The position numbers were made by a program, and so were the translations under genes. A model generated the notes under the pieces. The model made no database searches. It was not told where the DNA came from and saw nothing but the letters and a program-made list of their open reading frames with translations. Below, piece by piece: positions 1 to 64,000 of a stretch of 64,000 bases of DNA. The DNA comes from an uncultured Cytophagales bacterium (GTDB lineage: Bacteria > Bacteroidota > Bacteroidia > Cytophagales > Thermonemataceae), in NCBI GenBank assembly GCA_938002655.1, contig CALLAC010000017.1, positions 1-64,000 on the forward strand. The letters run 5' to 3'. Position 1 is the stretch's first letter. Each line of letters starts with the position of its first letter.

Positions 1-3000
1 TCAGTTTTTTGGGAGGGACTTTTTTCTGTTTTTGCAATAGTTTTTGTTTCAACTTCTTTATCATCAAGTTGATTGCCTGCGGGTGCTTCTGCCGCCATTT
101 CCATTACAGCATCTTCTTCTTTATCACTTGCATTTTTTTTCGTTGAAGTGGCAGGCTTGTCAGCATATTTTACGTTACCTACTCTTTCTCGCTCATAACG
201 GCGGTAATAGTAATTATATACAAACCAGTTCAAGTCGTCGTAATCGTAGCTGAAATAGCCACTTGATTTGTTCCAAGCATATTGTTGGGTGCGGAAGTTA
301 TCTACTCTGAAGCCTGTAACACTTTGCCAGTTATCGAAAAGGTAATTTTGCCCCCAAAAACTTGCGTTCCATTCATTTACACGGAAAGCATCAAGCGAGG
401 CATCATAGAGCGTGGCAAGCATTTCGGCGGCAATTTTATCAGCTTTTTTACCCTTGATACGCAAACGCCATTCTTCTTGCTCGCCGGGCGAAAGTTTGTT
501 GCGATAGGTTTCAAAAATCACCTCCAACTCTTTTTCGCTGTATGGTACGCTTACAAATTTTTGCTCGCTATAAAGACGATTGTTGTAAATGCTTGTTGCC
601 GTTACATAAAAACCGCCTTTCATTTCGCTTGTTATAGGCACAGAAAAGGAATTTTGCGAATTTTTGAAATTAAGCCATTCGCTTCTATGCGTTTTGTCGT
701 TGAAGGCTACCTCATACAACACTCGTTGCTGATTGCTGGTAGCTACAAGCACTTGGGCAGTTTCGCCTACTTCATAGGTGGGTTTGATGGTTTTTACAAA
801 AAGATTGGTGGGTGTTGCAGGGATTTTGGCTTTATCCGAAAAAATTTCAAAATAGTTCTTGAAACGCACTTCTTGTCCGTATTTGTCGGCGGCTACCATT
901 TCAACCAGATATACACCTGCTTGCCATTTTTTGAGGTCTTTGAGTTCAAAATCTTTTTTATCACGCGTATTGAAAGCCAGATTGAAAACGCTCCTATCTT
1001 TTTCCCAAAAAGCCTTGTTATCTTCATTCTGATAGGCTTCATCGGGAAATAGACGCTCAAAATCGGCTTTGGAGAGTGTATGTACATCGGGTTTTGCCCA
1101 AAGGCGTTTTTTGAAGGCTTTTGAAGGCATTTTAAGCCTGTAAATATGAATTTCTCCTTGGGCAGGTTCAAATTCGCCCATTAGGTTGGTAGTTTGAATG
1201 GAAATGGGCTTGGCTATCCATTCGTCTTGGTTGATGTCGCTAAGATTTACGCCAATTTGCAGACTTTGGTAGCCTACACGTACAAGGGTTTCGTTGCTAC
1301 GAGTTTCGCCGTTGAGGTCGGTTACATCGGCATAAATGGTATAACTGAATACAGGTTCGCTGGCTTTATCTACACTCAAATCGGGGATAGCGTTAAATTT
1401 TATTTTGAAAACGCCATTTTCATCGGTTTTTGTAGTACCATTGGTGATTTCAATTTCGGGACTTTCGGGATAATAGCCATACCAACGCCACCACCAAATG
1501 GGAAATTCGGCTTTACGAACTACTCGGTATTTCACTTGGGCATTATCAATATTTGCTCCCGAATAGGCTTGGGCTTTGCCTTCGGCTGTTACTTCCTCGC
1601 CCAAACGATAGGCTTGTTTGAGTGGCTCAAATTTTACTTCAAATTTGGGACGTTTGTATTCTTCTACCGAGAAATAAATCACTCCGTTGATACTTGATTG
1701 CAAGTGCATTTGCCCTGTAATGCCATTTTTGGGAGCGGTGAAAAAACCATTAAACGTGCCGTATTCGTTGCTAACAAAGTTTTTCTTTTCAACCTCCTGA
1801 CGATTCACGTCGTAGAACGTAACCGAAACGGAAGTATTGGGCACAATTTTACTTTCTTTTCCTTTTTGGCTAATTACCATTCCTTTGAAATAAACGATTT
1901 GCCCAGGGCGATAGATGGCTCTATCCAAGAAAAATAAAGTTCTGAACTGCTCTTCTGGCTCTTGATATACATTTTGATACAAAACTCCCGAAGAGTAATA
2001 GCGGTCGTTATCAATTTCTTGGGTAGAAAGAAAGTCTTTTCCGAGTTTAAAATCTAAATCTAAATTGTTTTCGTAGTAATCTTGCTCTCTTTTCACTAGA
2101 TAAGGCAAACGCACAAAGCCTTTGGTGTCAGTCTGAAATGTTGCTTTGAAAACTTTTTCATAATATCCTAAATTGTATTTGTAGAGGAAGGCTTCTACCT
2201 GAACGTTGGCAAGAGGTTCGCCGGTTTTTCGGTGCAATACGTACAAATCGGTTTTGCCATCGGGTAGGTTTTTGTGGATGTAAGCAATATCGGAAATGGT
2301 AAAGAAATTGTAAGCAATCGCATTTTCCTTTTCAAGGGAAAAGTTGCTTTTCTCACTTACTACAAGCATATACTCACCTACGGGCAAGCCCTCAAAGGCA
2401 ATTTCGGTGCGGTGTTTTTGGTGGTCTTGCAGATTTGGCAGGTTGAAATTTCCTGTTTTGACAGGTATTTTATTGAGAAAGAAAGTTAAAAATTTGCGTT
2501 CTTGGTAGTCTTCGTAGTCTTTGCGTTGCTCACGGCGTTTTTTTTGTACTTCGTTTCTATCGATTTTAAAAATTCGGTAATGAAGTTTATCAAAGTTGCG
2601 ATAAGTAAGCAGTGCCTTGAAAGCCGTATTTGAAGGCTCGGTTTGCTCCATTTGCAAAGATATTTCTTTTGTAAGAATGATATTTTGCAGGCTTTGGCAG
2701 TTGATTGTGCCTTTGGCTTTGGGAAATTTTTGGATAGCCTCTTCACAAATCTGATAGGCTTTTTTCAAGTCCATCTGAAACTGATTGCCTTTTTCGGGAT
2801 TATACTTATTGCCCAAGTTGTACCAATACGTAGCAATTGTATGGTATACAAAAGGCAGTTCTTCGCTTCCCTCGTAGAGGGTTTTCATTTTTTCTAAGGC
2901 TTGCAAATAAAGTTCATCTTTTTGCGGCACAACCGATTTTTGATGCACAAAGCCCAAACGAGCCAAATCGATATGCAAATACAGATTTTTGGAGCTATTC

Positions 3001-3785
3001 TGATTGATTTTGAGGAGTTCTTGGTAAATTTTGAGAGCAAGAAAATCAAAAGAATCTTCATCTTTGGTTTGTAGATGGAGTTTAATAAATTCGGCAGGCG
3101 GGGCAAAATAGTCGGTTTTATCCACCTGAAAATAGTAGGCAGGACGAGTAAGCTCGGATTCGCTGTTTTGGAAAAAACTGATAGCTCGCCAAGCCAGAAA
3201 GTCGTACAGGGTGGGGCGTAAAGCACGGGCATCGTCTGTACCTCTTTCAATTACTTCATCAAAGACATTGATTTGTATTTTTTGAAGCTCGGCAGCTTTT
3301 TCCAAAGAACGCAGATAGTTTTTGCGAGTTTCTTCGGTGATTTTGGCGATGCTCCACGTTTCAAGGTCTTCGGGGTTTTCTTGCATTGCGGTTCGGTTGG
3401 CAAAACGCCAGCGATTTTCTTGGTAAAATTTCCAAAAAACTTCTGCTTGCATAGAGTACAGCAGGTTTTTGGTTGGAAATTCAGCTTTTTCAGCTTCTTT
3501 GCTCAGTTCTGTGAGGGCTTTTACCACGTCTTTTTCCTCTTTGGCTTCAAAGTATTTGAGCCGATGAATAACAGCCTTTACGAGTTGGGCGTTGTTTTTT
3601 TCTTTTTGGGCTTGGGTATAAATTTCTTCTACGGCTTTGCGGGCAGTTTCGGGCAAACCTTTGCTTTCGGCATCGGCTACTTTTTTCCAGAGGTTGTCGT
3701 ACATAGTTTGTGCCTGATTAGTTTGGAGTGTGTAGAGATTGAGTAGCAAAAGTGCTACTACAAATCTCAAAAGTATATTTTTCAT
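1..3785 (-). CDS. Alpha-2-macroglobulin family protein, C-terminus beyond the left edge
   Basis: About 1,261 residues are visible and the frame stays open to base 1, so the gene is truncated by the window. The start is the ATG at 3785, followed by a hydrophobic signal peptide (MKNILLRFVVALLLLNLYTL). Residues ~25-500 are helical and TPR-like. At ~618 lies the classical MG-domain motif DRAIYRPGQIVYFKG, followed by macroglobulin-like beta domains. The last visible part is a low-complexity charged and Ala-rich stretch (EDAVMEMAAEAPAG), which in Bacteroidota members sits just before the bait and thioester-like half. Bacterial A2Ms are periplasmic or surface protease-trapping proteins. Whether this one has the CxEQ thioester cannot be seen. 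It is divergently transcribed from aroB across 192 bp. Confidence 0.9.
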   Translation of the reverse strand, partial: MKNILLRFVVALLLLNLYTLQTNQAQTMYDNLWKKVADAESKGLPETARKAVEEIYTQAQKEKNNAQLVKAVIHRLKYFEAKEEKDVVKALTELSKEAEKAEFPTKNLLYSMQAEVFWKFYQENRWRFANRTAMQENPEDLETWSIAKITEETRKNYLRSLEKAAELQKIQINVFDEVIERGTDDARALRPTLYDFLAWRAISFFQNSESELTRPAYYFQVDKTDYFAPPAEFIKLHLQTKDEDSFDFLALKIYQELLKINQNSSKNLYLHIDLARLGFVHQKSVVPQKDELYLQALEKMKTLYEGSEELPFVYHTIATYWYNLGNKYNPEKGNQFQMDLKKAYQICEEAIQKFPKAKGTINCQSLQNIILTKEISLQMEQTEPSNTAFKALLTYRNFDKLHYRIFKIDRNEVQKKRREQRKDYEDYQERKFLTFFLNKIPVKTGNFNLPNLQDHQKHRTEIAFEGLPVGEYMLVVSEKSNFSLEKENAIAYNFFTISDIAYIHKNLPDGKTDLYVLHRKTGEPLANVQVEAFLYKYNLGYYEKVFKATFQTDTKGFVRLPYLVKREQDYYENNLDLDFKLGKDFLSTQEIDNDRYYSSGVLYQNVYQEPEEQFRTLFFLDRAIYRPGQIVYFKGMVISQKGKESKIVPNTSVSVTFYDVNRQEVEKKNFVSNEYGTFNGFFTAPKNGITGQMHLQSSINGVIYFSVEEYKRPKFEVKFEPLKQAYRLGEEVTAEGKAQAYSGANIDNAQVKYRVVRKAEFPIWWWRWYGYYPESPEIEITNGTTKTDENGVFKIKFNAIPDLSVDKASEPVFSYTIYADVTDLNGETRSNETLVRVGYQSLQIGVNLSDINQDEWIAKPISIQTTNLMGEFEPAQGEIHIYRLKMPSKAFKKRLWAKPDVHTLSKADFERLFPDEAYQNEDNKAFWEKDRSVFNLAFNTRDKKDFELKDLKKWQAGVYLVEMVAADKYGQEVRFKNYFEIFSDKAKIPATPTNLFVKTIKPTYEVGETAQVLVATSNQQRVLYEVAFNDKTHRSEWLNFKNSQNSFSVPITSEMKGGFYVTATSIYNNRLYSEQKFVSVPYSEKELEVIFETYRNKLSPGEQEEWRLRIKGKKADKIAAEMLATLYDASLDAFRVNEWNASFWGQNYLFDNWQSVTGFRVDNFRTQQYAWNKSSGYFSYDYDDLNWFVYNYYYRRYERERVGNVKYADKPATSTKKNASDKEEDAVMEMAAEAPAGNQLDDKEVETKTIAKTEKSPSQKT

Positions 3786-3906
3786 AAAATAGGAATGTTT
3801 TTTCGTATAGATGTAAGTTTAGTGAAAATTCCATAAAAAAGAAAGAAAAATTTTCAAAAAATGATACAAAGCAATTTTTCTGTGTTGGAGCTATGCTTTT
3901 ATAAAA

Positions 3907-3938
3907 TTTGGGGTAGAAAGTTCTTTTTATTACGTTTG
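3907..3938 (+). promoter_or_regulatory. Bacteroidota-type promoter for aroB
   Basis: TTTG at 3907-3910 and TACGTTTG at 3931-3938 match the Bacteroidota -33 (TTTG) and -7 (TAnnTTTG) elements, with a 20-nt spacer. Transcription would start near 3945, giving a leader of about 33 nt before the GTG start of aroB. This is the best-matched promoter I saw on the plus strand. Confidence 0.65.
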
Positions 3939-3977
3939 GGTAAAATAAGCAAAACAATTTTCTAAAACTCTCTGTAC

Positions 3978-5024
3978 GTGGAAAATATCTTTTTCTGTTC
4001 GGCAAACATCAGAAGTAGCCTCAAAGAATGGCTGTTGAAGCAAAATTACAGCAATATTTTTATTCTTTGCGATGAAAACACCTCAAAATACTGCTTAGCT
4101 AAACTCGAATTTTTATACAACAAGGCATTTATTTACAAGATACCCTCAGGAGAAGCCTATAAAAACATTGAAACTGCACAGCAGATTTGGTCGGCAATGA
4201 CTGCCCAGCGGTTTGATAGAAATGCACTGCTTATCAATTTGGGAGGCGGAGTAATTTGTGATTTAGGCGGTTTTTGTGCCGCTACTTATAAGCGTGGCAT
4301 TGATTTCATTCAAATTCCAACTACCTTGCTTGCCCAAGTAGATGCTAGCATAGGTGGGAAAGTAGGCATAGATTTTGAGGGCTATAAAAACCAAATAGGC
4401 ATTTTTACACATCCTAAGGCTATTTTTATTGATACAAAATTTCTGCAAACCTTACCTGAAAGAGAATTACGTGCAGGTTTTGCTGAAATTATCAAGCATT
4501 GCCTAATTGCCGATAAAGAAATATGGAATGAAATTTCAACTCTCTCTTGGAATGAACAAGATTGGGATACCTTGGTAGAACATTCTGTTAGGTACAAGAA
4601 AATAATTGTTGAAAAAGACTTTCAAGAAAAAAATATTCGCAAATTGCTCAATTTTGGGCATACAATTGGGCATGCCTTGGAAAGCTATTTTTTAGAGCAA
4701 AAAACCCCTTTATTGCACGGTGAGGCAGTGGCTTGGGGTATGGTTGCCGAAAGTTTTATTGCAGTTCAGAAGGGGTTTATTGAAAAAGAAGATTTAGAAG
4801 AAATTCAAGATTATATTGCAGGGCAGTTTAGGGATAGTAAAATATTTCTGAGTGATAGAGATGTAGAAGCAATTACCCAACTAGCCCTACAAGACAAAAA
4901 AAATCAAGAGGGTGAAATTCGTTGCACTTTGCTTTCAGAAATTGGCAGAGGCATTATTGATGTGCCTGTGGCTGAATATGAATTGCAAGAAGCCTTGTTT
5001 TATTTGAATGAGCTAAATATTTGA
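3978..5024 (+). CDS. aroB: 3-dehydroquinate synthase
   Basis: 348 aa, the normal length. It converts DAHP to 3-dehydroquinate in the shikimate pathway, using NAD and a divalent metal in the cytoplasm. The NAD-binding GGGVICDLGGF motif, the PTTLLAQVDASIGGKVGID block, and the metal-ligand motifs GHTIGHALES and LLHGEAVAWGM are all present. The start is a GTG at 3978; no in-frame ATG gives a better N-terminus, and the promoter 40 bases upstream fits it. It stands alone, divergent from the alpha-2-macroglobulin gene and convergent with malate synthase. The rest of the aromatic pathway is not adjacent; trpE is about 48 kb away. Confidence 0.96.
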   Translation: MENIFFCSANIRSSLKEWLLKQNYSNIFILCDENTSKYCLAKLEFLYNKAFIYKIPSGEAYKNIETAQQIWSAMTAQRFDRNALLINLGGGVICDLGGFCAATYKRGIDFIQIPTTLLAQVDASIGGKVGIDFEGYKNQIGIFTHPKAIFIDTKFLQTLPERELRAGFAEIIKHCLIADKEIWNEISTLSWNEQDWDTLVEHSVRYKKIIVEKDFQEKNIRKLLNFGHTIGHALESYFLEQKTPLLHGEAVAWGMVAESFIAVQKGFIEKEDLEEIQDYIAGQFRDSKIFLSDRDVEAITQLALQDKKNQEGEIRCTLLSEIGRGIIDVPVAEYELQEALFYLNELNI

Positions 5025-5027
5025 GAA

Positions 5028-5074
5028 GCTCTTGCAGAAGAGCACAAACATTAAACAACACTTTCTACAAGAGC
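5028..5074. terminator. Possible bidirectional hairpin between aroB and malate synthase
   Basis: GCTCTTG at 5028-5034 can pair with CAAGAGC at 5068-5074, or with AAGAGC at 5038-5043 as a shorter alternative. It sits in the 58-bp gap between two convergent genes, which is where a shared terminator is expected. There is no long T-run, so the call is weak. Confidence 0.3.
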
Positions 5075-5082
5075 AATCAAAA

Positions 5083-6666
5083 CTAATTCAGATATTCATA
5101 AGCAGGAATAGTCAAAAACTCAACAAAGTTTTCATTGAGTACAATTTCATCAAAAATTTTGATAGCCTTTTCTAAATTGCCCGTTTGCACCCTTGCCTCA
5201 CCGAGTAGTTTTTTGCACTTTTCGATTTCTTCTTGTAAAATTTGCTTGTAAAGTGTTAAGTCAATAGTTCTGCCGTCTTCTAATTGGGCTTTTGTTTTGA
5301 GCCATTGCCATACTTGTGCTCTTGAAATTTCAGCAGTTGCGGCATCTTCCATAAGGTTGTAGAGAGCCGCCGCTCCCACCCCCGAAAGCCACGATTCTAT
5401 GTACAAAATACCTACATTGATGTTGGTGCGTAAGCCTTGCTCGGTGATTTTACCGCCCTCTATGCTGAAATTAAGCAAATCTTTATCTGAAATATGCAAA
5501 TCTTCTTGCAAAATATGTTTTTGGTGCGGATTTGTACCCAAAACTTTATCAAAGGCTTCTTGGGCAATAGGCACAAGGTCGGGGTGGGCAACCCAAGTAC
5601 CGTCATAGCCTGTGGTAGCTTCGAGTTCTTTATCAGCACGTACTTTGGCGAAAGCGTTTTTATTTACCTCCTCATCTTTACGAGACGGAATAAAAGCCGA
5701 CATTCCTCCTATGGCGTGAGCATTGCGTTTGTGGCAAATTTTCACAAGCAACTGGGCATAGGCACGCATAAAAGGTACTTGCATCGTAATTTGGCTTCTG
5801 TCGGGGAATTGGGCTTCGGGCAAATGGTGCAATTTTTTGATAGTGCTGAAAATATAATCCCAGCGTCCTGCGTTCAGCCCTGCCAAATGATTACGAAGTT
5901 CGTAGATGATTTCTTCCATCTCAAATGCCGCAAGAATTGTTTCTATTAGTACCGTAGCCTTGATAGTTCCTTCGGGAATGCTTAGATAGTTTTGTGCTTC
6001 TATAAAAGCATCGTTCCACAGACGAGCTTCTAGATGGCTTTCTAATTTGGGCAAATAAAAATAAGGGGCTGTACCACGAGCGAGTAAATTTTGGGCATTG
6101 TGGAAAAAGAAAAGTCCAAAATCAAACAAAGATGCAGAAATAGGTTCGCCTTCTACCAAAAAGTGCTTTTCTACTAGGTGCCAGCCACGTGGGCGAACTT
6201 TCAGGACAGCGGTTTTATCGTTGAGCCGATAAGTTTTGCCGTTTTCGGCGGTAAAGTCTATTTGTCTCAAAATGGCATTTTTCAAGTTGATTTGCCCCTC
6301 CATACAATTTTCCCAGGTGGGCGAGTTGGCATCTTCAAAATCTGCCATAAAAACTTTCGCTCCTGAATTGAGAGCATTGATAATCATTTTCCTATCCACA
6401 GGGCCCGTGATTTCTACACGTCTATCTTGCAAATCGGCAGGAATAGGAGCAACTTTCCACGATGTGTCTTCACGAATAGCTTTTGTTTCAGGCAGAAAAC
6501 TAGGCAATTTGCCATTTCGAAGCTCTTGCAAACGTTCTTGACGCTTGGCAAGTAGCTCTTTACGCTTAGGGTTGAATTTTTTGTGTAAATGTACCAAAAA
6601 AGCAATTGCCTCGTCTGTTAGCACTTCGCTATACGAATTTTCGGCTGAAATTTGGGCGTTATACAT
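5083..6666 (-). CDS. aceB: Malate synthase A
   Basis: 527 aa, typical of the A isoform. It condenses glyoxylate and acetyl-CoA to malate in the glyoxylate shunt. Visible family blocks include [33 protein letters not shown] with acidic metal-binding residues, the [11 protein letters not shown] block, and [14 protein letters not shown] near the C-terminal catalytic region. Isocitrate lyase (aceA), usually adjacent, is not in this window. The start ATG at 6666 lies about 37 bases after a TAnnTTTG element (6703-6710, minus strand). The gene is convergent with aroB. Confidence 0.96.
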
Positions 6667-6702
6667 ATTTATTTGGGATTAAAGAGTTGAAGCATGAGCA
6701 GG

Positions 6703-6710
6703 CAAATTTA
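6703..6710 (-). promoter_or_regulatory. -7 element upstream of aceB
   Basis: On the minus strand this reads TAAATTTG (consensus TAnnTTTG), in the 85-bp gap upstream of malate synthase. No matching -33 TTTG is clear, so the call is only moderate. Confidence 0.4.
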
Positions 6711-6751
6711 GCGAAATTTCGCTAAAAGAGAAAATTTTAGTAGAGTAAATT

Positions 6752-8590
6752 TTAGTACGCTCTTTCTAGTTTACCTTCTAAAAAATTCTTCAGTGATTTG
6801 TTCACAACTTTATAGCCTCCAGGTGTAGGATAATTGCCCGTAAAGTACCAATCACCTTGATGCTGAGGACAGGCTTTGTGCAGATTTTCTATGCTTTGGT
6901 AAATAACCTCCACTTCTGCCTGAATTTTACTTTTTTGCTTTATCATTTGGGCAATTTTGACTGAAATTTCCTCTTCGCTGAAAAGATTATACCATTTTTG
7001 AACAAGATTTTTATTTTCAGTAAGCAGTTTTTCATCAAAAACAATGTGTTCGCCTCTTTCTTTGAGCAGTTCTAGCATCGCCCGAAAGGCAACAAATTCA
7101 CCCATTTTAGACATATCTATTCCGTAACAATCGGGGTAGCGAATTTGTGGAGCAGAAGATACTATTAGAATTTTTTTGGGTTCTAGTTTATCAAGCATTT
7201 GCAAAATACTCTCTTCTAGCGTTGTACCTCTGACGATGGAGTCGTCAACGATCACAAGCGTATCTTGCTTTTTACGAACAACGTTGTAGGTAGTATCGTA
7301 TACCGAATTGACCATTTCTCTTCGGTGGGTATCATCGGTAATAAATGTACGAAGTTTAGCATCTTTGGTAACCAACTTTTCTACACGTACTTGCGTAGAG
7401 ATGATTTTTTGTAAGTTCTCCCAATCTTGTATCTGCAAGTATTCAAGGCGTTTTTGTTGCAAGTAGTATTCGATACCTTTGAGAAGCCCTAAAAAGGACG
7501 TTTCGGCAGTATTGGGAACATAGGAAAAGATGGTATTGTCCAAATCATACTTAATAGCTTCTAAAACTTTAGGAGCAAGCAAAAATCCTAATTGTTTTCG
7601 TTCTTGATAGATAGCAGGGTCTGTACCACGAGCAAAGTAAATCCGTTCAAAACTGCACGAACGTTGAGGCAGAGGCTCAGCAAAAGGCTTTTGTTCAAAA
7701 GTAGCATTTTTATGCACAATCAGGGCGTGAGCAGGCTTTATCTCTTCAATTTCTTCATAAGGGGCATCAAAAGCAAGTTTGATAGCGGCTCTTTCAGAAG
7801 CTACTACCAAAAATTCATCATTTGCCCAAAAATAAGCAGGACGAATACCCGCAGGGTCGCGAGCTATGAAAGCCGCTCCGTAGCCTGTTATTCCTACAAT
7901 GGCATAACCGCCGTCAAAATCTTTACAAGCTCTTCGTAAAACTCGCTGTAAATCAATTTTTTCTTCAATAACAGCCGACATTTCTTGTTTGCTATAAAAC
8001 TCTTTGTGAGCATCGTAAATGAGCTGATTTTCTTCGTCAAGGAAGTGTCCAATTTTTTCAAGAACGGTCACGGTATCAATTTTTTCTTTGGGGTGTTGCC
8101 CAAGTTGAAGCAGTTTATCAAAGAGTTCATCGTTGTTTGTCATATTAAAATTACCCGCAAGCACCAAATTTCTACTTCGCCAGTTATTCTGACGTAAAAA
8201 AGGGTGGCAATTTTCAATGCTATTCAAGCCGTGTGTACCATAACGCAAATGCCCTAAAAGCAATTCCCCCGTAAAAGCAACGTTTTCTTTAAGCCATGGA
8301 GCGTTTCGAGCTTCTCTTCTATGTTCTTTGACAGTTTTTTTGATTTTTTTGCTAATTTTTTTGAAAATCTTATGAACAGCTTGTTGTTTGATAGATCGAT
8401 ACCGACTGACATAGCGATAGCCTGGTGGAACATCTAACTTTATGACTGCCACACCCGCTCCATCTTGCCCTCGATTACTTTGCTTATCCATCAGTATATA
8501 TAACTTTTGCAAAGGATAAAGTACCGAGCCATACTTATCCAAGTAATATTGATAAGGTTTTCGCAAACGAATAAAACCAATTCCACACAT
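6752..8590 (-). CDS. Long-form amidophosphoribosyltransferase (class II glutamine amidotransferase)
   Basis: 612 aa from the ATG at 8590. This start gives MCGIGF, so Cys2 becomes the N-terminal nucleophile of an Ntn-type glutaminase; an in-frame ATG at 8677 would bury it. NRGQDGAG and the RYGTHG block belong to the glutaminase domain, and VIVDDSIVRGTT (~445-458) is the PRPP-binding loop. Canonical PurF is about 470-510 residues. This version has a basic insert (~70-95, KKISKKIKKTVKEHRR) and a C-terminal extension of about 150 residues after the PRPP loop. Bacteroidota often carry this long form besides a normal PurF. It therefore may make phosphoribosylamine or may act on a related substrate, so I do not assign purF outright. 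Confidence 0.85.
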   Translation of the reverse strand: MCGIGFIRLRKPYQYYLDKYGSVLYPLQKLYILMDKQSNRGQDGAGVAVIKLDVPPGYRYVSRYRSIKQQAVHKIFKKISKKIKKTVKEHRREARNAPWLKENVAFTGELLLGHLRYGTHGLNSIENCHPFLRQNNWRSRNLVLAGNFNMTNNDELFDKLLQLGQHPKEKIDTVTVLEKIGHFLDEENQLIYDAHKEFYSKQEMSAVIEEKIDLQRVLRRACKDFDGGYAIVGITGYGAAFIARDPAGIRPAYFWANDEFLVVASERAAIKLAFDAPYEEIEEIKPAHALIVHKNATFEQKPFAEPLPQRSCSFERIYFARGTDPAIYQERKQLGFLLAPKVLEAIKYDLDNTIFSYVPNTAETSFLGLLKGIEYYLQQKRLEYLQIQDWENLQKIISTQVRVEKLVTKDAKLRTFITDDTHRREMVNSVYDTTYNVVRKKQDTLVIVDDSIVRGTTLEESILQMLDKLEPKKILIVSSAPQIRYPDCYGIDMSKMGEFVAFRAMLELLKERGEHIVFDEKLLTENKNLVQKWYNLFSEEEISVKIAQMIKQKSKIQAEVEVIYQSIENLHKACPQHQGDWYFTGNYPTPGGYKVVNKSLKNFLEGKLERAY

Positions 8591-8631
8591 TTTATCTAGA
8601 AAATTAAAAATGAAAAACCACGATATTTCTG

Positions 8632-8639
8632 CAAAGATA
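8632..8639 (-). promoter_or_regulatory. -7 element for the amidophosphoribosyltransferase
   Basis: Minus-strand TATCTTTG (TAnnTTTG) about 42 nt upstream of the chosen ATG at 8590. It lies downstream of the alternative ATG at 8677, so it supports the shorter start that exposes Cys2. Confidence 0.5.
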
Positions 8640-8718
8640 AGGAATTTATTTGGCAAAAAGAGAGCCTCAATAGGCAATTTTAGAAAGAGCTTTACAATAT
8701 TGATATTGCAAAATTTTG

Positions 8719-8726
8719 TATCTTTG
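8719..8726 (+). promoter_or_regulatory. -7 element for the methyltransferase-rimO pair
   Basis: TATCTTTG 17 nt before the ATG at 8744. A TTG at 8700-8702 lies 16 nt upstream of it and could serve as a slightly close -33 element. Confidence 0.5.
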
Positions 8727-8743
8727 CCACTTATTTAGAAGTA

Positions 8744-9514
8744 ATGAAGCAACTGATTCGTTTTTTTATTCGTTTTGTTCCTCGCAAGTATCTACAAAAG
8801 TTTGGTATAAGTGTTTTACAGGTGGTAGCGGTGTTTTACAGAGGCAATCGGGTACAATGCCCTATATCGGGTAAAACTTACCGAAAGTTTTTGCCTTATG
8901 GCAGAATAAAGCCTCGCGAAAATGCTCTTTGCCCCGACTCACTTTCTTTGGAACGCCACCGCTTGCTATGGCTTTACCTGCAAAGAAAAACTAATTTTTT
9001 TCAAGCACCCCTGAAAGTGTTGCACATTGCCCCTGAGATTTGCTTTCTGAAAAAATTTGAAAGTCTACCCAATTTGCAGGAATACGTTACAGCAGATTTG
9101 GAATCGCCTTGGGCAAAAGTAAAAATGGATATTCATCAAATGCCTTTTACTGATGATAGTTTTGATGTAGTTTTCTGCAATCACGTTTTAGAACACGTAA
9201 CAGATGATTTGCAGGCACTGCGAGAAATTTATAGAGTGCTAAAAAAAGGTGGTTGGGCTATTTTGCAATCGCCTCTGAATTGGAGCTTGGCTCATACCTA
9301 CGAAGATAAAAGCATCACTGCTCGCAAAGAGCGAGAAAAAGCCTTTGGACAAAGCGACCATCTAAGGCTCTATGGCAGAGATTACGCAGAACGTATCGCC
9401 TCGGTAGGTTTTAGAGTAGTAGCAGATGATTTTGTCAAAACACTTTCTGCCGAAGAAATTAAACGTTATGCTCTGGATACGAATGAAATAATTTTTGTAG
9501 CTTACAAAAAATAA
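8744..9514 (+). CDS. Class I SAM-dependent methyltransferase
   Basis: 256 aa. The N-terminal ~80 residues are basic and contain two Cys (around VQCPISGKTY and ENALCPDSLSLERHR). A Rossmann methyltransferase core follows: VLHIAPE (motif I-like), TADLESPWAKVKMDIH, DDSFDVVFCNHVLEHV (motif IV) and LKKGGWAILQSP. The substrate cannot be told from sequence. It is followed after 4 bp by rimO on the same strand, so the two are almost certainly cotranscribed. It may modify a small molecule or glycan, as related family members do, but that is only inference. Confidence 0.85.
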   Translation: MKQLIRFFIRFVPRKYLQKFGISVLQVVAVFYRGNRVQCPISGKTYRKFLPYGRIKPRENALCPDSLSLERHRLLWLYLQRKTNFFQAPLKVLHIAPEICFLKKFESLPNLQEYVTADLESPWAKVKMDIHQMPFTDDSFDVVFCNHVLEHVTDDLQALREIYRVLKKGGWAILQSPLNWSLAHTYEDKSITARKEREKAFGQSDHLRLYGRDYAERIASVGFRVVADDFVKTLSAEEIKRYALDTNEIIFVAYKK

Positions 9515-9518
9515 AACT

Positions 9519-10832
9519 ATGAAAACCAAAACTTTACGTAAAAATAAGGTCAATATCATTACTTTGGGTTGTGCCAAAAATCTGGTAGATTCTGAGGAAA
9601 TTTTTACCCAACTCAAAGCCAATCGTTTTGAGGTAACTCACGAAGAAGCTCAATCTGATGCCAATATCATCATTATCAATACTTGTGGCTTTATTGAAAA
9701 TGCCAAGCAAGAATCCATTGACACCATTTTGCAATATGCCGATGCCAAAGACGCAGGCTTCATTGATAAGCTCTACGTTACAGGTTGCCTTTCGCACCGC
9801 TACAAAGACGAACTTGCCGCAGAAATTCCACAAGTAGATGCTTTTTTCGGCACAAACGAATTGCCTCGTTTGCTCAAAACCCTCAAAGCAGATTACAAAC
9901 ACGAACTGGTAGGTGAAAGACTTCTTACTACCCCTTCGCATTATGCTTATCTCAAAATTTCAGAAGGTTGCGACCGCCCCTGTTCGTTTTGTGCCATTCC
10001 GCTGATGAGAGGCAGGCACGTTTCGCATCCTATGAAACAACTCATAGAGCAAGCTAAAAATTTCGCCCAAAAAGGCACCAAAGAGTTAATTCTCATTGCC
10101 CAAGACCTTACGTATTATGGCTTAGACACAGAAGGCAAAAGAACTTTGCACCAACTTTTAGAAAAACTTGCCGAAATAGCAGGCATTGAATGGATACGCC
10201 TCCAATATGCCTATCCTGCGGGTTTCCCTATGGAAATTTTGGACGTAATCCAAAAACACACCAATATCTGCAAATATTTGGATATCCCTTTGCAACACGG
10301 CTCGTCTGAAATGCTCAAAATAATGCGTAGAGGCATTACTCGTGAAAAAACAGAAGTGCTTTTGGATAAAATTCGGCAAAAAGTGCCCGAAATTGCTCTG
10401 CGAACTACGCTGATTGTCGGGCATCCCTACGAAACAGAAAAACATTTTGAGGAAATGTGTGAGTTTGTCGAAAAAATACGTTTTGATAGGCTGGGCGTTT
10501 TCGCTTACTCTCACGAAGAACACACACACTCCTACACAATGCCCGACACCGTGCCACAAAAAGTAAAACAAGAACGTGCCGCTGAAATTATGAGTATTCA
10601 GCAAGAAATTTCTTGGGAACTCAATCAGCAAAAGATAGGTAAAGTTTTCAAGGTGCTTTTTGATAGAAAGGAGGGCAATTATTTTGTCGGTAGAACAGAA
10701 TACGACTCTCCCGAAGTAGATAACGAGGTGCTGGTAAAAGCTGATAAAAACACTTACATACGCCTAGGCGATTTTGCGAATGTTCGCATTACCGAAGCCC
10801 AAGAGTTTGATTTGTTTGGTGTACTTATCTAA
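9519..10832 (+). CDS. rimO: Ribosomal protein S12 methylthiotransferase RimO
   Basis: 437 aa. It adds a methylthio group to the conserved aspartate of ribosomal protein S12. The N-terminal UPF0004 domain carries three Cys (GCAKN at 18, NTCGF at 56, TGCLS at ~90) for the auxiliary 4Fe-4S cluster. The radical-SAM cluster motif is CDRPCSFC (~150). RGITREKTEVLLDKIR and RTTLIVGHP follow, and the C-terminal ~65 residues form a TRAM domain. The wording of the motifs fits RimO rather than MiaB. The stop codon overlaps that of the convergent outer-membrane protein gene by 4 bp, leaving no intergenic terminator. Confidence 0.96.
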   Translation: MKTKTLRKNKVNIITLGCAKNLVDSEEIFTQLKANRFEVTHEEAQSDANIIIINTCGFIENAKQESIDTILQYADAKDAGFIDKLYVTGCLSHRYKDELAAEIPQVDAFFGTNELPRLLKTLKADYKHELVGERLLTTPSHYAYLKISEGCDRPCSFCAIPLMRGRHVSHPMKQLIEQAKNFAQKGTKELILIAQDLTYYGLDTEGKRTLHQLLEKLAEIAGIEWIRLQYAYPAGFPMEILDVIQKHTNICKYLDIPLQHGSSEMLKIMRRGITREKTEVLLDKIRQKVPEIALRTTLIVGHPYETEKHFEEMCEFVEKIRFDRLGVFAYSHEEHTHSYTMPDTVPQKVKQERAAEIMSIQQEISWELNQQKIGKVFKVLFDRKEGNYFVGRTEYDSPEVDNEVLVKADKNTYIRLGDFANVRITEAQEFDLFGVLI

Positions 10833-13800
10833 AAATCATACCCCATAGAAATCACCCACGTGGGGCGTGGCGTAACTATAAAGTCTTCTACTTTCCAAGC
10901 TATATCAGCTTTTAAGTAATACCCCAAGAAAGTAGTCCGAAAGCCCCATCCATAACTCGCCAAAAAAGGACTTTTGAAATTATTGACAATGATAGTGAAA
11001 GGAGGTGCATCTATCAGTTCGGTGTTTATATCATTTTGCCGATTCCAAGGTGCTGTGTTATTCCAAGCCGAGCCTAAATCGCCAAAAGCAATAAATTGCA
11101 GATTTTTAAAAAAGTTGGAAGAAATGGAGTTTTGAAGCAAATATTTAATAATAGGCACTCGCAATTCAGCATTGAGCAACATAAAATACTTACCATTCTG
11201 ACTATTGAAGTTAAAACCGCGTAAATTGGTTGCAAATTCGTGAAAAAGTACATCAGGATTACCTTTTTCAAAACTTACATCGAGTGGCGGATTACCCCCC
11301 AAACCTGCTTGTTGCGAAAGATTATTATCTACTCCTCCGAGCATAAAGCGTTTAGGCGAACGCCCCCCGAAAGCACCTGCACTGAACCGTGTCGCAAAGG
11401 TAATTTCTTTGTGTAAAGATTGATAGTGGCGAACGTCTAAGAATAACTTATCAAAACTTTCGTTGATATGGCTGAAAGATGGATTGAATTCATAGTAAAT
11501 TTTTGCTCTTGTGCCTTCTACTAGATTAGGGGCTTTGGTAATGGTGTTGTCAAAGTTAAATTCGGCTCGTGAATGGAAATAGCTGATGTATTCGGGAAAC
11601 TGTGTAATAAGAAGCAAATTCACAGAGCGTCTATCCATATACCCACCCGTTAGGCTTACTCGCATAGAATTGGTAAAAGGATAAGAGGCTGTAAGCGTAA
11701 AGCGATTGCTGGCATAGCGTTGGGCAATACCTGCCGAAGGGTTGTTGGCATAGATGCTTTTTCTATCATAACGAGCAATAAGGTCTAACCTTTTTTCAAG
11801 ATATTGATATTCTGCGAAATAATTGGCACTGCGAAGGTCAAAAAGTCCTAACAATCCACCTTTCATTCGATGATTCTCTAATAAATCGCTAACTTCCATT
11901 TCAAAAAGCAAGCCAAAACCACGTATAGGGTCTATGAAAGGGGTAGAAATACTACTTTCTGTGGTAAAAAGAGGCTCATAAGGATAAGCACCGCGTATTT
12001 CAGGGGCTCTATTTTGTTTTTTTCTTTGCGAAAAATTAGAAACAAGAGTCAAATTTTCATTTTTCTGATTTTTCATTTTTTCTTTGACTTCCTTTACTAC
12101 CTCGGGGTCAAATTGATAATCGTCTGTATCAATTGCTTCGGGATTGTAGGGTTTTTCTGTTTTGTATTCAAGTTCGCTGGGGGCTTGCGTTTTTTCGTCT
12201 TGTTTTTCTTTGTAAGTAGTATCTGTAGTGGCTTGCTGTTCAGGCAAAAGACCTTTTTGCTTCAGATATAAAATGCGTGAAGTAGGAATACTTTTCCGAT
12301 TTTGGGTAAAATCAAAATTTCGTTTGAGCATCAATTTTTCTTTACGCTTGTGCCAAGAGCGAAATGCCAACAAATTTCCTTCTTCTGAGACGCTAAATTT
12401 CTGTATGTTGTGTCTTGAATTAGTTAGCTGACGGAGTTCTTTGCTTATCAAATCTACACTAAAAAGATTCGCTATGCCATTTTTTTCGCTTAAAAACATT
12501 ACGGTTCGTTCATTGAACATTACAGGATATAGTTCTTTTTGAGGAGCATTGGTAAGGCGAACCAATTTATTAGGCGATTCTTGCGGGTTATAATAGAAAA
12601 GGTCATAATTTTCACCTACTGTTCTGAAATCGCCAGGGGGAATGTTCAGGCTATCGGCGGGGCGGTTGGAAGAAAAAACCAAAATATCGTTGCTTTTGCC
12701 TACAAAAACGGGGTCTGTATCGTCATAGAGGTCATTAGTGAGGCGTTTCATAAAACGCTCTCGGATAGTGTACAGATACAAATCGTTGCTACCTGCTTGC
12801 ACACCTGCTGAGCCGATGCGGTCGCTACTGATAGCCAGCGTGCTTCCATCTGCCGAAATATCAAAGCCTGTAACTTGGTTGAAAAATTCAAACTGCAATT
12901 TTTCTAACTTTTTTACTTTCCGCTCACCAATTTCTAGTATCTGAAAACGAGTTTTGTTTTTATGTTTGTAGCAAATGGCCAGTTGGTTATCATCAGACCA
13001 AGCCAGAAGGGGAATTTTTTCATTTACTCTTTGAGCATTGAGCCGAAAGCCTCCTCTGAAAACGACTTTTCGTCGCATGTTCTGCAAATTTCTTATTACT
13101 ACGGCATAGTGTCCGTTTCGATTTTCCGAATAAGCGACAAATTTTCCATTGGGGCTAATTTTTACTTCGTTGTAGGTTTTGCGTTTGTGGTTTTGTTTTT
13201 TGAGTTGTGTATCAAAATCTATTGTTTCGTAATCTGTTTTGGCTTGCTTAGCCATTTCCAAGTAAAAATTTCTCCAGTCTTCAATCAAATCATCATAAGA
13301 AATACCCAGAGTGCTTGCAATAGCATCTTTTTCGTTACGTATAATACGCGTAAGATTCAAGATATTGGAAATGTTGTTTTCGCCATATTTGATAGCAATG
13401 TAGTTCCAAATCGATTGCCCTACGAGCATAGCTTCTTTGCCAATTAGCTTATGAGGGCGTTTGAGTTGCGGATACTCAATGGAGTTTCGCATGTAGTCGT
13501 CCATTTCGCTACTCCACGCATCGGCTACAAAAGCGGCAACACCAGGCATAAACCAATCGGGCAGAGTTAGCAAAGCACCATTTTTCAAAATTTCACGAAT
13601 ATTGCCACCATACATCATTTCATTGACAAAAATTTGAGCTATTCCGAAAGAAATTTCTTTTTTGAACTCATACAAACTGCCTGTGAAGGGAATTTCAATT
13701 TTGGGCTTGATAAAATTCGTTTGCCCACCTACGGTACGGCTGTTTTCATTGGCAAGCCCTACATTGCTTTGCTGTAAATCGGAAACGGAGTTGTAAATAA

Positions 13801-14092
13801 ATAGTTTGGTTTTAGCAGTGGGGTTATGCCCTAAAAGCGTAGTAATTCTATCGAATTCACTTTCAGCATAAAGCAAGGCAAAATCGGCTATGGCACTACC
13901 AAAATCGTAGTAATAGACTTCAAAATTGGTAGTTGTTTTCATTCGCCAGTCAAATTCCTGAAATTGCACACGATTCTTGCCAAAAGGTCTTTGTGTAAGC
14001 CCTTCTATCATTTGTGAATAGAGTGGCAAAGAAAGTAGGAAAATAGCAGAGAGAGCAAAGTTTCTTTTGCTCAAGTTTTTAAGTAGGTGCAT
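10829..14092 (-). CDS. Outer-membrane fusion: degenerate peptidase-MA-like domain, TolB-like propeller, BamA-type barrel
   Basis: 1,087 aa from the ATG at 14092 (14101 is also possible). The signal peptide is NFALSAIFLLSLPLYS. Residues ~30-280 resemble a gluzincin/peptidase-MA domain, but where HExxH is expected the sequence reads FGIAQIFVNEM, so the zinc site appears lost; LPDWFMPGVAAF matches the downstream family motif. Residues ~290-600 contain TolB/PD40-like propeller repeats (SPNGKFVAYSENRNG, SADGSTLAISSDR, DDTDPVFVGKSNDILVFSSN). A charged linker follows. The last ~330 residues alternate beta strands like a surface-antigen (D15) barrel and end in an aromatic residue (SMGYDF). The start overlaps the end of the upstream FAD oxidoreductase, so the two are likely coupled. 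Function unknown; probably outer-membrane. Confidence 0.8.
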   Translation of the reverse strand: MHLLKNLSKRNFALSAIFLLSLPLYSQMIEGLTQRPFGKNRVQFQEFDWRMKTTTNFEVYYYDFGSAIADFALLYAESEFDRITTLLGHNPTAKTKLFIYNSVSDLQQSNVGLANENSRTVGGQTNFIKPKIEIPFTGSLYEFKKEISFGIAQIFVNEMMYGGNIREILKNGALLTLPDWFMPGVAAFVADAWSSEMDDYMRNSIEYPQLKRPHKLIGKEAMLVGQSIWNYIAIKYGENNISNILNLTRIIRNEKDAIASTLGISYDDLIEDWRNFYLEMAKQAKTDYETIDFDTQLKKQNHKRKTYNEVKISPNGKFVAYSENRNGHYAVVIRNLQNMRRKVVFRGGFRLNAQRVNEKIPLLAWSDDNQLAICYKHKNKTRFQILEIGERKVKKLEKLQFEFFNQVTGFDISADGSTLAISSDRIGSAGVQAGSNDLYLYTIRERFMKRLTNDLYDDTDPVFVGKSNDILVFSSNRPADSLNIPPGDFRTVGENYDLFYYNPQESPNKLVRLTNAPQKELYPVMFNERTVMFLSEKNGIANLFSVDLISKELRQLTNSRHNIQKFSVSEEGNLLAFRSWHKRKEKLMLKRNFDFTQNRKSIPTSRILYLKQKGLLPEQQATTDTTYKEKQDEKTQAPSELEYKTEKPYNPEAIDTDDYQFDPEVVKEVKEKMKNQKNENLTLVSNFSQRKKQNRAPEIRGAYPYEPLFTTESSISTPFIDPIRGFGLLFEMEVSDLLENHRMKGGLLGLFDLRSANYFAEYQYLEKRLDLIARYDRKSIYANNPSAGIAQRYASNRFTLTASYPFTNSMRVSLTGGYMDRRSVNLLLITQFPEYISYFHSRAEFNFDNTITKAPNLVEGTRAKIYYEFNPSFSHINESFDKLFLDVRHYQSLHKEITFATRFSAGAFGGRSPKRFMLGGVDNNLSQQAGLGGNPPLDVSFEKGNPDVLFHEFATNLRGFNFNSQNGKYFMLLNAELRVPIIKYLLQNSISSNFFKNLQFIAFGDLGSAWNNTAPWNRQNDINTELIDAPPFTIIVNNFKSPFLASYGWGFRTTFLGYYLKADIAWKVEDFIVTPRPTWVISMGYDF

Positions 14093-15116
14093 TGATTTCA
14101 TCAGGTAACGGAACATTTTCATATAAGTGTTTGAAAAATCTATCAGCCAAATACGGAGCAAGCGAAACACCTTTGCTACCCAAGCCGTTGAAAATACCTA
14201 TTTGAGGCATTCGTGGATGCAACCCGATTATAGGGCGTCGGTTTTTGGTAGCAGGACGAATTCCTGCCTTTTGAGTAAGCACGCTAAAATCTTTTTTCAG
14301 CAAATTGCTTGCCTTTTCTGTGAGTTCGGCTCTTGCTTTTTGAGAAATTTCCCAATCCAGCTTATGCCAACTATATGTAGAAGCTACTCGGAAAGTGTTT
14401 TTTCTCAAAGGTATAATACTTATCCCCTGATTGATGATACTTTCAAAACTTGCCTCTTTCATGAAGATATCAATTGTTTCTCCTTTTGCAAAATTGAAAG
14501 GCAAATTTTCAAAAAAAGGATTCATTGTAGCCCGAGTACCTTCACAAAAGATGATTTTTTCTGCTTCAATACCTTTGTAGACAACCTTTTCCGAAAAAAT
14601 CTGCAAAGCCGAATAATCAAAAATTTCACTGAAATATAAAGATTTTTTTTCCAAAAAGCAACGAAATGTAGCAAGAAGTTTCGGAAGTTCTATCCAACCT
14701 GCCTGCAAAGTTTCTATTCCTCCGTAAGGGTTCCGAACATCAAGGCTGTACTGCTCTTCTGCTACGGCTGTGTTGAGATATGGTTCGAATTCGGGCAAAG
14801 TACTCTTAGCAATCCATTCGTTTTGCTCTTTTATTGAACGAAAAGGACGATAAATAGGCATAGAGTGTAAAAACTGCTCACCCAAAACTTTTTCTATTTC
14901 TCTGTAAAAAGTATGCAAAAAAGGGAACAAATCATCTGCGAGCCAGGTTTTTACGAGGTTTTTTCCTGTAAGAGGGTTAAAAATTCCGCCTGCTACTTGC
15001 GAAGCCGAAGGAAATTCTTCGGCATTGATAACAAATGGTATTTTTTGGTTTCGCAAGAAAGTATAAGCAAGTACGGTGCCAGCAATTCCTTGCCCTACAA
15101 TGATACAATCGTACAT
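14079..15116 (-). CDS. FAD-dependent oxidoreductase, DAO family
   Basis: 345 aa. It begins with a Rossmann dinucleotide motif (IIVGQGIAGTVLAYTFL), followed by ASQVAGGIFNPLTGK, typical of the glycine-oxidase/ThiO/MnmC-C group. The C-terminal RPATKNRRPIIGLHP and FNGLGSKGVSLAPYLA form the second FAD-contacting region. The probable reaction is oxidation of a secondary or primary amine, but no thiamine or tRNA-modification genes are nearby to fix the substrate. It overlaps the downstream outer-membrane fusion gene by about 14 bp. Confidence 0.85.
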   Translation of the reverse strand: MYDCIIVGQGIAGTVLAYTFLRNQKIPFVINAEEFPSASQVAGGIFNPLTGKNLVKTWLADDLFPFLHTFYREIEKVLGEQFLHSMPIYRPFRSIKEQNEWIAKSTLPEFEPYLNTAVAEEQYSLDVRNPYGGIETLQAGWIELPKLLATFRCFLEKKSLYFSEIFDYSALQIFSEKVVYKGIEAEKIIFCEGTRATMNPFFENLPFNFAKGETIDIFMKEASFESIINQGISIIPLRKNTFRVASTYSWHKLDWEISQKARAELTEKASNLLKKDFSVLTQKAGIRPATKNRRPIIGLHPRMPQIGIFNGLGSKGVSLAPYLADRFFKHLYENVPLPDEINAPT

Positions 15117-15199
15117 AAAACAATTTCCGTCCCTGTGTTTTCAAACGTTGTTTTCAGGTTAAAAGTTTTGGTATTTCGCACAATGAGCGAAAATTTTGT

Positions 15200-15207
15200 T
15201 ATTTTTG
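15200..15207 (+). promoter_or_regulatory. -7 element upstream of nuoB
   Basis: TATTTTTG fits TAnnTTTG and lies about 52 nt before the chosen ATG at 15259. No well-placed -33 TTTG is visible. Confidence 0.4.
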
Positions 15208-15258
15208 TAAAACAAAGCAAAATTGTTGTTGTTTGTAAAAGTAGTAGAAACATACAAA

Positions 15259-15762
15259 ATGAAAACTGGCGAGGCTGAAATTATTACAACACGTCTGGAA
15301 GAGTTACTCAATTGGGCGAGGGCTTCTTCGCTTTTTCCGATGAGCTTTGGTTTGGCTTGCTGTGCTATTGAAATGATGGCAACTTATGCTTCCCATTACG
15401 ATTTGGATAGATTTGGGGTAATTCCTCGCACTTCGCCACGCCAGTCCGATGTGCTGATTGTTTCGGGTACGGTTACTTTCAAAATGGCAGACCGCATTCG
15501 CCGCATTTATGAGCAAATGCCCGAACCTCGTTATGTAATCTCTATGGGTAGCTGTGCCAATTGCGGCGGTCCGTATTGGGAACACGGCTATCATGTAGTA
15601 AAAGGGGTGGATAGAATTATTCCTGTTGATGTATATGTGCCTGGCTGCCCGCCACGCCCCGAAGCATTAGTAGGGGCTATTTTAGAGCTACAAAAGAAAA
15701 TTTTGAAGGAAAAGCCGCTATCAAACCGAAAAAAAACTTCTGAGAATACTCATTCGGACTGA
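15259..15762 (+). CDS. nuoB: NADH-quinone oxidoreductase subunit B
   Basis: 167 aa from the ATG at 15259; an upstream in-frame start at 15223 would add 12 non-conserved residues. NuoB carries cluster N2, the terminal 4Fe-4S centre of complex I. All four ligands are present: the tandem Cys34-Cys35 ([11 protein letters not shown]), Cys99 (GSCANCGG) and Cys130 (PGCPPRPE). Residues 55-61 (IPRTSPR) match the conserved loop. No other nuo gene is adjacent: upstream is an FAD oxidoreductase on the other strand and downstream a TPR gene. It is a genuine-looking but isolated subunit, which suggests a split nuo locus. Confidence 0.95.
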
Positions 15763-15770
15763 TTTTTGCT

Positions 15771-15778
15771 TATCTTTG
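15771..15778 (+). promoter_or_regulatory. -7 element upstream of the TPR-DUF4292 pair
   Basis: TATCTTTG lies in the 33-bp gap after nuoB and 17 nt before the ATG at 15796. It suggests that the TPR gene has its own promoter rather than relying on nuoB. Confidence 0.45.
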
Positions 15779-15795
15779 CTTAAAATCGTGTTTTC

Positions 15796-17544
15796 ATGAT
15801 GAGAAAGTTGTGGATAATTTTTGTCTTGTTTAGCATTTGGCAAATACATTTTGCTCAACATACCCAGCCCGAAAAAGAAGACAAAGACCGCACCAAAAAA
15901 GCTAAGGAAATTCTAGGGGAAGATAGTTCATTTGAAAAACCTATCTTTAACAAACAAAGGCAAACCAGCCTGATGGCTGAAACAGCCCTTATGGAAGGTT
16001 TTTTTGATTTTTCGGTAGAAGATTACGAAAAAGCCCTGAACCATTTTAAAAAAGCCCTTAAAATCAATCCTAAAAGTTCGGGTATCAACTATCAAATTGC
16101 TCTTACATTACTTCAACTCAAACGATATAGCGAAGCCTCGCGGTATGCTCTTACCGCTATCATTTTAGAAAGCAATATTGCCTATTATTACCTGCTTCTG
16201 ATAAAAATTTATCAAGAGCAAGGTTTGTTTGACGAAGCCGCCCGCATTTACGAAAAAATGTTTGACAAAAAAGTTCCTAATACTGAGGTCTATTGGGAAG
16301 ATTTGGCAGAACTTTACCACAAAAAACTTCAAAAACCCGAAAAGGCTCTCAAAATATACGAAGATTTAGAACAAAAACACGGCATAATGGAGCATATCAA
16401 TTTGGCTAAGCAAGAAATTTTTTTGGAGCAAAAAAATTTTAGCAAAGCACTTAAAGAGGCAGAAAAATTAGCCAAATTTTACCCCGAAAAACCCAAATGG
16501 CAAGCCAATTATGCCAAATTATTACTGCTTAATGGCAAAGAAGCCCAAGCCGAGCAGTTCTTGCTTTCTTGTCTGAAAGACGATTACACTTTCCAAACTC
16601 ATTTGCAACTTCTTTATGCCTACCAAAAACAGCATAAAAATGTTCAGAAAGAGCAATTAGCAATTGATTTACTAAAGAATAATCGATTGCCCGATGAAGT
16701 TAGAAACGAAATTTTGAAGAATTTCCTAAATAAAACAGCTCAAAATTTTGAGCAAGTTCTAAAAGACGCCCCTCAAAATGTAGAGGCTTGGCTGATGCTT
16801 GCCCAAGAAGCTGAAAAACAAAAAAACTTTGCCAAAGCCCAAGAAGCATACAAAGAGATTGTAAAACTAGATAATACCAATTTTGAGGCTTGGAAAAGGC
16901 TTTTATTTTATGATTGGCAGTTGTACGAAATAGAACAATTGCTCGAACATTCGAAAGAGGCTTTGGATTTGTATCCTACCCAGCCTGAAATATGGTGGTA
17001 CAATGGCAAGGCATATTTTGAGCGTAACAATTACAGGAAAGCTCTTGAAAGTTATGAACAGGGAAGAAGCCTTGTGCGTAAAAACAAATCTCTTGCTCTT
17101 GAAATTGCCATTGCCGAACTTTATTTGGCAGAAGGTAAAATCAATGAAGCAGAAAAAATCATAGCAGAGTTACAAACTACTTTTGATGCAAACCGTGATT
17201 TCTTGAACTTTTATGCTTATTTTCTTGCCTTCAAAAAGCAAAAACTTGATGAAGCCCTGAAAATAGCTCGTAAAATAGTAGAAACTGAAAGCGAAAATGG
17301 CGAATATTTATACACGCTGGCGTATGTGCAGTATAGGCAAAATAAACTTTCGGAAGCTCTCAAAACCCTTGAAGATCTTCTCAAATTCAAAAAAGGTGCA
17401 AGAATACAAGAGCTATTAGGTGATATCTATTTCAAAATAGGCGAAAAAGAAAAAGCTATAAGCCACTGGCAAAAAGCCCAAGACCTCAAAGGAGGCAGTA
17501 CTTTGCTTTCTAAAAAACTGATTAACAAACAGCTTTACGAGTAA
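15796..17544 (+). CDS. Exported tetratricopeptide-repeat protein
   Basis: 582 aa. A signal peptide (MRKLWIIFVLFSIWQIHFA) is followed by a charged linker. From ~70 to the end there are many TPR units, for example YEKALNHFKKALKINPKSSG, YRKALESYEQGRSLV and LSEALKTLEDLLKFKKGA. TPR arrays are protein-interaction scaffolds; this one should face the periplasm. It is followed after 1 bp by a DUF4292 lipoprotein. This pairing is common in Bacteroidota and suggests a shared envelope function, but the role is not known. Start could be either of the two ATGs at 15796 and 15799. Confidence 0.85.
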   Translation: MMRKLWIIFVLFSIWQIHFAQHTQPEKEDKDRTKKAKEILGEDSSFEKPIFNKQRQTSLMAETALMEGFFDFSVEDYEKALNHFKKALKINPKSSGINYQIALTLLQLKRYSEASRYALTAIILESNIAYYYLLLIKIYQEQGLFDEAARIYEKMFDKKVPNTEVYWEDLAELYHKKLQKPEKALKIYEDLEQKHGIMEHINLAKQEIFLEQKNFSKALKEAEKLAKFYPEKPKWQANYAKLLLLNGKEAQAEQFLLSCLKDDYTFQTHLQLLYAYQKQHKNVQKEQLAIDLLKNNRLPDEVRNEILKNFLNKTAQNFEQVLKDAPQNVEAWLMLAQEAEKQKNFAKAQEAYKEIVKLDNTNFEAWKRLLFYDWQLYEIEQLLEHSKEALDLYPTQPEIWWYNGKAYFERNNYRKALESYEQGRSLVRKNKSLALEIAIAELYLAEGKINEAEKIIAELQTTFDANRDFLNFYAYFLAFKKQKLDEALKIARKIVETESENGEYLYTLAYVQYRQNKLSEALKTLEDLLKFKKGARIQELLGDIYFKIGEKEKAISHWQKAQDLKGGSTLLSKKLINKQLYE

Positions 17545-17545
17545 A

Positions 17546-18418
17546 ATGAATAATCTGATGATTTCACGATATCCTTACACTTTCAAAGGTGCAAGGTTGG
17601 AGCTGAACCTTATTCTAATTCTTGTTTTTTTCTTGCTTTTTTGTAGTTCTTGCCGAAAAAAGCAAATACAACCTATCAAAGACAACACGCAAGCTATCCA
17701 AAACCCTCTACCCACCAAAGAAGAGAATATCCAAGAAAGCAAAGAAAACTTTTTTTTACTTCCCCAGAAACCTGTTTCTTTAAATTTTAAGTACCTTTCT
17801 TCCAATTCCAAAATTGATTTTACAGACGGCACAAATGAAGAAAAATTCAAAGCCACCATGCGAATTCGCAAAGACAGCCTGATTTGGCTTTCTTTACAAG
17901 CCAGTGTAGGTGTAGAAGGTATGCGTATTCTGATTGATAAAGACTCTATTCGCTTTTTGAACTATCAAACCAAAACTTACCAAAGTTTTTCATTTGAGCA
18001 ATTGAGCGAGCAATATGGTATTGCTTTGAATTATAACCTCTGCCAGGCTATTCTTATTGGAGAAATGCCCATTAAGGAGTTTGACGAAAAAAAGGTGCTA
18101 AAAGATACTTCCCACTACATTATTCGCCAAAGAATAAAGTTTTTACAAGTTGATAACTACTTGCGTTTGCAAGATAGCCAACTAGAAAAACTATGGATAA
18201 GCGATACGGAGCGAGGCAGTCAGTTGCAAATTCTATACAGCGATTTTCAGCCTTTGGCAGAAGGGCTTTTCTCCGATAAAAACCAAATAACACTCAACTA
18301 TCGAAATGCCCAAGGAGTTTTTCAGCTCAAATTGAATATAAACCATAAAAAAACCAAGATTTCTAACACACCGCTTGATTTTCCTTTCAATGTTCCCAAA
18401 AAGTACAACCGCTTGTAA
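17546..18418 (+). CDS. DUF4292 family lipoprotein
   Basis: 290 aa. A hydrophobic segment ends in a lipobox (FLLFCSSC), so it is predicted to be lipidated. The domain from ~75 contains the family pattern FKATMRIRKDSLIWLSLQ, then VEGMRILIDKDSIRFLNYQT. This LolA/LppX-like half-barrel is seen in many Bacteroidota lipoproteins. It lies 1 bp after the TPR gene and is clearly co-translated with it. Possible roles in lipoprotein or lipid handling are inference from fold only. Confidence 0.8.
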   Translation: MNNLMISRYPYTFKGARLELNLILILVFFLLFCSSCRKKQIQPIKDNTQAIQNPLPTKEENIQESKENFFLLPQKPVSLNFKYLSSNSKIDFTDGTNEEKFKATMRIRKDSLIWLSLQASVGVEGMRILIDKDSIRFLNYQTKTYQSFSFEQLSEQYGIALNYNLCQAILIGEMPIKEFDEKKVLKDTSHYIIRQRIKFLQVDNYLRLQDSQLEKLWISDTERGSQLQILYSDFQPLAEGLFSDKNQITLNYRNAQGVFQLKLNINHKKTKISNTPLDFPFNVPKKYNRL

Positions 18419-18464
18419 AAACGCAAAAACTTTCACCTTTTTACGAAGTTTTTGCAAAAGTTTG

Positions 18465-18472
18465 TATTTTTG
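18465..18472 (+). promoter_or_regulatory. -7 element upstream of topA
   Basis: TATTTTTG (TAnnTTTG) about 50 nt before the topA ATG at 18523. It lies upstream of that start and so supports the shorter N-terminus. Confidence 0.45.
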
Positions 18473-18522
18473 TGCCCAAAACTGCTTGCTATTGGCAGTT
18501 TTACGCCAAACTGACTGCTTTT

Positions 18523-20844
18523 ATGAAGAATCTTGTGATTGTGGAATCGCCTGCCAAAGCCAAAACTATTGAAAAGTATTTAGGCAAAGATTTCACGGTA
18601 CGTTCTAGCTATGGGCATATACGCGACCTTCCTGAAAAAGGTTTGGGCGTAGATATTGAAAAAGATTTTACACCTACCTACGAAATTTCGCCCGATAAAA
18701 CGGCTATTGTAAAAGAACTCAAAAAAATGTCGGAAGAAGCTGAAAATGTTTGGCTTGCTACTGATGACGACCGCGAAGGCGAAGCAATTTCTTGGCATTT
18801 GAAAGAATCTTTGGATTTGGACGATAGCAAAACCAAAAGAATTGTTTTCAGAGAAATTACCAAAAATGCTATCTTAAAGGCTATTCAAAATCCACGTAAA
18901 ATTGATATAGACTTGGTAAATGCTCAGCAGGCTCGTCGTATTTTAGACCGCCTTGTAGGGTATGAACTTTCTCCTGTTCTTTGGAAAAAAGTCAAATCGG
19001 GGCTTTCGGCAGGGCGAGTGCAATCAGTAGCTGTGCGTCTGATTGTAGAAAGAGAGAGAGAAATTGAGAAATTTCAGGCAACTTCCACTTTCAAAATTAT
19101 AGCCCAGTTTGATGTAGGCGGCGGAAAAACCCTCGTTGCCGAACTCAAAGACAAAATCAGTACCGAAGCCGAAGCTCAAGCCTTTTTGCAATCTTGTATC
19201 GGGGCAAAATTTTCTATCAAGAATTTAGAAACTAAACCTGCTAAAAAATCGCCTGCACCACCCTTTACAACTTCAACGCTTCAACAAGAAGCAAGTCGTA
19301 AGTTGGGTTTTTCGGTTGCCCAAACTATGACCATTGCCCAAAAACTTTATGAGTCAGGAAAAATAACTTATATGCGTACCGATTCTACTAATCTTTCGCA
19401 AGAAGCAATCGGTGAGGCGGCGAAAGAAGTAGAAAAGGCTTTTGGTAAAAAATTTGTACAATCGCGTCAGTACAAAACGAAATCTGAAACAGCCCAAGAG
19501 GCTCACGAGGCTATTCGTCCTACGGATTTTTCGGCACAACAAATAGATGGCGACCGCAACGAGCAACGCCTCTACGAACTTATCTGGAAACGTGCTATTG
19601 CCTCACAAATGGCTGATGCTCAATTAGAACGTACTATTGCTACTATCGATATATCCACCAACTCCGCATTGCTTTTTGCCGAAGGCGAGGTAATCAAGTT
19701 TGAAGGTTTTTTGAAAGTATATCTGGAAAGTACAGACGAAGAAGCAGATGAAGAGGGCAGCAGCAAAATGTTACCGCCCTTGCAAGTAGGGCAAGATTTG
19801 CCACTGCTTGAAATGAAGGCACTGGAACGTTTCTCGCGTCCGCCTGCTCGCTATACGGAGGCCAGTTTAGTGAAAAAATTAGAAGAATTAGGCATAGGTA
19901 GACCCTCTACCTATGCTCCTATTATTTCTACTATACTCAAAAGAGGCTATGTAGTAAAAGAAAACCGAGAAGGCAAAGAGCGAAAGTATCAGGAGATCAT
20001 CCTTAAAAATGGAAAAATTTCTGCCAACACCAAAACCGAAATCGTTGGCTCGGAAAAAGCCAAACTTTTCCCTACCGATATAGCCATGGTAGTCAATGAT
20101 TTTTTGCAAAATCATTTTGAAAGTATTGTTGATTATTCTTTTACCGCTAAAGTAGAAAAAGAGTTTGATGAAATTGCCGAAGGTAAACAAGATTGGGTAA
20201 AAATGATAAAAAACTTTTACAAAGATTTTCACCCCAAAGTAGAAGAAACCGAAGATATCAAGAAAAGTGATGTAGTTGCCCACCGAGAGCTTGGCACTCA
20301 TCCTGAAACAGGCGAAAAAGTATTTGCAAAATTAGGAAAATACGGACCTTATGTACAAATTGGTGAGGCAGGTGGCGAAAAAAAACCTCTTTTTGCAAAA
20401 CTTAAAAAAGGGCAGTTTCTAGAAACAATTACTTTACAAGAAGCCTTAGAACTTTTTAAACTTCCTCGTGAAGTAGGCTCTTACGAAGGCAAAACACTCA
20501 TAGTGGCTATTGGACGCTTCGGTCCTTATGTAAAAATGGGAAATGAATTCTTTTCTTTGGGCAAAGATGATGACCCTTACAGCATTACCGAAGAGAGAGC
20601 CATTGAAATTATTGAAACCAAACGCAAAGCCGATGCCGAAAAAATTATCAAAACTTTCCCTGAAAACTCTGATGTACAAGTTCTCAATGGCAAGTACGGA
20701 GCGTACATCAAAGTAGGTAAACAAAATATAAAAATTCCCAAAGGCAAAGAACCTCAATCGCTGACACTTGAAGAATGCTTACAACTTGCCCAAGAGCAAA
20801 GCAATAAAGAGAAAACAAAAAGCAGTGGCAAGAAAAAATCTTAA
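18523..20844 (+). CDS. topA: DNA topoisomerase I
   Basis: 773 aa from ATG 18523, where the conserved MKNLVIVESPAKAKTIEKYL begins; an upstream TTG start adds 17 unrelated residues. It relaxes negative supercoils by a type IA mechanism. The Toprim acidic motif ATDDDREGEAISWHL is near 80. The catalytic Tyr lies in ITYMRTDSTNLS (~283). RPTDFSAQQ and GIGRPSTYAPIISTI follow. In place of Cys4 zinc fingers the C-terminus has topoisomerase C-terminal repeats (KYGPYVQIGE, RFGPYVKMGNEFFSLG, KYGAYIKVGK), as is usual in Bacteroidota. glyS follows after 39 bp on the same strand. Confidence 0.97.
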   Translation: MKNLVIVESPAKAKTIEKYLGKDFTVRSSYGHIRDLPEKGLGVDIEKDFTPTYEISPDKTAIVKELKKMSEEAENVWLATDDDREGEAISWHLKESLDLDDSKTKRIVFREITKNAILKAIQNPRKIDIDLVNAQQARRILDRLVGYELSPVLWKKVKSGLSAGRVQSVAVRLIVEREREIEKFQATSTFKIIAQFDVGGGKTLVAELKDKISTEAEAQAFLQSCIGAKFSIKNLETKPAKKSPAPPFTTSTLQQEASRKLGFSVAQTMTIAQKLYESGKITYMRTDSTNLSQEAIGEAAKEVEKAFGKKFVQSRQYKTKSETAQEAHEAIRPTDFSAQQIDGDRNEQRLYELIWKRAIASQMADAQLERTIATIDISTNSALLFAEGEVIKFEGFLKVYLESTDEEADEEGSSKMLPPLQVGQDLPLLEMKALERFSRPPARYTEASLVKKLEELGIGRPSTYAPIISTILKRGYVVKENREGKERKYQEIILKNGKISANTKTEIVGSEKAKLFPTDIAMVVNDFLQNHFESIVDYSFTAKVEKEFDEIAEGKQDWVKMIKNFYKDFHPKVEETEDIKKSDVVAHRELGTHPETGEKVFAKLGKYGPYVQIGEAGGEKKPLFAKLKKGQFLETITLQEALELFKLPREVGSYEGKTLIVAIGRFGPYVKMGNEFFSLGKDDDPYSITEERAIEIIETKRKADAEKIIKTFPENSDVQVLNGKYGAYIKVGKQNIKIPKGKEPQSLTLEECLQLAQEQSNKEKTKSSGKKKS

Positions 20845-20883
20845 AAATATAAAATCCGAATCCCTGAAATTTTCAAATTCGTT

Positions 20884-22386
20884 ATGGCAAATAAATCACA
20901 AACCACCCCCGAAGAAGCAACTCTGCAAAAAATTGCAGCCCACGCCAAAGAATATGGCTTTGTTTTCCCAAGTTCCGAAATTTATGATGGCTTACAAGCC
21001 GTTTACGACTACGGACAAAACGGCGTAGAACTCAAAAATAACCTCAAACAGGTTTGGTGGAAGGCAATGACAATGCTCAACGAAAATGTTGTAGGCATTG
21101 ATGCCGCCATTTTTATGCACCCTTTGGTATGGAAAGCCTCTGGACACGTAGATAGCTTCAATGACCCAATGGTAGACAACAAAGATTCTAAAAAACGCTA
21201 TCGCATAGACCACCTCATCGAAGCAAAAGCCTACGAGTACGAAGAACAAGGCTTTCCTGATAAAGCCGCTACACTCATTAGCCAAATGAATAGCCTACTT
21301 GAAAAAGAAGATTTTGAAGGTTTGGGCAAGCTATTACAAGAGGAAAAAATTACTTGTGCTATTTCGGGTACAAGCAACTGGACAGAGGTGAAGCAATTTA
21401 ATTTGATGTTCGGAACTTTGCTCGGCTCGGTAGCCGATGAAGCCTCTGTGATTTATTTGCGTCCTGAAACGGCACAAGGTATTTTTGTGAATTTCTTGAA
21501 TGTGCAACAAACAAGCAGAATGAAAATTCCTTTTGGCATTGCCCAAATCGGTAAAGCCTTTCGTAACGAAATTGTAGCCAGACAATTTATTTTCCGTATG
21601 CGTGAATTCGAACAAATGGAAATGCAATTTTTCTGCCGTCCGGGTACCGAAATGCAATGGTACGAATATTGGAAAGAAAAAAGATATAAGTTTTTGTTGG
21701 CTTTGGGTTTACCTGCCGAAAAATTACGTTTTCATGTACACGAAAAGCTCGCTCATTATGCCAATGCCGCTTTGGATATTGAATATGAATTTCCTTTTGG
21801 TTTCAAAGAATTAGAAGGCATACACTCACGTACTGATTATGATTTGAGCAGGCATCAAGAATTTTCTAAAAAGAAATTGCAGTATTTTGATGATGAAATC
21901 ACTGATAAAGATAAGCAACGCTACGTACCCTATGTAGTAGAAACCTCCATTGGTGCAGATAGATTGTTCCTTGCAATTCTCTGCAACGCCTACACCGAAG
22001 AAATAAAAATAAATGCTAAAGGTGAAGAAACTAAACGCATATTTTTGAAGTTTCACCCCGCAATAGCCCCCGTGAAAGTAGCAGTTTTTCCTCTTTTACG
22101 AAAAGATGGTTTGCCCGAAAAAGCACGCGAGGTTTTTGAGCAACTTCGTTATGATTTTAATACAATTTATGAGGAAAAAGGCACAATTGGTAAGAATTAT
22201 ACACGCATGGATTTAATTGGTACGCCTTTCTGTGTAACAATAGACCACCAAACTTTGCAAGACAATACCGTTACTTTGCGTTACAGAGATACAGCCGAAC
22301 AGGTGCGTTTGCCCATTTCCGAGCTCAATAGCGTAATTGAAAAGGAAGTTTCTCTTAAAAATATTTGGAAACAAATTTTGTCATAA
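20884..22386 (+). CDS. glyS: Glycyl-tRNA synthetase, single-chain homodimeric type
   Basis: 500 aa, the alpha2 (eukaryote/archaea-like) form rather than the alpha2beta2 GlyQ/GlyS pair. It charges tRNA-Gly. The class II motifs are present: VFPSSEIYDGL at the N-terminus, YLRPETAQGIFVNF, the motif 2 region REFEQMEMQFF, and GADRLFLAILCNAY (motif 3). The C-terminal anticodon-binding domain starts near 395 (APVKVAVFPLLRKDGLPEKA). It is transcribed with topA and is followed by a hairpin-forming repeat. Confidence 0.97.
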   Translation: MANKSQTTPEEATLQKIAAHAKEYGFVFPSSEIYDGLQAVYDYGQNGVELKNNLKQVWWKAMTMLNENVVGIDAAIFMHPLVWKASGHVDSFNDPMVDNKDSKKRYRIDHLIEAKAYEYEEQGFPDKAATLISQMNSLLEKEDFEGLGKLLQEEKITCAISGTSNWTEVKQFNLMFGTLLGSVADEASVIYLRPETAQGIFVNFLNVQQTSRMKIPFGIAQIGKAFRNEIVARQFIFRMREFEQMEMQFFCRPGTEMQWYEYWKEKRYKFLLALGLPAEKLRFHVHEKLAHYANAALDIEYEFPFGFKELEGIHSRTDYDLSRHQEFSKKKLQYFDDEITDKDKQRYVPYVVETSIGADRLFLAILCNAYTEEIKINAKGEETKRIFLKFHPAIAPVKVAVFPLLRKDGLPEKAREVFEQLRYDFNTIYEEKGTIGKNYTRMDLIGTPFCVTIDHQTLQDNTVTLRYRDTAEQVRLPISELNSVIEKEVSLKNIWKQILS

Positions 22387-22412
22387 CTTGTAAAAGCAAG
22401 CAACTAATATGC

Positions 22413-22464
22413 AGACCTGATAGGTTTTAGAAAGCTATCAGGTCTTTAAAGACCCATCGGGTCT
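22413..22464. repeat. REP-like double inverted repeat downstream of glyS
   Basis: AGACCTGATAG (22413-22423) and CTATCAGGTCT (22435-22445) form a perfect 11-bp stem with an 11-nt loop. AGACCC (22450-22455) and GGGTCT (22459-22464) form a second short stem of related sequence. Palindromes of the type GACCTG(A/T)(C/T)AGGTTTT...CAGGTC are scattered between genes in many Bacteroidota genomes. It may also end transcription of glyS and of the convergent OstA-like gene. Confidence 0.7.
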
Positions 22465-22561
22465 GACGCATTACTCTTGAAACCATTGTGGATGTATTCT
22501 TGTAAAAAAATCCTTTGTATGAGTGTAGCAGTAAAGATGTTCCAAGATTTATGGTAAACAA

Positions 22562-24397
22562 TCATTTTTCTTTTTCAAGTTTTGGTATTTCTCTTCTTTT
22601 TTTCTGTGAGTTAGGTTTGGTTTGTGGAGTTATATTTTGTGGTTTACTTTCAGTAGTGAAATGGCTTTGTTCTGCAATCGGCTTGCGGGGTTTAGGCATT
22701 TCTAAAATATTTTGCCGCGTAGGACGATACTCTTCTTGCCACGAAAAACCACTTAATTTTTTATTTCCTTCCTCTAATTGGTGAGGGGGGATAAGCTCGC
22801 CGTTTATCTGTTCGTAAAAAGTTGCTTCTGAAAGTTCATTTTCTTCAAATTCGGCTTTGATACTCCCACAAATTACTTTATACATACCGATAAAATTCTC
22901 GTTTTCATCAAATTGGAAATAGATGCTCTCGCTATTGCCTCTGACAAACACCTTGTCCATTTTACTATCTTTAAGCAAAACATCCATGAATTTTCCTTTG
23001 ATTTGATTGAAATTGCCTGCACTATCCATAGAAATAATAAAGGCATTTTGCCGCATAACGAGCTTATCAGGTTTGTTGTTTTTGAGAAGGATATGCATAG
23101 AATCTGCAAAAATTTGATTTTTCTTGCTCCAAAGAATAGGCAATCGATAAAAATATATCACCGAATCTTTTATATTGTAAGTGAGTGAGTCGCAAAGTCC
23201 TTGCAAATCGCTTTTGTAAATTTTTACATTATGATAGGCTAAAAGTAGTTTCGGCTCTTGGGCTCGGCTTAAACTATCTTCTTGTAGTTGTTTGGGTGTT
23301 TTTTTTGCTTTCTCCGTTTTATCTTCCATTTTTGTCCCGATAGAAATAAGAGTATCAGCCACAATCCAGAGAGTATCTTTCTCCTCATCAATCATACGCA
23401 CATAGGCTCTGCCACCGTAAAAACGAGAAATACCTTGTCTGCCATTCATTTTGCCTTTTTCTGCATTGATAAAGACATTATCTTTTTTAGAAAAAAATTC
23501 AACATTCCCTTCGGCTTCGCCTCGCTGTTGGGTTTGATCATAATCTAAAAAATCGCCTTTGAGCGAATATTCGTCTGTTTCTATACGAGGTTTTCCTTTG
23601 AGTTTGGATTTTTTGGTTTTAGTATTAAACTCTCCATCGGTAGTGTAAATAATGCCTTCTTTAGTTTTGATTTGAGCCTCTTTGCCCAAGATTTTAATAT
23701 TTTTGCTGAAATCGTTGTAAGAAAGTGTATCAGAGCTAATTTCGTAAGGTTCGCCTTCTTCGTTGATACCTTTGGCTCTAACGTTTTTTCGAGCAAAAAG
23801 ATTTTTCGTGTTGGTATCGTAAGCTCCTGCTTCGCTGCTCAATTGGTTTTGAGCATCTGAAAGTATGCCTCCACCATAGTAGTACATAATTTTGGAATTG
23901 ACGTTGTAGTCGATGGCAGGGGCTCGTACATTGGTCTGATTTTTAGTAAAGTTTGCATCGCCGCGAGCCATCAAGGTTCCTGAATTAGCATCAAAATCTA
24001 TTTGCCGGGCTGAAAGGGTTGTGCCTACGTCATCAGTGATTTGCACATTCCCCATTGCTTTGATAAAATTTTTGCGAGGATAATAATACGCCGAATCGCA
24101 AAAAATGTATCTGTTTCCTTGCTTGACGGTAATATTTCTGCCTGTAATTTTAACAAGGCTATCGTAGCCAAAGCCTTCACTTTGTAAAGCTCCGCTCAAA
24201 AGCTGTATGGGTTCGCCTTTTTCGTATTTGACAGTATCGTAAGGCAGTTTCTGATAGCGAAAAGTATCTTTTTCATAAACATTTTCAGGCAAGCGTGGTT
24301 TTTTTTTGATTTTAGGTTGAGCCTGCATTACGGTTATCCCAAACATCAAAAATAACCCTATGAGCCAACAAAAAATTGTTTTGCAAGCATTTTCCAT
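22562..24397 (-). CDS. OstA/LptA-like exported protein
   Basis: 611 aa with an N-terminal signal peptide (ending around MFGITVMQA). The repetitive beta pattern of the OstA/LptA family runs from ~60 to ~400: FCDSAYYYPRKNFIKAMGNV, ISSDTLSYNDFSKNI, and YTTDGEFNTKTKKSKLKG, with repeated D-x-L/D-x-A-x-Y units. This fold carries lipopolysaccharide across the periplasm. The protein is longer than LptA and resembles Bacteroidota OstA-like proteins. The last ~100 residues are Pro/Lys-rich. It is divergent from the MoxR gene, with 62 bp between start codons. Confidence 0.82.
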   Translation of the reverse strand: MENACKTIFCWLIGLFLMFGITVMQAQPKIKKKPRLPENVYEKDTFRYQKLPYDTVKYEKGEPIQLLSGALQSEGFGYDSLVKITGRNITVKQGNRYIFCDSAYYYPRKNFIKAMGNVQITDDVGTTLSARQIDFDANSGTLMARGDANFTKNQTNVRAPAIDYNVNSKIMYYYGGGILSDAQNQLSSEAGAYDTNTKNLFARKNVRAKGINEEGEPYEISSDTLSYNDFSKNIKILGKEAQIKTKEGIIYTTDGEFNTKTKKSKLKGKPRIETDEYSLKGDFLDYDQTQQRGEAEGNVEFFSKKDNVFINAEKGKMNGRQGISRFYGGRAYVRMIDEEKDTLWIVADTLISIGTKMEDKTEKAKKTPKQLQEDSLSRAQEPKLLLAYHNVKIYKSDLQGLCDSLTYNIKDSVIYFYRLPILWSKKNQIFADSMHILLKNNKPDKLVMRQNAFIISMDSAGNFNQIKGKFMDVLLKDSKMDKVFVRGNSESIYFQFDENENFIGMYKVICGSIKAEFEENELSEATFYEQINGELIPPHQLEEGNKKLSGFSWQEEYRPTRQNILEMPKPRKPIAEQSHFTTESKPQNITPQTKPNSQKKRREIPKLEKEK

Positions 24398-24459
24398 CTA
24401 ATTTTTTGTATTTTGCTTTGCAAAAATATTACCAAAAAAGCCAAAAGCCAAAAAAACTT

Positions 24460-25419
24460 ATGTCTAATCAAGAAAAAATACAACTATTACTTGCTGAAAT
24501 TGGGAAAGTAGTAGTGGGGCAAGAAAAAATGATAAATCGCCTGCTCATAGGTCTTTTCACAAATGGACACATACTTTTAGAGGGCGTACCTGGACTTGCC
24601 AAAACACTTACTATCAGTACACTTGCCAAAACTCTTCATTTATCCTTTCAACGCATACAATTTACCCCTGACCTTTTGCCTGCCGATTTGGTAGGAACAA
24701 TGATTTTCAACCCCAAAGAAGCCGAGTTTGAAGTAAAAAAAGGACCCATTTTTGCTAATCTGATACTCGCTGATGAGATCAATCGCTCACCTGCCAAAGT
24801 ACAATCGGCACTTTTGGAGGCTATGCAAGAAAGACAAGTGACTATCGGTGAAACAACCTATCCGCTTGATTATCCTTTTTTGGTATTGGCTACACAAAAC
24901 CCCGTTGAGCAAGAAGGAACATACCCCTTGCCCGAAGCTCAGGTAGATAGGTTTATGATGAAAATATTCGTAGGTTATCCAAATAAAGAGCAAGAACTTG
25001 CTATAATGAGAAAAATGGCAAATATTCATTTCAAACCTGACGTAAATACAATCTTAAACAAGCAAGATATAGCCGAAATATGCGATGAAATCAATCAGAT
25101 TACTATTTCTGAAATTCTAGAAAGGTATATCATTGAATTAGTTTTTGCAACTCGCTACCCTACCAACTACGGATTGAGCAAAGAGGCTCAATACATTCAG
25201 TTTGGAGCATCGCCGCGTGCCTCTATTAGTATGAACCGAGCCGCTAAAGCTCTTGCTTACTTGAACCAAAGGGATTTTGTTTTACCCGAAGATATCAAAG
25301 AGATAGCCGTTGATGTATTGAACCATCGCATTATTCTGAACTATGAAGCCGAAGCCGATGGCATTACCAGCAGGCAAATCATTGAAAACATACTCAAAAA
25401 TGTACCTATTACACAATGA
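24460..25419 (+). CDS. MoxR family AAA+ ATPase
   Basis: 319 aa from ATG 24460; the longer frame from 24376 would overlap the divergent OstA-like gene. Walker A is LEGVPGLAKT (~38-47). Walker B is ADEINRSPAKVQSALLEAM, a MoxR hallmark, followed by the sensor ATQNPVEQEGTYPLPEAQVDRF. These ATPases act as chaperones, usually with VWA-domain and DUF58 proteins encoded next to them. Here no such partner follows; hemW is next after 27 bp. Partner proteins are therefore elsewhere or unknown. Confidence 0.93.
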   Translation: MSNQEKIQLLLAEIGKVVVGQEKMINRLLIGLFTNGHILLEGVPGLAKTLTISTLAKTLHLSFQRIQFTPDLLPADLVGTMIFNPKEAEFEVKKGPIFANLILADEINRSPAKVQSALLEAMQERQVTIGETTYPLDYPFLVLATQNPVEQEGTYPLPEAQVDRFMMKIFVGYPNKEQELAIMRKMANIHFKPDVNTILNKQDIAEICDEINQITISEILERYIIELVFATRYPTNYGLSKEAQYIQFGASPRASISMNRAAKALAYLNQRDFVLPEDIKEIAVDVLNHRIILNYEAEADGITSRQIIENILKNVPITQ

Positions 25420-25446
25420 TTTTTAGTTCTTAAATTTTCTGCAAAA

Positions 25447-26571
25447 ATGTCGGCTCTATATCTACATATCCCTTTTTGCAAGCAGGCTTGCCACTATTGC
25501 GATTTTCATTTTTCTACACAAATAGCACAAAAAGAAGAAATGATACAAGCTATTTGCAAAGAAATTGGATTACAAAAAAATTATCTGCAAAATAAAACAT
25601 TGCAGTCGGTATATTTGGGGGGTGGTACCCCCTCGCTTTTGAACTTGCAAGATTTGGAAAGAATTTTTGAGCAAATTCAACGTTTTTTTATACTTACCCC
25701 TCAAACAGAAATCACTTTGGAAGCCAACCCCGATGATTTAAGCCAAGAAAAGCTACAAATTTTGCAAAAAGTAGGTATCAATCGCCTAAGTATAGGTATA
25801 CAAAGTTTTCATAAGCCACATCTTGCTTTTCTGCATCGCTCTCATAATGAATTACAAGCCGAAAAATCCGTAAAAATTGCCCAAGATGTTGGGTTTTCAA
25901 ATATCAACATAGATTTGATGTATGCTATTCCAGCCGAAAATCATCAAATCTGGGAAAAAGATTTACAAAAAGCTCTTGATTTAAGCATTCCTCATCTTTC
26001 GGCGTATTGCCTTACAATTGAGCCTCGTACCGTTTTTGGTAAAAAACTGGAAAAACGCAAAATGCAACCCATAGACGAAAACTTTGCACGCCAGCAAATG
26101 CAAATACTTATGAATACGCTTAAAAGTGCAGGTTTTGAACATTATGAAATTTCAAACTTTGCTAAAAATGGTTTCTATTCCAAACACAACACAAACTATT
26201 GGATAGGAAACGAATATCTAGGCGTAGGACCCTCCGCACACTCTTACAATGGCAAAAGTAGGCAGTTCAACATAGCCCATAACCAAAATTACATCATAGA
26301 TATTTTCGCAGGCAAAGTTCCCGCAACTATTGAAGAACTTTCGCCCAAAGATAAACTAAATGAGTATTTGCTTACAAGTTTGCGAACTTGTTGGGGAGCA
26401 GAAAAGTCTAAATTAAAGCAACTCTATCCCGATTTTTTTCAGAAAAATCAAGAGGTACTCCAAAAATTTGAAAAGCAAAACTTAATTTTCCAGAATAATA
26501 AAAAGATTTATCTAACCGAAGAAGGCAAATTTTTTGCAGACCAAATCGCTGCCGACTTATTTTGGGTATAG
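25447..26571 (+). CDS. hemW: Radical SAM heme chaperone HemW
   Basis: 374 aa. The N-terminal cluster motif CKQACHYC (Cys11, 15, 18) is followed directly by DF, as in HemW, rather than the CxC of the true oxidase HemN. YLGGGTPSLL, EANPDD and NRLSIGIQSF are family blocks. The C-terminal HemW domain contains HYEISNFAK, KHNTNYW and GVGPSAHSY. HemW transfers heme to respiratory proteins. Its stop is 1 bp from the stop of the convergent YfiH-like gene. Confidence 0.92.
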   Translation: MSALYLHIPFCKQACHYCDFHFSTQIAQKEEMIQAICKEIGLQKNYLQNKTLQSVYLGGGTPSLLNLQDLERIFEQIQRFFILTPQTEITLEANPDDLSQEKLQILQKVGINRLSIGIQSFHKPHLAFLHRSHNELQAEKSVKIAQDVGFSNINIDLMYAIPAENHQIWEKDLQKALDLSIPHLSAYCLTIEPRTVFGKKLEKRKMQPIDENFARQQMQILMNTLKSAGFEHYEISNFAKNGFYSKHNTNYWIGNEYLGVGPSAHSYNGKSRQFNIAHNQNYIIDIFAGKVPATIEELSPKDKLNEYLLTSLRTCWGAEKSKLKQLYPDFFQKNQEVLQKFEKQNLIFQNNKKIYLTEEGKFFADQIAADLFWV

Positions 26572-26572
26572 C

Positions 26573-27358
26573 TCAAATGAGCATAATTCCTACTCCGAAT
26601 CTACCTGTTTGGTTTTTATCGCGACGGGCAGAAAAAAACAACTCTTTTGCCGTATAAGTACAGTAAGGCATAAGTTCAATATGTTCGGGGCGTATACCTG
26701 CTTCTTGAAGTTGAAATAAATGCGAGTACCGCAAATTAAAATGAAATTTTTGATTTTGAGCATTCCACCACAAAAAATTTTCTTTTGTTCCAAAAACTTT
26801 TTCTACTTCATTTACAACCTCATCGCCTACTTCGTATTTTTCTACGCTTATGCAAGGAGCTATGCTCACCCAAATATTTTCAGGCTTCGAGCCAAATTCT
26901 TTTTGCATTGTCAGAACCATTTTTTGTGGAAGTAATTTGAGCGTACCTCGCCAACCTGCATGTGCCGCCCCAATTACTTGCTTTTCTGTATCATAATACA
27001 AAGAACAAGCACAATCAGCTGATTGCACTGCCAAAACAATATTTTTATGTTTAGTCAGCAAACCATCTGTATCAGGTAAGGCATTGGTTCGTGAAAAAGC
27101 CCCTTTTCCACGCTCCAAAACAGAGACACACAAAATATTATTACTATGTATTTGGCTTGGTACGCACCAATTTTCAAGAGGCATCTGCGTAGCTTCCGCA
27201 AGGATTTTTCGGTTTCGTACAACATTTTCGGGTAAATCCTCTGTTCCAAAGCCTAAATTGAGGCTATCAAAAGGGGCAGGGCTAACTCCTCCCTGCCGTA
27301 CAGAAACAAAATGTTTGATAAACTTAAATTTTACAAAATTCTGGAATTGTAGAAACAT
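26573..27358 (-). CDS. pgeF: YfiH/LACC1 family purine nucleoside phosphorylase-type enzyme
   Basis: 261 aa. Signature blocks are RQGGVSPAPFDSLNLGFG, PSQIHSNN, TDGLLT, SADCACSLYYD, the hallmark HAGWRGT, and a Cys-containing IAPCISVEKYEVG. Conserved His/Cys ligands (H of QIHSN, C of SADC, H of HAGWR) bind zinc. The family was first called polyphenol oxidase or laccase-like; its members are now known to phosphorolyse purine nucleosides, and E. coli YfiH (PgeF) has been linked to editing of peptidoglycan precursors. Which activity applies here cannot be told. Confidence 0.9.
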   Translation of the reverse strand: MFLQFQNFVKFKFIKHFVSVRQGGVSPAPFDSLNLGFGTEDLPENVVRNRKILAEATQMPLENWCVPSQIHSNNILCVSVLERGKGAFSRTNALPDTDGLLTKHKNIVLAVQSADCACSLYYDTEKQVIGAAHAGWRGTLKLLPQKMVLTMQKEFGSKPENIWVSIAPCISVEKYEVGDEVVNEVEKVFGTKENFLWWNAQNQKFHFNLRYSHLFQLQEAGIRPEHIELMPYCTYTAKELFFSARRDKNQTGRFGVGIMLI

Positions 27359-27496
27359 GCTTATGTTCTTTGCTGCTTGAATGAATCTTATTCAACAAGA
27401 TGCTGACAAAAGTTTTTTGATAAATTTGAAGAAAACTTTTGAAAATTACAAAATTCACTTTTCTGTGTTATTTTCTGAAGTAAACGTCTTTCTCAA

Positions 27497-28003
27497 TCAA
27501 ACGACAGGAAATATTTTTTTGGGGTATTCAAAAAATAGCAGTTTCCCTGTGTTTTCTTCAATTTCTTGCCAAGAATTTATAGACAAAGAAATGGCAACAA
27601 TTCCTGCTGTGGGTATGTTTTCAATAGGATTTTCGGATAAAAGTAGATTAGCAAAATCGTTGAGGCTTGGGTTATGTCCTACAATCATCAGAGAAGCAAT
27701 TGCATTAGGAGTTTCTTGTACTACACCAAACAAATCGGCAACATTGGCTTCGTAAATTTCTTTTTTATACAAAATTTTTTGCTTGGGATAAGCAATTTCT
27801 TTGGCAACTTTTTTAGCAGTTTTGCAAGCTCGTTTGGCAGGACTGCACAAAAGCAATTCTATTTCAACTTCTTTAGATTTGAGAAATTTGCCCATAGCAG
27901 GGGCATCTTTCTTGCCTCGGCGGTTCAGGGGGCGTTCAAAATCCAAAAGTTCAGGATTTTTCCAACTGGATTTGGCGTGGCGAAGCAAATAAAGCGTTTT
28001 CAT
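27497..28003 (-). CDS. SixA-like histidine phosphatase
   Basis: 168 aa from ATG 28003 (MKTLYLLRHAKSSW); a longer start at 28042 adds an unrelated 13 residues. The catalytic RHG/RHA motif is LLRHAKSSW, and the second catalytic His is in VGHNPSLNDFAN. SPAKRACKTA fits the family. SixA-type enzymes dephosphorylate phosphohistidine or small phosphoesters. It is transcribed alone, divergent from hslV. A 138-bp gap separates it from the YfiH-like gene, and I see no gene in that gap. Confidence 0.9.
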   Translation of the reverse strand: MKTLYLLRHAKSSWKNPELLDFERPLNRRGKKDAPAMGKFLKSKEVEIELLLCSPAKRACKTAKKVAKEIAYPKQKILYKKEIYEANVADLFGVVQETPNAIASLMIVGHNPSLNDFANLLLSENPIENIPTAGIVAISLSINSWQEIEENTGKLLFFEYPKKIFPVV

Positions 28004-28039
28004 TGCAGGGAAGAGAAGTATTTTTTTGTAATTTGCAGA

Positions 28040-28047
28040 CAAAACTA
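28040..28047 (-). promoter_or_regulatory. -7 element for the SixA-like gene
   Basis: Minus-strand TAGTTTTG (TAnnTTTG) 37 nt upstream of the chosen ATG at 28003. It lies across the alternative start at 28042, so it favours the shorter protein. Confidence 0.4.
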
Positions 28048-28098
28048 CGTGAAGTCTTTATAAATTCAAAGTTAAAAAAATAAAAAAATCATCAACTT

Positions 28099-28644
28099 AT
28101 GAAAATGCCCAAAATACGTTCAACCACTGTGATTGCCGTTTTGCATAATGGAAAAGTAGCTATTGGTGCCGATGGGCAAGCTACGCTCGGTAATACTATT
28201 GCCAAAAGCCACGTCCGTAAAATCCGAAAATTGAAAGATGGCAAAGTTGTTGTAGGCTTTGCAGGTTCTACTGCTGATGCTTTCGCACTGATGGATAAAT
28301 TTGAAGAAAAACTTTCGGCATATGGAGGCATTGTAGAGCGTGCCGCCATTGAACTTGCCAAAGAATGGCGTACCGACCGCTTTCTACGCCGTTTGGAAGC
28401 CATGATGATTGTAGTGTCTAAAAACGAAATTTTTACCGTTTCGGGAAGCGGCGATGTCATCAAACCTGATAACGACATAGCGGCGATTGGTTCGGGAGCA
28501 ATGTATGCCCAAGCGGCGGCTTTAGCTTTGAAAAAACACGCCTCCCACCTTTCTGCCAAACAAATAGTTGAAGAATCTTTGCATATTGCCGCAGATATTT
28601 GCATTTACACCAACCATAACCTAATCATAGAAGAAATTGAGTAA
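28099..28644 (+). CDS. hslV: ATP-dependent protease proteolytic subunit HslV
   Basis: 181 aa. HslV is a proteasome-like peptidase that works with the AAA+ ATPase Hsl[22 protein letters not shown] gives the catalytic Thr after removal of a short propeptide, and [12 protein letters not shown] and [14 protein letters not shown] match the family. The usual partner hslU is not in the window; the next gene, 20 bp on, is an S41 protease. The start could be ATG 28099 or 28105. Confidence 0.95.
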
Positions 28645-28664
28645 GTCCAACCATAGAAAGAGCT

Positions 28665-30233
28665 ATGGAAGTCAAGCAGAAAAACTCTTCGGAACAGATT
28701 TTCTTACTGATGCCTTTTTTCTTTGGATTGGCATTGGGCATTGGCATTGCTTTGGGAGTGAGCATTATGTACGTACGCGAAACAGGCTTAGGCAAGCAAG
28801 CCCAACAAACCGCCGAAGTACTCAAACTTATCAAAGAAAACTATGTAGAAGAGGTAAATCTAGACTCGCTTCATACGCTTGGCTTGCAGAGTTTGCTTTC
28901 TAATTTGGACCCACACAGCACCTATATCCCTGCCGAAGAAGTTGCTCTTGCTCAAAGCCAGTTAGAAACAGATTTCGAGGGCATCGGCATTGAATATGAA
29001 TGGCTCAATGATACACTTTTTGTAAGTTATCCTTTGCCCCAAAGCCCTGCCGAAAAAGCAGGTATTTTTTCAGGAGATAAAATCCTTGCTATTGATGAGC
29101 AAGCTATCAATTACAACAACGGCGAAAGCATCACAGATATTTTCCAAAAATTGCGTGGCAAAAAAGGAACAACTGTGAAACTGAAAATTTTACGTGGCTT
29201 ATCAATCAAAGAAATCTCTGTAGAAAGAGATAAAATTATCAGTAAATCGGTAATAGGTTATTGGGCAAAGCCACACATTGCATATATTCGTATTTTACGT
29301 TTTGCTGAAAAAACCGACCAAGAGTTTTCTGATATTTTGCAAGAGTTTATCCAAAAAGACACTCTGCGAGCTGTAATTGTAGATTTGCGTGAAAACGGAG
29401 GAGGATATATGGATAAAGCCACCCGCATTGCAGATGAGTTTCTGGAAGCGGGTCTGCTGATTGTTTCTACAAAAGGCAAACAAAAACGCTACAGCCAAGA
29501 ATACAAAGCCACCGCAGGCGGACTTTACGAAAAAGGCAAAGTAGTAGTTTTATTAGACGAAGGTTCTGCTTCTGCTTCCGAAATTTTGGCAGGAGCTTTA
29601 CAAGATAATGACAAAGCTACTATCATTGGCAGAAAATCTTACGGAAAGGGCTTGGTACAAGTGCCTTTCGCTCTTTCTGATGGTTCAGAACTTCGGCTTA
29701 CAGTTTCAAAGTATTATACCCCCACAGGTAGATGTATACAACGCCCCTATCACAAAGGTAAAAAATATAGCAAGAGCCTCGAAGAACGTTACAAATCAGG
29801 TTTTCTGCTGAAAGATACCCTTTCAGAAGCCACAGAAATCTTCTTCACACCGCAAATGAAAAAAGTTTTTGGCGGTGGAGGCATTACGCCGGATATATCT
29901 TTGCCTTTGGATAGCACCAAATACGAAGAAAAAATTAAAGACTTCTTACAAAAAACTCAACTAAAACCTTGGATAGCTGAATATGCTCATCAAAATCGTA
30001 AAATTTTGCAAGAGAAAGGTTTTTCAGATTTCTTGACACACTGGCAACTGCCCGAAACAGTTTTTGCCAAAGCTCTTACAGGTTCAGACTTTAATGAACC
30101 TGAAAAAAAATTTATCAAAAAACAGCTTAAAGCCTTTCTAGCTAAAATTGTTTGGGGAAAAACAGCTTATTTCCAGACCCTAAACGCCGAAGATGAATTC
30201 TTACAAAAAGCTCTGGAAATACTTAGATTTTGA
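28665..30233 (+). CDS. S41 family C-terminal processing peptidase (CtpA/Prc-like)
   Basis: 522 aa. One N-terminal membrane segment (LLMPFFFGLALGIGIALGVS) anchors it with the rest in the periplasm. The S41 N-terminal domain contains SNLDPHSTYIPAEE. A PDZ domain spans ~100-190 (AEKAGIFSGDKILAIDEQ). The protease core has DLRENGGGYMDKA, the Ser nucleophile in GSASASEILAGAL (~302) and the general-base Lys in SYGKGLVQ (~327). TPTGRCIQ and GGGITPDI follow. It lies 20 bp behind hslV, so both are probably on one transcript. Confidence 0.94.
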   Translation: MEVKQKNSSEQIFLLMPFFFGLALGIGIALGVSIMYVRETGLGKQAQQTAEVLKLIKENYVEEVNLDSLHTLGLQSLLSNLDPHSTYIPAEEVALAQSQLETDFEGIGIEYEWLNDTLFVSYPLPQSPAEKAGIFSGDKILAIDEQAINYNNGESITDIFQKLRGKKGTTVKLKILRGLSIKEISVERDKIISKSVIGYWAKPHIAYIRILRFAEKTDQEFSDILQEFIQKDTLRAVIVDLRENGGGYMDKATRIADEFLEAGLLIVSTKGKQKRYSQEYKATAGGLYEKGKVVVLLDEGSASASEILAGALQDNDKATIIGRKSYGKGLVQVPFALSDGSELRLTVSKYYTPTGRCIQRPYHKGKKYSKSLEERYKSGFLLKDTLSEATEIFFTPQMKKVFGGGGITPDISLPLDSTKYEEKIKDFLQKTQLKPWIAEYAHQNRKILQEKGFSDFLTHWQLPETVFAKALTGSDFNEPEKKFIKKQLKAFLAKIVWGKTAYFQTLNAEDEFLQKALEILRF

Positions 30234-30245
30234 AAAAACTAATTT

Positions 30246-31244
30246 TTACTTTGGCAAATATTTTGCTCCATAGCCTTTGCCGATTTTTTCCAAATTACGT
30301 ATAGCCGAAGAGCTGATGTGTTCAAACTCACGGTCGCAGTGGAAAAAAACTACTTTCAAATCTGGCTTCATATCTTTCATGAAGCTGATTTGGTTCATTT
30401 CGTAGGCAAGGTCATCACCATTGCGTAAGCCCCTGATAAGTGTAATTTCTGCATCTTTTTCTTTGGAGTCCAAATAATCGGTAAGCAAACCTGCAAAGTT
30501 TTCTTTCTGCCGATAATACAAAACAGGGCTGATTTCATCATCTTGGGCAAATTCATTTTTTTCAGGATTTACTCCACGTGCCACAATAACTTTATCAAAT
30601 ACCTTTTCTGCTTTCTGTAAAATATTGTAATGCCCATTATGAAAAGGATTGAAAGAGCCCGGATAAATGCCTATTTTAGGTTTATGTGTTTGCAGGTATT
30701 CTATCAAGTACTGCAAATTTTGAGCATTTTGAGGAACTTTCTTTTTCAAATTTTCTAAAACGCTGATGCGAGCAGGTTTGTAGAGGCTGTAATCAAAAAC
30801 TTGGTATTCTTTGAAAATTTTTTGTTCCCACTCCAAAAGTTGAACAAAACTACTTTTGCTCACAACAGCTAGATCTATCTCACAAAAAAATGCCGAAAGC
30901 GTATGCGAAGGCGTATGCGTGTGTGTATCTAAAATAGCCCTTGCTACAAGATTTTTAATTTTTTCATCTGCTTTACACATTTGCCAAAAAAGTTCAGCAG
31001 ATTTTTGTTCATTATCTCTACGTATTGGCTGATATACAATATCATGAAAAAAAGCAATCAAGTACAAAATTTCTTTTTCGCTTTCACTGAAAGAGCTTTT
31101 TTGTATGCGTTCCAAAAGAAAAGCCAAGTGCTCTTCATTATGATAAAAGCGGTGAGGTTCTTGCCAAGCCTTTTGTATGTATAAAAAATCGGTAATATGA
31201 TATTTAGCAAAAAGTGCCTCAAAAGTTTTGTAATTAATAGCCAT
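30246..31244 (-). CDS. Fusion of an HD phosphohydrolase-like domain to a CoaD-like pantetheine-phosphate adenylyltransferase
   Basis: 332 aa from ATG 31244; an in-frame ATG at 31265 sits only a few bases after a -7 promoter motif and is less likely. Residues 1-175 resemble small HD-superfamily hydrolases (COG4339 type), with the metal-binding pattern HNEEH...FHDIVY...DxHTHTPSH. Residues ~186-332 match CoaD: YPGSFNPFHNGH (with HxGH), FDKVIVARGVNPEK, LIRGLRNGDDLAYEMNQ and ISSSAIR. CoaD makes dephospho-CoA from phosphopantetheine and ATP, and normally is a free protein of about 160 aa. The fused HD domain may act on a related nucleotide or regulate the step; that is inference. It is convergent with the S41 gene. 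Confidence 0.85.
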   Translation of the reverse strand: MAINYKTFEALFAKYHITDFLYIQKAWQEPHRFYHNEEHLAFLLERIQKSSFSESEKEILYLIAFFHDIVYQPIRRDNEQKSAELFWQMCKADEKIKNLVARAILDTHTHTPSHTLSAFFCEIDLAVVSKSSFVQLLEWEQKIFKEYQVFDYSLYKPARISVLENLKKKVPQNAQNLQYLIEYLQTHKPKIGIYPGSFNPFHNGHYNILQKAEKVFDKVIVARGVNPEKNEFAQDDEISPVLYYRQKENFAGLLTDYLDSKEKDAEITLIRGLRNGDDLAYEMNQISFMKDMKPDLKVVFFHCDREFEHISSSAIRNLEKIGKGYGAKYLPK

Positions 31245-31273
31245 AGGGAAGTTTTTTAAGCACATCCACAGAG

Positions 31274-31281
31274 CAAAGATA
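31274..31281 (-). promoter_or_regulatory. -7 element for the HD-CoaD fusion gene
   Basis: Minus-strand TATCTTTG. Transcription starting about 7 nt downstream would begin close to 31267. This makes the ATG at 31265 practically leaderless and favours ATG 31244. Confidence 0.5.
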
Positions 31282-31374
31282 AACTAATTGCCTATCTTAC
31301 CTGTTTTGCAGTTAAATTTTTTTTTGTATTATTGCTTGATTTCTGAAAAATAAGCATAAATAATACGTTGAGCT

Positions 31375-32796
31375 ATGAAACATTATGTATGGTTTTGTTT
31401 TTTGTTCTTATTTACTGGCGAAGTTTCGGCTCGTAAGCTGGATACAAACTTTCTCAAAAAACGTATTCCCGAAATGATGGATAGTGCAGGGGTACCTGGG
31501 CTATCTTTGGGTGTTGTAAAAAACGGAAAAGTATTCTGGACCAAAAACTTTGGCAAAGCCAATCTTGCTACCCGAAAGCCTGTCAGTGACAATACCATTT
31601 TTGAAGCCGCCTCACTCAGCAAGCCTCTTTTTGCTTACATTTGCTTACGTTTGGTAGATGAAGGCAGATTAGATTTGGATAAGCCTCTTGTAGCATACGT
31701 AACTTTGGATAGCATTGAACGCTTTTTCTTGATGCACAAGGTTCAAGATAAGCGTTTTATGAAAATTACTGCTCGTATGTGCCTTTCACATTCGGCGGGC
31801 TTTCCAAATGGAAGAGCAGGTATAGTTCCTATCGTTTTCGAGCCTGCTACCGATATGCACTATTCAGGAATAGGTATTTCGTATTTGCAGTTTGTAGTAG
31901 AAAAAATTACAAGAAAAAATTTAGAAATGCTTGCCCAAGAGTATGTTTTCAAACCTTTGGAAATGAACAACAGCAGTTATGTATGGCAAAGTAATTTTGC
32001 AAACAGAGTAGCTAATGGACATGGCAGCCTGGGACAGGCCGTAGGCTTTGGAATGTACTCTACACCTTCGGCATCTTATACATTGCTCACCAATGCAGAA
32101 GATTACAGCAAATTTCTGGCTCATCTGCTCAATCAAGAAGGCTTAAAGCCCGATACTTATCAGGAAATGTGGAAAGTACAAAGCACCGCAAAAACTAATT
32201 TTCTTGCCTCTATGAGTTGGGGATTGGGCTTTGGGCTTTATGAAACCGATTTGGGGCGAGCTTTCTGGCATTGGGGCGATCTGGGAACCTCAAAGGCTTA
32301 TGTAGTAGGCATACCCCGCGAAAAAGATGGCTTAGTGCTTTTTGCCAATAGTGCCAATGGCTTGAATATGGCTTATTCGCTTATCAATATGTGTATTGGT
32401 GGCGGTACGCATCAATTCTTTCATGTTCTCAATGTACCCCAATACGACGACCCCACCAATATTCTGATGCAACAGTTTTCTAAAAACGGCTTGGACGGAA
32501 TGCTTGCCAGCTATAATTACTTCAAGATTCATCAAAAATACAAACTAAATCAAGTCCTGCTTGTAGCAATTTCCCAAAAACTTCTCGCTTTGGGTAGAGT
32601 AAATGAAGCCCTCACAATTGCTAAAATCAATGTTTTAGAGTTTCCTGAAAATAGTGCCGCTCACAATGTAATGGGCGATGCTTTCTTGCGTTTGGGAAAA
32701 ACCCAAAATGCTATTGGTTGTTATAGAAGGGCTTACCAACTCAACCCCAACAATACCTACGCACGCAAGCAACTCATCAGCTTAAAGGCTTTTTAA
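31375..32796 (+). CDS. Exported serine hydrolase (class C beta-lactamase fold) with C-terminal TPRs
   Basis: 473 aa with a signal peptide (VWFCFLFLFTGEVSA). The hydrolase domain has the nucleophile motif SLSK within EAASLSKPLFAY, then the Tyr motif YSGIGISY and HWGDLGT in the place of KTG/HxG. Residues ~385-473 form TPR-like helices (VNEALTIAKINVLEFPENSA, TQNAIGCYRRAYQLNPNN). Family members are esterases, D-amino peptidases or PBP-like proteins; resistance to beta-lactams should not be assumed. It starts a rightward run of genes, with an RlmI-like methyltransferase 22 bp behind. Confidence 0.87.
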   Translation: MKHYVWFCFLFLFTGEVSARKLDTNFLKKRIPEMMDSAGVPGLSLGVVKNGKVFWTKNFGKANLATRKPVSDNTIFEAASLSKPLFAYICLRLVDEGRLDLDKPLVAYVTLDSIERFFLMHKVQDKRFMKITARMCLSHSAGFPNGRAGIVPIVFEPATDMHYSGIGISYLQFVVEKITRKNLEMLAQEYVFKPLEMNNSSYVWQSNFANRVANGHGSLGQAVGFGMYSTPSASYTLLTNAEDYSKFLAHLLNQEGLKPDTYQEMWKVQSTAKTNFLASMSWGLGFGLYETDLGRAFWHWGDLGTSKAYVVGIPREKDGLVLFANSANGLNMAYSLINMCIGGGTHQFFHVLNVPQYDDPTNILMQQFSKNGLDGMLASYNYFKIHQKYKLNQVLLVAISQKLLALGRVNEALTIAKINVLEFPENSAAHNVMGDAFLRLGKTQNAIGCYRRAYQLNPNNTYARKQLISLKAF

Positions 32797-32818
32797 CTAC
32801 CCTTTAAACATTCTTCGA

Positions 32819-33709
32819 ATGCAATTACTTAGCCCTACGTATTGGAACGAATACCAACTCATTGACTCTGGCAATTTTGAAAAATTAGAGCGTTTTGGTA
32901 AATACATAGTAGCTCGCCCCGAACCACAAGCTGTTTGGGACAAAAGCCTCTCGGAAACAGAATGGCATAAAATGGCTCAGGCAACTTTCACAAGGGCTAA
33001 AAATACTGAAAAAAACAGCGAAAAAGGCGAATGGAAGCTCAAAAATGGCGTGAAAGAGCCTTGGTGGATAGCGTATGCCTACAAAAACGTAAAACTCAAG
33101 ATGAAATTGGGCTTTACTTCTTTCAAGCACGTAGGTATCTTCCCCGAACAAGCCGAAAACTGGAATTTTATCATTGATTTTCTCGAAAAAAAAACTTTAT
33201 CCAAGCCGCAGGTACTAAATCTCTTTGCTTACACAGGTGGAGCCTCCCTTGCCGCCAGAGCAATGGGAGCAGAGGTTACTCATGTAGACTCCGTAAAACA
33301 AGTGCTCACGTGGTCGCGTGAAAATATGGAAGCAAGCAATTTGAACAATATTCGTTGGATTTGCGAAGATGCTCTTCGTTTTGTTCGTCGAGAGGTAAAA
33401 CGTGGAAAAAAATACAACGGTATTATTTTAGATCCTCCTGCCTATGGGAGAGGTCCAGAGGGTGAAAAATGGGTTTTAGAAGACAACATCAACGAAATGC
33501 TCAAACACTGTCGTGATTTACTATCAGAAAAAGATAGTTTTCTTATCTTGAATCTTTATTCAATGGGCTTTTCGGCACTTATTGCTGAAACACTGATGCA
33601 ATGTATCTTTCAGAATACATTTCTTTCTTACGAAATTGGCGAGCTATATTTGCAAGATCTACACGAAAAAAAATTACCTCTGGGAGTATTCTGGCGTGGC
33701 GTAAGATAG
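32819..33709 (+). CDS. RlmI/RlmK-like class I SAM-dependent methyltransferase
   Basis: 296 aa. Motif I is LNLFAYTGGASLAARAMG (~137-155), followed by VTHVDSVKQVLTWSREN and the catalytic-loop motif ILDPPAYGRGP typical of 23S rRNA cytosine/guanine methyltransferases of the RlmI/RlmK (RlmL C-terminal) family. The N-terminal PUA domain of RlmI is absent, replaced by a ~110-residue region with WWIAYAYKN and KHVGIFPEQAENW. Target is probably rRNA, unproven. Confidence 0.85.
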   Translation: MQLLSPTYWNEYQLIDSGNFEKLERFGKYIVARPEPQAVWDKSLSETEWHKMAQATFTRAKNTEKNSEKGEWKLKNGVKEPWWIAYAYKNVKLKMKLGFTSFKHVGIFPEQAENWNFIIDFLEKKTLSKPQVLNLFAYTGGASLAARAMGAEVTHVDSVKQVLTWSRENMEASNLNNIRWICEDALRFVRREVKRGKKYNGIILDPPAYGRGPEGEKWVLEDNINEMLKHCRDLLSEKDSFLILNLYSMGFSALIAETLMQCIFQNTFLSYEIGELYLQDLHEKKLPLGVFWRGVR

Positions 33710-33717
33710 CTGATTGC

Positions 33718-33748
33718 TTGCATTTTTTTGCACTCTTTCGTAGGTTTG
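33718..33748 (+). promoter_or_regulatory. Promoter for tdk
   Basis: TTG at 33718-33720 and TAGGTTTG at 33741-33748 are separated by 20 nt, fitting the Bacteroidota -33/-7 layout. The TTG start of tdk lies 24 nt after the -7 element. Confidence 0.5.
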
Positions 33749-33771
33749 CATTGAATTAAAATTTTACGAAT

Positions 33772-34335
33772 TTGTTTGTAGAACCTCATCAAAAAGCCAC
33801 AGGCTGGATAGAAGTTATCTGTGGTTCTATGTTTTCAGGAAAAACGGAAGAACTAATACGTCGCCTAAATCGTGCCATTATTGCTAAACAAAAAGTAGAA
33901 ATTTTCAAACCAGCTCTTGATGTACGTTATCACAAAAGCCAAGTAGTTTCACACAATGCAACTGCTATTCGCTCTACACCTGTACATACCGCCGAAGAGA
34001 TTTTTTTGTACATAGGTGAATGTGACGTAGTTGGTATTGATGAAGTGCAATTTTTTGATAATCAAATTATAGAAGTTTGCAATCGTTTGGCAAATGCAGG
34101 CAAAAGAGTAATTGTAGCAGGGCTGGATATGGACTACCTAGGCAGACCTTTCGGAGCCATGCCTGCTCTGATGGCTATCGCAGAGTTCGTTACGAAAGTT
34201 CATGCAATATGTATAAAATGTGGAGCTATAGCTCACTATTCTTACCGCCTCTCTCAATCGAAAGAAAAAGTACTTTTGGGAGAAAAAGATGTATACGAAG
34301 CAAGATGTAGAAGATGCTTCTACGAAAAACAATAG
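33772..34335 (+). CDS. tdk: Thymidine kinase, type II
   Basis: 187 aa. It phosphorylates thymidine for salvage. The P-loop is [14 protein letters not shown], the Walker-B-like site DEVQFFD, and the lasso domain has two zinc-binding Cys pairs, CIKCG and CRRC. The start codon appears to be TTG at 33772, giving MFVEP; there is no nearby upstream in-frame ATG, and the first internal Met lies in the P-loop, so it would be too late. Confidence 0.95.
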
Positions 34336-34687
34336 GAAATAAAGAGGTATACATGGCATTACAAATTTGGCACAGATTTTATGAGTTTTCGTCAAAAAAA
34401 TAAACAAACAAATAAGAAATAAACGTTGATTTTTCAATTAGCAGTAAAAAAACGATATTGCTAAATTGATAGAGATAGGTGCTTAATTTTTTTTTCTGCA
34501 AAACGTTTTAAGATGCAAATTTCACCTCCGAATACTTATTAGATGTGTTACAAATTTCATAATAAACAAAGTAGAGCAGAGCTATTCGTTTGTCAATAAT
34601 GCAAAATTGTTAAAATATTGTTTATCCGTATTTTCAGCAGTAATCAATATCATCATACTTGAGCACAATTCAAAATTTACAAATTTT
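34336..34687. other. 352-bp intergenic region between tdk and the P-type ATPase
   Basis: AT-rich, with no credible gene on either strand. It contains an imperfect hairpin at 34434-34469 and a T9 run at about 34489-34498. I find no clear TAnnTTTG promoter for the ATPase, although one would be expected here given the length. Confidence 0.5.
34434..34469 (+). terminator. Possible tdk terminator hairpin
   Basis: TCAATTAGCA (34434-34443) pairs with TGCTAAATTGA (34459-34469) with one bulge. A T-run follows only about 20 nt later, so this is a weak terminator candidate. Confidence 0.25.
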
Positions 34688-37237
34688 ATGCAGTGGCACA
34701 TTCAGCCTTTGGAAGAGGTTTTTGCCCAAACCGAAAGCCGTAAAGAGGGCTTAAAGCACGAAGAAGCTCACAAGAAATTAGCCCAAAATGGCAGAAATGA
34801 ACTTATCAGCAAGCCGCCGCGTCCTATCTGGCTAATGTTTTTGGGGCAGTTCAAAGATGTAATGATTATCATTTTACTGCTTGCGGCAGTGGTTTCCGGC
34901 TTAATCGGCGACATAAAAGATACTCTACTTATTGCTCTGATAGTAATTCTGAATGCTATTATTGGTTTTTTTCAAGAATACCGAGCTGAAAAAGCAATGG
35001 AAGCCCTTAAAAAGTTGGCTACTACCACCGCCAAAGTGCTTCGTAACGAAAAGATAGAACATCTCAATTCTGCTGAAATAGTACAAGGCGATATCGTATA
35101 TTTAGAAGCAGGTGATATGGTTCCTGCGGATTTGCGTTTGATAGAAACACATAATTTGAGAATAGAAGAAGCCTCGCTTACAGGCGAATCGGAAGCTGTA
35201 GAAAAACACAACCAAGTTTTAGCAGAAGCAAATATCCCTCTGGGCGATAGATACAATATGGCATACAAAAGTACGCTGGTTACCTATGGTAGGGGCGTGG
35301 GCATAGTAGTTGCTACGGGAATGAAAACCGAAATAGGCAATATCGCCCAAATGCTTCAAGAAAGCGAAACGCAAACTCCTTTCCAAAAACGCTTGGCAGA
35401 ATTTGGCAAAAGGCTTTCTTTTTTGATTTTTGCTATTTGTGCCATTATCTATGTTGCAGGCTTTATTCGGGGTGAAGATCCCACACAACTTTTACTTACA
35501 GCTATTTCAGTAGCTGTTGCCGCTATTCCCGAAACTTTGCCTGCTGTCATTACAGTTTCACTTGCTTTGGGTGCAAGTAAATTAGTAAAGCAAAATGCTC
35601 TTATCCGCAAATTACCCGCTATTGAAACACTCGGCTCGGTTACTTATATCGGTAGCGATAAAACAGGCACGCTTACCCAAAATAAAATGACTGTCCAAGA
35701 ACACTGGTTCAATCCACAATTACCTTTAAATACCGAAAGTTTATTTTGGCAAGCAATGGTTTGCAATCAGGATACGCAAAAGCAAGAAAATGGAGAAATC
35801 AGAGGTGATGCCACCGAAATTGCGGCACTATTGTATGCCCAAAAGCAAGCCCCCAAATGCCAAATTCTCTCTCGTATCGATGAAATTCCTTTCAGCTCAG
35901 AAAGAAAAATGATGAGTACACTACATGAAAAAGACGGAAAAATTTTCGTTTTTAGCAAAGGTGCACTGGAAGCAATAGCAGAAAAATGTATCAATTTGCC
36001 CCAAGAAGTTTGGCAAATTGCAGAAGCTATGACTAAAAAAGGACAACGCGTGCTAGCTTATGCCTACAAAGTTTTAGAAAAAAACTACAAAGCAGAAAAA
36101 ACAGCCATAGAAGAAAATTTAGAATTTTTAGGGCTTATCGCAATGATAGACCCTCCTCGCCCTGAAGTACGGCAAGCCGTAGCTGAATGTATCAATGCAG
36201 GCATCATCCCTGTAATGATAACAGGCGACCACCCACTCACTGCCGAAGCTATTGCCAAAGATTTAGGAATTTTGCAAAACGAAAAGCAAGTTGTTATCAC
36301 AGGGAAAGAAATGGCTTCTCTTTCGCAAGAAGAATTGGAGTTTCGCATAGATAAAATCCGTGTTTTTGCAAGAGTTTCACCTGAACAAAAACTACAAATT
36401 GTCAAGGTTTTACAGCGTAAAGGGCACTTTGTAGCTATGACAGGCGATGGCGTAAATGACGCTCCAGCCCTCAAAAGAGCTGATATAGGCATAGCTATGG
36501 GCATTTCAGGAACAGATGTCTCCAAAGAAGCCGCCGATATGATATTGCTCGACGATAATTTTGCTACCATCGTAAAAGCAGTACGCGAAGGCAGAAGAAT
36601 TTTCGATAACATTCGCAAATTTATCAAATACACCATGACGGGCAATGCAGGTAAAATTTGGGTAATTTTCCTGGCTCCTATTGTTGGTTTGCCTGTGCCT
36701 TTGCTTCCTGTTCAGATTTTATGGCTCAATCTGGTAACAGATGGCTTGCCTGGCCTCGCCCTTGCAGGTGAACCTGCCGAAAAAAGTGTAATGCAACGCC
36801 CACCTCGCCACCCACAAGAAAGCATTTTTGCTCACGGTTTGGGCTGGCATATTCTTTGGGAAAGCCTGATGATTGGAGCTTTAGTACTTTCGTTGCAGGC
36901 TTGGAGTTATAGTAGTGGCAGTTCGCATTGGCAAACAATCGTTTTTACAAGTCTTTGTTTTGCTCAGATTGGGCAAATTTTAGCAGTACGTAGCGAAAGA
37001 CATTTGCTATTTAGCCTAGGATTTTTTACCAATTTACCTTTGCTCGGTACAGCCATTCTGAACTTTGCCTTGCAAATGCTTCTGATTTATCATCCTTTTT
37101 TTCAAGAAATCTTCGTAACTCAACCTCTTACTTGCAAAGAAATGCTTTGGTGTATAGCAGTGGCAATAATTGTTTTCCATGCAATTGAGTTGGAAAAGAT
37201 TGTCAGGAGTATATTAGAAAAGAAAAAACGCTCCTAA
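34688..37237 (+). CDS. Cation-translocating P-type ATPase (P2, calcium type)
   Basis: 849 aa from ATG 34688; the longer frame from 34607 adds 27 non-conserved residues. An inner-membrane ion pump. Motifs: actuator LTGESEAVEK (~163), M4 AAIPETLPAVITVSLALG, phosphorylation site SDKTGTLTQNKMT (Asp ~323), hinge TGDGVNDAPALKRADIGIAMG, and the C-terminal transmembrane domain of P2 pumps (VQILWLNLVTDGLPGLALA). The NLVTDG and DGLP patterns in M6 match Ca2+ pumps of the SERCA/PMCA type. The M4 sequence is PETLP where SERCA has PEGLP, so ion specificity should be tested. The downstream mutS2 gene is convergent. Confidence 0.92.
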   Translation: MQWHIQPLEEVFAQTESRKEGLKHEEAHKKLAQNGRNELISKPPRPIWLMFLGQFKDVMIIILLLAAVVSGLIGDIKDTLLIALIVILNAIIGFFQEYRAEKAMEALKKLATTTAKVLRNEKIEHLNSAEIVQGDIVYLEAGDMVPADLRLIETHNLRIEEASLTGESEAVEKHNQVLAEANIPLGDRYNMAYKSTLVTYGRGVGIVVATGMKTEIGNIAQMLQESETQTPFQKRLAEFGKRLSFLIFAICAIIYVAGFIRGEDPTQLLLTAISVAVAAIPETLPAVITVSLALGASKLVKQNALIRKLPAIETLGSVTYIGSDKTGTLTQNKMTVQEHWFNPQLPLNTESLFWQAMVCNQDTQKQENGEIRGDATEIAALLYAQKQAPKCQILSRIDEIPFSSERKMMSTLHEKDGKIFVFSKGALEAIAEKCINLPQEVWQIAEAMTKKGQRVLAYAYKVLEKNYKAEKTAIEENLEFLGLIAMIDPPRPEVRQAVAECINAGIIPVMITGDHPLTAEAIAKDLGILQNEKQVVITGKEMASLSQEELEFRIDKIRVFARVSPEQKLQIVKVLQRKGHFVAMTGDGVNDAPALKRADIGIAMGISGTDVSKEAADMILLDDNFATIVKAVREGRRIFDNIRKFIKYTMTGNAGKIWVIFLAPIVGLPVPLLPVQILWLNLVTDGLPGLALAGEPAEKSVMQRPPRHPQESIFAHGLGWHILWESLMIGALVLSLQAWSYSSGSSHWQTIVFTSLCFAQIGQILAVRSERHLLFSLGFFTNLPLLGTAILNFALQMLLIYHPFFQEIFVTQPLTCKEMLWCIAVAIIVFHAIELEKIVRSILEKKKRS

Positions 37238-37247
37238 TTATCCAAAA

Positions 37248-39641
37248 TCATTTAATCTTGACAACAGTGCAACCATCGCCGCCTCGGTCAGCGTGTTCGC
37301 TAGTAAAAGATGCTACAAAGTCATATTTTTTCAAATGCTCGCGTATCATTTTACGTAAAATTCCATCACCTTTACCATGTAAAATACGAATTTCGTTAAA
37401 ACCTGCCAACAGAGCATCATCCAATAGTTTATCCACTTCTTGTAAAGCTACTTCGGTGCTTTTGCCACGCACATCAATCTGACTGCTAAAATTTGCGAGC
37501 TTTTCCGTCAGATTGATACCAATACTTTTTCTGGCAAATTTTCTTTGTTCATTTTTAGCCTCTTTTTTGCTGATTTTTTCCAAACGATTGAGCTTTACCA
37601 CAGAACGCAACTCTCCCATCGCAATTTCAGCATCTTTCCCCTGAATTTGTAGAACCTCGCCAAGCGTATTCTGCCCCTTGATACGTACCCAATCACCTAC
37701 CTGTATTTCACCACCAACTACCTCAACATCCCGATTTTCATTTTCTTCTACCACCTCTTCTATTTGTAAATTTTGTTTAAACTCTTCTAAATCTTTACGC
37801 AAATCTTTTGTGATGCTTTTTTCGGCTTTTTGCTCACGTATCTGACGAATAGTTTGTTCTATTTTCTGATTTGCTTCTTGCAAGAGTTTTTTTGCTTCTG
37901 TTTTGGCTTCGTTGAGCAGTTTTTTTCTTTCTTTTTCTAAAAAAGCCGTTTGCTCTTGGTATTTTTTTAGTAAAGTTTGGTATTCTTGTTCTTTTCGGGC
38001 AATTTCCTGAATTTTATCTTTCAAAATTTTACGTTCTTGCTCCAATTCTTTGAGCAGTTTATCATAGTTGATTTCAGCACCACTGAGCTTTTCTTGGGCT
38101 TTGGCAAGAATTTTTTTCGGCAAACCGATCTTTTTAGCTATTTCAAAAGCAAAAGAACTTCCCGCCTGCCCAATTTCTAATTCGTACAAAGGCTCTAAGT
38201 TTTGCGTATCAAAACGCATAGCGGCATTGGTAATCCCCTTTTTGTCTTGAGCAAAAGTTTTCAGATTTCCGTAGTGCGTGTTAATCACTCCAAAAGCCTT
38301 TTTTTCATATAAATCCTCTAAAATAGCTTCGGCAATTGCTCCTCCCAAACGAGGCTCCGTACCTGTACCAAATTCATCTATCAGAAAAAGCGTTTTTTCA
38401 GAAGCCAAATTTACAAATTGACGCATAGCCGTCAGGTGAGAGCTGTATGTACTCAAATCATTTTCAAGGCTTTGCTCATCTCCGATGTCAATGAAAATAT
38501 CTTGAAAAATTCCTATTACAGAATTTTCTGCCATAGGGACAAGCAAACCACATTGCCACATATATTGCAAAAGCCCTACGGTTTTCAGAGCTACCGACTT
38601 TCCGCCTGCATTAGGTCCTGATATTACAATTATTCGCTGATTTTCAGAAAGTTCAATATTGAGCGGGACGATAGGCTTACTTTCTTTGCTATGCAAAAGC
38701 CATAGTAAAGGGTGAATAGCATTTTTCCATAGAACTTTTGTTTTTTTCTCAAAAACAGGGGCATTAGCATTGATTTTTATAGCAAACTTGGCTTTTGCCA
38801 TGATGAAATCTATTAGCCCTAAAAATTGATAAGCTCTTTGTAAATTGGGTAAAAAGGAGCGTAAAAAATCGGTTGCCTCTGTAAGAATACGGATAATTTC
38901 TCGGCGTTCTTGGGCTTGTAACTCTTTGAGCGTATTGTTGAGGTCTAAAATTTCAGCAGGCTCAATAAAAACTGTTTGTCCTGTGGCAGATTCATCGTGA
39001 ATAAAGCCTTTTAGTTTGCGTTTATGCTCGGCAGCAATAGGTATTACTATTCTACCGCCACGTATAGTGAGCGAAGCCTCTTCATTTGCCCAACCTGCTT
39101 GTTTAGCTTGTCGCAAAATTTTATCAGTTACTTTCTGCAATTGTTGCTCTTCTGTAATTATTTTTCGACGAATATTTTGCAACTCTGCAGAAGCTGAATC
39201 CCTGATATTACCTCTATCATCAATAACTTTCTCTAAATATTGGAAAATTTTTTTATCAATTTCTACGAGTTTGAGCAGTTCGGCAAGTTGCAAATAACGC
39301 TCTTTGCGGTTTTGTAAAAAAGAATAACATTCGCGAACAGTAGCCAGTGAGCTTTTAAGTTGAAAAAGTTCATTTTCAGAAAGAAAAGCTCCCTGAATAG
39401 GAATTTTTTGCAAAGCCTCTTGTACATTGAGAAAATTTTGATTAGGAAAAGGCTCATCGAAGAGCAAAATTTCTTTCATTTCCCGAGTTTGAGCAGTAAG
39501 CCTACTGATAAGCTCGTAATCGTCGGAAAAACGCATTTTTTCCAAGTATTGCAGTCCCCAATTACTCAAACAATTTTCAGCAATTAGGTTGCGAATTTTA
39601 TCAAAGCCTAATTTTTGTTCAATATTTTTTGGATAAAGCAT
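37248..39641 (-). CDS. mutS2: MutS2 family ATPase/endonuclease
   Basis: 797 aa. The MutS-like ATPase has Walker A SGPNAGGKSVALKT (~342), Walker B TLFLIDEFGTGTEPRLGGA, and INTHYGNLK. There is no mismatch-recognition domain, as expected for MutS2. A long coiled coil (~515-630) is followed by a KOW-like segment (VGDWVRIKGQNTLGEVLQI) and a C-terminal Smr domain (IDVRGKSTEVALQEVD, then LHGKGDGILRKMIR). MutS2 acts on branched DNA and, in some bacteria, on collided ribosomes. It ends a leftward operon with two genes upstream. Confidence 0.95.
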   Translation of the reverse strand: MLYPKNIEQKLGFDKIRNLIAENCLSNWGLQYLEKMRFSDDYELISRLTAQTREMKEILLFDEPFPNQNFLNVQEALQKIPIQGAFLSENELFQLKSSLATVRECYSFLQNRKERYLQLAELLKLVEIDKKIFQYLEKVIDDRGNIRDSASAELQNIRRKIITEEQQLQKVTDKILRQAKQAGWANEEASLTIRGGRIVIPIAAEHKRKLKGFIHDESATGQTVFIEPAEILDLNNTLKELQAQERREIIRILTEATDFLRSFLPNLQRAYQFLGLIDFIMAKAKFAIKINANAPVFEKKTKVLWKNAIHPLLWLLHSKESKPIVPLNIELSENQRIIVISGPNAGGKSVALKTVGLLQYMWQCGLLVPMAENSVIGIFQDIFIDIGDEQSLENDLSTYSSHLTAMRQFVNLASEKTLFLIDEFGTGTEPRLGGAIAEAILEDLYEKKAFGVINTHYGNLKTFAQDKKGITNAAMRFDTQNLEPLYELEIGQAGSSFAFEIAKKIGLPKKILAKAQEKLSGAEINYDKLLKELEQERKILKDKIQEIARKEQEYQTLLKKYQEQTAFLEKERKKLLNEAKTEAKKLLQEANQKIEQTIRQIREQKAEKSITKDLRKDLEEFKQNLQIEEVVEENENRDVEVVGGEIQVGDWVRIKGQNTLGEVLQIQGKDAEIAMGELRSVVKLNRLEKISKKEAKNEQRKFARKSIGINLTEKLANFSSQIDVRGKSTEVALQEVDKLLDDALLAGFNEIRILHGKGDGILRKMIREHLKKYDFVASFTSEHADRGGDGCTVVKIK

Positions 39642-39681
39642 CGTTGTATTTTTTACGAAATAAATTTTTGCAAAAACTTAC

Positions 39682-40128
39682 TCATCGCCACCATCGGGCT
39701 ACCCACTCACTACCGATTGTCATCAGAAAAGCCCAAAATAAGGCACTCAAAGCCATTGTAAGTAAAATTTTAGGGCGAGGTACACCGAAAGAAACAGCAA
39801 TAGCACAACCTACAATAGGACTAAACAAGACAGGCGTCAGGAAAGCTATTCCCCAAATACTGAACTTTTGCCAAATCCTTACAATCAATCGTTTACGAGG
39901 TGAGAAAATCTTGATTTTTTTCCCTTTTTGCAGACGTCTTTTTCGTAGGTGAGCAAAAAGTTTTTCCCCAAGCAATGGTATCAAGAAAGCAGTTGTACTC
40001 ATTCCTGCTACGGTACAAAAGATAGTTTCTAATTGCGAAAGCCCCAAAGCAATGCCCGTAGGTGGGGCAAGAGCAAATTTTACACTTGCAAACAAATATA
40101 CCGTAAAATAACTGCCCAACTTTTGCAT
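39682..40128 (-). CDS. Small membrane protein of unknown function
   Basis: 148 aa. Hydrophobic segments lie at about 5-25, 30-55, 90-112 and 120-140, separated by a strongly basic loop (LRKRRLQKGKKIKIFSPRKR). The motif TPVLFSPIVGCAIAVSFG with two Pro and Gly residues suggests a transporter-like or small-multidrug-export-like membrane protein, but I do not recognise the family. It lies 7 bp behind the TPR gene and 40 bp before mutS2, so it is part of that operon. Confidence 0.7.
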   Translation of the reverse strand: MQKLGSYFTVYLFASVKFALAPPTGIALGLSQLETIFCTVAGMSTTAFLIPLLGEKLFAHLRKRRLQKGKKIKIFSPRKRLIVRIWQKFSIWGIAFLTPVLFSPIVGCAIAVSFGVPRPKILLTMALSALFWAFLMTIGSEWVARWWR

Positions 40129-40135
40129 TTTTTAC

Positions 40136-41956
40136 TTATTTGAGCTGATCGCCACGCAAGATGCGAAATCTTTTGCGAGCTTCTGCAACGTATCTACTTC
40201 CTGGGAATTTGATTAAATGTTCTTGATACAATTCTTTAGCTTTTTCTTTATTTTGTAAGAGCTCTTCATAAGTTTTAGCGAGAGCAAAATGTGCATCATC
40301 AGCCAAAATATCAAAGGCATAATCTTTCAGAATAAGTTCGTACATTTCTATGGCTTTCTGGGGCTTTCCCATACGAGTAAAAATATTCGCTTTTGCCCAA
40401 TAAATATCATCGGTAAGGCTATGATTAGGAAAATTTTTAAGCATTGCTTCCAAAGCTTTGAGAGCCTCATCAAGTTTATTCTGAAAAATCAGAAGGTCAA
40501 TACGAGCAAACTCACGCATAGCTGTTTCGGTGCTATCCATGCCTGTATTATCCTGAATAAATACGCTCATATCAATGGCATCGTTGGAAATTTCTCGAGA
40601 AGTAGCATTTTTCAGTATATCTAGATGGTTCTGAGCGGTTTCAAATTCGCCTTTGTAATAACTAAGTTTAGCATTTTTGAGTTTGGCTTCGTGTCCAATA
40701 GGGGAATCTTTTTGCTCACGTTCAGCTTGGTAGTAGAATAAAGCCGCTTCGCCAAATTCACCTTTTAGCACATAAATATCTCCCAAGGTTATTTTGCATT
40801 GAGCCACCAATTTGCTATTATACTTGGCTTCGCTAATAGCATCTTGTAATAGTTCAATAGCTTTTTCTTTTTCATCAAGGAAAAAAGCATATAAATGTGC
40901 CATATCTTTCAGAGCCTCTACGGTTTTAGCCTTTCCTTGCGAATTGATAAGTTCTTGATAATCTTGAATAACTGCCTTTACTTTTTCCTTATCAATTGGA
41001 AAAGTATTCTTAATAACCTCCTCACGAGCCTTTATCAAGTATCTACGAGCAGGAATAAAATAAAGAGCATCGTTAGGATACTGCTCTACAAAATAGCTCA
41101 AAATTTTTTCGGTAGCAGGGTAGTCTTTATTTTCAAAAGCTATGCGACCTATTTCAAAGAGTTGAGAGCCTTGCTTTTTGAAGCGTTTATCAATAGCTTT
41201 TGCCTGCACAAAAGCCTTCAAGAAGTTTTTTTGTTGCATATAAAGCCACAAGAGTAGCTCATTGGCGGCTCGGTGATTAGGCTCTTCTTGTACTTTGGTA
41301 AGCAAGGTTTCTTCAACAAAGTTCAACTCCTCTTCGGTTCGGAACTCATCTTGCAAAGTTCCCTTTACATATTCGCCATAATCTTCGCTTTTATTGTATA
41401 GCTTAATAGCTTCTTGAAGCAATTCTTTTTTCTTGCCAAGTTTGGCATACACTTCGGTGAGTTGTAAAGCATACTTATCGGAACTATTGTCGTACTTGCG
41501 AGCTTCTAAAAACAGCCTTTCTGCCCATTCGTATTTATCATATTTTTCGAGGGCTTCATAGGCTGTTTTTGCTCTTTCTCTATCTTTTTTACCTATTTCA
41601 ATCAGGGTCAAATATTCTTTTTCTGCTTCTTTCATTTTGCCTTGCATTTCTAAAATAATCGCAAAATCAGCCTTATAAAACACATTTTCAGGTTCTTGTT
41701 TGATTTGCTTTCGCAAAAACTCTTCTGCGGTTTTGTAGTCTTTCAAATTGATGAGTGTAAGCAAATAGTTCTGATGTATGCCTCGCCAATTGTAAGAATG
41801 GCGAGCAAGTTTTTCGTAAATATCTTTAGCTTTTTCGTACTTGCCTTGTACGAAATACTCTTCGGCAAGTTGAAAATCTTGTGCCGTCACAGAAGTATAC
41901 AGCAAGAAAATGAAAAATACAAATTGTAGTATTTTTCCAAGACGATTTGTTTTCAT
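40136..41956 (-). CDS. Exported tetratricopeptide-repeat protein next to the origin
   Basis: 606 aa from ATG 41956, which starts a clean signal peptide (LGKILQFVFFIFLLYTSVTA); an upstream ATG at 42019 would run into the origin. About a dozen TPR-like units follow, for example EEYFVQGKYEKAKDIYEKLA, YPATEKILSYFVEQYPNDA, and near the end PQKAIEMYELILKDYAFDI and AKELYQEHLIKFPGSRYVAE. The last units resemble YbgF/BamD-type repeats, suggesting a periplasmic interaction scaffold. It leads the operon with the small membrane protein and mutS2. Function unknown. Confidence 0.85.
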   Translation of the reverse strand: MKTNRLGKILQFVFFIFLLYTSVTAQDFQLAEEYFVQGKYEKAKDIYEKLARHSYNWRGIHQNYLLTLINLKDYKTAEEFLRKQIKQEPENVFYKADFAIILEMQGKMKEAEKEYLTLIEIGKKDRERAKTAYEALEKYDKYEWAERLFLEARKYDNSSDKYALQLTEVYAKLGKKKELLQEAIKLYNKSEDYGEYVKGTLQDEFRTEEELNFVEETLLTKVQEEPNHRAANELLLWLYMQQKNFLKAFVQAKAIDKRFKKQGSQLFEIGRIAFENKDYPATEKILSYFVEQYPNDALYFIPARRYLIKAREEVIKNTFPIDKEKVKAVIQDYQELINSQGKAKTVEALKDMAHLYAFFLDEKEKAIELLQDAISEAKYNSKLVAQCKITLGDIYVLKGEFGEAALFYYQAEREQKDSPIGHEAKLKNAKLSYYKGEFETAQNHLDILKNATSREISNDAIDMSVFIQDNTGMDSTETAMREFARIDLLIFQNKLDEALKALEAMLKNFPNHSLTDDIYWAKANIFTRMGKPQKAIEMYELILKDYAFDILADDAHFALAKTYEELLQNKEKAKELYQEHLIKFPGSRYVAEARKRFRILRGDQLK

Positions 41957-42010
41957 AAAAACCGATTTTTTTTGAAAATAAGAAATTTTTTTGACTTTCG
42001 CAAGCGAAAA

Positions 42011-42545
42011 TTTTTCCACGACTTTTTTTTAATGTAATAATAATATCTTTTTTTATTTTTTTATTATTGTTATTATTAGGGGCGGTGGAAAACCACTTTT
42101 ATATGAAAAAATATTGTTACAAAATAAAAGATATAGATGGTATAAATTTTTTTCAACATCTGTAAAATACTCAAAATTAAATTTTTACAAAAAGTTTTTC
42201 ACAAAGTTTTTTGAAAAATGTAGAAAAAAATATGGATAACTTTTTCCACATTTTGCCTTAAAACTCTGTGGATAAGCTGTGGAAACCTGTGGAAAAGTGC
42301 CTAATTTTTGTGGATAAGTACCCTCACTTCTGTGGAAAATCACTAAAAAAATGATGTAAGTTTTTATGTAAAATTTAATTATGATGTGGAAAAAAAGTGG
42401 TTTTTCCACAGCTTTCCACAGGGTAAAAAGTGGAAAAATTTTACATCAAAAATTATGCCAAAAATGAATTTCCACAAATTTTTCCACAGGTTTTCCACAA
42501 AAAACCACTACTTTTCCACAATTTTTTTACTACAACGTGGATAAC
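42011..42545. other. oriC: Putative chromosomal replication origin (oriC)
   Basis: Two perfect DnaA boxes TGTGGATAA lie at 42267-42275 and 42309-42317. Single-mismatch copies are at 42231, 42242, 42288, 42331, 42385, 42402, 42480, 42491, 42512 and 42536, with weaker ones at 42278, 42412, 42429 and 42468. They occur in both orientations within about 320 bp, far above expectation. To the left is a strongly AT-rich stretch (42021-42078). No convincing gene occupies the 736 bp between 41957 and 42692; open frames there are compositional. dnaA is not adjacent, which is common in this phylum. A parS site 15 kb away supports the call. Confidence 0.85.
42012..42092 (-). other. AT-rich unwinding region with DnaA-trio-like track (putative basal unwinding system)
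   Basis: Read on the minus strand: DnaA-box-like TTTTCCACC (42092-42084), GC-rich GCCCC (42083-42079), then TAA TAA TAA CAA TAA TAA (42078-42061), then almost pure A/T to about 42021, and a further box-like TTTTCCACG on the plus strand at 42012-42020. The order DnaA box, GC cluster, TA(A/G) trinucleotides is the arrangement described for bacterial basal unwinding systems. Sequence evidence only. Confidence 0.6.
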
Positions 42546-42661
42546 GAATTTCGCAAACTACTTGCTAAAAAAGTTTCTTTTCAAAAAATTAAAATTGTAT
42601 TTTTCTTATATTCTAATAACAATTTTTAGCCTGTTTCGTTTTAAAAAGTCGATGTTTTTAC

Positions 42662-42669
42662 TAAATTTG
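42662..42669 (+). promoter_or_regulatory. -7 element upstream of the origin-adjacent gene
   Basis: TAAATTTG (TAnnTTTG) 24 nt before the ATG at 42693. No clear -33 element is seen at the usual distance. Confidence 0.45.
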
Positions 42670-42692
42670 GAGCAAGAAAACTTTTGTCATTT

Positions 42693-43373
42693 ATGAGAAA
42701 GCTCATCTTTATTTTTGCTTTATCTTCTCTTTCATTTTATTTGAATGCACAACGACTACTTTTAGCAGATGTATTAGATCCTCAGGGAGCCAATCCAGCT
42801 CTCCAACAAGGGGGAACTTTTAATGTAGGCATGGGCAGTCCTTTCGTAGTAGACTGGACAGAAGGGTACGTTTTTTATGGAAATCAAAAAGAAGTCTATA
42901 AAATCCGTTACAACGCTTTCACTGACCAAATTCACATACTGAAAGATGGCAAGGAAATTGTGTTGCCACGAGGGCAGGTAGAAAGGTTTCATATTCTTTA
43001 TCAGGATAAAGAATACAAATTTATTTTTCTGACGAACCTACCCAAAATTTCTTATGGCTACGTTCAAGTTATTTATGAAAAAGATGTAAAAGTATATTAC
43101 AGGCATCATCGTAAACCTCGCCAATCTGTAGAAACCGATAGCTATACCAACGACTTGAGAGCAGAAGTTTTAGAAAAAGATGATAGTTTCGTCCTGATAC
43201 TTCCCAATGGTAGGGTCTATTTTACACAAGGGAAACGAAAAGAAGTTTTAGGTATTTTTTCGGATAAGAAAAAGGACTTGGAAGAATTTATCAAGAAAGA
43301 AAGAATAAACACCGAAAAACTCAACGGCTTGATGCAAGTAGTACTAAAATACGAAGAACTGATAAAGTCGTAG
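42693..43373 (+). CDS. Exported protein of unknown function
   Basis: 226 aa from ATG 42693. A signal peptide (LIFIFALSSLSFYLNA) ends in a typical cleavage site. The mature part is beta-rich with repeated short strands (YVFYGNQKEVYKIRYNAFTD, FHILYQDKEYKFIFLT, YVQVIYEKDVKVYYRHHRKP) and a charged helical tail. I do not recognise a named domain. The style resembles small secreted Bacteroidota proteins with an N-terminal 'filled-in structure of the surface' pattern (VYKIRYNAFTDQIHILKDGK). It lies immediately right of the origin and converges on the next gene, 2 bp away. Confidence 0.75.
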   Translation: MRKLIFIFALSSLSFYLNAQRLLLADVLDPQGANPALQQGGTFNVGMGSPFVVDWTEGYVFYGNQKEVYKIRYNAFTDQIHILKDGKEIVLPRGQVERFHILYQDKEYKFIFLTNLPKISYGYVQVIYEKDVKVYYRHHRKPRQSVETDSYTNDLRAEVLEKDDSFVLILPNGRVYFTQGKRKEVLGIFSDKKKDLEEFIKKERINTEKLNGLMQVVLKYEELIKS

Positions 43374-43375
43374 TT

Positions 43376-45118
43376 TTAGCTAAAATTCAGCTTACTTTTT
43401 TCAATCATTATTTTTTCTATTTCAGCGGCACGCTCTTCCGAAATTCTGAAACGCTGTCGGCGGCGTTCTAATACTTTGCGTACATCTTCGGAAATGTAGC
43501 CATCTTGATAGGCGTGTTGTAGCATCTCATAATAAAAACGCTCGTCTTTTGTGAAGCCATCACTATCTTTTTCTTCTGCTTTAAGTTCGGAAGTTGGGTT
43601 TTGTTGTATTTTTTCGGGCTGTGTTTTCATTTCTTCTTCGGCAGTTTGCTCCTCACGCCTATTTTTGCTCAGTTCTTTTTCTTTTTCACTAATTTCTATT
43701 TTTAGTTCTTTTTGTGTTTCTGCAAGCATTTTTTTCCACTTATCGTAAGCAGTTTCTTCTTCGGCAGGTGTAGTGAGGCGAGTTTCTTGGGCAGAAATAG
43801 GCTTTTGCGTTTCTGTATTTATCTGTATTTTTTCAACTACTTCGGTTACAATTTTAGAGACATCAAGGGCTTGCATCTTACGATTTTCTGTTGAGGGTTC
43901 GGGTAAGTTGATACTTTCCAATGGTAAAGTTTGTAAATTAATTTCTTGTTTAAGTTCTTCTAATGGGGCAAAAATTACTCTTACTTTACACTCTATCGTT
44001 TGCCATAGATTTTGCAAAGAAATTCCTGTATTTTCGGCAACACGAGAAATACGTTTATTACGGCGTTTTTTTATAATTTCTGTTTTTCCAATGTTTTGAA
44101 AATCATTTATAAGTTCATTTAGCTCTTCTTGCACTTCTTCTAATTCTGTTTCTGAAATTTGCAGTAAATTTTTAGAATTAAAAAATGTTTCAAAAGAGCT
44201 TAGCGAGCCTTGTGTGCGTTCGGCAATAAGATTTTGCCATTCGCTTTGCCCTGAAAGCCAAACCAAATGTGTAGGTACATGAGCCTTTTGCGAGGGGTTA
44301 AATTGGTGAGTAATCTTTGTAACAGAGGCTTTTCGAGAGCTAGTATTTATATCATCGGGGAGTTTTTCGGCGGCAGGGTCTAAAATACCCTCTTGCTGTC
44401 TTTCGTTGCTATACTCTAACATAATTTCTTTTGCTCCTAGATGCTGTACAAGTTGAATAAATTCTTGCAAGTAATCGTTAAAAATCAATTGTTCGGCATC
44501 TGAAAAATGGTAATATACTCGCTTACGATAGGGGTGAGCTATCCAAAAGGAGCCTTTACGTATTGCTCCACCTATTAAAGAAACATTGCCTATATCTTGT
44601 GTGAGCAAAGGAGTGATGTAGAGAGGTTCTTGCGAAGGCAAATCTTCTTCAAGATAAACAAACTTCTTCAAAGGGCTATGGCTATTTACTAAAGATAGGT
44701 AGGCTTGTTGTCTTTTTTCTTTGAGTTCATAACGTTGTTCGGGCTCTTTGGTAAGTTGGTAAGCCTCGTTGTAGAGCCAAAGGCTTTTGGCGGGCTGTGT
44801 GAGAGAGCGTTTGGCCTGTTCAGTTATGATTTTTAAGTAGAGTTCGGTTATATCTTTGCTCCAAGAATGAGCTTGCTCTATGGTGCCATAATTTTCTGTA
44901 AAAATTTCTTTGGCTATCTGTAAAACTTTTACTCCTTCTTCTGTTTTGCCTAATTCTAAAAGAGCTTGTGCTTTTCGGAAATAAATAAAAGGATTTATAT
45001 CGCTATTGAGGCTTTTGAACTCATCGCAAAGGCGAATAATAGTTTCTAATTCTTTAACACGCATTGCCTCTTGAAAGGCTTGGCTATCACGATACTTTGA
45101 AAGCTCTAAGTATTCCAT
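43376..45118 (-). CDS. Large cytoplasmic protein of unknown function
   Basis: 580 aa, no signal peptide. The N-terminal ~170 residues are helical and TPR-like (FIYFRKAQALLELGKTEEGV). A central beta-rich region has SLIGGAIRKGSFWIAHPYRK and HLVWLSGQSEWQNLIAER. From ~330 it becomes Glu/Lys-rich coiled coil. The last ~45 residues form a compact acidic-basic helical motif (YEMLQHAYQDGYISEDVRKV, then ERRRQRFRISEERAAEIEKI), similar in style to small helical tails found on many bacterial regulators. I do not recognise the family. It is divergent from PBP1A by 105 bp and lies about 0.8 kb from the origin. Confidence 0.7.
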   Translation of the reverse strand: MEYLELSKYRDSQAFQEAMRVKELETIIRLCDEFKSLNSDINPFIYFRKAQALLELGKTEEGVKVLQIAKEIFTENYGTIEQAHSWSKDITELYLKIITEQAKRSLTQPAKSLWLYNEAYQLTKEPEQRYELKEKRQQAYLSLVNSHSPLKKFVYLEEDLPSQEPLYITPLLTQDIGNVSLIGGAIRKGSFWIAHPYRKRVYYHFSDAEQLIFNDYLQEFIQLVQHLGAKEIMLEYSNERQQEGILDPAAEKLPDDINTSSRKASVTKITHQFNPSQKAHVPTHLVWLSGQSEWQNLIAERTQGSLSSFETFFNSKNLLQISETELEEVQEELNELINDFQNIGKTEIIKKRRNKRISRVAENTGISLQNLWQTIECKVRVIFAPLEELKQEINLQTLPLESINLPEPSTENRKMQALDVSKIVTEVVEKIQINTETQKPISAQETRLTTPAEEETAYDKWKKMLAETQKELKIEISEKEKELSKNRREEQTAEEEMKTQPEKIQQNPTSELKAEEKDSDGFTKDERFYYEMLQHAYQDGYISEDVRKVLERRRQRFRISEERAAEIEKIMIEKSKLNFS

Positions 45119-45197
45119 AAGAAATTGAGCATAAATTTTGCGGTAACAATTTCAAAAAAAATAAACAAAAAAACAACTATTTGCTTACAATTTCTTG

Positions 45198-45205
45198 TAA
45201 ATTTG
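45198..45205 (+). promoter_or_regulatory. -7 element for PBP1A
   Basis: TAAATTTG (TAnnTTTG), 18 nt before the ATG at 45224. A TTTG at 45180-45183 is somewhat too close (14 nt) for a standard -33. The position supports ATG 45224 over the upstream start at 45125. Confidence 0.45.
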
Positions 45206-45223
45206 CATAAATTTTTTATCCAA

Positions 45224-47503
45224 ATGATAAAGCTTGAAAAAGGAAAATACAGCCATGCAATTCGTTGGGTATGGTATAGCTTTTTTTTGGGGCTAACCTT
45301 TATTGCTTTGTTTATATGGGCAATTGCTATCAATTTTATGGGTTTATTTGGGGAGATGCCCAGCCTGAAAGCTCTTGAAAACCCCAAAAGTGAACAAGCC
45401 TCCGAAGTATACAGTGCTGACGGCAAACTGATGGGAAAGTATTTTACCGTAGATAGACAGCCCGTAGAATTTGAAGAAATCTCGCCCTACGTTATCAACG
45501 CTCTGATAGCTACCGAAGACATACGCTTTGAACAACATGCAGGCATTGATGCCAAAGCTCTGGCAAGGGTACTTACTAAAATGGGTGGTGCAGGGGGCGG
45601 TAGTACACTTACGCAGCAACTTGCTAAAAATCTTTTCGATACGCGTGCCAAAGAAAATCGTGGACCGCTCGCCAAAGTACCTTATTTAGGCTTGGGTATC
45701 GTCAAGCTCAAAGAGTGGATTACGGCAGTACGCATGGAAAAAAATTACACCAAAAAAGAAATTATCACGATGTACCTCAACGAGTGTGCCTTCGGTAGAA
45801 ATGCTTTTGGTATACAATCGGCGGCAAAGACTTATTTCAATAAAAATGCCTCCGATCTCACGCTCACCGAAGCGGCTATGCTGATAGGTATGTTGCAAGC
45901 ACCCACCAAGTACGACCCCGTGAATCCGCAAAAGCAACAAGCCTGTATCGAACGCCGAAATGTGGTGCTTGGGCAAATGAAGCAATATAATTTCATTACA
46001 GACGAGGATTTTCAGAAAGCGAAAAATGAACCTATCCGTCTGGACTATCACCCACAAGACAATTCGGAAGGGATAGCCCCTTATTTCAGAAACGAAGTCT
46101 TTAAAGAGCTTATCAACTGGGCGATAGATAAAGGCTATGCCAACAACGAAAAAGAAGCCAAAGATTTTATCTACAACGCAGGATTAAAAATTTACACAAC
46201 TATTGATAGCCGTTTGCAGGCTCTTGCCGAAGAAGCCGCCGCCGAACACATGAAAGAAAAACAACATCGTTTTTATGCTCATTGGAAAGCTATCGGCAGA
46301 AATCCTTGGGTAGATGAATATGGCAGAGAAAAAATTGGGTATATCGAGCAGAATGCAAAAAAATCTTATACATACAAAATTTTACAGGCAAAATATGGAA
46401 ACGATGAAAAAGCCATTTGGAATGAAATGAATAAACCACGCCAAATGAGAATTTTTACTTGGCAAGGTGAAAAAGATACGCTAATGTCACCAATGGATTC
46501 TATTCGCCATTACAAAAAATTTTTACAGATGGGAATGATGAGCATCGAACCCAAAACAGGGCACATCAAGGCATGGGTAGGAAACATCAATTATCGCCAT
46601 TTTCAATACGACCAAGTACGCCAAGCTCGTCATCAACCTGGTTCTACGTTTAAACCAATTGTCTATGCCGCTGCGATAAATTTAGGCTATACCCCCTGCC
46701 ACGAAATGCCTGATATACCTGTGGTATTTCCTGGATGGATACCCAAGCAGGAAGGAGGCTATACAGGAGGAATGTACCCTCTTCGTCGGGCTATGGGGCT
46801 CTCTATCAATACAATTGCCGCAGGGCTTACTAAAGAAATAGGTGTTGATGAAATTCGTAAATGTGCCAAAGAACTCGGTATAGAAACCGAATTGCCTCGT
46901 GTTGCTTCTATTTGTTTGGGCTCGTATGCCGTGACTATGTACGAGTTACTTTCAGCTTATACAGTGTTCGCCAATAAAGGTTATCATATCAAACCCCTTA
47001 TGGTTACCAAAATTACCGACCGAAATGGTAAAGTTTTGGAAGAGTTTGTACCCGAAATTCGTGAGGTAATGAGTGAAAAAAAGGCGTATATGATGTTAGA
47101 TATGCTAATGGCAGGTACAGAAAGAGGAGGAACTTCTGCTTTCTTGCGTGCCTATCCTGCTTTGTGGAAAAATAATGCCCAAATCGGTGGAAAAACAGGT
47201 ACAACCCAGCATCAAGCTGATGCTTTGTATGTAGGAGTAACACAAGACCTCATCACTGGGGTCTGGGTAGGTGGTGATGACAAATCTGTAAGATTTTTGA
47301 GCATGTACGAAGGACAAGGAGCAGTACTTGCTTTACCTGCTTTTGCTCGTTTTATGACAAAAGTCTATAATGACAATTCGCTTCCTTACAAGCCTGGTCC
47401 CTTTGAAAAACCTGCTGACTTAGACTTAGACGAATTGAATTGTGCAAAAATGAAAGCTAATATCGAAAGAGTAGGAGACGAAAAAAGGAAAAAGCGAGGA
47501 TAA
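45224..47503 (+). CDS. Penicillin-binding protein 1A-type transglycosylase/transpeptidase
   Basis: 759 aa from ATG 45224. One N-terminal membrane helix (~14-37) precedes the GT51 glycosyltransferase domain: the catalytic Glu in ATEDIRFEQHAGID (~97), GGSTLTQQLAKNLF and MEKNYTKKEIITMYLN. The transpeptidase domain has SxxK as STFK in HQPGSTFKPIVY (~472), SIN in MGLSINTIAAGL, and KTGT in GGKTGTTQHQADAL (~656). It polymerises and cross-links peptidoglycan. The ORF could begin at 45125, but that would precede the promoter. atpZ follows after 14 bp. Confidence 0.95.
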   Translation: MIKLEKGKYSHAIRWVWYSFFLGLTFIALFIWAIAINFMGLFGEMPSLKALENPKSEQASEVYSADGKLMGKYFTVDRQPVEFEEISPYVINALIATEDIRFEQHAGIDAKALARVLTKMGGAGGGSTLTQQLAKNLFDTRAKENRGPLAKVPYLGLGIVKLKEWITAVRMEKNYTKKEIITMYLNECAFGRNAFGIQSAAKTYFNKNASDLTLTEAAMLIGMLQAPTKYDPVNPQKQQACIERRNVVLGQMKQYNFITDEDFQKAKNEPIRLDYHPQDNSEGIAPYFRNEVFKELINWAIDKGYANNEKEAKDFIYNAGLKIYTTIDSRLQALAEEAAAEHMKEKQHRFYAHWKAIGRNPWVDEYGREKIGYIEQNAKKSYTYKILQAKYGNDEKAIWNEMNKPRQMRIFTWQGEKDTLMSPMDSIRHYKKFLQMGMMSIEPKTGHIKAWVGNINYRHFQYDQVRQARHQPGSTFKPIVYAAAINLGYTPCHEMPDIPVVFPGWIPKQEGGYTGGMYPLRRAMGLSINTIAAGLTKEIGVDEIRKCAKELGIETELPRVASICLGSYAVTMYELLSAYTVFANKGYHIKPLMVTKITDRNGKVLEEFVPEIREVMSEKKAYMMLDMLMAGTERGGTSAFLRAYPALWKNNAQIGGKTGTTQHQADALYVGVTQDLITGVWVGGDDKSVRFLSMYEGQGAVLALPAFARFMTKVYNDNSLPYKPGPFEKPADLDLDELNCAKMKANIERVGDEKRKKRG

Positions 47504-47517
47504 GTTAAGTAAATTTT

Positions 47518-47748
47518 ATGAAATTTTTTAAGTTTGATGGCAAAGAAAAAAAAGATTTGGAAGGCTATGCCAAGTACTCGGGCATAGCTTTTCAGATGAT
47601 TGCCACCATTGGGCTGGCTGTGTGGGCAGGCTTATATCTTGATGAAAAACAAAATCTCTCACAACCCTACTGGACACTGGGGCTAACCACTATGGCAGTA
47701 ATTGCTTCTATCATTTCTGTTGTAAAAAATTTCTTGCCTAAAAAATAG
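47518..47748 (+). CDS. AtpZ/AtpI family F-type ATPase accessory protein
   Basis: 76 aa, two membrane helices (GIAFQMIATIGLAVWAGLYL and TTMAVIASIISVVKNFL) with the family Gly/Asp pattern and a conserved D-E-K loop (LDEKQN). AtpZ/AtpI proteins aid assembly of the F1Fo c-ring or Mg2+ supply to the ATP synthase, and usually lie at the head of the atp operon. Here it follows PBP1A by 14 bp with no atp genes next to it. Confidence 0.8.
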   Translation: MKFFKFDGKEKKDLEGYAKYSGIAFQMIATIGLAVWAGLYLDEKQNLSQPYWTLGLTTMAVIASIISVVKNFLPKK

Positions 47749-47796
47749 CCTATCAAAATTTTCTTACGTAAGGCAAAGAATTTTTAAAAAAATATC

Positions 47797-47804
47797 TATC
47801 TTTG
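47797..47804 (+). promoter_or_regulatory. -7 element for the CNNM/CorC gene
   Basis: TATCTTTG (TAnnTTTG) in the 143-bp gap after atpZ. No good -33 is visible. A leader of about 80 nt would precede the ATG at 47892. Confidence 0.45.
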
Positions 47805-47891
47805 CGATAAGGCAAATTTATTAAAATTACAAATAAGCTGTTGTCTGCATGTTTTGCAAAAAATGTGCTTGTTTCACTTTATCACCAAAAT

Positions 47892-49214
47892 ATGGGCAGT
47901 GATATATTATTAACAATTTTTTTAGTCATACTGAATGCTTTATTTGTTGCCGCAGAGTTTGCCATTGTTAAAGTACGAGCCTCCCAAGTAGAAACAAAAT
48001 CTCAATCAGGAAATCGTCTTGCAAAAAATGCCCTGCACATTATCAATAACCTTGATGCATATCTTTCGGCAACACAGTTAGGAATAACCCTTGCAAGTCT
48101 GGCCTTAGGCTGGATTGGCGAACCCGTAGTGGCCAGAATTATTTCTCAAATTTTAGATTTTTTGCATATTCAAATTGATGAAAAACTTTTACATCAAATT
48201 TCATTAGTTACAGCTTTTACACTGATTACATTTCTACATATTGTTTTTGGTGAGCTTGCTCCAAAGTCTTTGGCCATTCGCTATCCCGAACGTACTACAC
48301 TTTTGCTTGCTATGCCTTTGCAGGCATTTTATGTGGTATTTCGCCCTTTCATTTGGATTTTGAACGGATTTGCGAATTTTATTCTTAAACTCTTTGGTGT
48401 ACCACTCATATACGGACACGATACACACACTGAAGACGAAATTCGCTTGCTCCTTGCTGAAAGCAAGAAAAGCGGTACTATCAACACCACCGAACACGAA
48501 CTTTTGGAAAATGTATTCAAATTTGATGACCGCCTTGCCGAACAAATTATGACACCTCGTACTAAAATCGTTGGTATCAAGTCTGATGCTACCTTGCAAG
48601 AGGCTCTGGAAGTAATCATACGAGAAGATTATTCCCGTTTGCCCGTCTATGAAGAATCTTTGGATAATATCGTTGGAATTCTGCATGCCAAAGATGTGAT
48701 AAAGAATTTACAAAAGCCAAATCTCAATGTGAAATCTTTGATGCGAAAACCTTATCAAGTTTCCGAAAGAAAATCAATCAATTTGCTTCTGCGTGAAATG
48801 CAAAAAAAACGTATCCAAATGGCCGTAGTGCTTGATGACTACGGCGGCACAGCGGGTATTGTTACAATGGAAGATATTTTGGAAGAAATTGTAGGCGATA
48901 TTCAAGACGAGTATGACAACGAAATGCCTGTTGTTCAGCAGAAAAGCGAAAATGAGTTTATTGTTAATGCTCTTGCGAGCATAGATGAAGTAAATAAATT
49001 CCTCCCTGAACCTATTCCTACCAGTGAAGACTACGATACCGTTACAGGATTCATCAACGAAGTTTTTGGTAATATACCTCAAGAAAACGAAGAATGGCGA
49101 AGCGATCACTACATCTTTAAAATTTTACACAAAGAAAATAACACCATTGAAAGTGTACTTCTCAAACTTGTAGAGCCTGTACGTGAAGAAAAACCTGCTA
49201 TCAATTTTGAATAG
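47892..49214 (+). CDS. CNNM/CorC (hemolysin) family membrane protein
   Basis: 440 aa from ATG 47892; a start at 47841 adds 17 unrelated residues. The N-terminal DUF21/CNNM transmembrane domain (~1-190) includes AAEFAIVKVRASQVE and ATQLGITLASLALGWIGEP, and HIVFGELAPKSLAIRYPE. A CBS pair (~205-325) contains IMTPRTKIVGIKSD and REDYSRLPVYEESLDNIVG. The C-terminal CorC_HlyC domain has DDYGGTAGIVTMEDILEEIVGDIQDE cut to its core GGTAGIVTMED. Such proteins mediate Mg2+ or Co2+ efflux; 'hemolysin' is a historical name. Confidence 0.93.
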   Translation: MGSDILLTIFLVILNALFVAAEFAIVKVRASQVETKSQSGNRLAKNALHIINNLDAYLSATQLGITLASLALGWIGEPVVARIISQILDFLHIQIDEKLLHQISLVTAFTLITFLHIVFGELAPKSLAIRYPERTTLLLAMPLQAFYVVFRPFIWILNGFANFILKLFGVPLIYGHDTHTEDEIRLLLAESKKSGTINTTEHELLENVFKFDDRLAEQIMTPRTKIVGIKSDATLQEALEVIIREDYSRLPVYEESLDNIVGILHAKDVIKNLQKPNLNVKSLMRKPYQVSERKSINLLLREMQKKRIQMAVVLDDYGGTAGIVTMEDILEEIVGDIQDEYDNEMPVVQQKSENEFIVNALASIDEVNKFLPEPIPTSEDYDTVTGFINEVFGNIPQENEEWRSDHYIFKILHKENNTIESVLLKLVEPVREEKPAINFE

Positions 49215-49238
49215 CTTTTCTATTCTTCGGCAATATTT

Positions 49239-49997
49239 ATGAAAATCATTTCCTACAATGTAAATGGTATTCGTGCCGCCTTGCGAAAAGGCTTTGCCGA
49301 ATGGCTCAAAGCCGCCAGCCCCGATATGCTTTGTTTGCAAGAAATAAAAATTGATGCCGAGCAGTTTCCATACATGATTTTTGAAAGCTTGGGTTATCAT
49401 TGTTATCTTTTTCCTGCAAGCAAGGCGGGATATAGCGGAGTAGCTATTTTGAGCAAGAAAGAGGCAAATGCTATTGAAAAAGGTTGTAGTAAAGAACTTT
49501 ACGACCAAGAAGGAAGAATTTTACAAGCCCATTTTGATAGTTTTACACTGATGAGCGTGTATTTTCCTTCGGGTTCAAGCGGAAAGGAACGGCAGGCTAT
49601 CAAAATGCAGTTTTTAGCAGATTTTTACGAATGGATAAAGCCCAAAACTCACCAAAATTTGATAATCTGCGGCGATTTTAATATTTGTCATCAGGCCATT
49701 GATATTCACAATCCCAAAGCTAATGCAAATAGCACAGGTTTTTTGCCTGAAGAGCGGGCTTGGCTTACAAAATTTTTGAATTTGGGTTTCATTGATACTT
49801 TTCGCTACTTAAACCCCGAACCGCATCATTATACTTGGTGGAATATGCGTAGCAATGCTCGAGCCAAGAATTTAGGCTGGCGTATTGATTACCAAATGAT
49901 TTCTAAGCCCCTTTTGCCTGCACTACAAAAGGCATTTATTCTCTCGCAAGCCTATCATTCAGACCATTGTCCTACAATGGTGCAGATGAAATTATAA
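49239..49997 (+). CDS. xth: Exodeoxyribonuclease III
   Basis: 252 aa. It is an AP endonuclease and 3'-5' exonuclease in base-excision repair. Active-site blocks are SYNVNGIRAALRKGF, LCLQEIK (metal-binding Glu), KAGYSGVAILSK, ICGDFNICHQAIDIHNPK, and the C-terminal WRIDYQMIS and HSDHCP (catalytic His). It begins 24 bp after the CNNM gene on the same strand and probably shares its transcript. Confidence 0.95.
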   Translation: MKIISYNVNGIRAALRKGFAEWLKAASPDMLCLQEIKIDAEQFPYMIFESLGYHCYLFPASKAGYSGVAILSKKEANAIEKGCSKELYDQEGRILQAHFDSFTLMSVYFPSGSSGKERQAIKMQFLADFYEWIKPKTHQNLIICGDFNICHQAIDIHNPKANANSTGFLPEERAWLTKFLNLGFIDTFRYLNPEPHHYTWWNMRSNARAKNLGWRIDYQMISKPLLPALQKAFILSQAYHSDHCPTMVQMKL

Positions 49998-50442
49998 GTT
50001 TTTTGGCAACTATTCAGTCATCCCTGAAAAAGTGTTTAAAATATTGATTTTTAGAATATTCAGCTTGTTTTTCTTGAAAAAATTTGCAAGGTTTTATTTG
50101 ATTTTACAGGGAATTTTGTAATTTTTACATTGAAATAAAATGGGTTTTTGTAAAAAACTCATTTCTGTCATTGAGCGTAGCCGAAATGCCCGCATTGAGC
50201 GTAGCCGAAATGCACTAAAAGTAAAAAGGTTAATGTACAAGAAGAGTGTATCAACAAGCACAAAGAAATAGATTATTCAGAGACAACCAAATAGTTACAA
50301 TTTCTTTAAAGTTTTTAGGTCTGAAAGCAAAACTTGAAATTTTGAGCTCAAAAATTTTTAGCACAAAGATGCAATAAGTTCAAAATTTTTTCATAAGTTA
50401 TGCTATTCAAATACTTTTTTGCATAAATTTGAAAACATTGGT
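49998..50442. other. 445-bp intergenic region between xth and pyrD
   Basis: AT-rich with no credible gene. It contains the tandem 21-bp repeat at 50169-50213 and a 14-bp palindrome TTTTGAGCTCAAAA at 50340-50353. It separates convergent genes, so a terminator could lie here; none is clear. Confidence 0.6.
50169..50213. repeat. Tandem copies of a Bacteroidota intergenic repeat
   Basis: CATTGAGCGTAGCCGAAATGC occurs at 50169-50189 and again at 50193-50213, identical, with 3 nt between (period 24). The sequence family CATTGAG(C)G(A/T)AG(T/C)CGAAATG is scattered between genes in many Bacteroidota chromosomes. Function unknown. Confidence 0.7.
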
Positions 50443-51468
50443 TTAGATTTTTGCTAAAAACTTCTTGATTTTCTTTACTAAACTTACACCTTCATACACA
50501 AGTCCTGTGTAGAGTTGTATGAGGTCGGCACCTGCGTGGATTTTTTCAAGAGCATCTTGTGCCGAAAAAATTCCCCCTACACCAATAATCGCAAAACGCT
50601 TCTGTGCTTTTTGAGCCAGATAAGCAATTACCTGTGTAGAGCGTTTTTGTAGAGGCTTGCCACTCAGGCCTCCTATTTCATTGGACAATTCAGTCTCACT
50701 TTGTAAATTTTCCCTGCTAACAGTGGTGTTGGTAGCTATTACACCTGCAATTTGTGTTTCAAGTACAATCTCTATAATATCATCAAGTTGGCTTTCTGAA
50801 AGGTCTGGAGCAATTTTTAAGAAAATAGGTTTAGGAGTGTTTTTTTCTTTATTTTTGTTTTGCAGGGCAAACAGAATTTGTTTCAAAGGTTCTTTTTCTT
50901 GCAAGGCACGCAAATTAGGTGTATTGGGCGAACTAACATTTACCACAAAATAATCTACATATTCAAATAGATTTTCAAAGCAAAAAAGGTAATCGTCAAG
51001 GGCTTTTTCATTGGGAGTATCTTTGTTTTTGCCAATATTGCCTCCTACAATTACTTTGGATTGGCGTTTTTTGAGATTTTCAATGGCTTTCACTACGCCA
51101 TCGTTATTGAAGCCCATTCGGTTGATAATGGCTTTATCTTTTTTGAGCCGAAACAAACGAGGTAGGGGATTACCACTTTGAGGGCGAGGTGTGAGCGTTC
51201 CAATTTCTATAAAACCAAAGCCAAAAACGGCGAGTTCATCGATAGCGATAGCGTTTTTATCAAAACCAGCTGCTAGCCCCACAGGGTTAGGAAATGTAAT
51301 GCCTGCTACTTGCCGAGCCAATTGGGGGCTTTCGTAATGATAAATTTGGCGAAAAAAACTTCTCACAAGTTTGAAGCGAAAAAGCGTTTTGAGCAAATTG
51401 AAAGTAAAATAATGAGCCTTTTCGGCAGGTATCAGAAAAAGAAAAAAACGTAAAATTTTGTAAAACAT
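50443..51468 (-). CDS. pyrD: Dihydroorotate dehydrogenase (quinone), class 2
   Basis: 341 aa. It oxidises dihydroorotate in pyrimidine synthesis, passing electrons to quinone. The N-terminal amphipathic helix region ([20 protein letters not shown]) marks the membrane-associated class 2 type. Family blocks: [52 protein letters not shown] with the catalytic Ser, ATNTTVSR, and [20 protein letters not shown]. It is transcribed alone, with a -7 element just upstream in the tail of a decayed gene. Confidence 0.95.
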
Positions 51469-51488
51469 AAGATTCTGTAAATTGTTTG

Positions 51489-51496
51489 CAAAGCTA
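51489..51496 (-). promoter_or_regulatory. -7 element for pyrD
   Basis: Minus-strand TAGCTTTG (TAnnTTTG), 21 nt upstream of the pyrD ATG. It overlaps the stop codon of the Uma2 remnant. No good -33 is seen. Confidence 0.4.
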
Positions 51497-51908
51497 CGCT
51501 TTTATGAGAGTATCATCAGAGTTTATGCCTAATTCTTTGAGTTTCTGGACGAGGAGATTTTTTTCTTCTTGCGTTTTTCCAAGGTTTTCTTGTGTTTTTT
51601 GTAAGTGCTCCTGAATTTCTTGTATTTTCGTTTCAGTTTCTGCCAGAAATTTGCTCACTTCGGTATAAGAAGCAAAATGCTCTCCCGTGGGGCGATAAAT
51701 GTACACAGTATTTTCATCAAGCATAAAACGAATATCCATTAGTAGAATTTGCCAAGTTGTTAGAGTTTTCCATTTCTCTGAAATGCTCACCTTCACGCAT
51801 CCAAATCAAAAGTTTATTAGTATCGAGGTCATAAAAATAATATTCTTGCACGCCGTGTTTGCTGATGGTTTGCATGTGGAGCAGTCTTTTTTCAAATTTA
51901 CAAAAATT
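51494..51908 (-). pseudogene. Decayed Uma2-family endonuclease gene
   Basis: Two minus-strand frames together match the C-terminal half of a Uma2-family protein. Frame A (51908 to a TGA at 51717-51719) reads in part MQTISKHGVQEYYFYDLDTN and KLLIWMREGEHFREME. Frame B (open to 51494) continues with MLDENTVYIYRPTGEHFASY and a coiled-coil tail (ETETKIQEIQEHLQKTQENL...) ending in KELGINSDDT, as in intact Uma2 proteins. The switch is near 51740-51750, so a frameshift has occurred. An in-frame TGA at 51909-51911 precedes frame A and the N-terminal catalytic half is missing. The apparent 100-aa ORF from 51796 is therefore only a fragment of a dead gene. Confidence 0.75.
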
Positions 51909-51989
51909 TCAGAGTTTTGCCAAGAATTTGGTTCTTATCAGAAAACTATTCTTATTTGATTTACGTTTACTTTTTGAATTTTTGGAATT

Positions 51990-53264
51990 ATGACCTACCT
52001 TATTCCTCGCTTTCTGACTATTTTGCTTTCTTTACTGCTGATAGATTACATCACTTTTCGGGCACTGAAAGTTGCTTTACGTGATGCTACTGCTTTCAAG
52101 CGTAAATGGTGGTTTCGTGTATATTGGATTATCAGTGCTTTTTGCCTTTTGAGTGTAGGCTTGTACTTTTTTGGGATCTTCAAAGATATGTCGCCTTTGC
52201 GTGTGTGGGTACAAGGTTTTGTTTCGGTGGTGTATGTTTCTAAAATTTTTGTTGTGTTTTTTGTACTTTTCGAAGATTTAGTTTTCTATATGAGAAAAGT
52301 ATTTGCTTTTTTCAGGAGCAAGCTAGTTAAAAATGCAGAAAGTAGTAAAGGAATAAAAATTACAAGAGCAAAATTCATATATCAAGCAGGTTTAATAGCA
52401 GGGGCAATTCCGATGGCCGCTCTTAGCTGGGGAATTATTTCGGGAGCCCACGATTATCAAATCCGAAGGCGAAAAATCTATTTGCCACATCTACCAAAAA
52501 GTTTTGAAGGTTTTACAATTGCTCAAATTTCAGATATTCATTCAGGAAGTTTTTACAACAAAACTGCTGTAAAAGGTGGTGTAGAAATGCTTTTAGCTGA
52601 AAAACCCAATCTCATACTCTTTACAGGCGATTTGGTGAATAATCATCCTGATGAGATGAAAGAATACGTCAGTGTCTTTGATAAATTCAAAGCTGATTTT
52701 GGTATTTTTTCTGTAATGGGCAATCACGACTATGGCGATTATATTTTCGGAATTTCAGCGGCAGAAAGGCATTTGCTTCGCAAAAAACTTCATCAGGTGC
52801 ATAAAGTTATGAACTGGCGGTTGCTTCTTGATGAGAACATCTTCATTGAACAAAATGGAGAAAAACTCGCTATTATTGGCGTACAAAATTGGGGAACAGG
52901 GAATTTTCCCAAATATGGCAATCTTGCCAAAGCCTATCAAGGTACAGAAGAAGCCTCCGTAAAAATCCTTCTTTCTCATGACCCTAGCCACTGGGATGCC
53001 CAAATCCGACCCGAATTTCCGAATATAGACCTTACGCTTTCAGGACATACACACGGAATGCAATTGGGCATTGAATATGGAGATTTTCGTTGGAGTCCTG
53101 TTCAGTATCGTTACAAGCAATGGGCAGATCTTTACACTGCCAAAAATACCTTCGGGAAAACACAGTATCTTTACGTAAATCGTGGTTTTGGTTATATTGG
53201 TTATTTAGGAAGAGTAGGGATATTGCCTGAAATAACTATTTTTACACTAACGGCAAAAGCCTAG
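51990..53264 (+). CDS. Membrane-anchored metallophosphoesterase
   Basis: 424 aa. Four or so N-terminal membrane helices (to ~155) precede a calcineurin-like phosphoesterase domain with the metal ligands QISDIHSGSF (Asp, His), LFTGDLVNN (Asp), MGNHDYGD (Asn, His), LLSHDPSHWD and LSGHTHGMQLG (His pair). This resembles the YkuE/YaeI group. Substrates are likely phosphate esters or lipid-linked phosphates. It converges on trpE with a 4-bp overlap of stop codons. Confidence 0.92.
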   Translation: MTYLIPRFLTILLSLLLIDYITFRALKVALRDATAFKRKWWFRVYWIISAFCLLSVGLYFFGIFKDMSPLRVWVQGFVSVVYVSKIFVVFFVLFEDLVFYMRKVFAFFRSKLVKNAESSKGIKITRAKFIYQAGLIAGAIPMAALSWGIISGAHDYQIRRRKIYLPHLPKSFEGFTIAQISDIHSGSFYNKTAVKGGVEMLLAEKPNLILFTGDLVNNHPDEMKEYVSVFDKFKADFGIFSVMGNHDYGDYIFGISAAERHLLRKKLHQVHKVMNWRLLLDENIFIEQNGEKLAIIGVQNWGTGNFPKYGNLAKAYQGTEEASVKILLSHDPSHWDAQIRPEFPNIDLTLSGHTHGMQLGIEYGDFRWSPVQYRYKQWADLYTAKNTFGKTQYLYVNRGFGYIGYLGRVGILPEITIFTLTAKA

Positions 53265-54661
53265 ATTTTCTCGGCATCGAGCAACGCCTTTCGCAAAGCC
53301 CCCACTTTATTATTTACTTCTTGCAGTTCGCTCTCGGTATCAGATTTTGCTACTACTCCTGCTCCTGCCTGAAAAAAGAGCGTGTAGTTTTTACTCAAAA
53401 AAGAGCGTATCATTATAGCCTGATTAAATTCACCGTTAAAGCCTAAAAATCCGATGCAGCCTCCATAATAACCCCGATTACCCTTTTCATAAGTGTTGAT
53501 GAGTTCCATAGCCTTGTGCTTGGGGGCTCCTGAAAGCGTGCCCGCAGGAAAAGTATCGGCAACAAGCTGAAGCGTTGGTATATCGGCAGGAATATCGGCA
53601 GTAATCTTGGAGACTAAATGAATGACATGTGAATAATACTGAATTTCTTTGAAGGTTTCAACTTTTACATTAAAACCATTGCGACTTAAATCGTTACGAG
53701 CCAAATCTACAAGCATTACGTGCTCGGCATTTTCTTTGGGGTCGTTAAGCAATTTTTGAGCAAGGGCAAAGTCGGCTTCGTCGTTACCTGTGCGTTTGAA
53801 CGTTCCTGCAATAGGGAAAACACTTGCTTTATTGTTTTTTACAACAATTTGTGCTTCGGGAGAGGAACCCAAAATTTTATAGCTTCCATAGTCAAAATAG
53901 AAAAGATAAGGAGAAGGATTGATAGAACGCAAACTGCGATATACATTGAATTCATCACCTTGAAATTTTTGTTCAAAACGCCTCGAAACAACCATCTGAA
54001 ACACATCACCTAACTGGCAATGTTGTTTAGCTTTTTCAATTACTTGTAAGAACTCTTCATCAGTAAAATTGGATTTTTCCTCGCCTACAAGGTGAAACTT
54101 GTATTGAGGAATGTTGCGATTGAAAATTAGATTTTCTATCTCGCTGAGATGACTTTTTTCACCTTCTAAAAGATGCTCAAAAAGATAGAGTTCGTTTTTG
54201 AAGTGGTTGATAGCAATAATATACTGATACACTTGATACACAATTGTAGGAATGGCACGGCTATCGTTTTCAAAATCTTGGATAGGAATGTTTTCAAAGT
54301 ATTTGACGGCATCGTAAGCCATATAGCCAAAAAGGCCATTATTGATAAAATTGAAGTCATTTTTTTCTACTTCAAAAGATTGGATAAACTGCTTTAAGGC
54401 ATTAATTACTTCTTTGCCTGCACGAATTTTCTGACTTTGGGCTTTGATTTTGGGAAATTGTGTAAGAATAGTGCTATTTTTTACTTCAAATCGGGCAATG
54501 GGGTGAAAGCAAATGTAGGAAAAGCTGTTTTCATTGCCGTGATAGTCAGAACTTTCTAAAAGGATAGAGTTGGCAAATTTATCACGAAGTTTCAGATAAA
54601 TGCTTACAGGAGTAACTGTATCGGCAAGTAATTGTTTGTAATGTGTACGTAATTTTAACAT
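53261..54661 (-). CDS. trpE: Anthranilate synthase component I
   Basis: 466 aa. It makes anthranilate from chorismate with the TrpG glutaminase. The C-terminal chorismate-binding domain shows FQMVVSRRFEQKF, PSPYLFYFDYGSYKILGSSPE, FPIAGTFKRTGNDEAD, MLVDLARNDLSRNG and FPAGTLSGAPKHKAMELI, ending QAGAGVVAKSDTESELQEV. trpG and other trp genes are not next to it. The next gene upstream, cyanophycinase, ends 49 bp from its start. Confidence 0.95.
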   Translation of the reverse strand: MLKLRTHYKQLLADTVTPVSIYLKLRDKFANSILLESSDYHGNENSFSYICFHPIARFEVKNSTILTQFPKIKAQSQKIRAGKEVINALKQFIQSFEVEKNDFNFINNGLFGYMAYDAVKYFENIPIQDFENDSRAIPTIVYQVYQYIIAINHFKNELYLFEHLLEGEKSHLSEIENLIFNRNIPQYKFHLVGEEKSNFTDEEFLQVIEKAKQHCQLGDVFQMVVSRRFEQKFQGDEFNVYRSLRSINPSPYLFYFDYGSYKILGSSPEAQIVVKNNKASVFPIAGTFKRTGNDEADFALAQKLLNDPKENAEHVMLVDLARNDLSRNGFNVKVETFKEIQYYSHVIHLVSKITADIPADIPTLQLVADTFPAGTLSGAPKHKAMELINTYEKGNRGYYGGCIGFLGFNGEFNQAIMIRSFLSKNYTLFFQAGAGVVAKSDTESELQEVNNKVGALRKALLDAEKI

Positions 54662-54710
54662 AGCTTGGTCTTTGAGGAAAACTCTAAAAATAGGATTTTA
54701 TCGTAATAAA

Positions 54711-55598
54711 TCAGTACTCATCATCTACGCTTACGTGTTCATGCATTACGATAGTGTGTGAGTCTAGGTAGTAGATGTCGTGCATACTGAGCACATGCAC
54801 AACGAGGTTTTCAATAGAAATAGGACTACCCAAAGGGACTTGCGTAATATTGGTATGTTTGATAAATCTGCCATCAACAAGTATAACTAATCCCGAACCT
54901 ACAACTTCCATGGATTTATTTTCTTTGATAACTAAGCCTGTGTCTTCTCCTAGCCCAATACCTAGCACTTTCGGATTGCTAACAACAGCTTGAAAGAGTC
55001 TTCCAATTCTACCTCTTTGCACAAAATGGGTATCGATGATAACATCTTGAATAAGTCCCAAACCACTCGTAATTTTTACTTCCCCTTTCAGCAAGGCTTC
55101 GCTGCTACTGCCTTGATAAATCATGCTATCTGAGGCGGCGGCGGCACCTGCCGATGTGCCCGCAATAACAAATTCTTCTTGAAAGTATTTTTTAAGCAAT
55201 AAATCGTGAAATTTAGTACCTCCTAAAAAAGTGGTAAGGCGAAGCTGATCTCCACCTGTGAACATAACGGTATCGGCATTGGCAAGGCGTTCTAAGAAAT
55301 GTTCGTCATTAGCTTGTTCTCGCCTATCGATATTGAGCATATCAACGTTTTTAGCTCCTAGATAGTTAAAGGCTCTTATGTATTCGGTTCCTACTTTTTT
55401 AGGAATTTTAGAAGCTGTGGTAATAATTTCAATGCGAGAGGCTTGTTTTTTGGAAGATTCACGAATAATTCTATTCAAAATGCCTTTTTCAAAAAAATTG
55501 AGATTTTTTTCTACGTCAGGGTCAAAATTTTGTTCTGTAAAACTACCTTTATCTACTGCACCACCAATGATAATGAGCGTTCCTTTGGGTATGTTCAT
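54711..55598 (-). CDS. cphB: Cyanophycinase-type serine peptidase
   Basis: 295 aa from ATG 55598, which starts the typical MNIPKGTLIIIGGAVDKG. Family S51: the nucleophile Ser is in VIAGTSAGAAAASDSMI, with TGGDQLRLTTFLGGT and GLGLIQDVIIDTHFVQRGR (His of the catalytic set). GIGLGEDTGLVI follows. Cyanophycinase hydrolyses the Arg-Asp storage polymer to dipeptides. Cyanophycin synthetase (cphA) is not in the window. Confidence 0.92.
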   Translation of the reverse strand: MNIPKGTLIIIGGAVDKGSFTEQNFDPDVEKNLNFFEKGILNRIIRESSKKQASRIEIITTASKIPKKVGTEYIRAFNYLGAKNVDMLNIDRREQANDEHFLERLANADTVMFTGGDQLRLTTFLGGTKFHDLLLKKYFQEEFVIAGTSAGAAAASDSMIYQGSSSEALLKGEVKITSGLGLIQDVIIDTHFVQRGRIGRLFQAVVSNPKVLGIGLGEDTGLVIKENKSMEVVGSGLVILVDGRFIKHTNITQVPLGSPISIENLVVHVLSMHDIYYLDSHTIVMHEHVSVDDEY

Positions 55599-55672
55599 TG
55601 CTTTATTATTTTTTTGCGTTATAGAAATATGTTGCAAATTACTGAAAAAATACTGATGTCAAAATTTTTCTT

Positions 55673-57535
55673 TCATTTTCCCATGTACACCATCAAGATA
55701 GAAATATCGGCAGGCGAAACACCACTGATGCGTGAGGCTTGTCCGAGTGTTTCGGGGCGAATTTTTTTGAGTTTTTCTCGTCCTTCTGCTGAAAGAGCTT
55801 TTACGAGATCGTAGTTGAAATCCTTGCGTATTTTGTAATTTTCAAGTTCTTTCATTTTTTGGGCGTTTTCTTGCTCTTTTATCAAGTAATCTTCGTATTT
55901 GATTTGAATTTCGGCTTGCTCTAATTCTTTTTCATCGTATTTGCTCAAATAATTGCCCAAATCTTTATACATTCTGCCGAGTTCTTGTAAGGAGATTTGT
56001 GGCCTTTTAAGCAAATTGTAAAAAGAGGTTTTTTCACGAATAGGAGAGGTTCCTATTGTCTCTAGTATACCGTTGATGTCTTCGGGTTGTACTTTTTTCT
56101 GCTTGAGGTCATTGAGCAGATGAGCTACGGCTTCTTCTTTCTTTTTCAAGCGTTGCAAACGCTCCTCAGAGGCAAGTCCGATTTTATAACCCAACTTAGT
56201 AAGTCTGCTGTCTGCATTATCCTGACGCAATAGCAAGCGATGCTCGGCACGTGAAGTAAACATGCGATAGGGCTCGTCAGTACCTTTGTTGATGAGATCA
56301 TCTATGAGTACACCGATATAAGCTTCGTGGCGTTGGAGAATAAAAGGTTCTTGTTCTTTGATTTTCAGATGAGCATTGATGCCTGCCATCAATCCTTGGC
56401 AAGCGGCTTCTTCGTAGCCTGTTGTACCATTAATTTGCCCTGCAAAGTACAGGTTTTCAATCAATTTGGTTTCAAGTGTAAGTTTGAGTTGGGTAGGGGG
56501 GAAGTAGTCGTATTCAATAGCATAGCCTGGACGAAACATTTTCACATTTTCTAGTCCGGGAATTTTACGAATAGCTTTATACTGCACGTCTTCGGGTAAA
56601 GACGTCGAGAAGCCATTTACGTAGACTTCGATTGTTTTCCATCCTTCGGGTTCAATAAAAATTTGGTGGCGTTCTTTATCGGAAAAACGATTGATTTTAT
56701 CTTCTACAGAGGGGCAGTATCGCGGTCCTACGCCTTTGATACGCCCTGTGAACATGGGCGATTTATCAAAGCCTGTTCGTAGAATATCGTGAACTGCTGG
56801 ATTGGTGTAAGTAATCCAACAACTGAGTTGCTTTTCAAGTAAAGGCGTATCTAAGAAAGAAAATCGTTCGGGTTTTTCGTCGCCGGGTTGTTCTTCCATG
56901 AGTTGGTAATTGATAGTTCTGCCGTCAAGACGTGGGGGAGTACCTGTTTTCATTCTACCTGCTTCAAAACCCAGTTCTACGAGTTGTTCGGTGATGCCTG
57001 TGGCGGCTTTTTCGCCTGTTCTACCGCCTCCAAAGCGTTTTTCACCAATATGTATGATGCCATTCAGGAAAGTTCCGCTTGTTAGAATAACAGCTTTGCT
57101 ACGAATTTCTATTCCCATACTTGTTTTTACACCTATGGCTCTTTTGTCTTTTACGAGAATTTCTGTAACCATATCTTGCCAAAAATCGAGGTTGGGAATA
57201 TTTTCTAATGCCAAACGCCATTCTTCGGCAAAACGCATTCTATCGTTTTGGCTACGAGGGCTCCACATTGCAGGACCCTTGGAGCGGTTGAGCATACGAA
57301 ACTGAATAGCAGTTTTATCAGTAATAATTCCTGAAAGCCCTCCAAGTGCATCTATTTCTCTGACAATTTGCCCTTTGGCAACTCCTCCCATAGCAGGATT
57401 GCAAGACATCTGCCCAATTACCTGCATATTCATTGTTATTAGAAGCACTTTTGAACCCATTGTAGCGGCGGCGGCGGCGGCTTCGTTACCTGCGTGCCCA
57501 GCTCCTACCACTATTACATCATATTCAGGAAACAT
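55673..57535 (-). CDS. mnmG: tRNA uridine-5-carboxymethylaminomethyl modification enzyme MnmG (GidA)
   Basis: 620 aa from ATG 57535 (MFPEYDVIVVGAGHAGNEAA); a start at 57589 lies beyond the promoter. The FAD-binding motif is VVGAGHAGNEAA (8-19). SCNPAMGGVAKGQIVREIDA, GTFLNGIIHIG, MKTGTPPRLDGRT, YCPSVEDKI and the C-terminal SRAEHRLLLRQDNAD are standard. With MnmE it modifies wobble U34. The leader contains a parS site. It lies 169 bp downstream of the sigma-factor gene on the same strand. Confidence 0.96.
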   Translation of the reverse strand: MFPEYDVIVVGAGHAGNEAAAAAATMGSKVLLITMNMQVIGQMSCNPAMGGVAKGQIVREIDALGGLSGIITDKTAIQFRMLNRSKGPAMWSPRSQNDRMRFAEEWRLALENIPNLDFWQDMVTEILVKDKRAIGVKTSMGIEIRSKAVILTSGTFLNGIIHIGEKRFGGGRTGEKAATGITEQLVELGFEAGRMKTGTPPRLDGRTINYQLMEEQPGDEKPERFSFLDTPLLEKQLSCWITYTNPAVHDILRTGFDKSPMFTGRIKGVGPRYCPSVEDKINRFSDKERHQIFIEPEGWKTIEVYVNGFSTSLPEDVQYKAIRKIPGLENVKMFRPGYAIEYDYFPPTQLKLTLETKLIENLYFAGQINGTTGYEEAACQGLMAGINAHLKIKEQEPFILQRHEAYIGVLIDDLINKGTDEPYRMFTSRAEHRLLLRQDNADSRLTKLGYKIGLASEERLQRLKKKEEAVAHLLNDLKQKKVQPEDINGILETIGTSPIREKTSFYNLLKRPQISLQELGRMYKDLGNYLSKYDEKELEQAEIQIKYEDYLIKEQENAQKMKELENYKIRKDFNYDLVKALSAEGREKLKKIRPETLGQASRISGVSPADISILMVYMGK

Positions 57536-57568
57536 TGTGTAAAACTTTTGGAATACAACAAAAAAGTT

Positions 57569-57584
57569 GGTTTCACGTGAAACA
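57569..57584. promoter_or_regulatory. parS: parS-like centromere site
   Basis: GGTTTCACGTGAAACA matches the widely conserved ParB-binding consensus TGTTTCACGTGAAACA at 15 of 16 positions, with the 14-bp palindromic core GTTTCACGTGAAAC (57570-57583) perfect. It lies in the leader between the mnmG -7 element and its ATG. It is about 15 kb from the putative origin, where parS sites normally cluster. Confidence 0.88.
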
Positions 57585-57588
57585 CACA

Positions 57589-57596
57589 CAAAGCTA
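57589..57596 (-). promoter_or_regulatory. -7 element for mnmG
   Basis: Minus-strand TAGCTTTG (TAnnTTTG). The predicted transcription start falls in or next to the parS palindrome. The -33 region is not well conserved. Confidence 0.4.
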
Positions 57597-57704
57597 CTAA
57601 AATTATACCAAGATTAAAACGATTTTAAATTTTGAAGATTTTATTTCTTGATTTTCAGAGGTTTGTGAGAAGAAATTCGGAAAAATAATTTTAGGTTGAT
57701 AGAA

Positions 57705-58352
57705 TCAGCCTGAATGTTCGTGTTTGCGAATAAGCTCGTTGAGCAGTTGTTTGGCTCGAAAAAGTTGGGCTTTTACGGTACCTATCGGAATATGCAATTC
57801 ATGAGCAATTTGCTGATAATTCATATCTTCAAAGTAGCGTAGTGTAAGCACTTTACGATAGTTGGTAGGCAGTTTATTCATAAGCAAACGCAAAACCTCT
57901 ATTTGTTGGCTTCGGATAGAGTTTTCTTCAATATTTTGGGCTTCATCAACTACGTCATAAACTTCTTCTTTATCTGAATTGTTTTCGTCAATTTTTTTCA
58001 TAAATTGTTCAATACTAATGATTTCTACTCGTTTTTTTCGACGTATAAAATCAATACAATGGTTGGTTCCTATTCTGAAAAGCCAAGAGCTAAAAGGGTG
58101 CTCGAAGCGAAATTTGTCTAAATTTTGAAAAACCTTTACAAAAGTTTCGACAGTGATATCTTCGGCATCGTCAACATTGCGAACAATTTTGAGAATGACA
58201 TAGTATAAAGCCTTATTATAACGCTTCATAAGCGTTGTCATGGCATTGTGGTCGCCTTGTTGAGCTTTCCGAATAAGCTCAAATTCTTTCTGTACTCGAG
58301 GGTTTTCGAATTTAAAATTCTCGGTAGAGTCTTTGTTTTTATCTAAATCCAT
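57705..58352 (-). CDS. ECF-type RNA polymerase sigma factor
   Basis: 215 aa. Region 2 spans ~35-105, with DAEDITVETFVKVFQNLDKF and FSSWLFRIGTNHCIDFIRRK. Region 4 spans ~150-210, with LPTNYRKVLTLRYFEDMNYQ and IPIGTVKAQLFRAKQLL as the helix-turn-helix. Region 3 is absent, as in the ECF group. An anti-sigma gene, usual for ECF factors, does not follow; the next gene is mnmG. It overlaps the upstream glycosyltransferase gene by 10 bp, so the pair is cotranscribed. Confidence 0.92.
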   Translation of the reverse strand: MDLDKNKDSTENFKFENPRVQKEFELIRKAQQGDHNAMTTLMKRYNKALYYVILKIVRNVDDAEDITVETFVKVFQNLDKFRFEHPFSSWLFRIGTNHCIDFIRRKKRVEIISIEQFMKKIDENNSDKEEVYDVVDEAQNIEENSIRSQQIEVLRLLMNKLPTNYRKVLTLRYFEDMNYQQIAHELHIPIGTVKAQLFRAKQLLNELIRKHEHSG

Positions 58353-59482
58353 TGTTCGGGTTTGCTGAAATACGATTTCATACCTACAAATATGATAAAA
58401 AATACATACAGAAAATCATATATCCACCAGCCTACAAAATTTGAATTAAAATACAATTTTTTTGCATTCAAGTATTGTACCAAGGTCCAAAAAATAAGAC
58501 GGAATCCGCATATTCCGCATAAAATAATTTCTTGCCAATGCCAAATTTCTTTTTGAAATGGATATGTACTTATTAGTAACGTAAAGGCAGTCCAAAATAG
58601 TACATGCGTACCATTTTGTAGTGCCAGAAGCAACTGATGTTTTTTTCGGTAAAATTTTCCAACGCTCAAATGTCTTTTTTTCTGCCGAAACCAAGCCTTC
58701 CAAGTTCTTTTGGGTACAGAAGAAACTTGTGCCTGCCAGTGCGTACAAACACTTGTATTAGAAGCGTTTGCATTGGCATTGACGAATAAATCATCATCAC
58801 CCCCTACAATTTTTAGATGATTTCGAAAGCCTTTACTTGCAAGAAACAAACTTTTGCAGTAGGCAAGATTTCTACCTACACCCATGTACGGCAATTTTGC
58901 CAAAGCATAACTAACATACTGGATAGCTGTAAAAAATGTTTCATAGCGTATGAGCCAATTCAGAAAGCCTTTTTCTTTTTGGTAAGGGGAGATGCCCAAA
59001 ACAATTTGTTTTTCTTTTGTAAATTCTTGTGCCATAAGGGCAATCCAATTTTCGGAATTGGGTAGGCAATCGGCATCTGTAAAGAGCAGATGCTCGTATT
59101 TAGCGGCATGAATAGCAAGCGTAAGAGCATATTTTTTGTGGCTAATGTGGTTGGGAGTGTGGTTTATATGTAAAACCCGCAAACGAGGCTCTTTTTGTTG
59201 TTCATCCCGTAAAAAAAACTCTGTTTCGTCAGAGGAGCGGTCGTTTGCAACAATTATTTCAAATTCAGGGTAGTTTTGTCTGTACAAAATAGGTAAAAGT
59301 TTTTTCAGATTTTTCAGTTCATTGTGTGCCGCTACAATAACAGATACAGGTTTTTGAAAATCAAAATCAATTTCCGTTTTGGTTTTATGGAACAGAATCC
59401 GTAAGAAAAAAAACAATAGGTACAAAATTTGAATTAACGCAAAGGAAGCCGTTGCGTATAAAAGAATTTCCGAAAATAACAT
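58343..59482 (-). CDS. Membrane glycosyltransferase, family 2
   Basis: 379 aa. An N-terminal helix (~5-28) precedes a GT-A fold: PVSVIVAAHNELKNL, IIVANDRSSDETEFFL, FTDADCLPNSENWI with the metal-binding D-x-D-like DAD, and GVGRNLAYCKSLF, KIVGGDDDLFVNA. The C-terminal ~110 residues have three membrane segments. This layout fits enzymes adding sugars to lipid carriers. It lies 35 bp behind DUF4286 and overlaps the ECF sigma gene. Confidence 0.9.
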   Translation of the reverse strand: MLFSEILLYATASFALIQILYLLFFFLRILFHKTKTEIDFDFQKPVSVIVAAHNELKNLKKLLPILYRQNYPEFEIIVANDRSSDETEFFLRDEQQKEPRLRVLHINHTPNHISHKKYALTLAIHAAKYEHLLFTDADCLPNSENWIALMAQEFTKEKQIVLGISPYQKEKGFLNWLIRYETFFTAIQYVSYALAKLPYMGVGRNLAYCKSLFLASKGFRNHLKIVGGDDDLFVNANANASNTSVCTHWQAQVSSVPKRTWKAWFRQKKRHLSVGKFYRKKHQLLLALQNGTHVLFWTAFTLLISTYPFQKEIWHWQEIILCGICGFRLIFWTLVQYLNAKKLYFNSNFVGWWIYDFLYVFFIIFVGMKSYFSKPEQWI

Positions 59483-59517
59483 AGCGTAGGGTTGTTTTAA
59501 GTCAGAAACGTTACAAA

Positions 59518-59823
59518 TTATTGCACTATTTCCAAAATACTTCTAAAAGCGACAAATTTATCTTTGTAACGCTGGGAATGTTCGGCTTGGAGTTTGGGAG
59601 CAAACTCTTTCTGATAGCGTTCTAAATCTTGCATAGAAGCACAAATATACTGAAAGGCATATGTAAAATCGTCGTTTTCGGTTTCTGTAAGCAAACGCAT
59701 AATTTTATTTTCTAGAAAACAGCCTGTACGCATTACATCGGGGATGTGTTTAGTGAGCATCCAGTTGAGCCATTCGTCGTGGATATTCTTATCAATGTTC
59801 ACAGTTACATTATAGACAATCAT
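59518..59823 (-). CDS. DUF4286 family protein
   Basis: 101 aa. The typical start MIVYNVTVNIDKNIHDEWL and the block WMLTKHIPDVMRTGCF match the family, followed by FTYAFQYICASMQDLERYQK. Small ferredoxin-like alpha/beta protein of unknown role, restricted largely to Bacteroidota. It heads the operon with the glycosyltransferase and sigma factor. Confidence 0.85.
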   Translation of the reverse strand: MIVYNVTVNIDKNIHDEWLNWMLTKHIPDVMRTGCFLENKIMRLLTETENDDFTYAFQYICASMQDLERYQKEFAPKLQAEHSQRYKDKFVAFRSILEIVQ

Positions 59824-59837
59824 ATTTTTTATGTTTG

Positions 59838-59868
59838 AATGCCTTTTAATTCGAAATTAAAAGGCATT
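59838..59868. terminator. Perfect 14-bp hairpin downstream of recA
   Basis: AATGCCTTTTAATT (59838-59851) and AATTAAAAGGCATT (59855-59868) form a perfect stem with a 3-nt loop (CGA), in the 56 bp between recA and DUF4286. It likely ends recA transcription, but no long U-run follows on the minus strand, so read-through into DUF4286 is possible. Confidence 0.55.
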
Positions 59869-59879
59869 TAGTTATTGTC

Positions 59880-61010
59880 TTATTCTTCGCTTTCAAATTT
59901 TTTTAATTCTGTTTCAGCATCTTGTTCTTCTTTTGTGACTTTTTCTTTTTCTTCGCTTGTAATTTCACCAATTTTGGCACCTGTTGCTACTTTCTCTTTA
60001 ATTTTTTGCGTCAGTTCTTCTAATAAATCAGGGTTTTCTTCCAAAGTTTTTTGAAGTTTATCTTTACCAAGAGCGATTTTAGTTCCATTGTAATAGTAGT
60101 TTGCACCAGATTTTTTCAGAATATCCAATTCGGTTGCTAGTTCTGCTACTTCACCTATTTTATTGATACCTTTTCCATAGATTATTTCAAACTCTACTTG
60201 CTTGAAGGGGGGAGCTACTTTATTTTTGACAATCTTCACGCGTGTTTTACTGCCAATGGGGTTATCATCGGAGTCTTTCAGCGTACCAATTTTGCGAATA
60301 TCTATACGCACCGAGGCATAATATTTCAGAGCATTACCACCAGTAGTAGTTTCGGGGCTACCAAACATTACGCCAATTTTATCGCGAAGTTGGTTGATAA
60401 AAATGCAGCAGCAATTTGTTTTAGCAATGAGGCTGGTGAGCTTTCGCATAGCTTGCGACATGAGACGAGCTTGCAAGCCCATTTTGCTATCGCCCATTTC
60501 GCCGTCTATTTCAGCTTTGGGTACCAGAGCGGCAACCGAATCAATTACGATTACATCGATAGCTCCTGAGCGAATGAGTTGTTCGGCGATTTCGAGAGCT
60601 TGTTCGCCGCTATCGGGCTGTGAAATAACGATTTTTTCGGGGTCCATGCCCAATTTTTCTGCATAGAATCTATCAAAAGCGTGTTCGGCATCAATGAAAG
60701 CGGCAATACCTCCTGCCTTTTGAGCTTCGATAATAGTATAAATAGCCAATGTAGTTTTACCTGAGGCCTCAGGACCAAATATCTCTACAATTCTACCTCT
60801 TGGAAGCCCACCTACTCCCAACGCCAAATCTACCCCTAGCGAACCTGTGGAAATAACATCTACCTCCATTACTTTGTCGTCGCTCAGTTTCATAACAGCT
60901 CCCTTGCCGTATGTTTTTTCGATGCTTTCCATGGTAGTTTTGAGTGCCTCTAATTTGCTCTTTTGGTCAGCTGGCACTACAATTGATTTATCTTTTTCTT
61001 TTTTTGCCAT
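59880..61010 (-). CDS. recA: Recombinase RecA
   Basis: 376 aa. Walker A is GPEASGKTT (~75-83), and the family blocks [87 protein letters not shown] and [20 protein letters not shown] (L2 loop) are intact. The C-terminus is Glu/Lys-rich. It catalyses strand exchange and triggers the SOS response. It has its own strong promoter and a downstream hairpin. Confidence 0.98.
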
Positions 61011-61029
61011 AAATGCGAATATTTTGCTT

Positions 61030-61059
61030 CAAAAATACAAATTATAATTTTTTTTCAAA
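61030..61059 (-). promoter_or_regulatory. recA promoter with a palindrome in the spacer
   Basis: Minus strand: TTTG (61059-61056), 18-nt spacer, TATTTTTG (61037-61030), 19 nt upstream of the recA ATG. The spacer contains the palindrome AAATTATAATTT (61039-61050), which could be an operator, although such AT-only palindromes arise easily by chance here. Confidence 0.65.
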
Positions 61060-61086
61060 GGTTTCGGCGAAATAAATCTGTTATAT

Positions 61087-62511
61087 TCATTCGGCGGCTT
61101 TAAGTAATATTTTTTCAAATTTGCTACGCATAACAGCATATTTACCTTCATATTGGTTGGCAATAATAGCAAAACAACGTTTTTCGCCTTTCTTGTTACG
61201 AAAATATCCTGCAAGAGCAATTATCCCTCGCATACTGCCTGTTTTAGCTTGTAAATTGCCTTGTAAAAAGGTATTTTTTGCGAAACCTGTGAGCGTTCCT
61301 GACACACCTGCTACGGGCAAACTTTTCAAAAAAGTATCGTTTTGAGCTATTTTGCTGAGTAGCTGGCAAATAGAATGAGCCGTAGAAGTATTGAGGCGTG
61401 AAAGTCCGCTTCCATCGTTGAAGTTTAATCCTTTGATTTCAACACCTTTTTTTTGCCAAAATTCCAATATTTTTTCTCCAGCTTGGCTTTCTTTGCCATA
61501 ATATTTGCCCAATTGTTTGAAAAGCCCTTCGGCGTAAAGATTTACACTGTACAGATTGATTTCTCTGATTATCTCGGCAAGGGTAGGTGAGTATATGGTG
61601 TCCAGAGTAATGAGTTTTTCCCGAATGTCTTCAAATGTAAAATGAGGTTCTTGTGCGATATAAATACCTTTTTTTTGTAGAAAATCATTGAATAAAAATG
61701 CCGTTGTATAGGGCGGATTAGGCATGGCTCCTTTGATGAAAAAATTATTTTCCTGTTGAGGAATTGTGCCACTGACAAAACATTCATAGTGAAACGGATA
61801 GCCATCGATGTAAGCGTTGTCTCCTGTTCCTTTCGGTGCAGTAAGAATTTGACCTTTGAATTTCAAAAAAGAAAGAGCTGGTTCGGTTCCGAGTATTTCA
61901 GCTTTTTCACCAATTTTAGATGCAGGTTGTAAGAGCAATTTGTACTCGTTATCGTTGATATTCAAGCCATAAGCGGCAGAGCCGTAATAATTGCCCAAGT
62001 CTTCTTTTATCCAGCCTTCGGGAATAGCGTTTTGTTCAAAATACGTTCCTACACCTACAATTCGCCCTTCTATTTTTTGAATATTTTTGCTTTGCAAAAT
62101 TTTGTACCAACGCTCCCAAATTTGTTCTTTGGAAAGATTATTTTTGAAATCAGCACTTCCCAAAGTAATATCTCCACCACCTAGAATATACAAATTACCT
62201 TTAAGTGCTTTATTTTCTATTTTTCCGCTGTATGCCAGTTGCGTCTGAAAGCGAAAATCTTTGCCCAATACTTCCAAAGCCGTAGCGGTTGTCCACAATT
62301 TATGGCAGGAGGCTACGTTCATTTTTTTGAGCATATTTTTTTCGGCAAGCACTTTGCCTGTTTGCAAGTCCATTAGGCAAAATGCCAAAAAGCCTTGTTT
62401 CAATAGACTATCATTTTCAAGGGTATTCAGTGCCTCTGAAAGGCTTTGGGCTTGTAGGATTTGCCCATACAATAGCCCTATACAGATTTTCAGTAGAATA
62501 GTTTTTTTCAT
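61087..62511 (-). CDS. dacB: D-alanyl-D-alanine carboxypeptidase/endopeptidase (PBP4 type)
   Basis: 474 aa with a signal peptide (ILLKICIGLLYGQILQA). S13 family: nucleophile motif SxxK as SCHK in NVASCHKLWTTATAL (~68), SxN in FNDGSGLSRLNTST, and KTG in LQAKTGSMRGIIALA (~426). The domain insertion characteristic of PBP4 lies between the first two. It trims peptidoglycan peptides in the periplasm. Its ATG overlaps the lnt stop (ATGA, 62508-62511), so the two genes are translationally coupled. Cys and His in the SxxK tetrad are unusual choices (SxxK is more often STxK), but the essential Ser and Lys are present. Confidence 0.93.
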   Translation of the reverse strand: MKKTILLKICIGLLYGQILQAQSLSEALNTLENDSLLKQGFLAFCLMDLQTGKVLAEKNMLKKMNVASCHKLWTTATALEVLGKDFRFQTQLAYSGKIENKALKGNLYILGGGDITLGSADFKNNLSKEQIWERWYKILQSKNIQKIEGRIVGVGTYFEQNAIPEGWIKEDLGNYYGSAAYGLNINDNEYKLLLQPASKIGEKAEILGTEPALSFLKFKGQILTAPKGTGDNAYIDGYPFHYECFVSGTIPQQENNFFIKGAMPNPPYTTAFLFNDFLQKKGIYIAQEPHFTFEDIREKLITLDTIYSPTLAEIIREINLYSVNLYAEGLFKQLGKYYGKESQAGEKILEFWQKKGVEIKGLNFNDGSGLSRLNTSTAHSICQLLSKIAQNDTFLKSLPVAGVSGTLTGFAKNTFLQGNLQAKTGSMRGIIALAGYFRNKKGEKRCFAIIANQYEGKYAVMRSKFEKILLKAAE

Positions 62512-64000
62512 AAAAGCCTATTGTTTGAATTTTTTTTGAACAAATTTGCCAAAGTCCAAAGAAAAAGTATTCCTACTATGCCCAGTGCTATTCGGGGCAT
62601 AAAATCTCCATAACGCACATAAAAGGTTTTCTTTGAGTAGGTAAAAGCCATTGCTTTCATTGCAGTTCTTTGGTTGTAGGGAATTTCTTTTCTCACTCTA
62701 CCCCATACATCAATAATTGCCGAAGCTCCCATATTAGAGCAGTGTAACATTTCTCGGCGGGTTTCTATGCAACGCAATGCCCCCAAATACAAATGATGTT
62801 GTTCCCATTGGGTATTGCCAAGCCAGCCATCGTTGGTAATAGTACATAGCAAATCTGCCCCTTTTTTTACAAATTGGCTTACAAACTCGCCATACATAGA
62901 TTCATAACAAATAATCGGAGCAACTTGTGTTTTTGGGGTAGGGAAATTGATAGTTTCTTTTCCCTTACCTAGCAAAAAAAACGACGCACCTATATTGCTG
63001 ATAAAATCTTTCAGAAAAATAGTATATTCAGGAAAAGGAATAGTTTCAACGCCGGGCACGAGTATCATCTTTTTGTACCAAAATACAGTATCTTTTTGCA
63101 AAAGCAATGCTGTGTTGAAATCTTCGTAATAAGAGTGAGAAAGGGGTGCATATTGGCTTGCAGGACTGCTTTTTTCTTTGGTAAAAATCCGAGTAGAGAC
63201 CCCCATTAGTATCGGTACATTTAATTTCTGCTGCAAGCTATCAATTTTGTGAAAAGTAGGGTATTTTTTTAAGAAGCGTTCATCAAAGTTTTCATCAAGA
63301 GCTGTTTCAGGAAAAACGACTAAATCGGTGGTTTTATCAAACTTTTGCAAAGTTAAATCTATTAAAATTTGTGCCTGCTTGGCAAAGGGTATGAAACGGG
63401 GACAGTCGCTAAATTTTTCAGTAAAGGGGTCGATATTGGGTTGAACAAGCACCACATTCAATTTTTGCAAAGCTGAGATTTTTTGTTGTCGCAAAAACCA
63501 CGAAAAGCCAAAAGGAACGACTAATGCAATAGCACAAGCCATTATTTTTTTTATAGAAAAATCTTCTTTCAAGTTCCAAAAAAGTACGTTCATCAACAAA
63601 ATCCAAAGAGAGCCGCCCCACACGCCTGTGTATTCGTACCATTGTACCCACTCGTTCTGATACAAAAAAGTATTTCCCAAAGTGAGCCATACCCAAGTCA
63701 GTTGCCAATGATGATGAGCAAACTCAAAACTTATCCAAATGAGAATAAATATCCATTTTTGGTATTTTTCTGAAAAAAATTTTCGTATCCACCACCAAAA
63801 AATAAGTGGCACAAGCATTACAAAGCTATTGGCAGTGCTTATGATCCATAAAGCCCCCGTAATACGCACCCACCAGGTAGCTACTACGTTCCAAACGAGC
63901 AGAAAGAGAAATGCTCCGAGCAATCGCCAAAGAAAAATTTTTTTTGTAAAAGTTGCTTCCAAAATTTTTTCGGCTTGCCACCAAAATACCCAGCCCACAA
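62508..64000 (-). CDS. lnt: Apolipoprotein N-acyltransferase, N-terminus beyond the right edge
   Basis: About 497 residues are visible; the frame is open at the edge, and the first visible segment (GWVFWWQAEKILEA) corresponds to about residue 40 of typical ~530-aa Lnt proteins. The N-terminal half has several membrane helices (e.g. LLGAFLFLLVWNVVATWWV, WGGSLWILLMNVLF). The nitrilase domain carries the Glu-Lys-Cys triad: FPETALDE, YKKMILVPGVETIPF and PIICYESMYGEF. It adds the third acyl chain to lipoproteins in the inner membrane. It is coupled to dacB. Confidence 0.93.
   Translation of the reverse strand, partial: VGWVFWWQAEKILEATFTKKIFLWRLLGAFLFLLVWNVVATWWVRITGALWIISTANSFVMLVPLIFWWWIRKFFSEKYQKWIFILIWISFEFAHHHWQLTWVWLTLGNTFLYQNEWVQWYEYTGVWGGSLWILLMNVLFWNLKEDFSIKKIMACAIALVVPFGFSWFLRQQKISALQKLNVVLVQPNIDPFTEKFSDCPRFIPFAKQAQILIDLTLQKFDKTTDLVVFPETALDENFDERFLKKYPTFHKIDSLQQKLNVPILMGVSTRIFTKEKSSPASQYAPLSHSYYEDFNTALLLQKDTVFWYKKMILVPGVETIPFPEYTIFLKDFISNIGASFFLLGKGKETINFPTPKTQVAPIICYESMYGEFVSQFVKKGADLLCTITNDGWLGNTQWEQHHLYLGALRCIETRREMLHCSNMGASAIIDVWGRVRKEIPYNQRTAMKAMAFTYSKKTFYVRYGDFMPRIALGIVGILFLWTLANLFKKNSNNRLL

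Follow-up and report, generated by a model that had tools for sequence, protein, structure and literature searches.

The window analysed here, a stretch of 64,000 nucleotides, comprises positions 1-64,000 of contig C17 of a draft genome of Raineya, a genus of the Cytophagales in the Bacteroidota (G000; 2.64 Mb in 44 contigs). It contains a gene encoding a TPR protein with a signal-peptide-like N-terminus (40136..41956, minus strand), which is a conserved flank of the putative oriC across the Cytophagales, and an ORF of unknown function (42693..43373, plus strand; 229 aa if the start is the TTG at 42684), whose matches among the relatives checked are confined to the closest Raineya. The two are separated by a gap of 736 bp (41957-42692), bounded by the start codon of the TPR gene (41954-41956) and by an ATG at about 42693; the first-pass annotation had described this gene-free space and its two flanks correctly. 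There is also the mnmG/gidA gene (55673..57589, minus strand), named by protein sequence and tblastn orthology, which lies about 13 kb from the DnaA-box cluster described below and is oriC-proximal across the order. In other phyla, mnmG is a classical oriC neighbour. An adjacent dnaA gene is common, not required, at origins, and here dnaA is located on a separate contig (C33), away from the site as had been noticed before. The related proposal that the origin would not be found by synteny is valid for dnaA, but not for mnmG/gidA or for the TPR gene, which is an order-wide synteny marker. In another genome of the same genus (G002), dnaA is placed at 2.05 Mb (C1:2047075-2048478) and the origin cluster at 0.26 Mb, i.e., dnaA is close to the predicted terminus, on nearly the opposite side of the chromosome from the cluster.

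The gap harbors 12 DnaA boxes with at most one mismatch from TTATCCACA, all of them within 314 bp (main array, 42231..42544), with weaker boxes interleaved. Two are perfect TTATCCACA boxes (42267 and 42309, both on the minus strand), and the ten one-mismatch boxes comprise eight TTTTCCACA/TGTGGAAAA together with TTATCCATA (42231) and TTATCCACG (42536), so that the counts and coordinates given by the first-pass annotation proved exact. When the 740-bp region holding the gap was shuffled with a first-order Markov model, the mean was 0.245 boxes and the maximum 4 in 2000 trials. Outside the two 500-bp bins that the cluster occupies, no bin of the window contains more than 2 boxes. The motif TTWTCCACA occurs 121 times in the genome, and 10 of these occurrences fall in 280 bp of the cluster, the second-densest site having 4 among the matches listed (contigs to C18). 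Such a smaller group (4 TTWTCCACA in 200 bp, G000:C9:82219-82420) is found within a CDS that appears NlpC/P60-like from its sequence; it is possibly a titration site or a product of chance, and a similar box pair exists in Raineya orbicola (C10:20307). Three TTTTCCACA boxes in 123 bp (G000:C3:80117-80239), within a CDS resembling an acyl-CoA synthetase (MenE-like, named from sequence), are probably a coincidence of coding.

An AT-rich element adjoins the boxes at 42021..42083, between two facing boxes, and is the predicted unwinding element according to the box and trio layout. The AT-rich stretch reported earlier is thus real, but its trinucleotide repeats on both strands (42034-42079) had been overlooked. 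A BUS unwinding module consists of a DnaA box, a spacer no longer than 16 bp, and three or more trinucleotides with A in the middle, GAT being the commonest and the nearest to the box (PMC8287927). The minus-strand box nearest to the TPR gene (TTTTCCACC, 42084..42092; TTTTCCACA in R. orbicola and G003) is followed by a 4-bp GC-rich spacer, GGGC (42080..42083), and by a DnaA-trio array (42062..42079, plus strand) that reads, 3'-5', GAT TAT TAT and then TGT TAT TAT; in minus-strand order, TTTTCCACC (42092-42084) precedes GCCC and a TAA-rich repeat. Of the 21 box flanks scored, this one ranks first (shuffle P=0.005). The equivalent region of R. orbicola, contig C7 of G001 (NZ_NKXO01000007.1), contains TTTTCCACA, GCCC, and GAT TAT CAT TAT TGT TAT, and the array of G003 is formed by GAT followed by five TAT. 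When every box flank was scored, the TPR-proximal box in minus orientation had the best-scoring flank in 9/10 genomes. Within single genomes, the shuffle P for the module was <=0.02 in six, and G002, G005, G007, and G046 gave no significant value; the same position of the module across several lineages is stronger evidence than these single-genome tests, although the four Raineya genomes are non-independent.

A second, convergent trio-like array (42034..42045, minus strand) is present on the other side of the AT-rich core. The plus strand reads GTA ATA ATA ATA here (P=0.005-0.007 in shuffles), which would put the trios on the minus strand and make this the strand bound. A box on the plus strand, TTTTCCACG (42012..42020; TTTTCCACA in R. 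orbicola), faces this array. Compared with shuffled sequence, the left-side repeats stand out in G004, G007, and all four genomes of Raineya (P reaching about 0.03), are borderline in G046, and show no excess in G006 and G052; the left box can be made out clearly in G000, G001, and G003 only. These data are only suggestive of a second unwinding module. That two facing box-trio modules, one per strand, flank one AT-rich core as a convergent double BUS is a tentative and rather doubtful proposal; if true, each strand would be entered by a DnaA filament, the two coming from opposite sides. No paper linking DnaA-trios with Bacteroid- taxa was found in the literature searched. An inverted repeat, TTTCGC-AA-GCGAAA (41996-42009), is placed beside the left box, identical in R. 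orbicola and with one half retained in G003.

A lack of conservation in relatives had been named beforehand as an observation that would speak against an origin at this site. In fact, 7/7 same-family relatives have one dense cluster at the corresponding position, immediately upstream of the TPR gene, with 9-22 TTWTCCACA per 500 bp, and the more distant G052 and G046 have 11 and 7 there. Searching by pattern for pairs of adjacent boxes gave matches in every same-family genome. The TPR gene is the constant neighbour of the cluster, at identities from 95% down to 32%, and the cluster is retained beside it though the genes on the far side differ; MutS2, PBP1a, and the unknown ORFs are kept only in the closest relatives. 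MutS2 was rejected as a synteny marker, being far from the cluster in G002 (0.50 Mb, with the TPR gene and the cluster at 0.26 Mb), G006, and G007. For 33 of the best 80 TPR loci in the genome collection, the densest box window lies <=1.5 kb upstream of this gene, and TPR-cluster loci occur on long chromosomal contigs of up to 4.1 and 9.0 Mb. No DnaA-box cluster was found upstream of the TPR orthologs of Pontibacter and several other genera, which may mean that their origins use other boxes or lie elsewhere.

The linkage to parS points to the same place. Only four sites with at most one mismatch from TGTTNCACGTGNAACA exist in the genome, all on C17: two with one mismatch (57569 and 118331) and two perfect ones (71779 and 71817), which are the only perfect parS of this genome and lie outside the window. 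The site inside the window (GGTTTCACGTGAAACA, 57569..57584) is in the mnmG leader. Proximity of parS to oriC, which is usual, not universal, is thus observed. Perfect parS lie 5-6 kb from the cluster in G002, G006, and G007. Considering the 39 listed genomes in which the TPR gene shares a contig with a perfect parS, several of these contigs being multi-megabase (G001, G003, and a few others have them on different contigs and were left out), a perfect parS is found 3.8-13.8 kb upstream of the TPR start in 37, with a median parS-TPR distance of 5.2 kb in this order-wide sample. The two exceptions are G002, with parS 5.0 kb away on the other side, and the present genome, at 29.8 kb. The parS site abuts the mnmG start in the loci checked, and in most of them mnmG separates it from the TPR gene. 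The parB gene of this genome is on C8, not beside the perfect parS.

Strand composition was analyzed as third-position GC skew (GC3) corrected for gene strand, seeking a single change-point without supplying the cluster position; the relatives' chromosomes were sampled in 20-kb stretches, about every 100 kb in the 4.1-Mb contig of G002. The change-point was located at 919.0-921.3 kb in G006 (cluster at 919.9-920.3 kb; permutation p=0.003), at 31.1-37.3 kb in G046 (cluster at 36.2 kb; p<0.001), and, with borderline support, at 62.1-64.4 kb in G007 (cluster at 63.0-63.3 kb; p=0.059). G002 shows two arms, -0.047/+0.058 across the cluster, with a broad switch at 0.2-0.6 Mb and back near 2.5 Mb; its change-point optimum is at 0.62 Mb versus 0.26 Mb for the cluster. 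The GC3 skew of G011 is flat, with no clear switch, and contig C7 of G001 has no clear pattern. A skew minimum at the site, which the first-pass annotation had named as a supporting observation, is only partly borne out: the three relatives with a sharp change-point (G006, G007, and G046) switch at the cluster, but on the contig of this genome the gene-wise change-point is not significant (p=0.32) and its optimum is elsewhere. The raw cumulative GC skew of the window has the minimum of the 20-64 kb range at 42807; this minimum is local, the whole-contig minimum being at the contig start, which is equally low.

Since the cluster is above chance and conserved, contains a BUS module, coincides with skew switches in relatives, and is linked to parS and mnmG, the gap 41957-42692 is, on sequence grounds, almost certainly the oriC of the Raineya chromosome, and an origin of the ordinary kind, as had been proposed at first. 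DnaA-ATP would bind the dense array (42231-42544), and DnaA would be loaded from the outlying box (42084-42092), across the 4-bp GC-rich spacer, onto the trios (42062-42079). DnaA would then open the AT-rich core (42021-42083), leading to helicase loading, and ParB on the nearby parS would organise and segregate the new origins.

The only competitor that retains some slight probability is that the true origin is elsewhere, with the array serving either to titrate or reactivate DnaA, as datA/DARS-like loci do, or to place the promoter of the TPR gene under DnaA control. Dense DnaA boxes occur also at loci of these types, and the array is directly upstream of a gene; but the skew switches of relatives coincide with the cluster, parS and mnmG are linked to it, the BUS module is present, and no second dense cluster appeared among the genome matches listed, so that we consider this explanation very unlikely. 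The origin of an integrated plasmid or another secondary replicon, which a gap without a dnaA neighbour could suggest and which had also been named as a finding that would count against a chromosomal origin, has a negligible probability: it is contradicted by the conservation at a single location next to this TPR gene throughout the family and the order, on contigs of up to 4.1 and 9.0 Mb. Moreover, the segment is not plasmid-like because core genes surround it on a 225-kb contig carrying MutS2, PBP1a, RecA, PyrD, and MnmG, and the scan of the flanking proteins revealed no gene for plasmid replication. A chance build-up of TTTTCCACA-like words, conceivable in a T-run-rich region of about 75% A+T, can practically be dismissed, being refuted by the shuffles (<=4 boxes versus 12), by the matching clusters in every family member, and by the higher identity between this genome and G003 in the boxes defined in R. 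orbicola than in the inter-box DNA (111/135 versus 242/335, p=0.025).

The excess of TTTTCCACA had been taken as a possible indication of the DnaA preference of this lineage. The DnaA of this genome has its best solved-structure match with 8btg_A (386 bits), a DnaA that we take to be that of Bacillus subtilis, and keeps an ordinary recognition motif, GGRDHSTVIHA. The boxes of G006 and G007 at the corresponding origin are nearly all TTATCCACA, and an altered preference was rejected because close relatives mostly have TTATCCACA at the same origin; the annotation's suggestion is thus unsupported. Drift among near-equivalent boxes within Raineya appears to be the better explanation of the excess. 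A separate segment (G000:C3:141971-142288) matches the DnaA model weakly (28 bits), in its C-terminal DNA-binding part, and has two in-frame TGA; it could be a protein with a DnaA C-domain or a remnant.

The literature searched on Cytophagales and oriC yielded no described origin for the group, and thus a firm oriC call is provided here in a draft genome of such a group. As far as this literature goes, the order-wide landmark parS-mnmG-oriC-TPR gene is new, as is the two-sided unwinding layout if confirmed. The landmark allows origins to be located with neither dnaA nor a closed chromosome, and its conservation makes the possible two-sided layout directly testable.

This origin resembles those of the E. 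coli type in that oriC is apart from dnaA and has mnmG/gidA in its neighbourhood, but the immediate neighbour here is the TPR gene, with mnmG 13 kb off. As with the parS centromeres near other chromosome origins, canonical TGTTYCACGTGRAACA sites are close to it, but here the perfect ones are about 30 kb off, versus the order median of 5.2 kb, and parB is not beside them. The closest likeness in detail is with the BUS of B. subtilis (PMC6669920, PMC8287927), which shares the DnaA box, the GC-rich spacer of about 4 bp, and the DnaA-trios with GAT adjacent to the box; here, in contrast, dnaA is not adjacent, one TGT breaks the trios, and the opposite strand may carry a second, convergent array, which would make a double layout of what has been described as a single BUS in B. 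subtilis.
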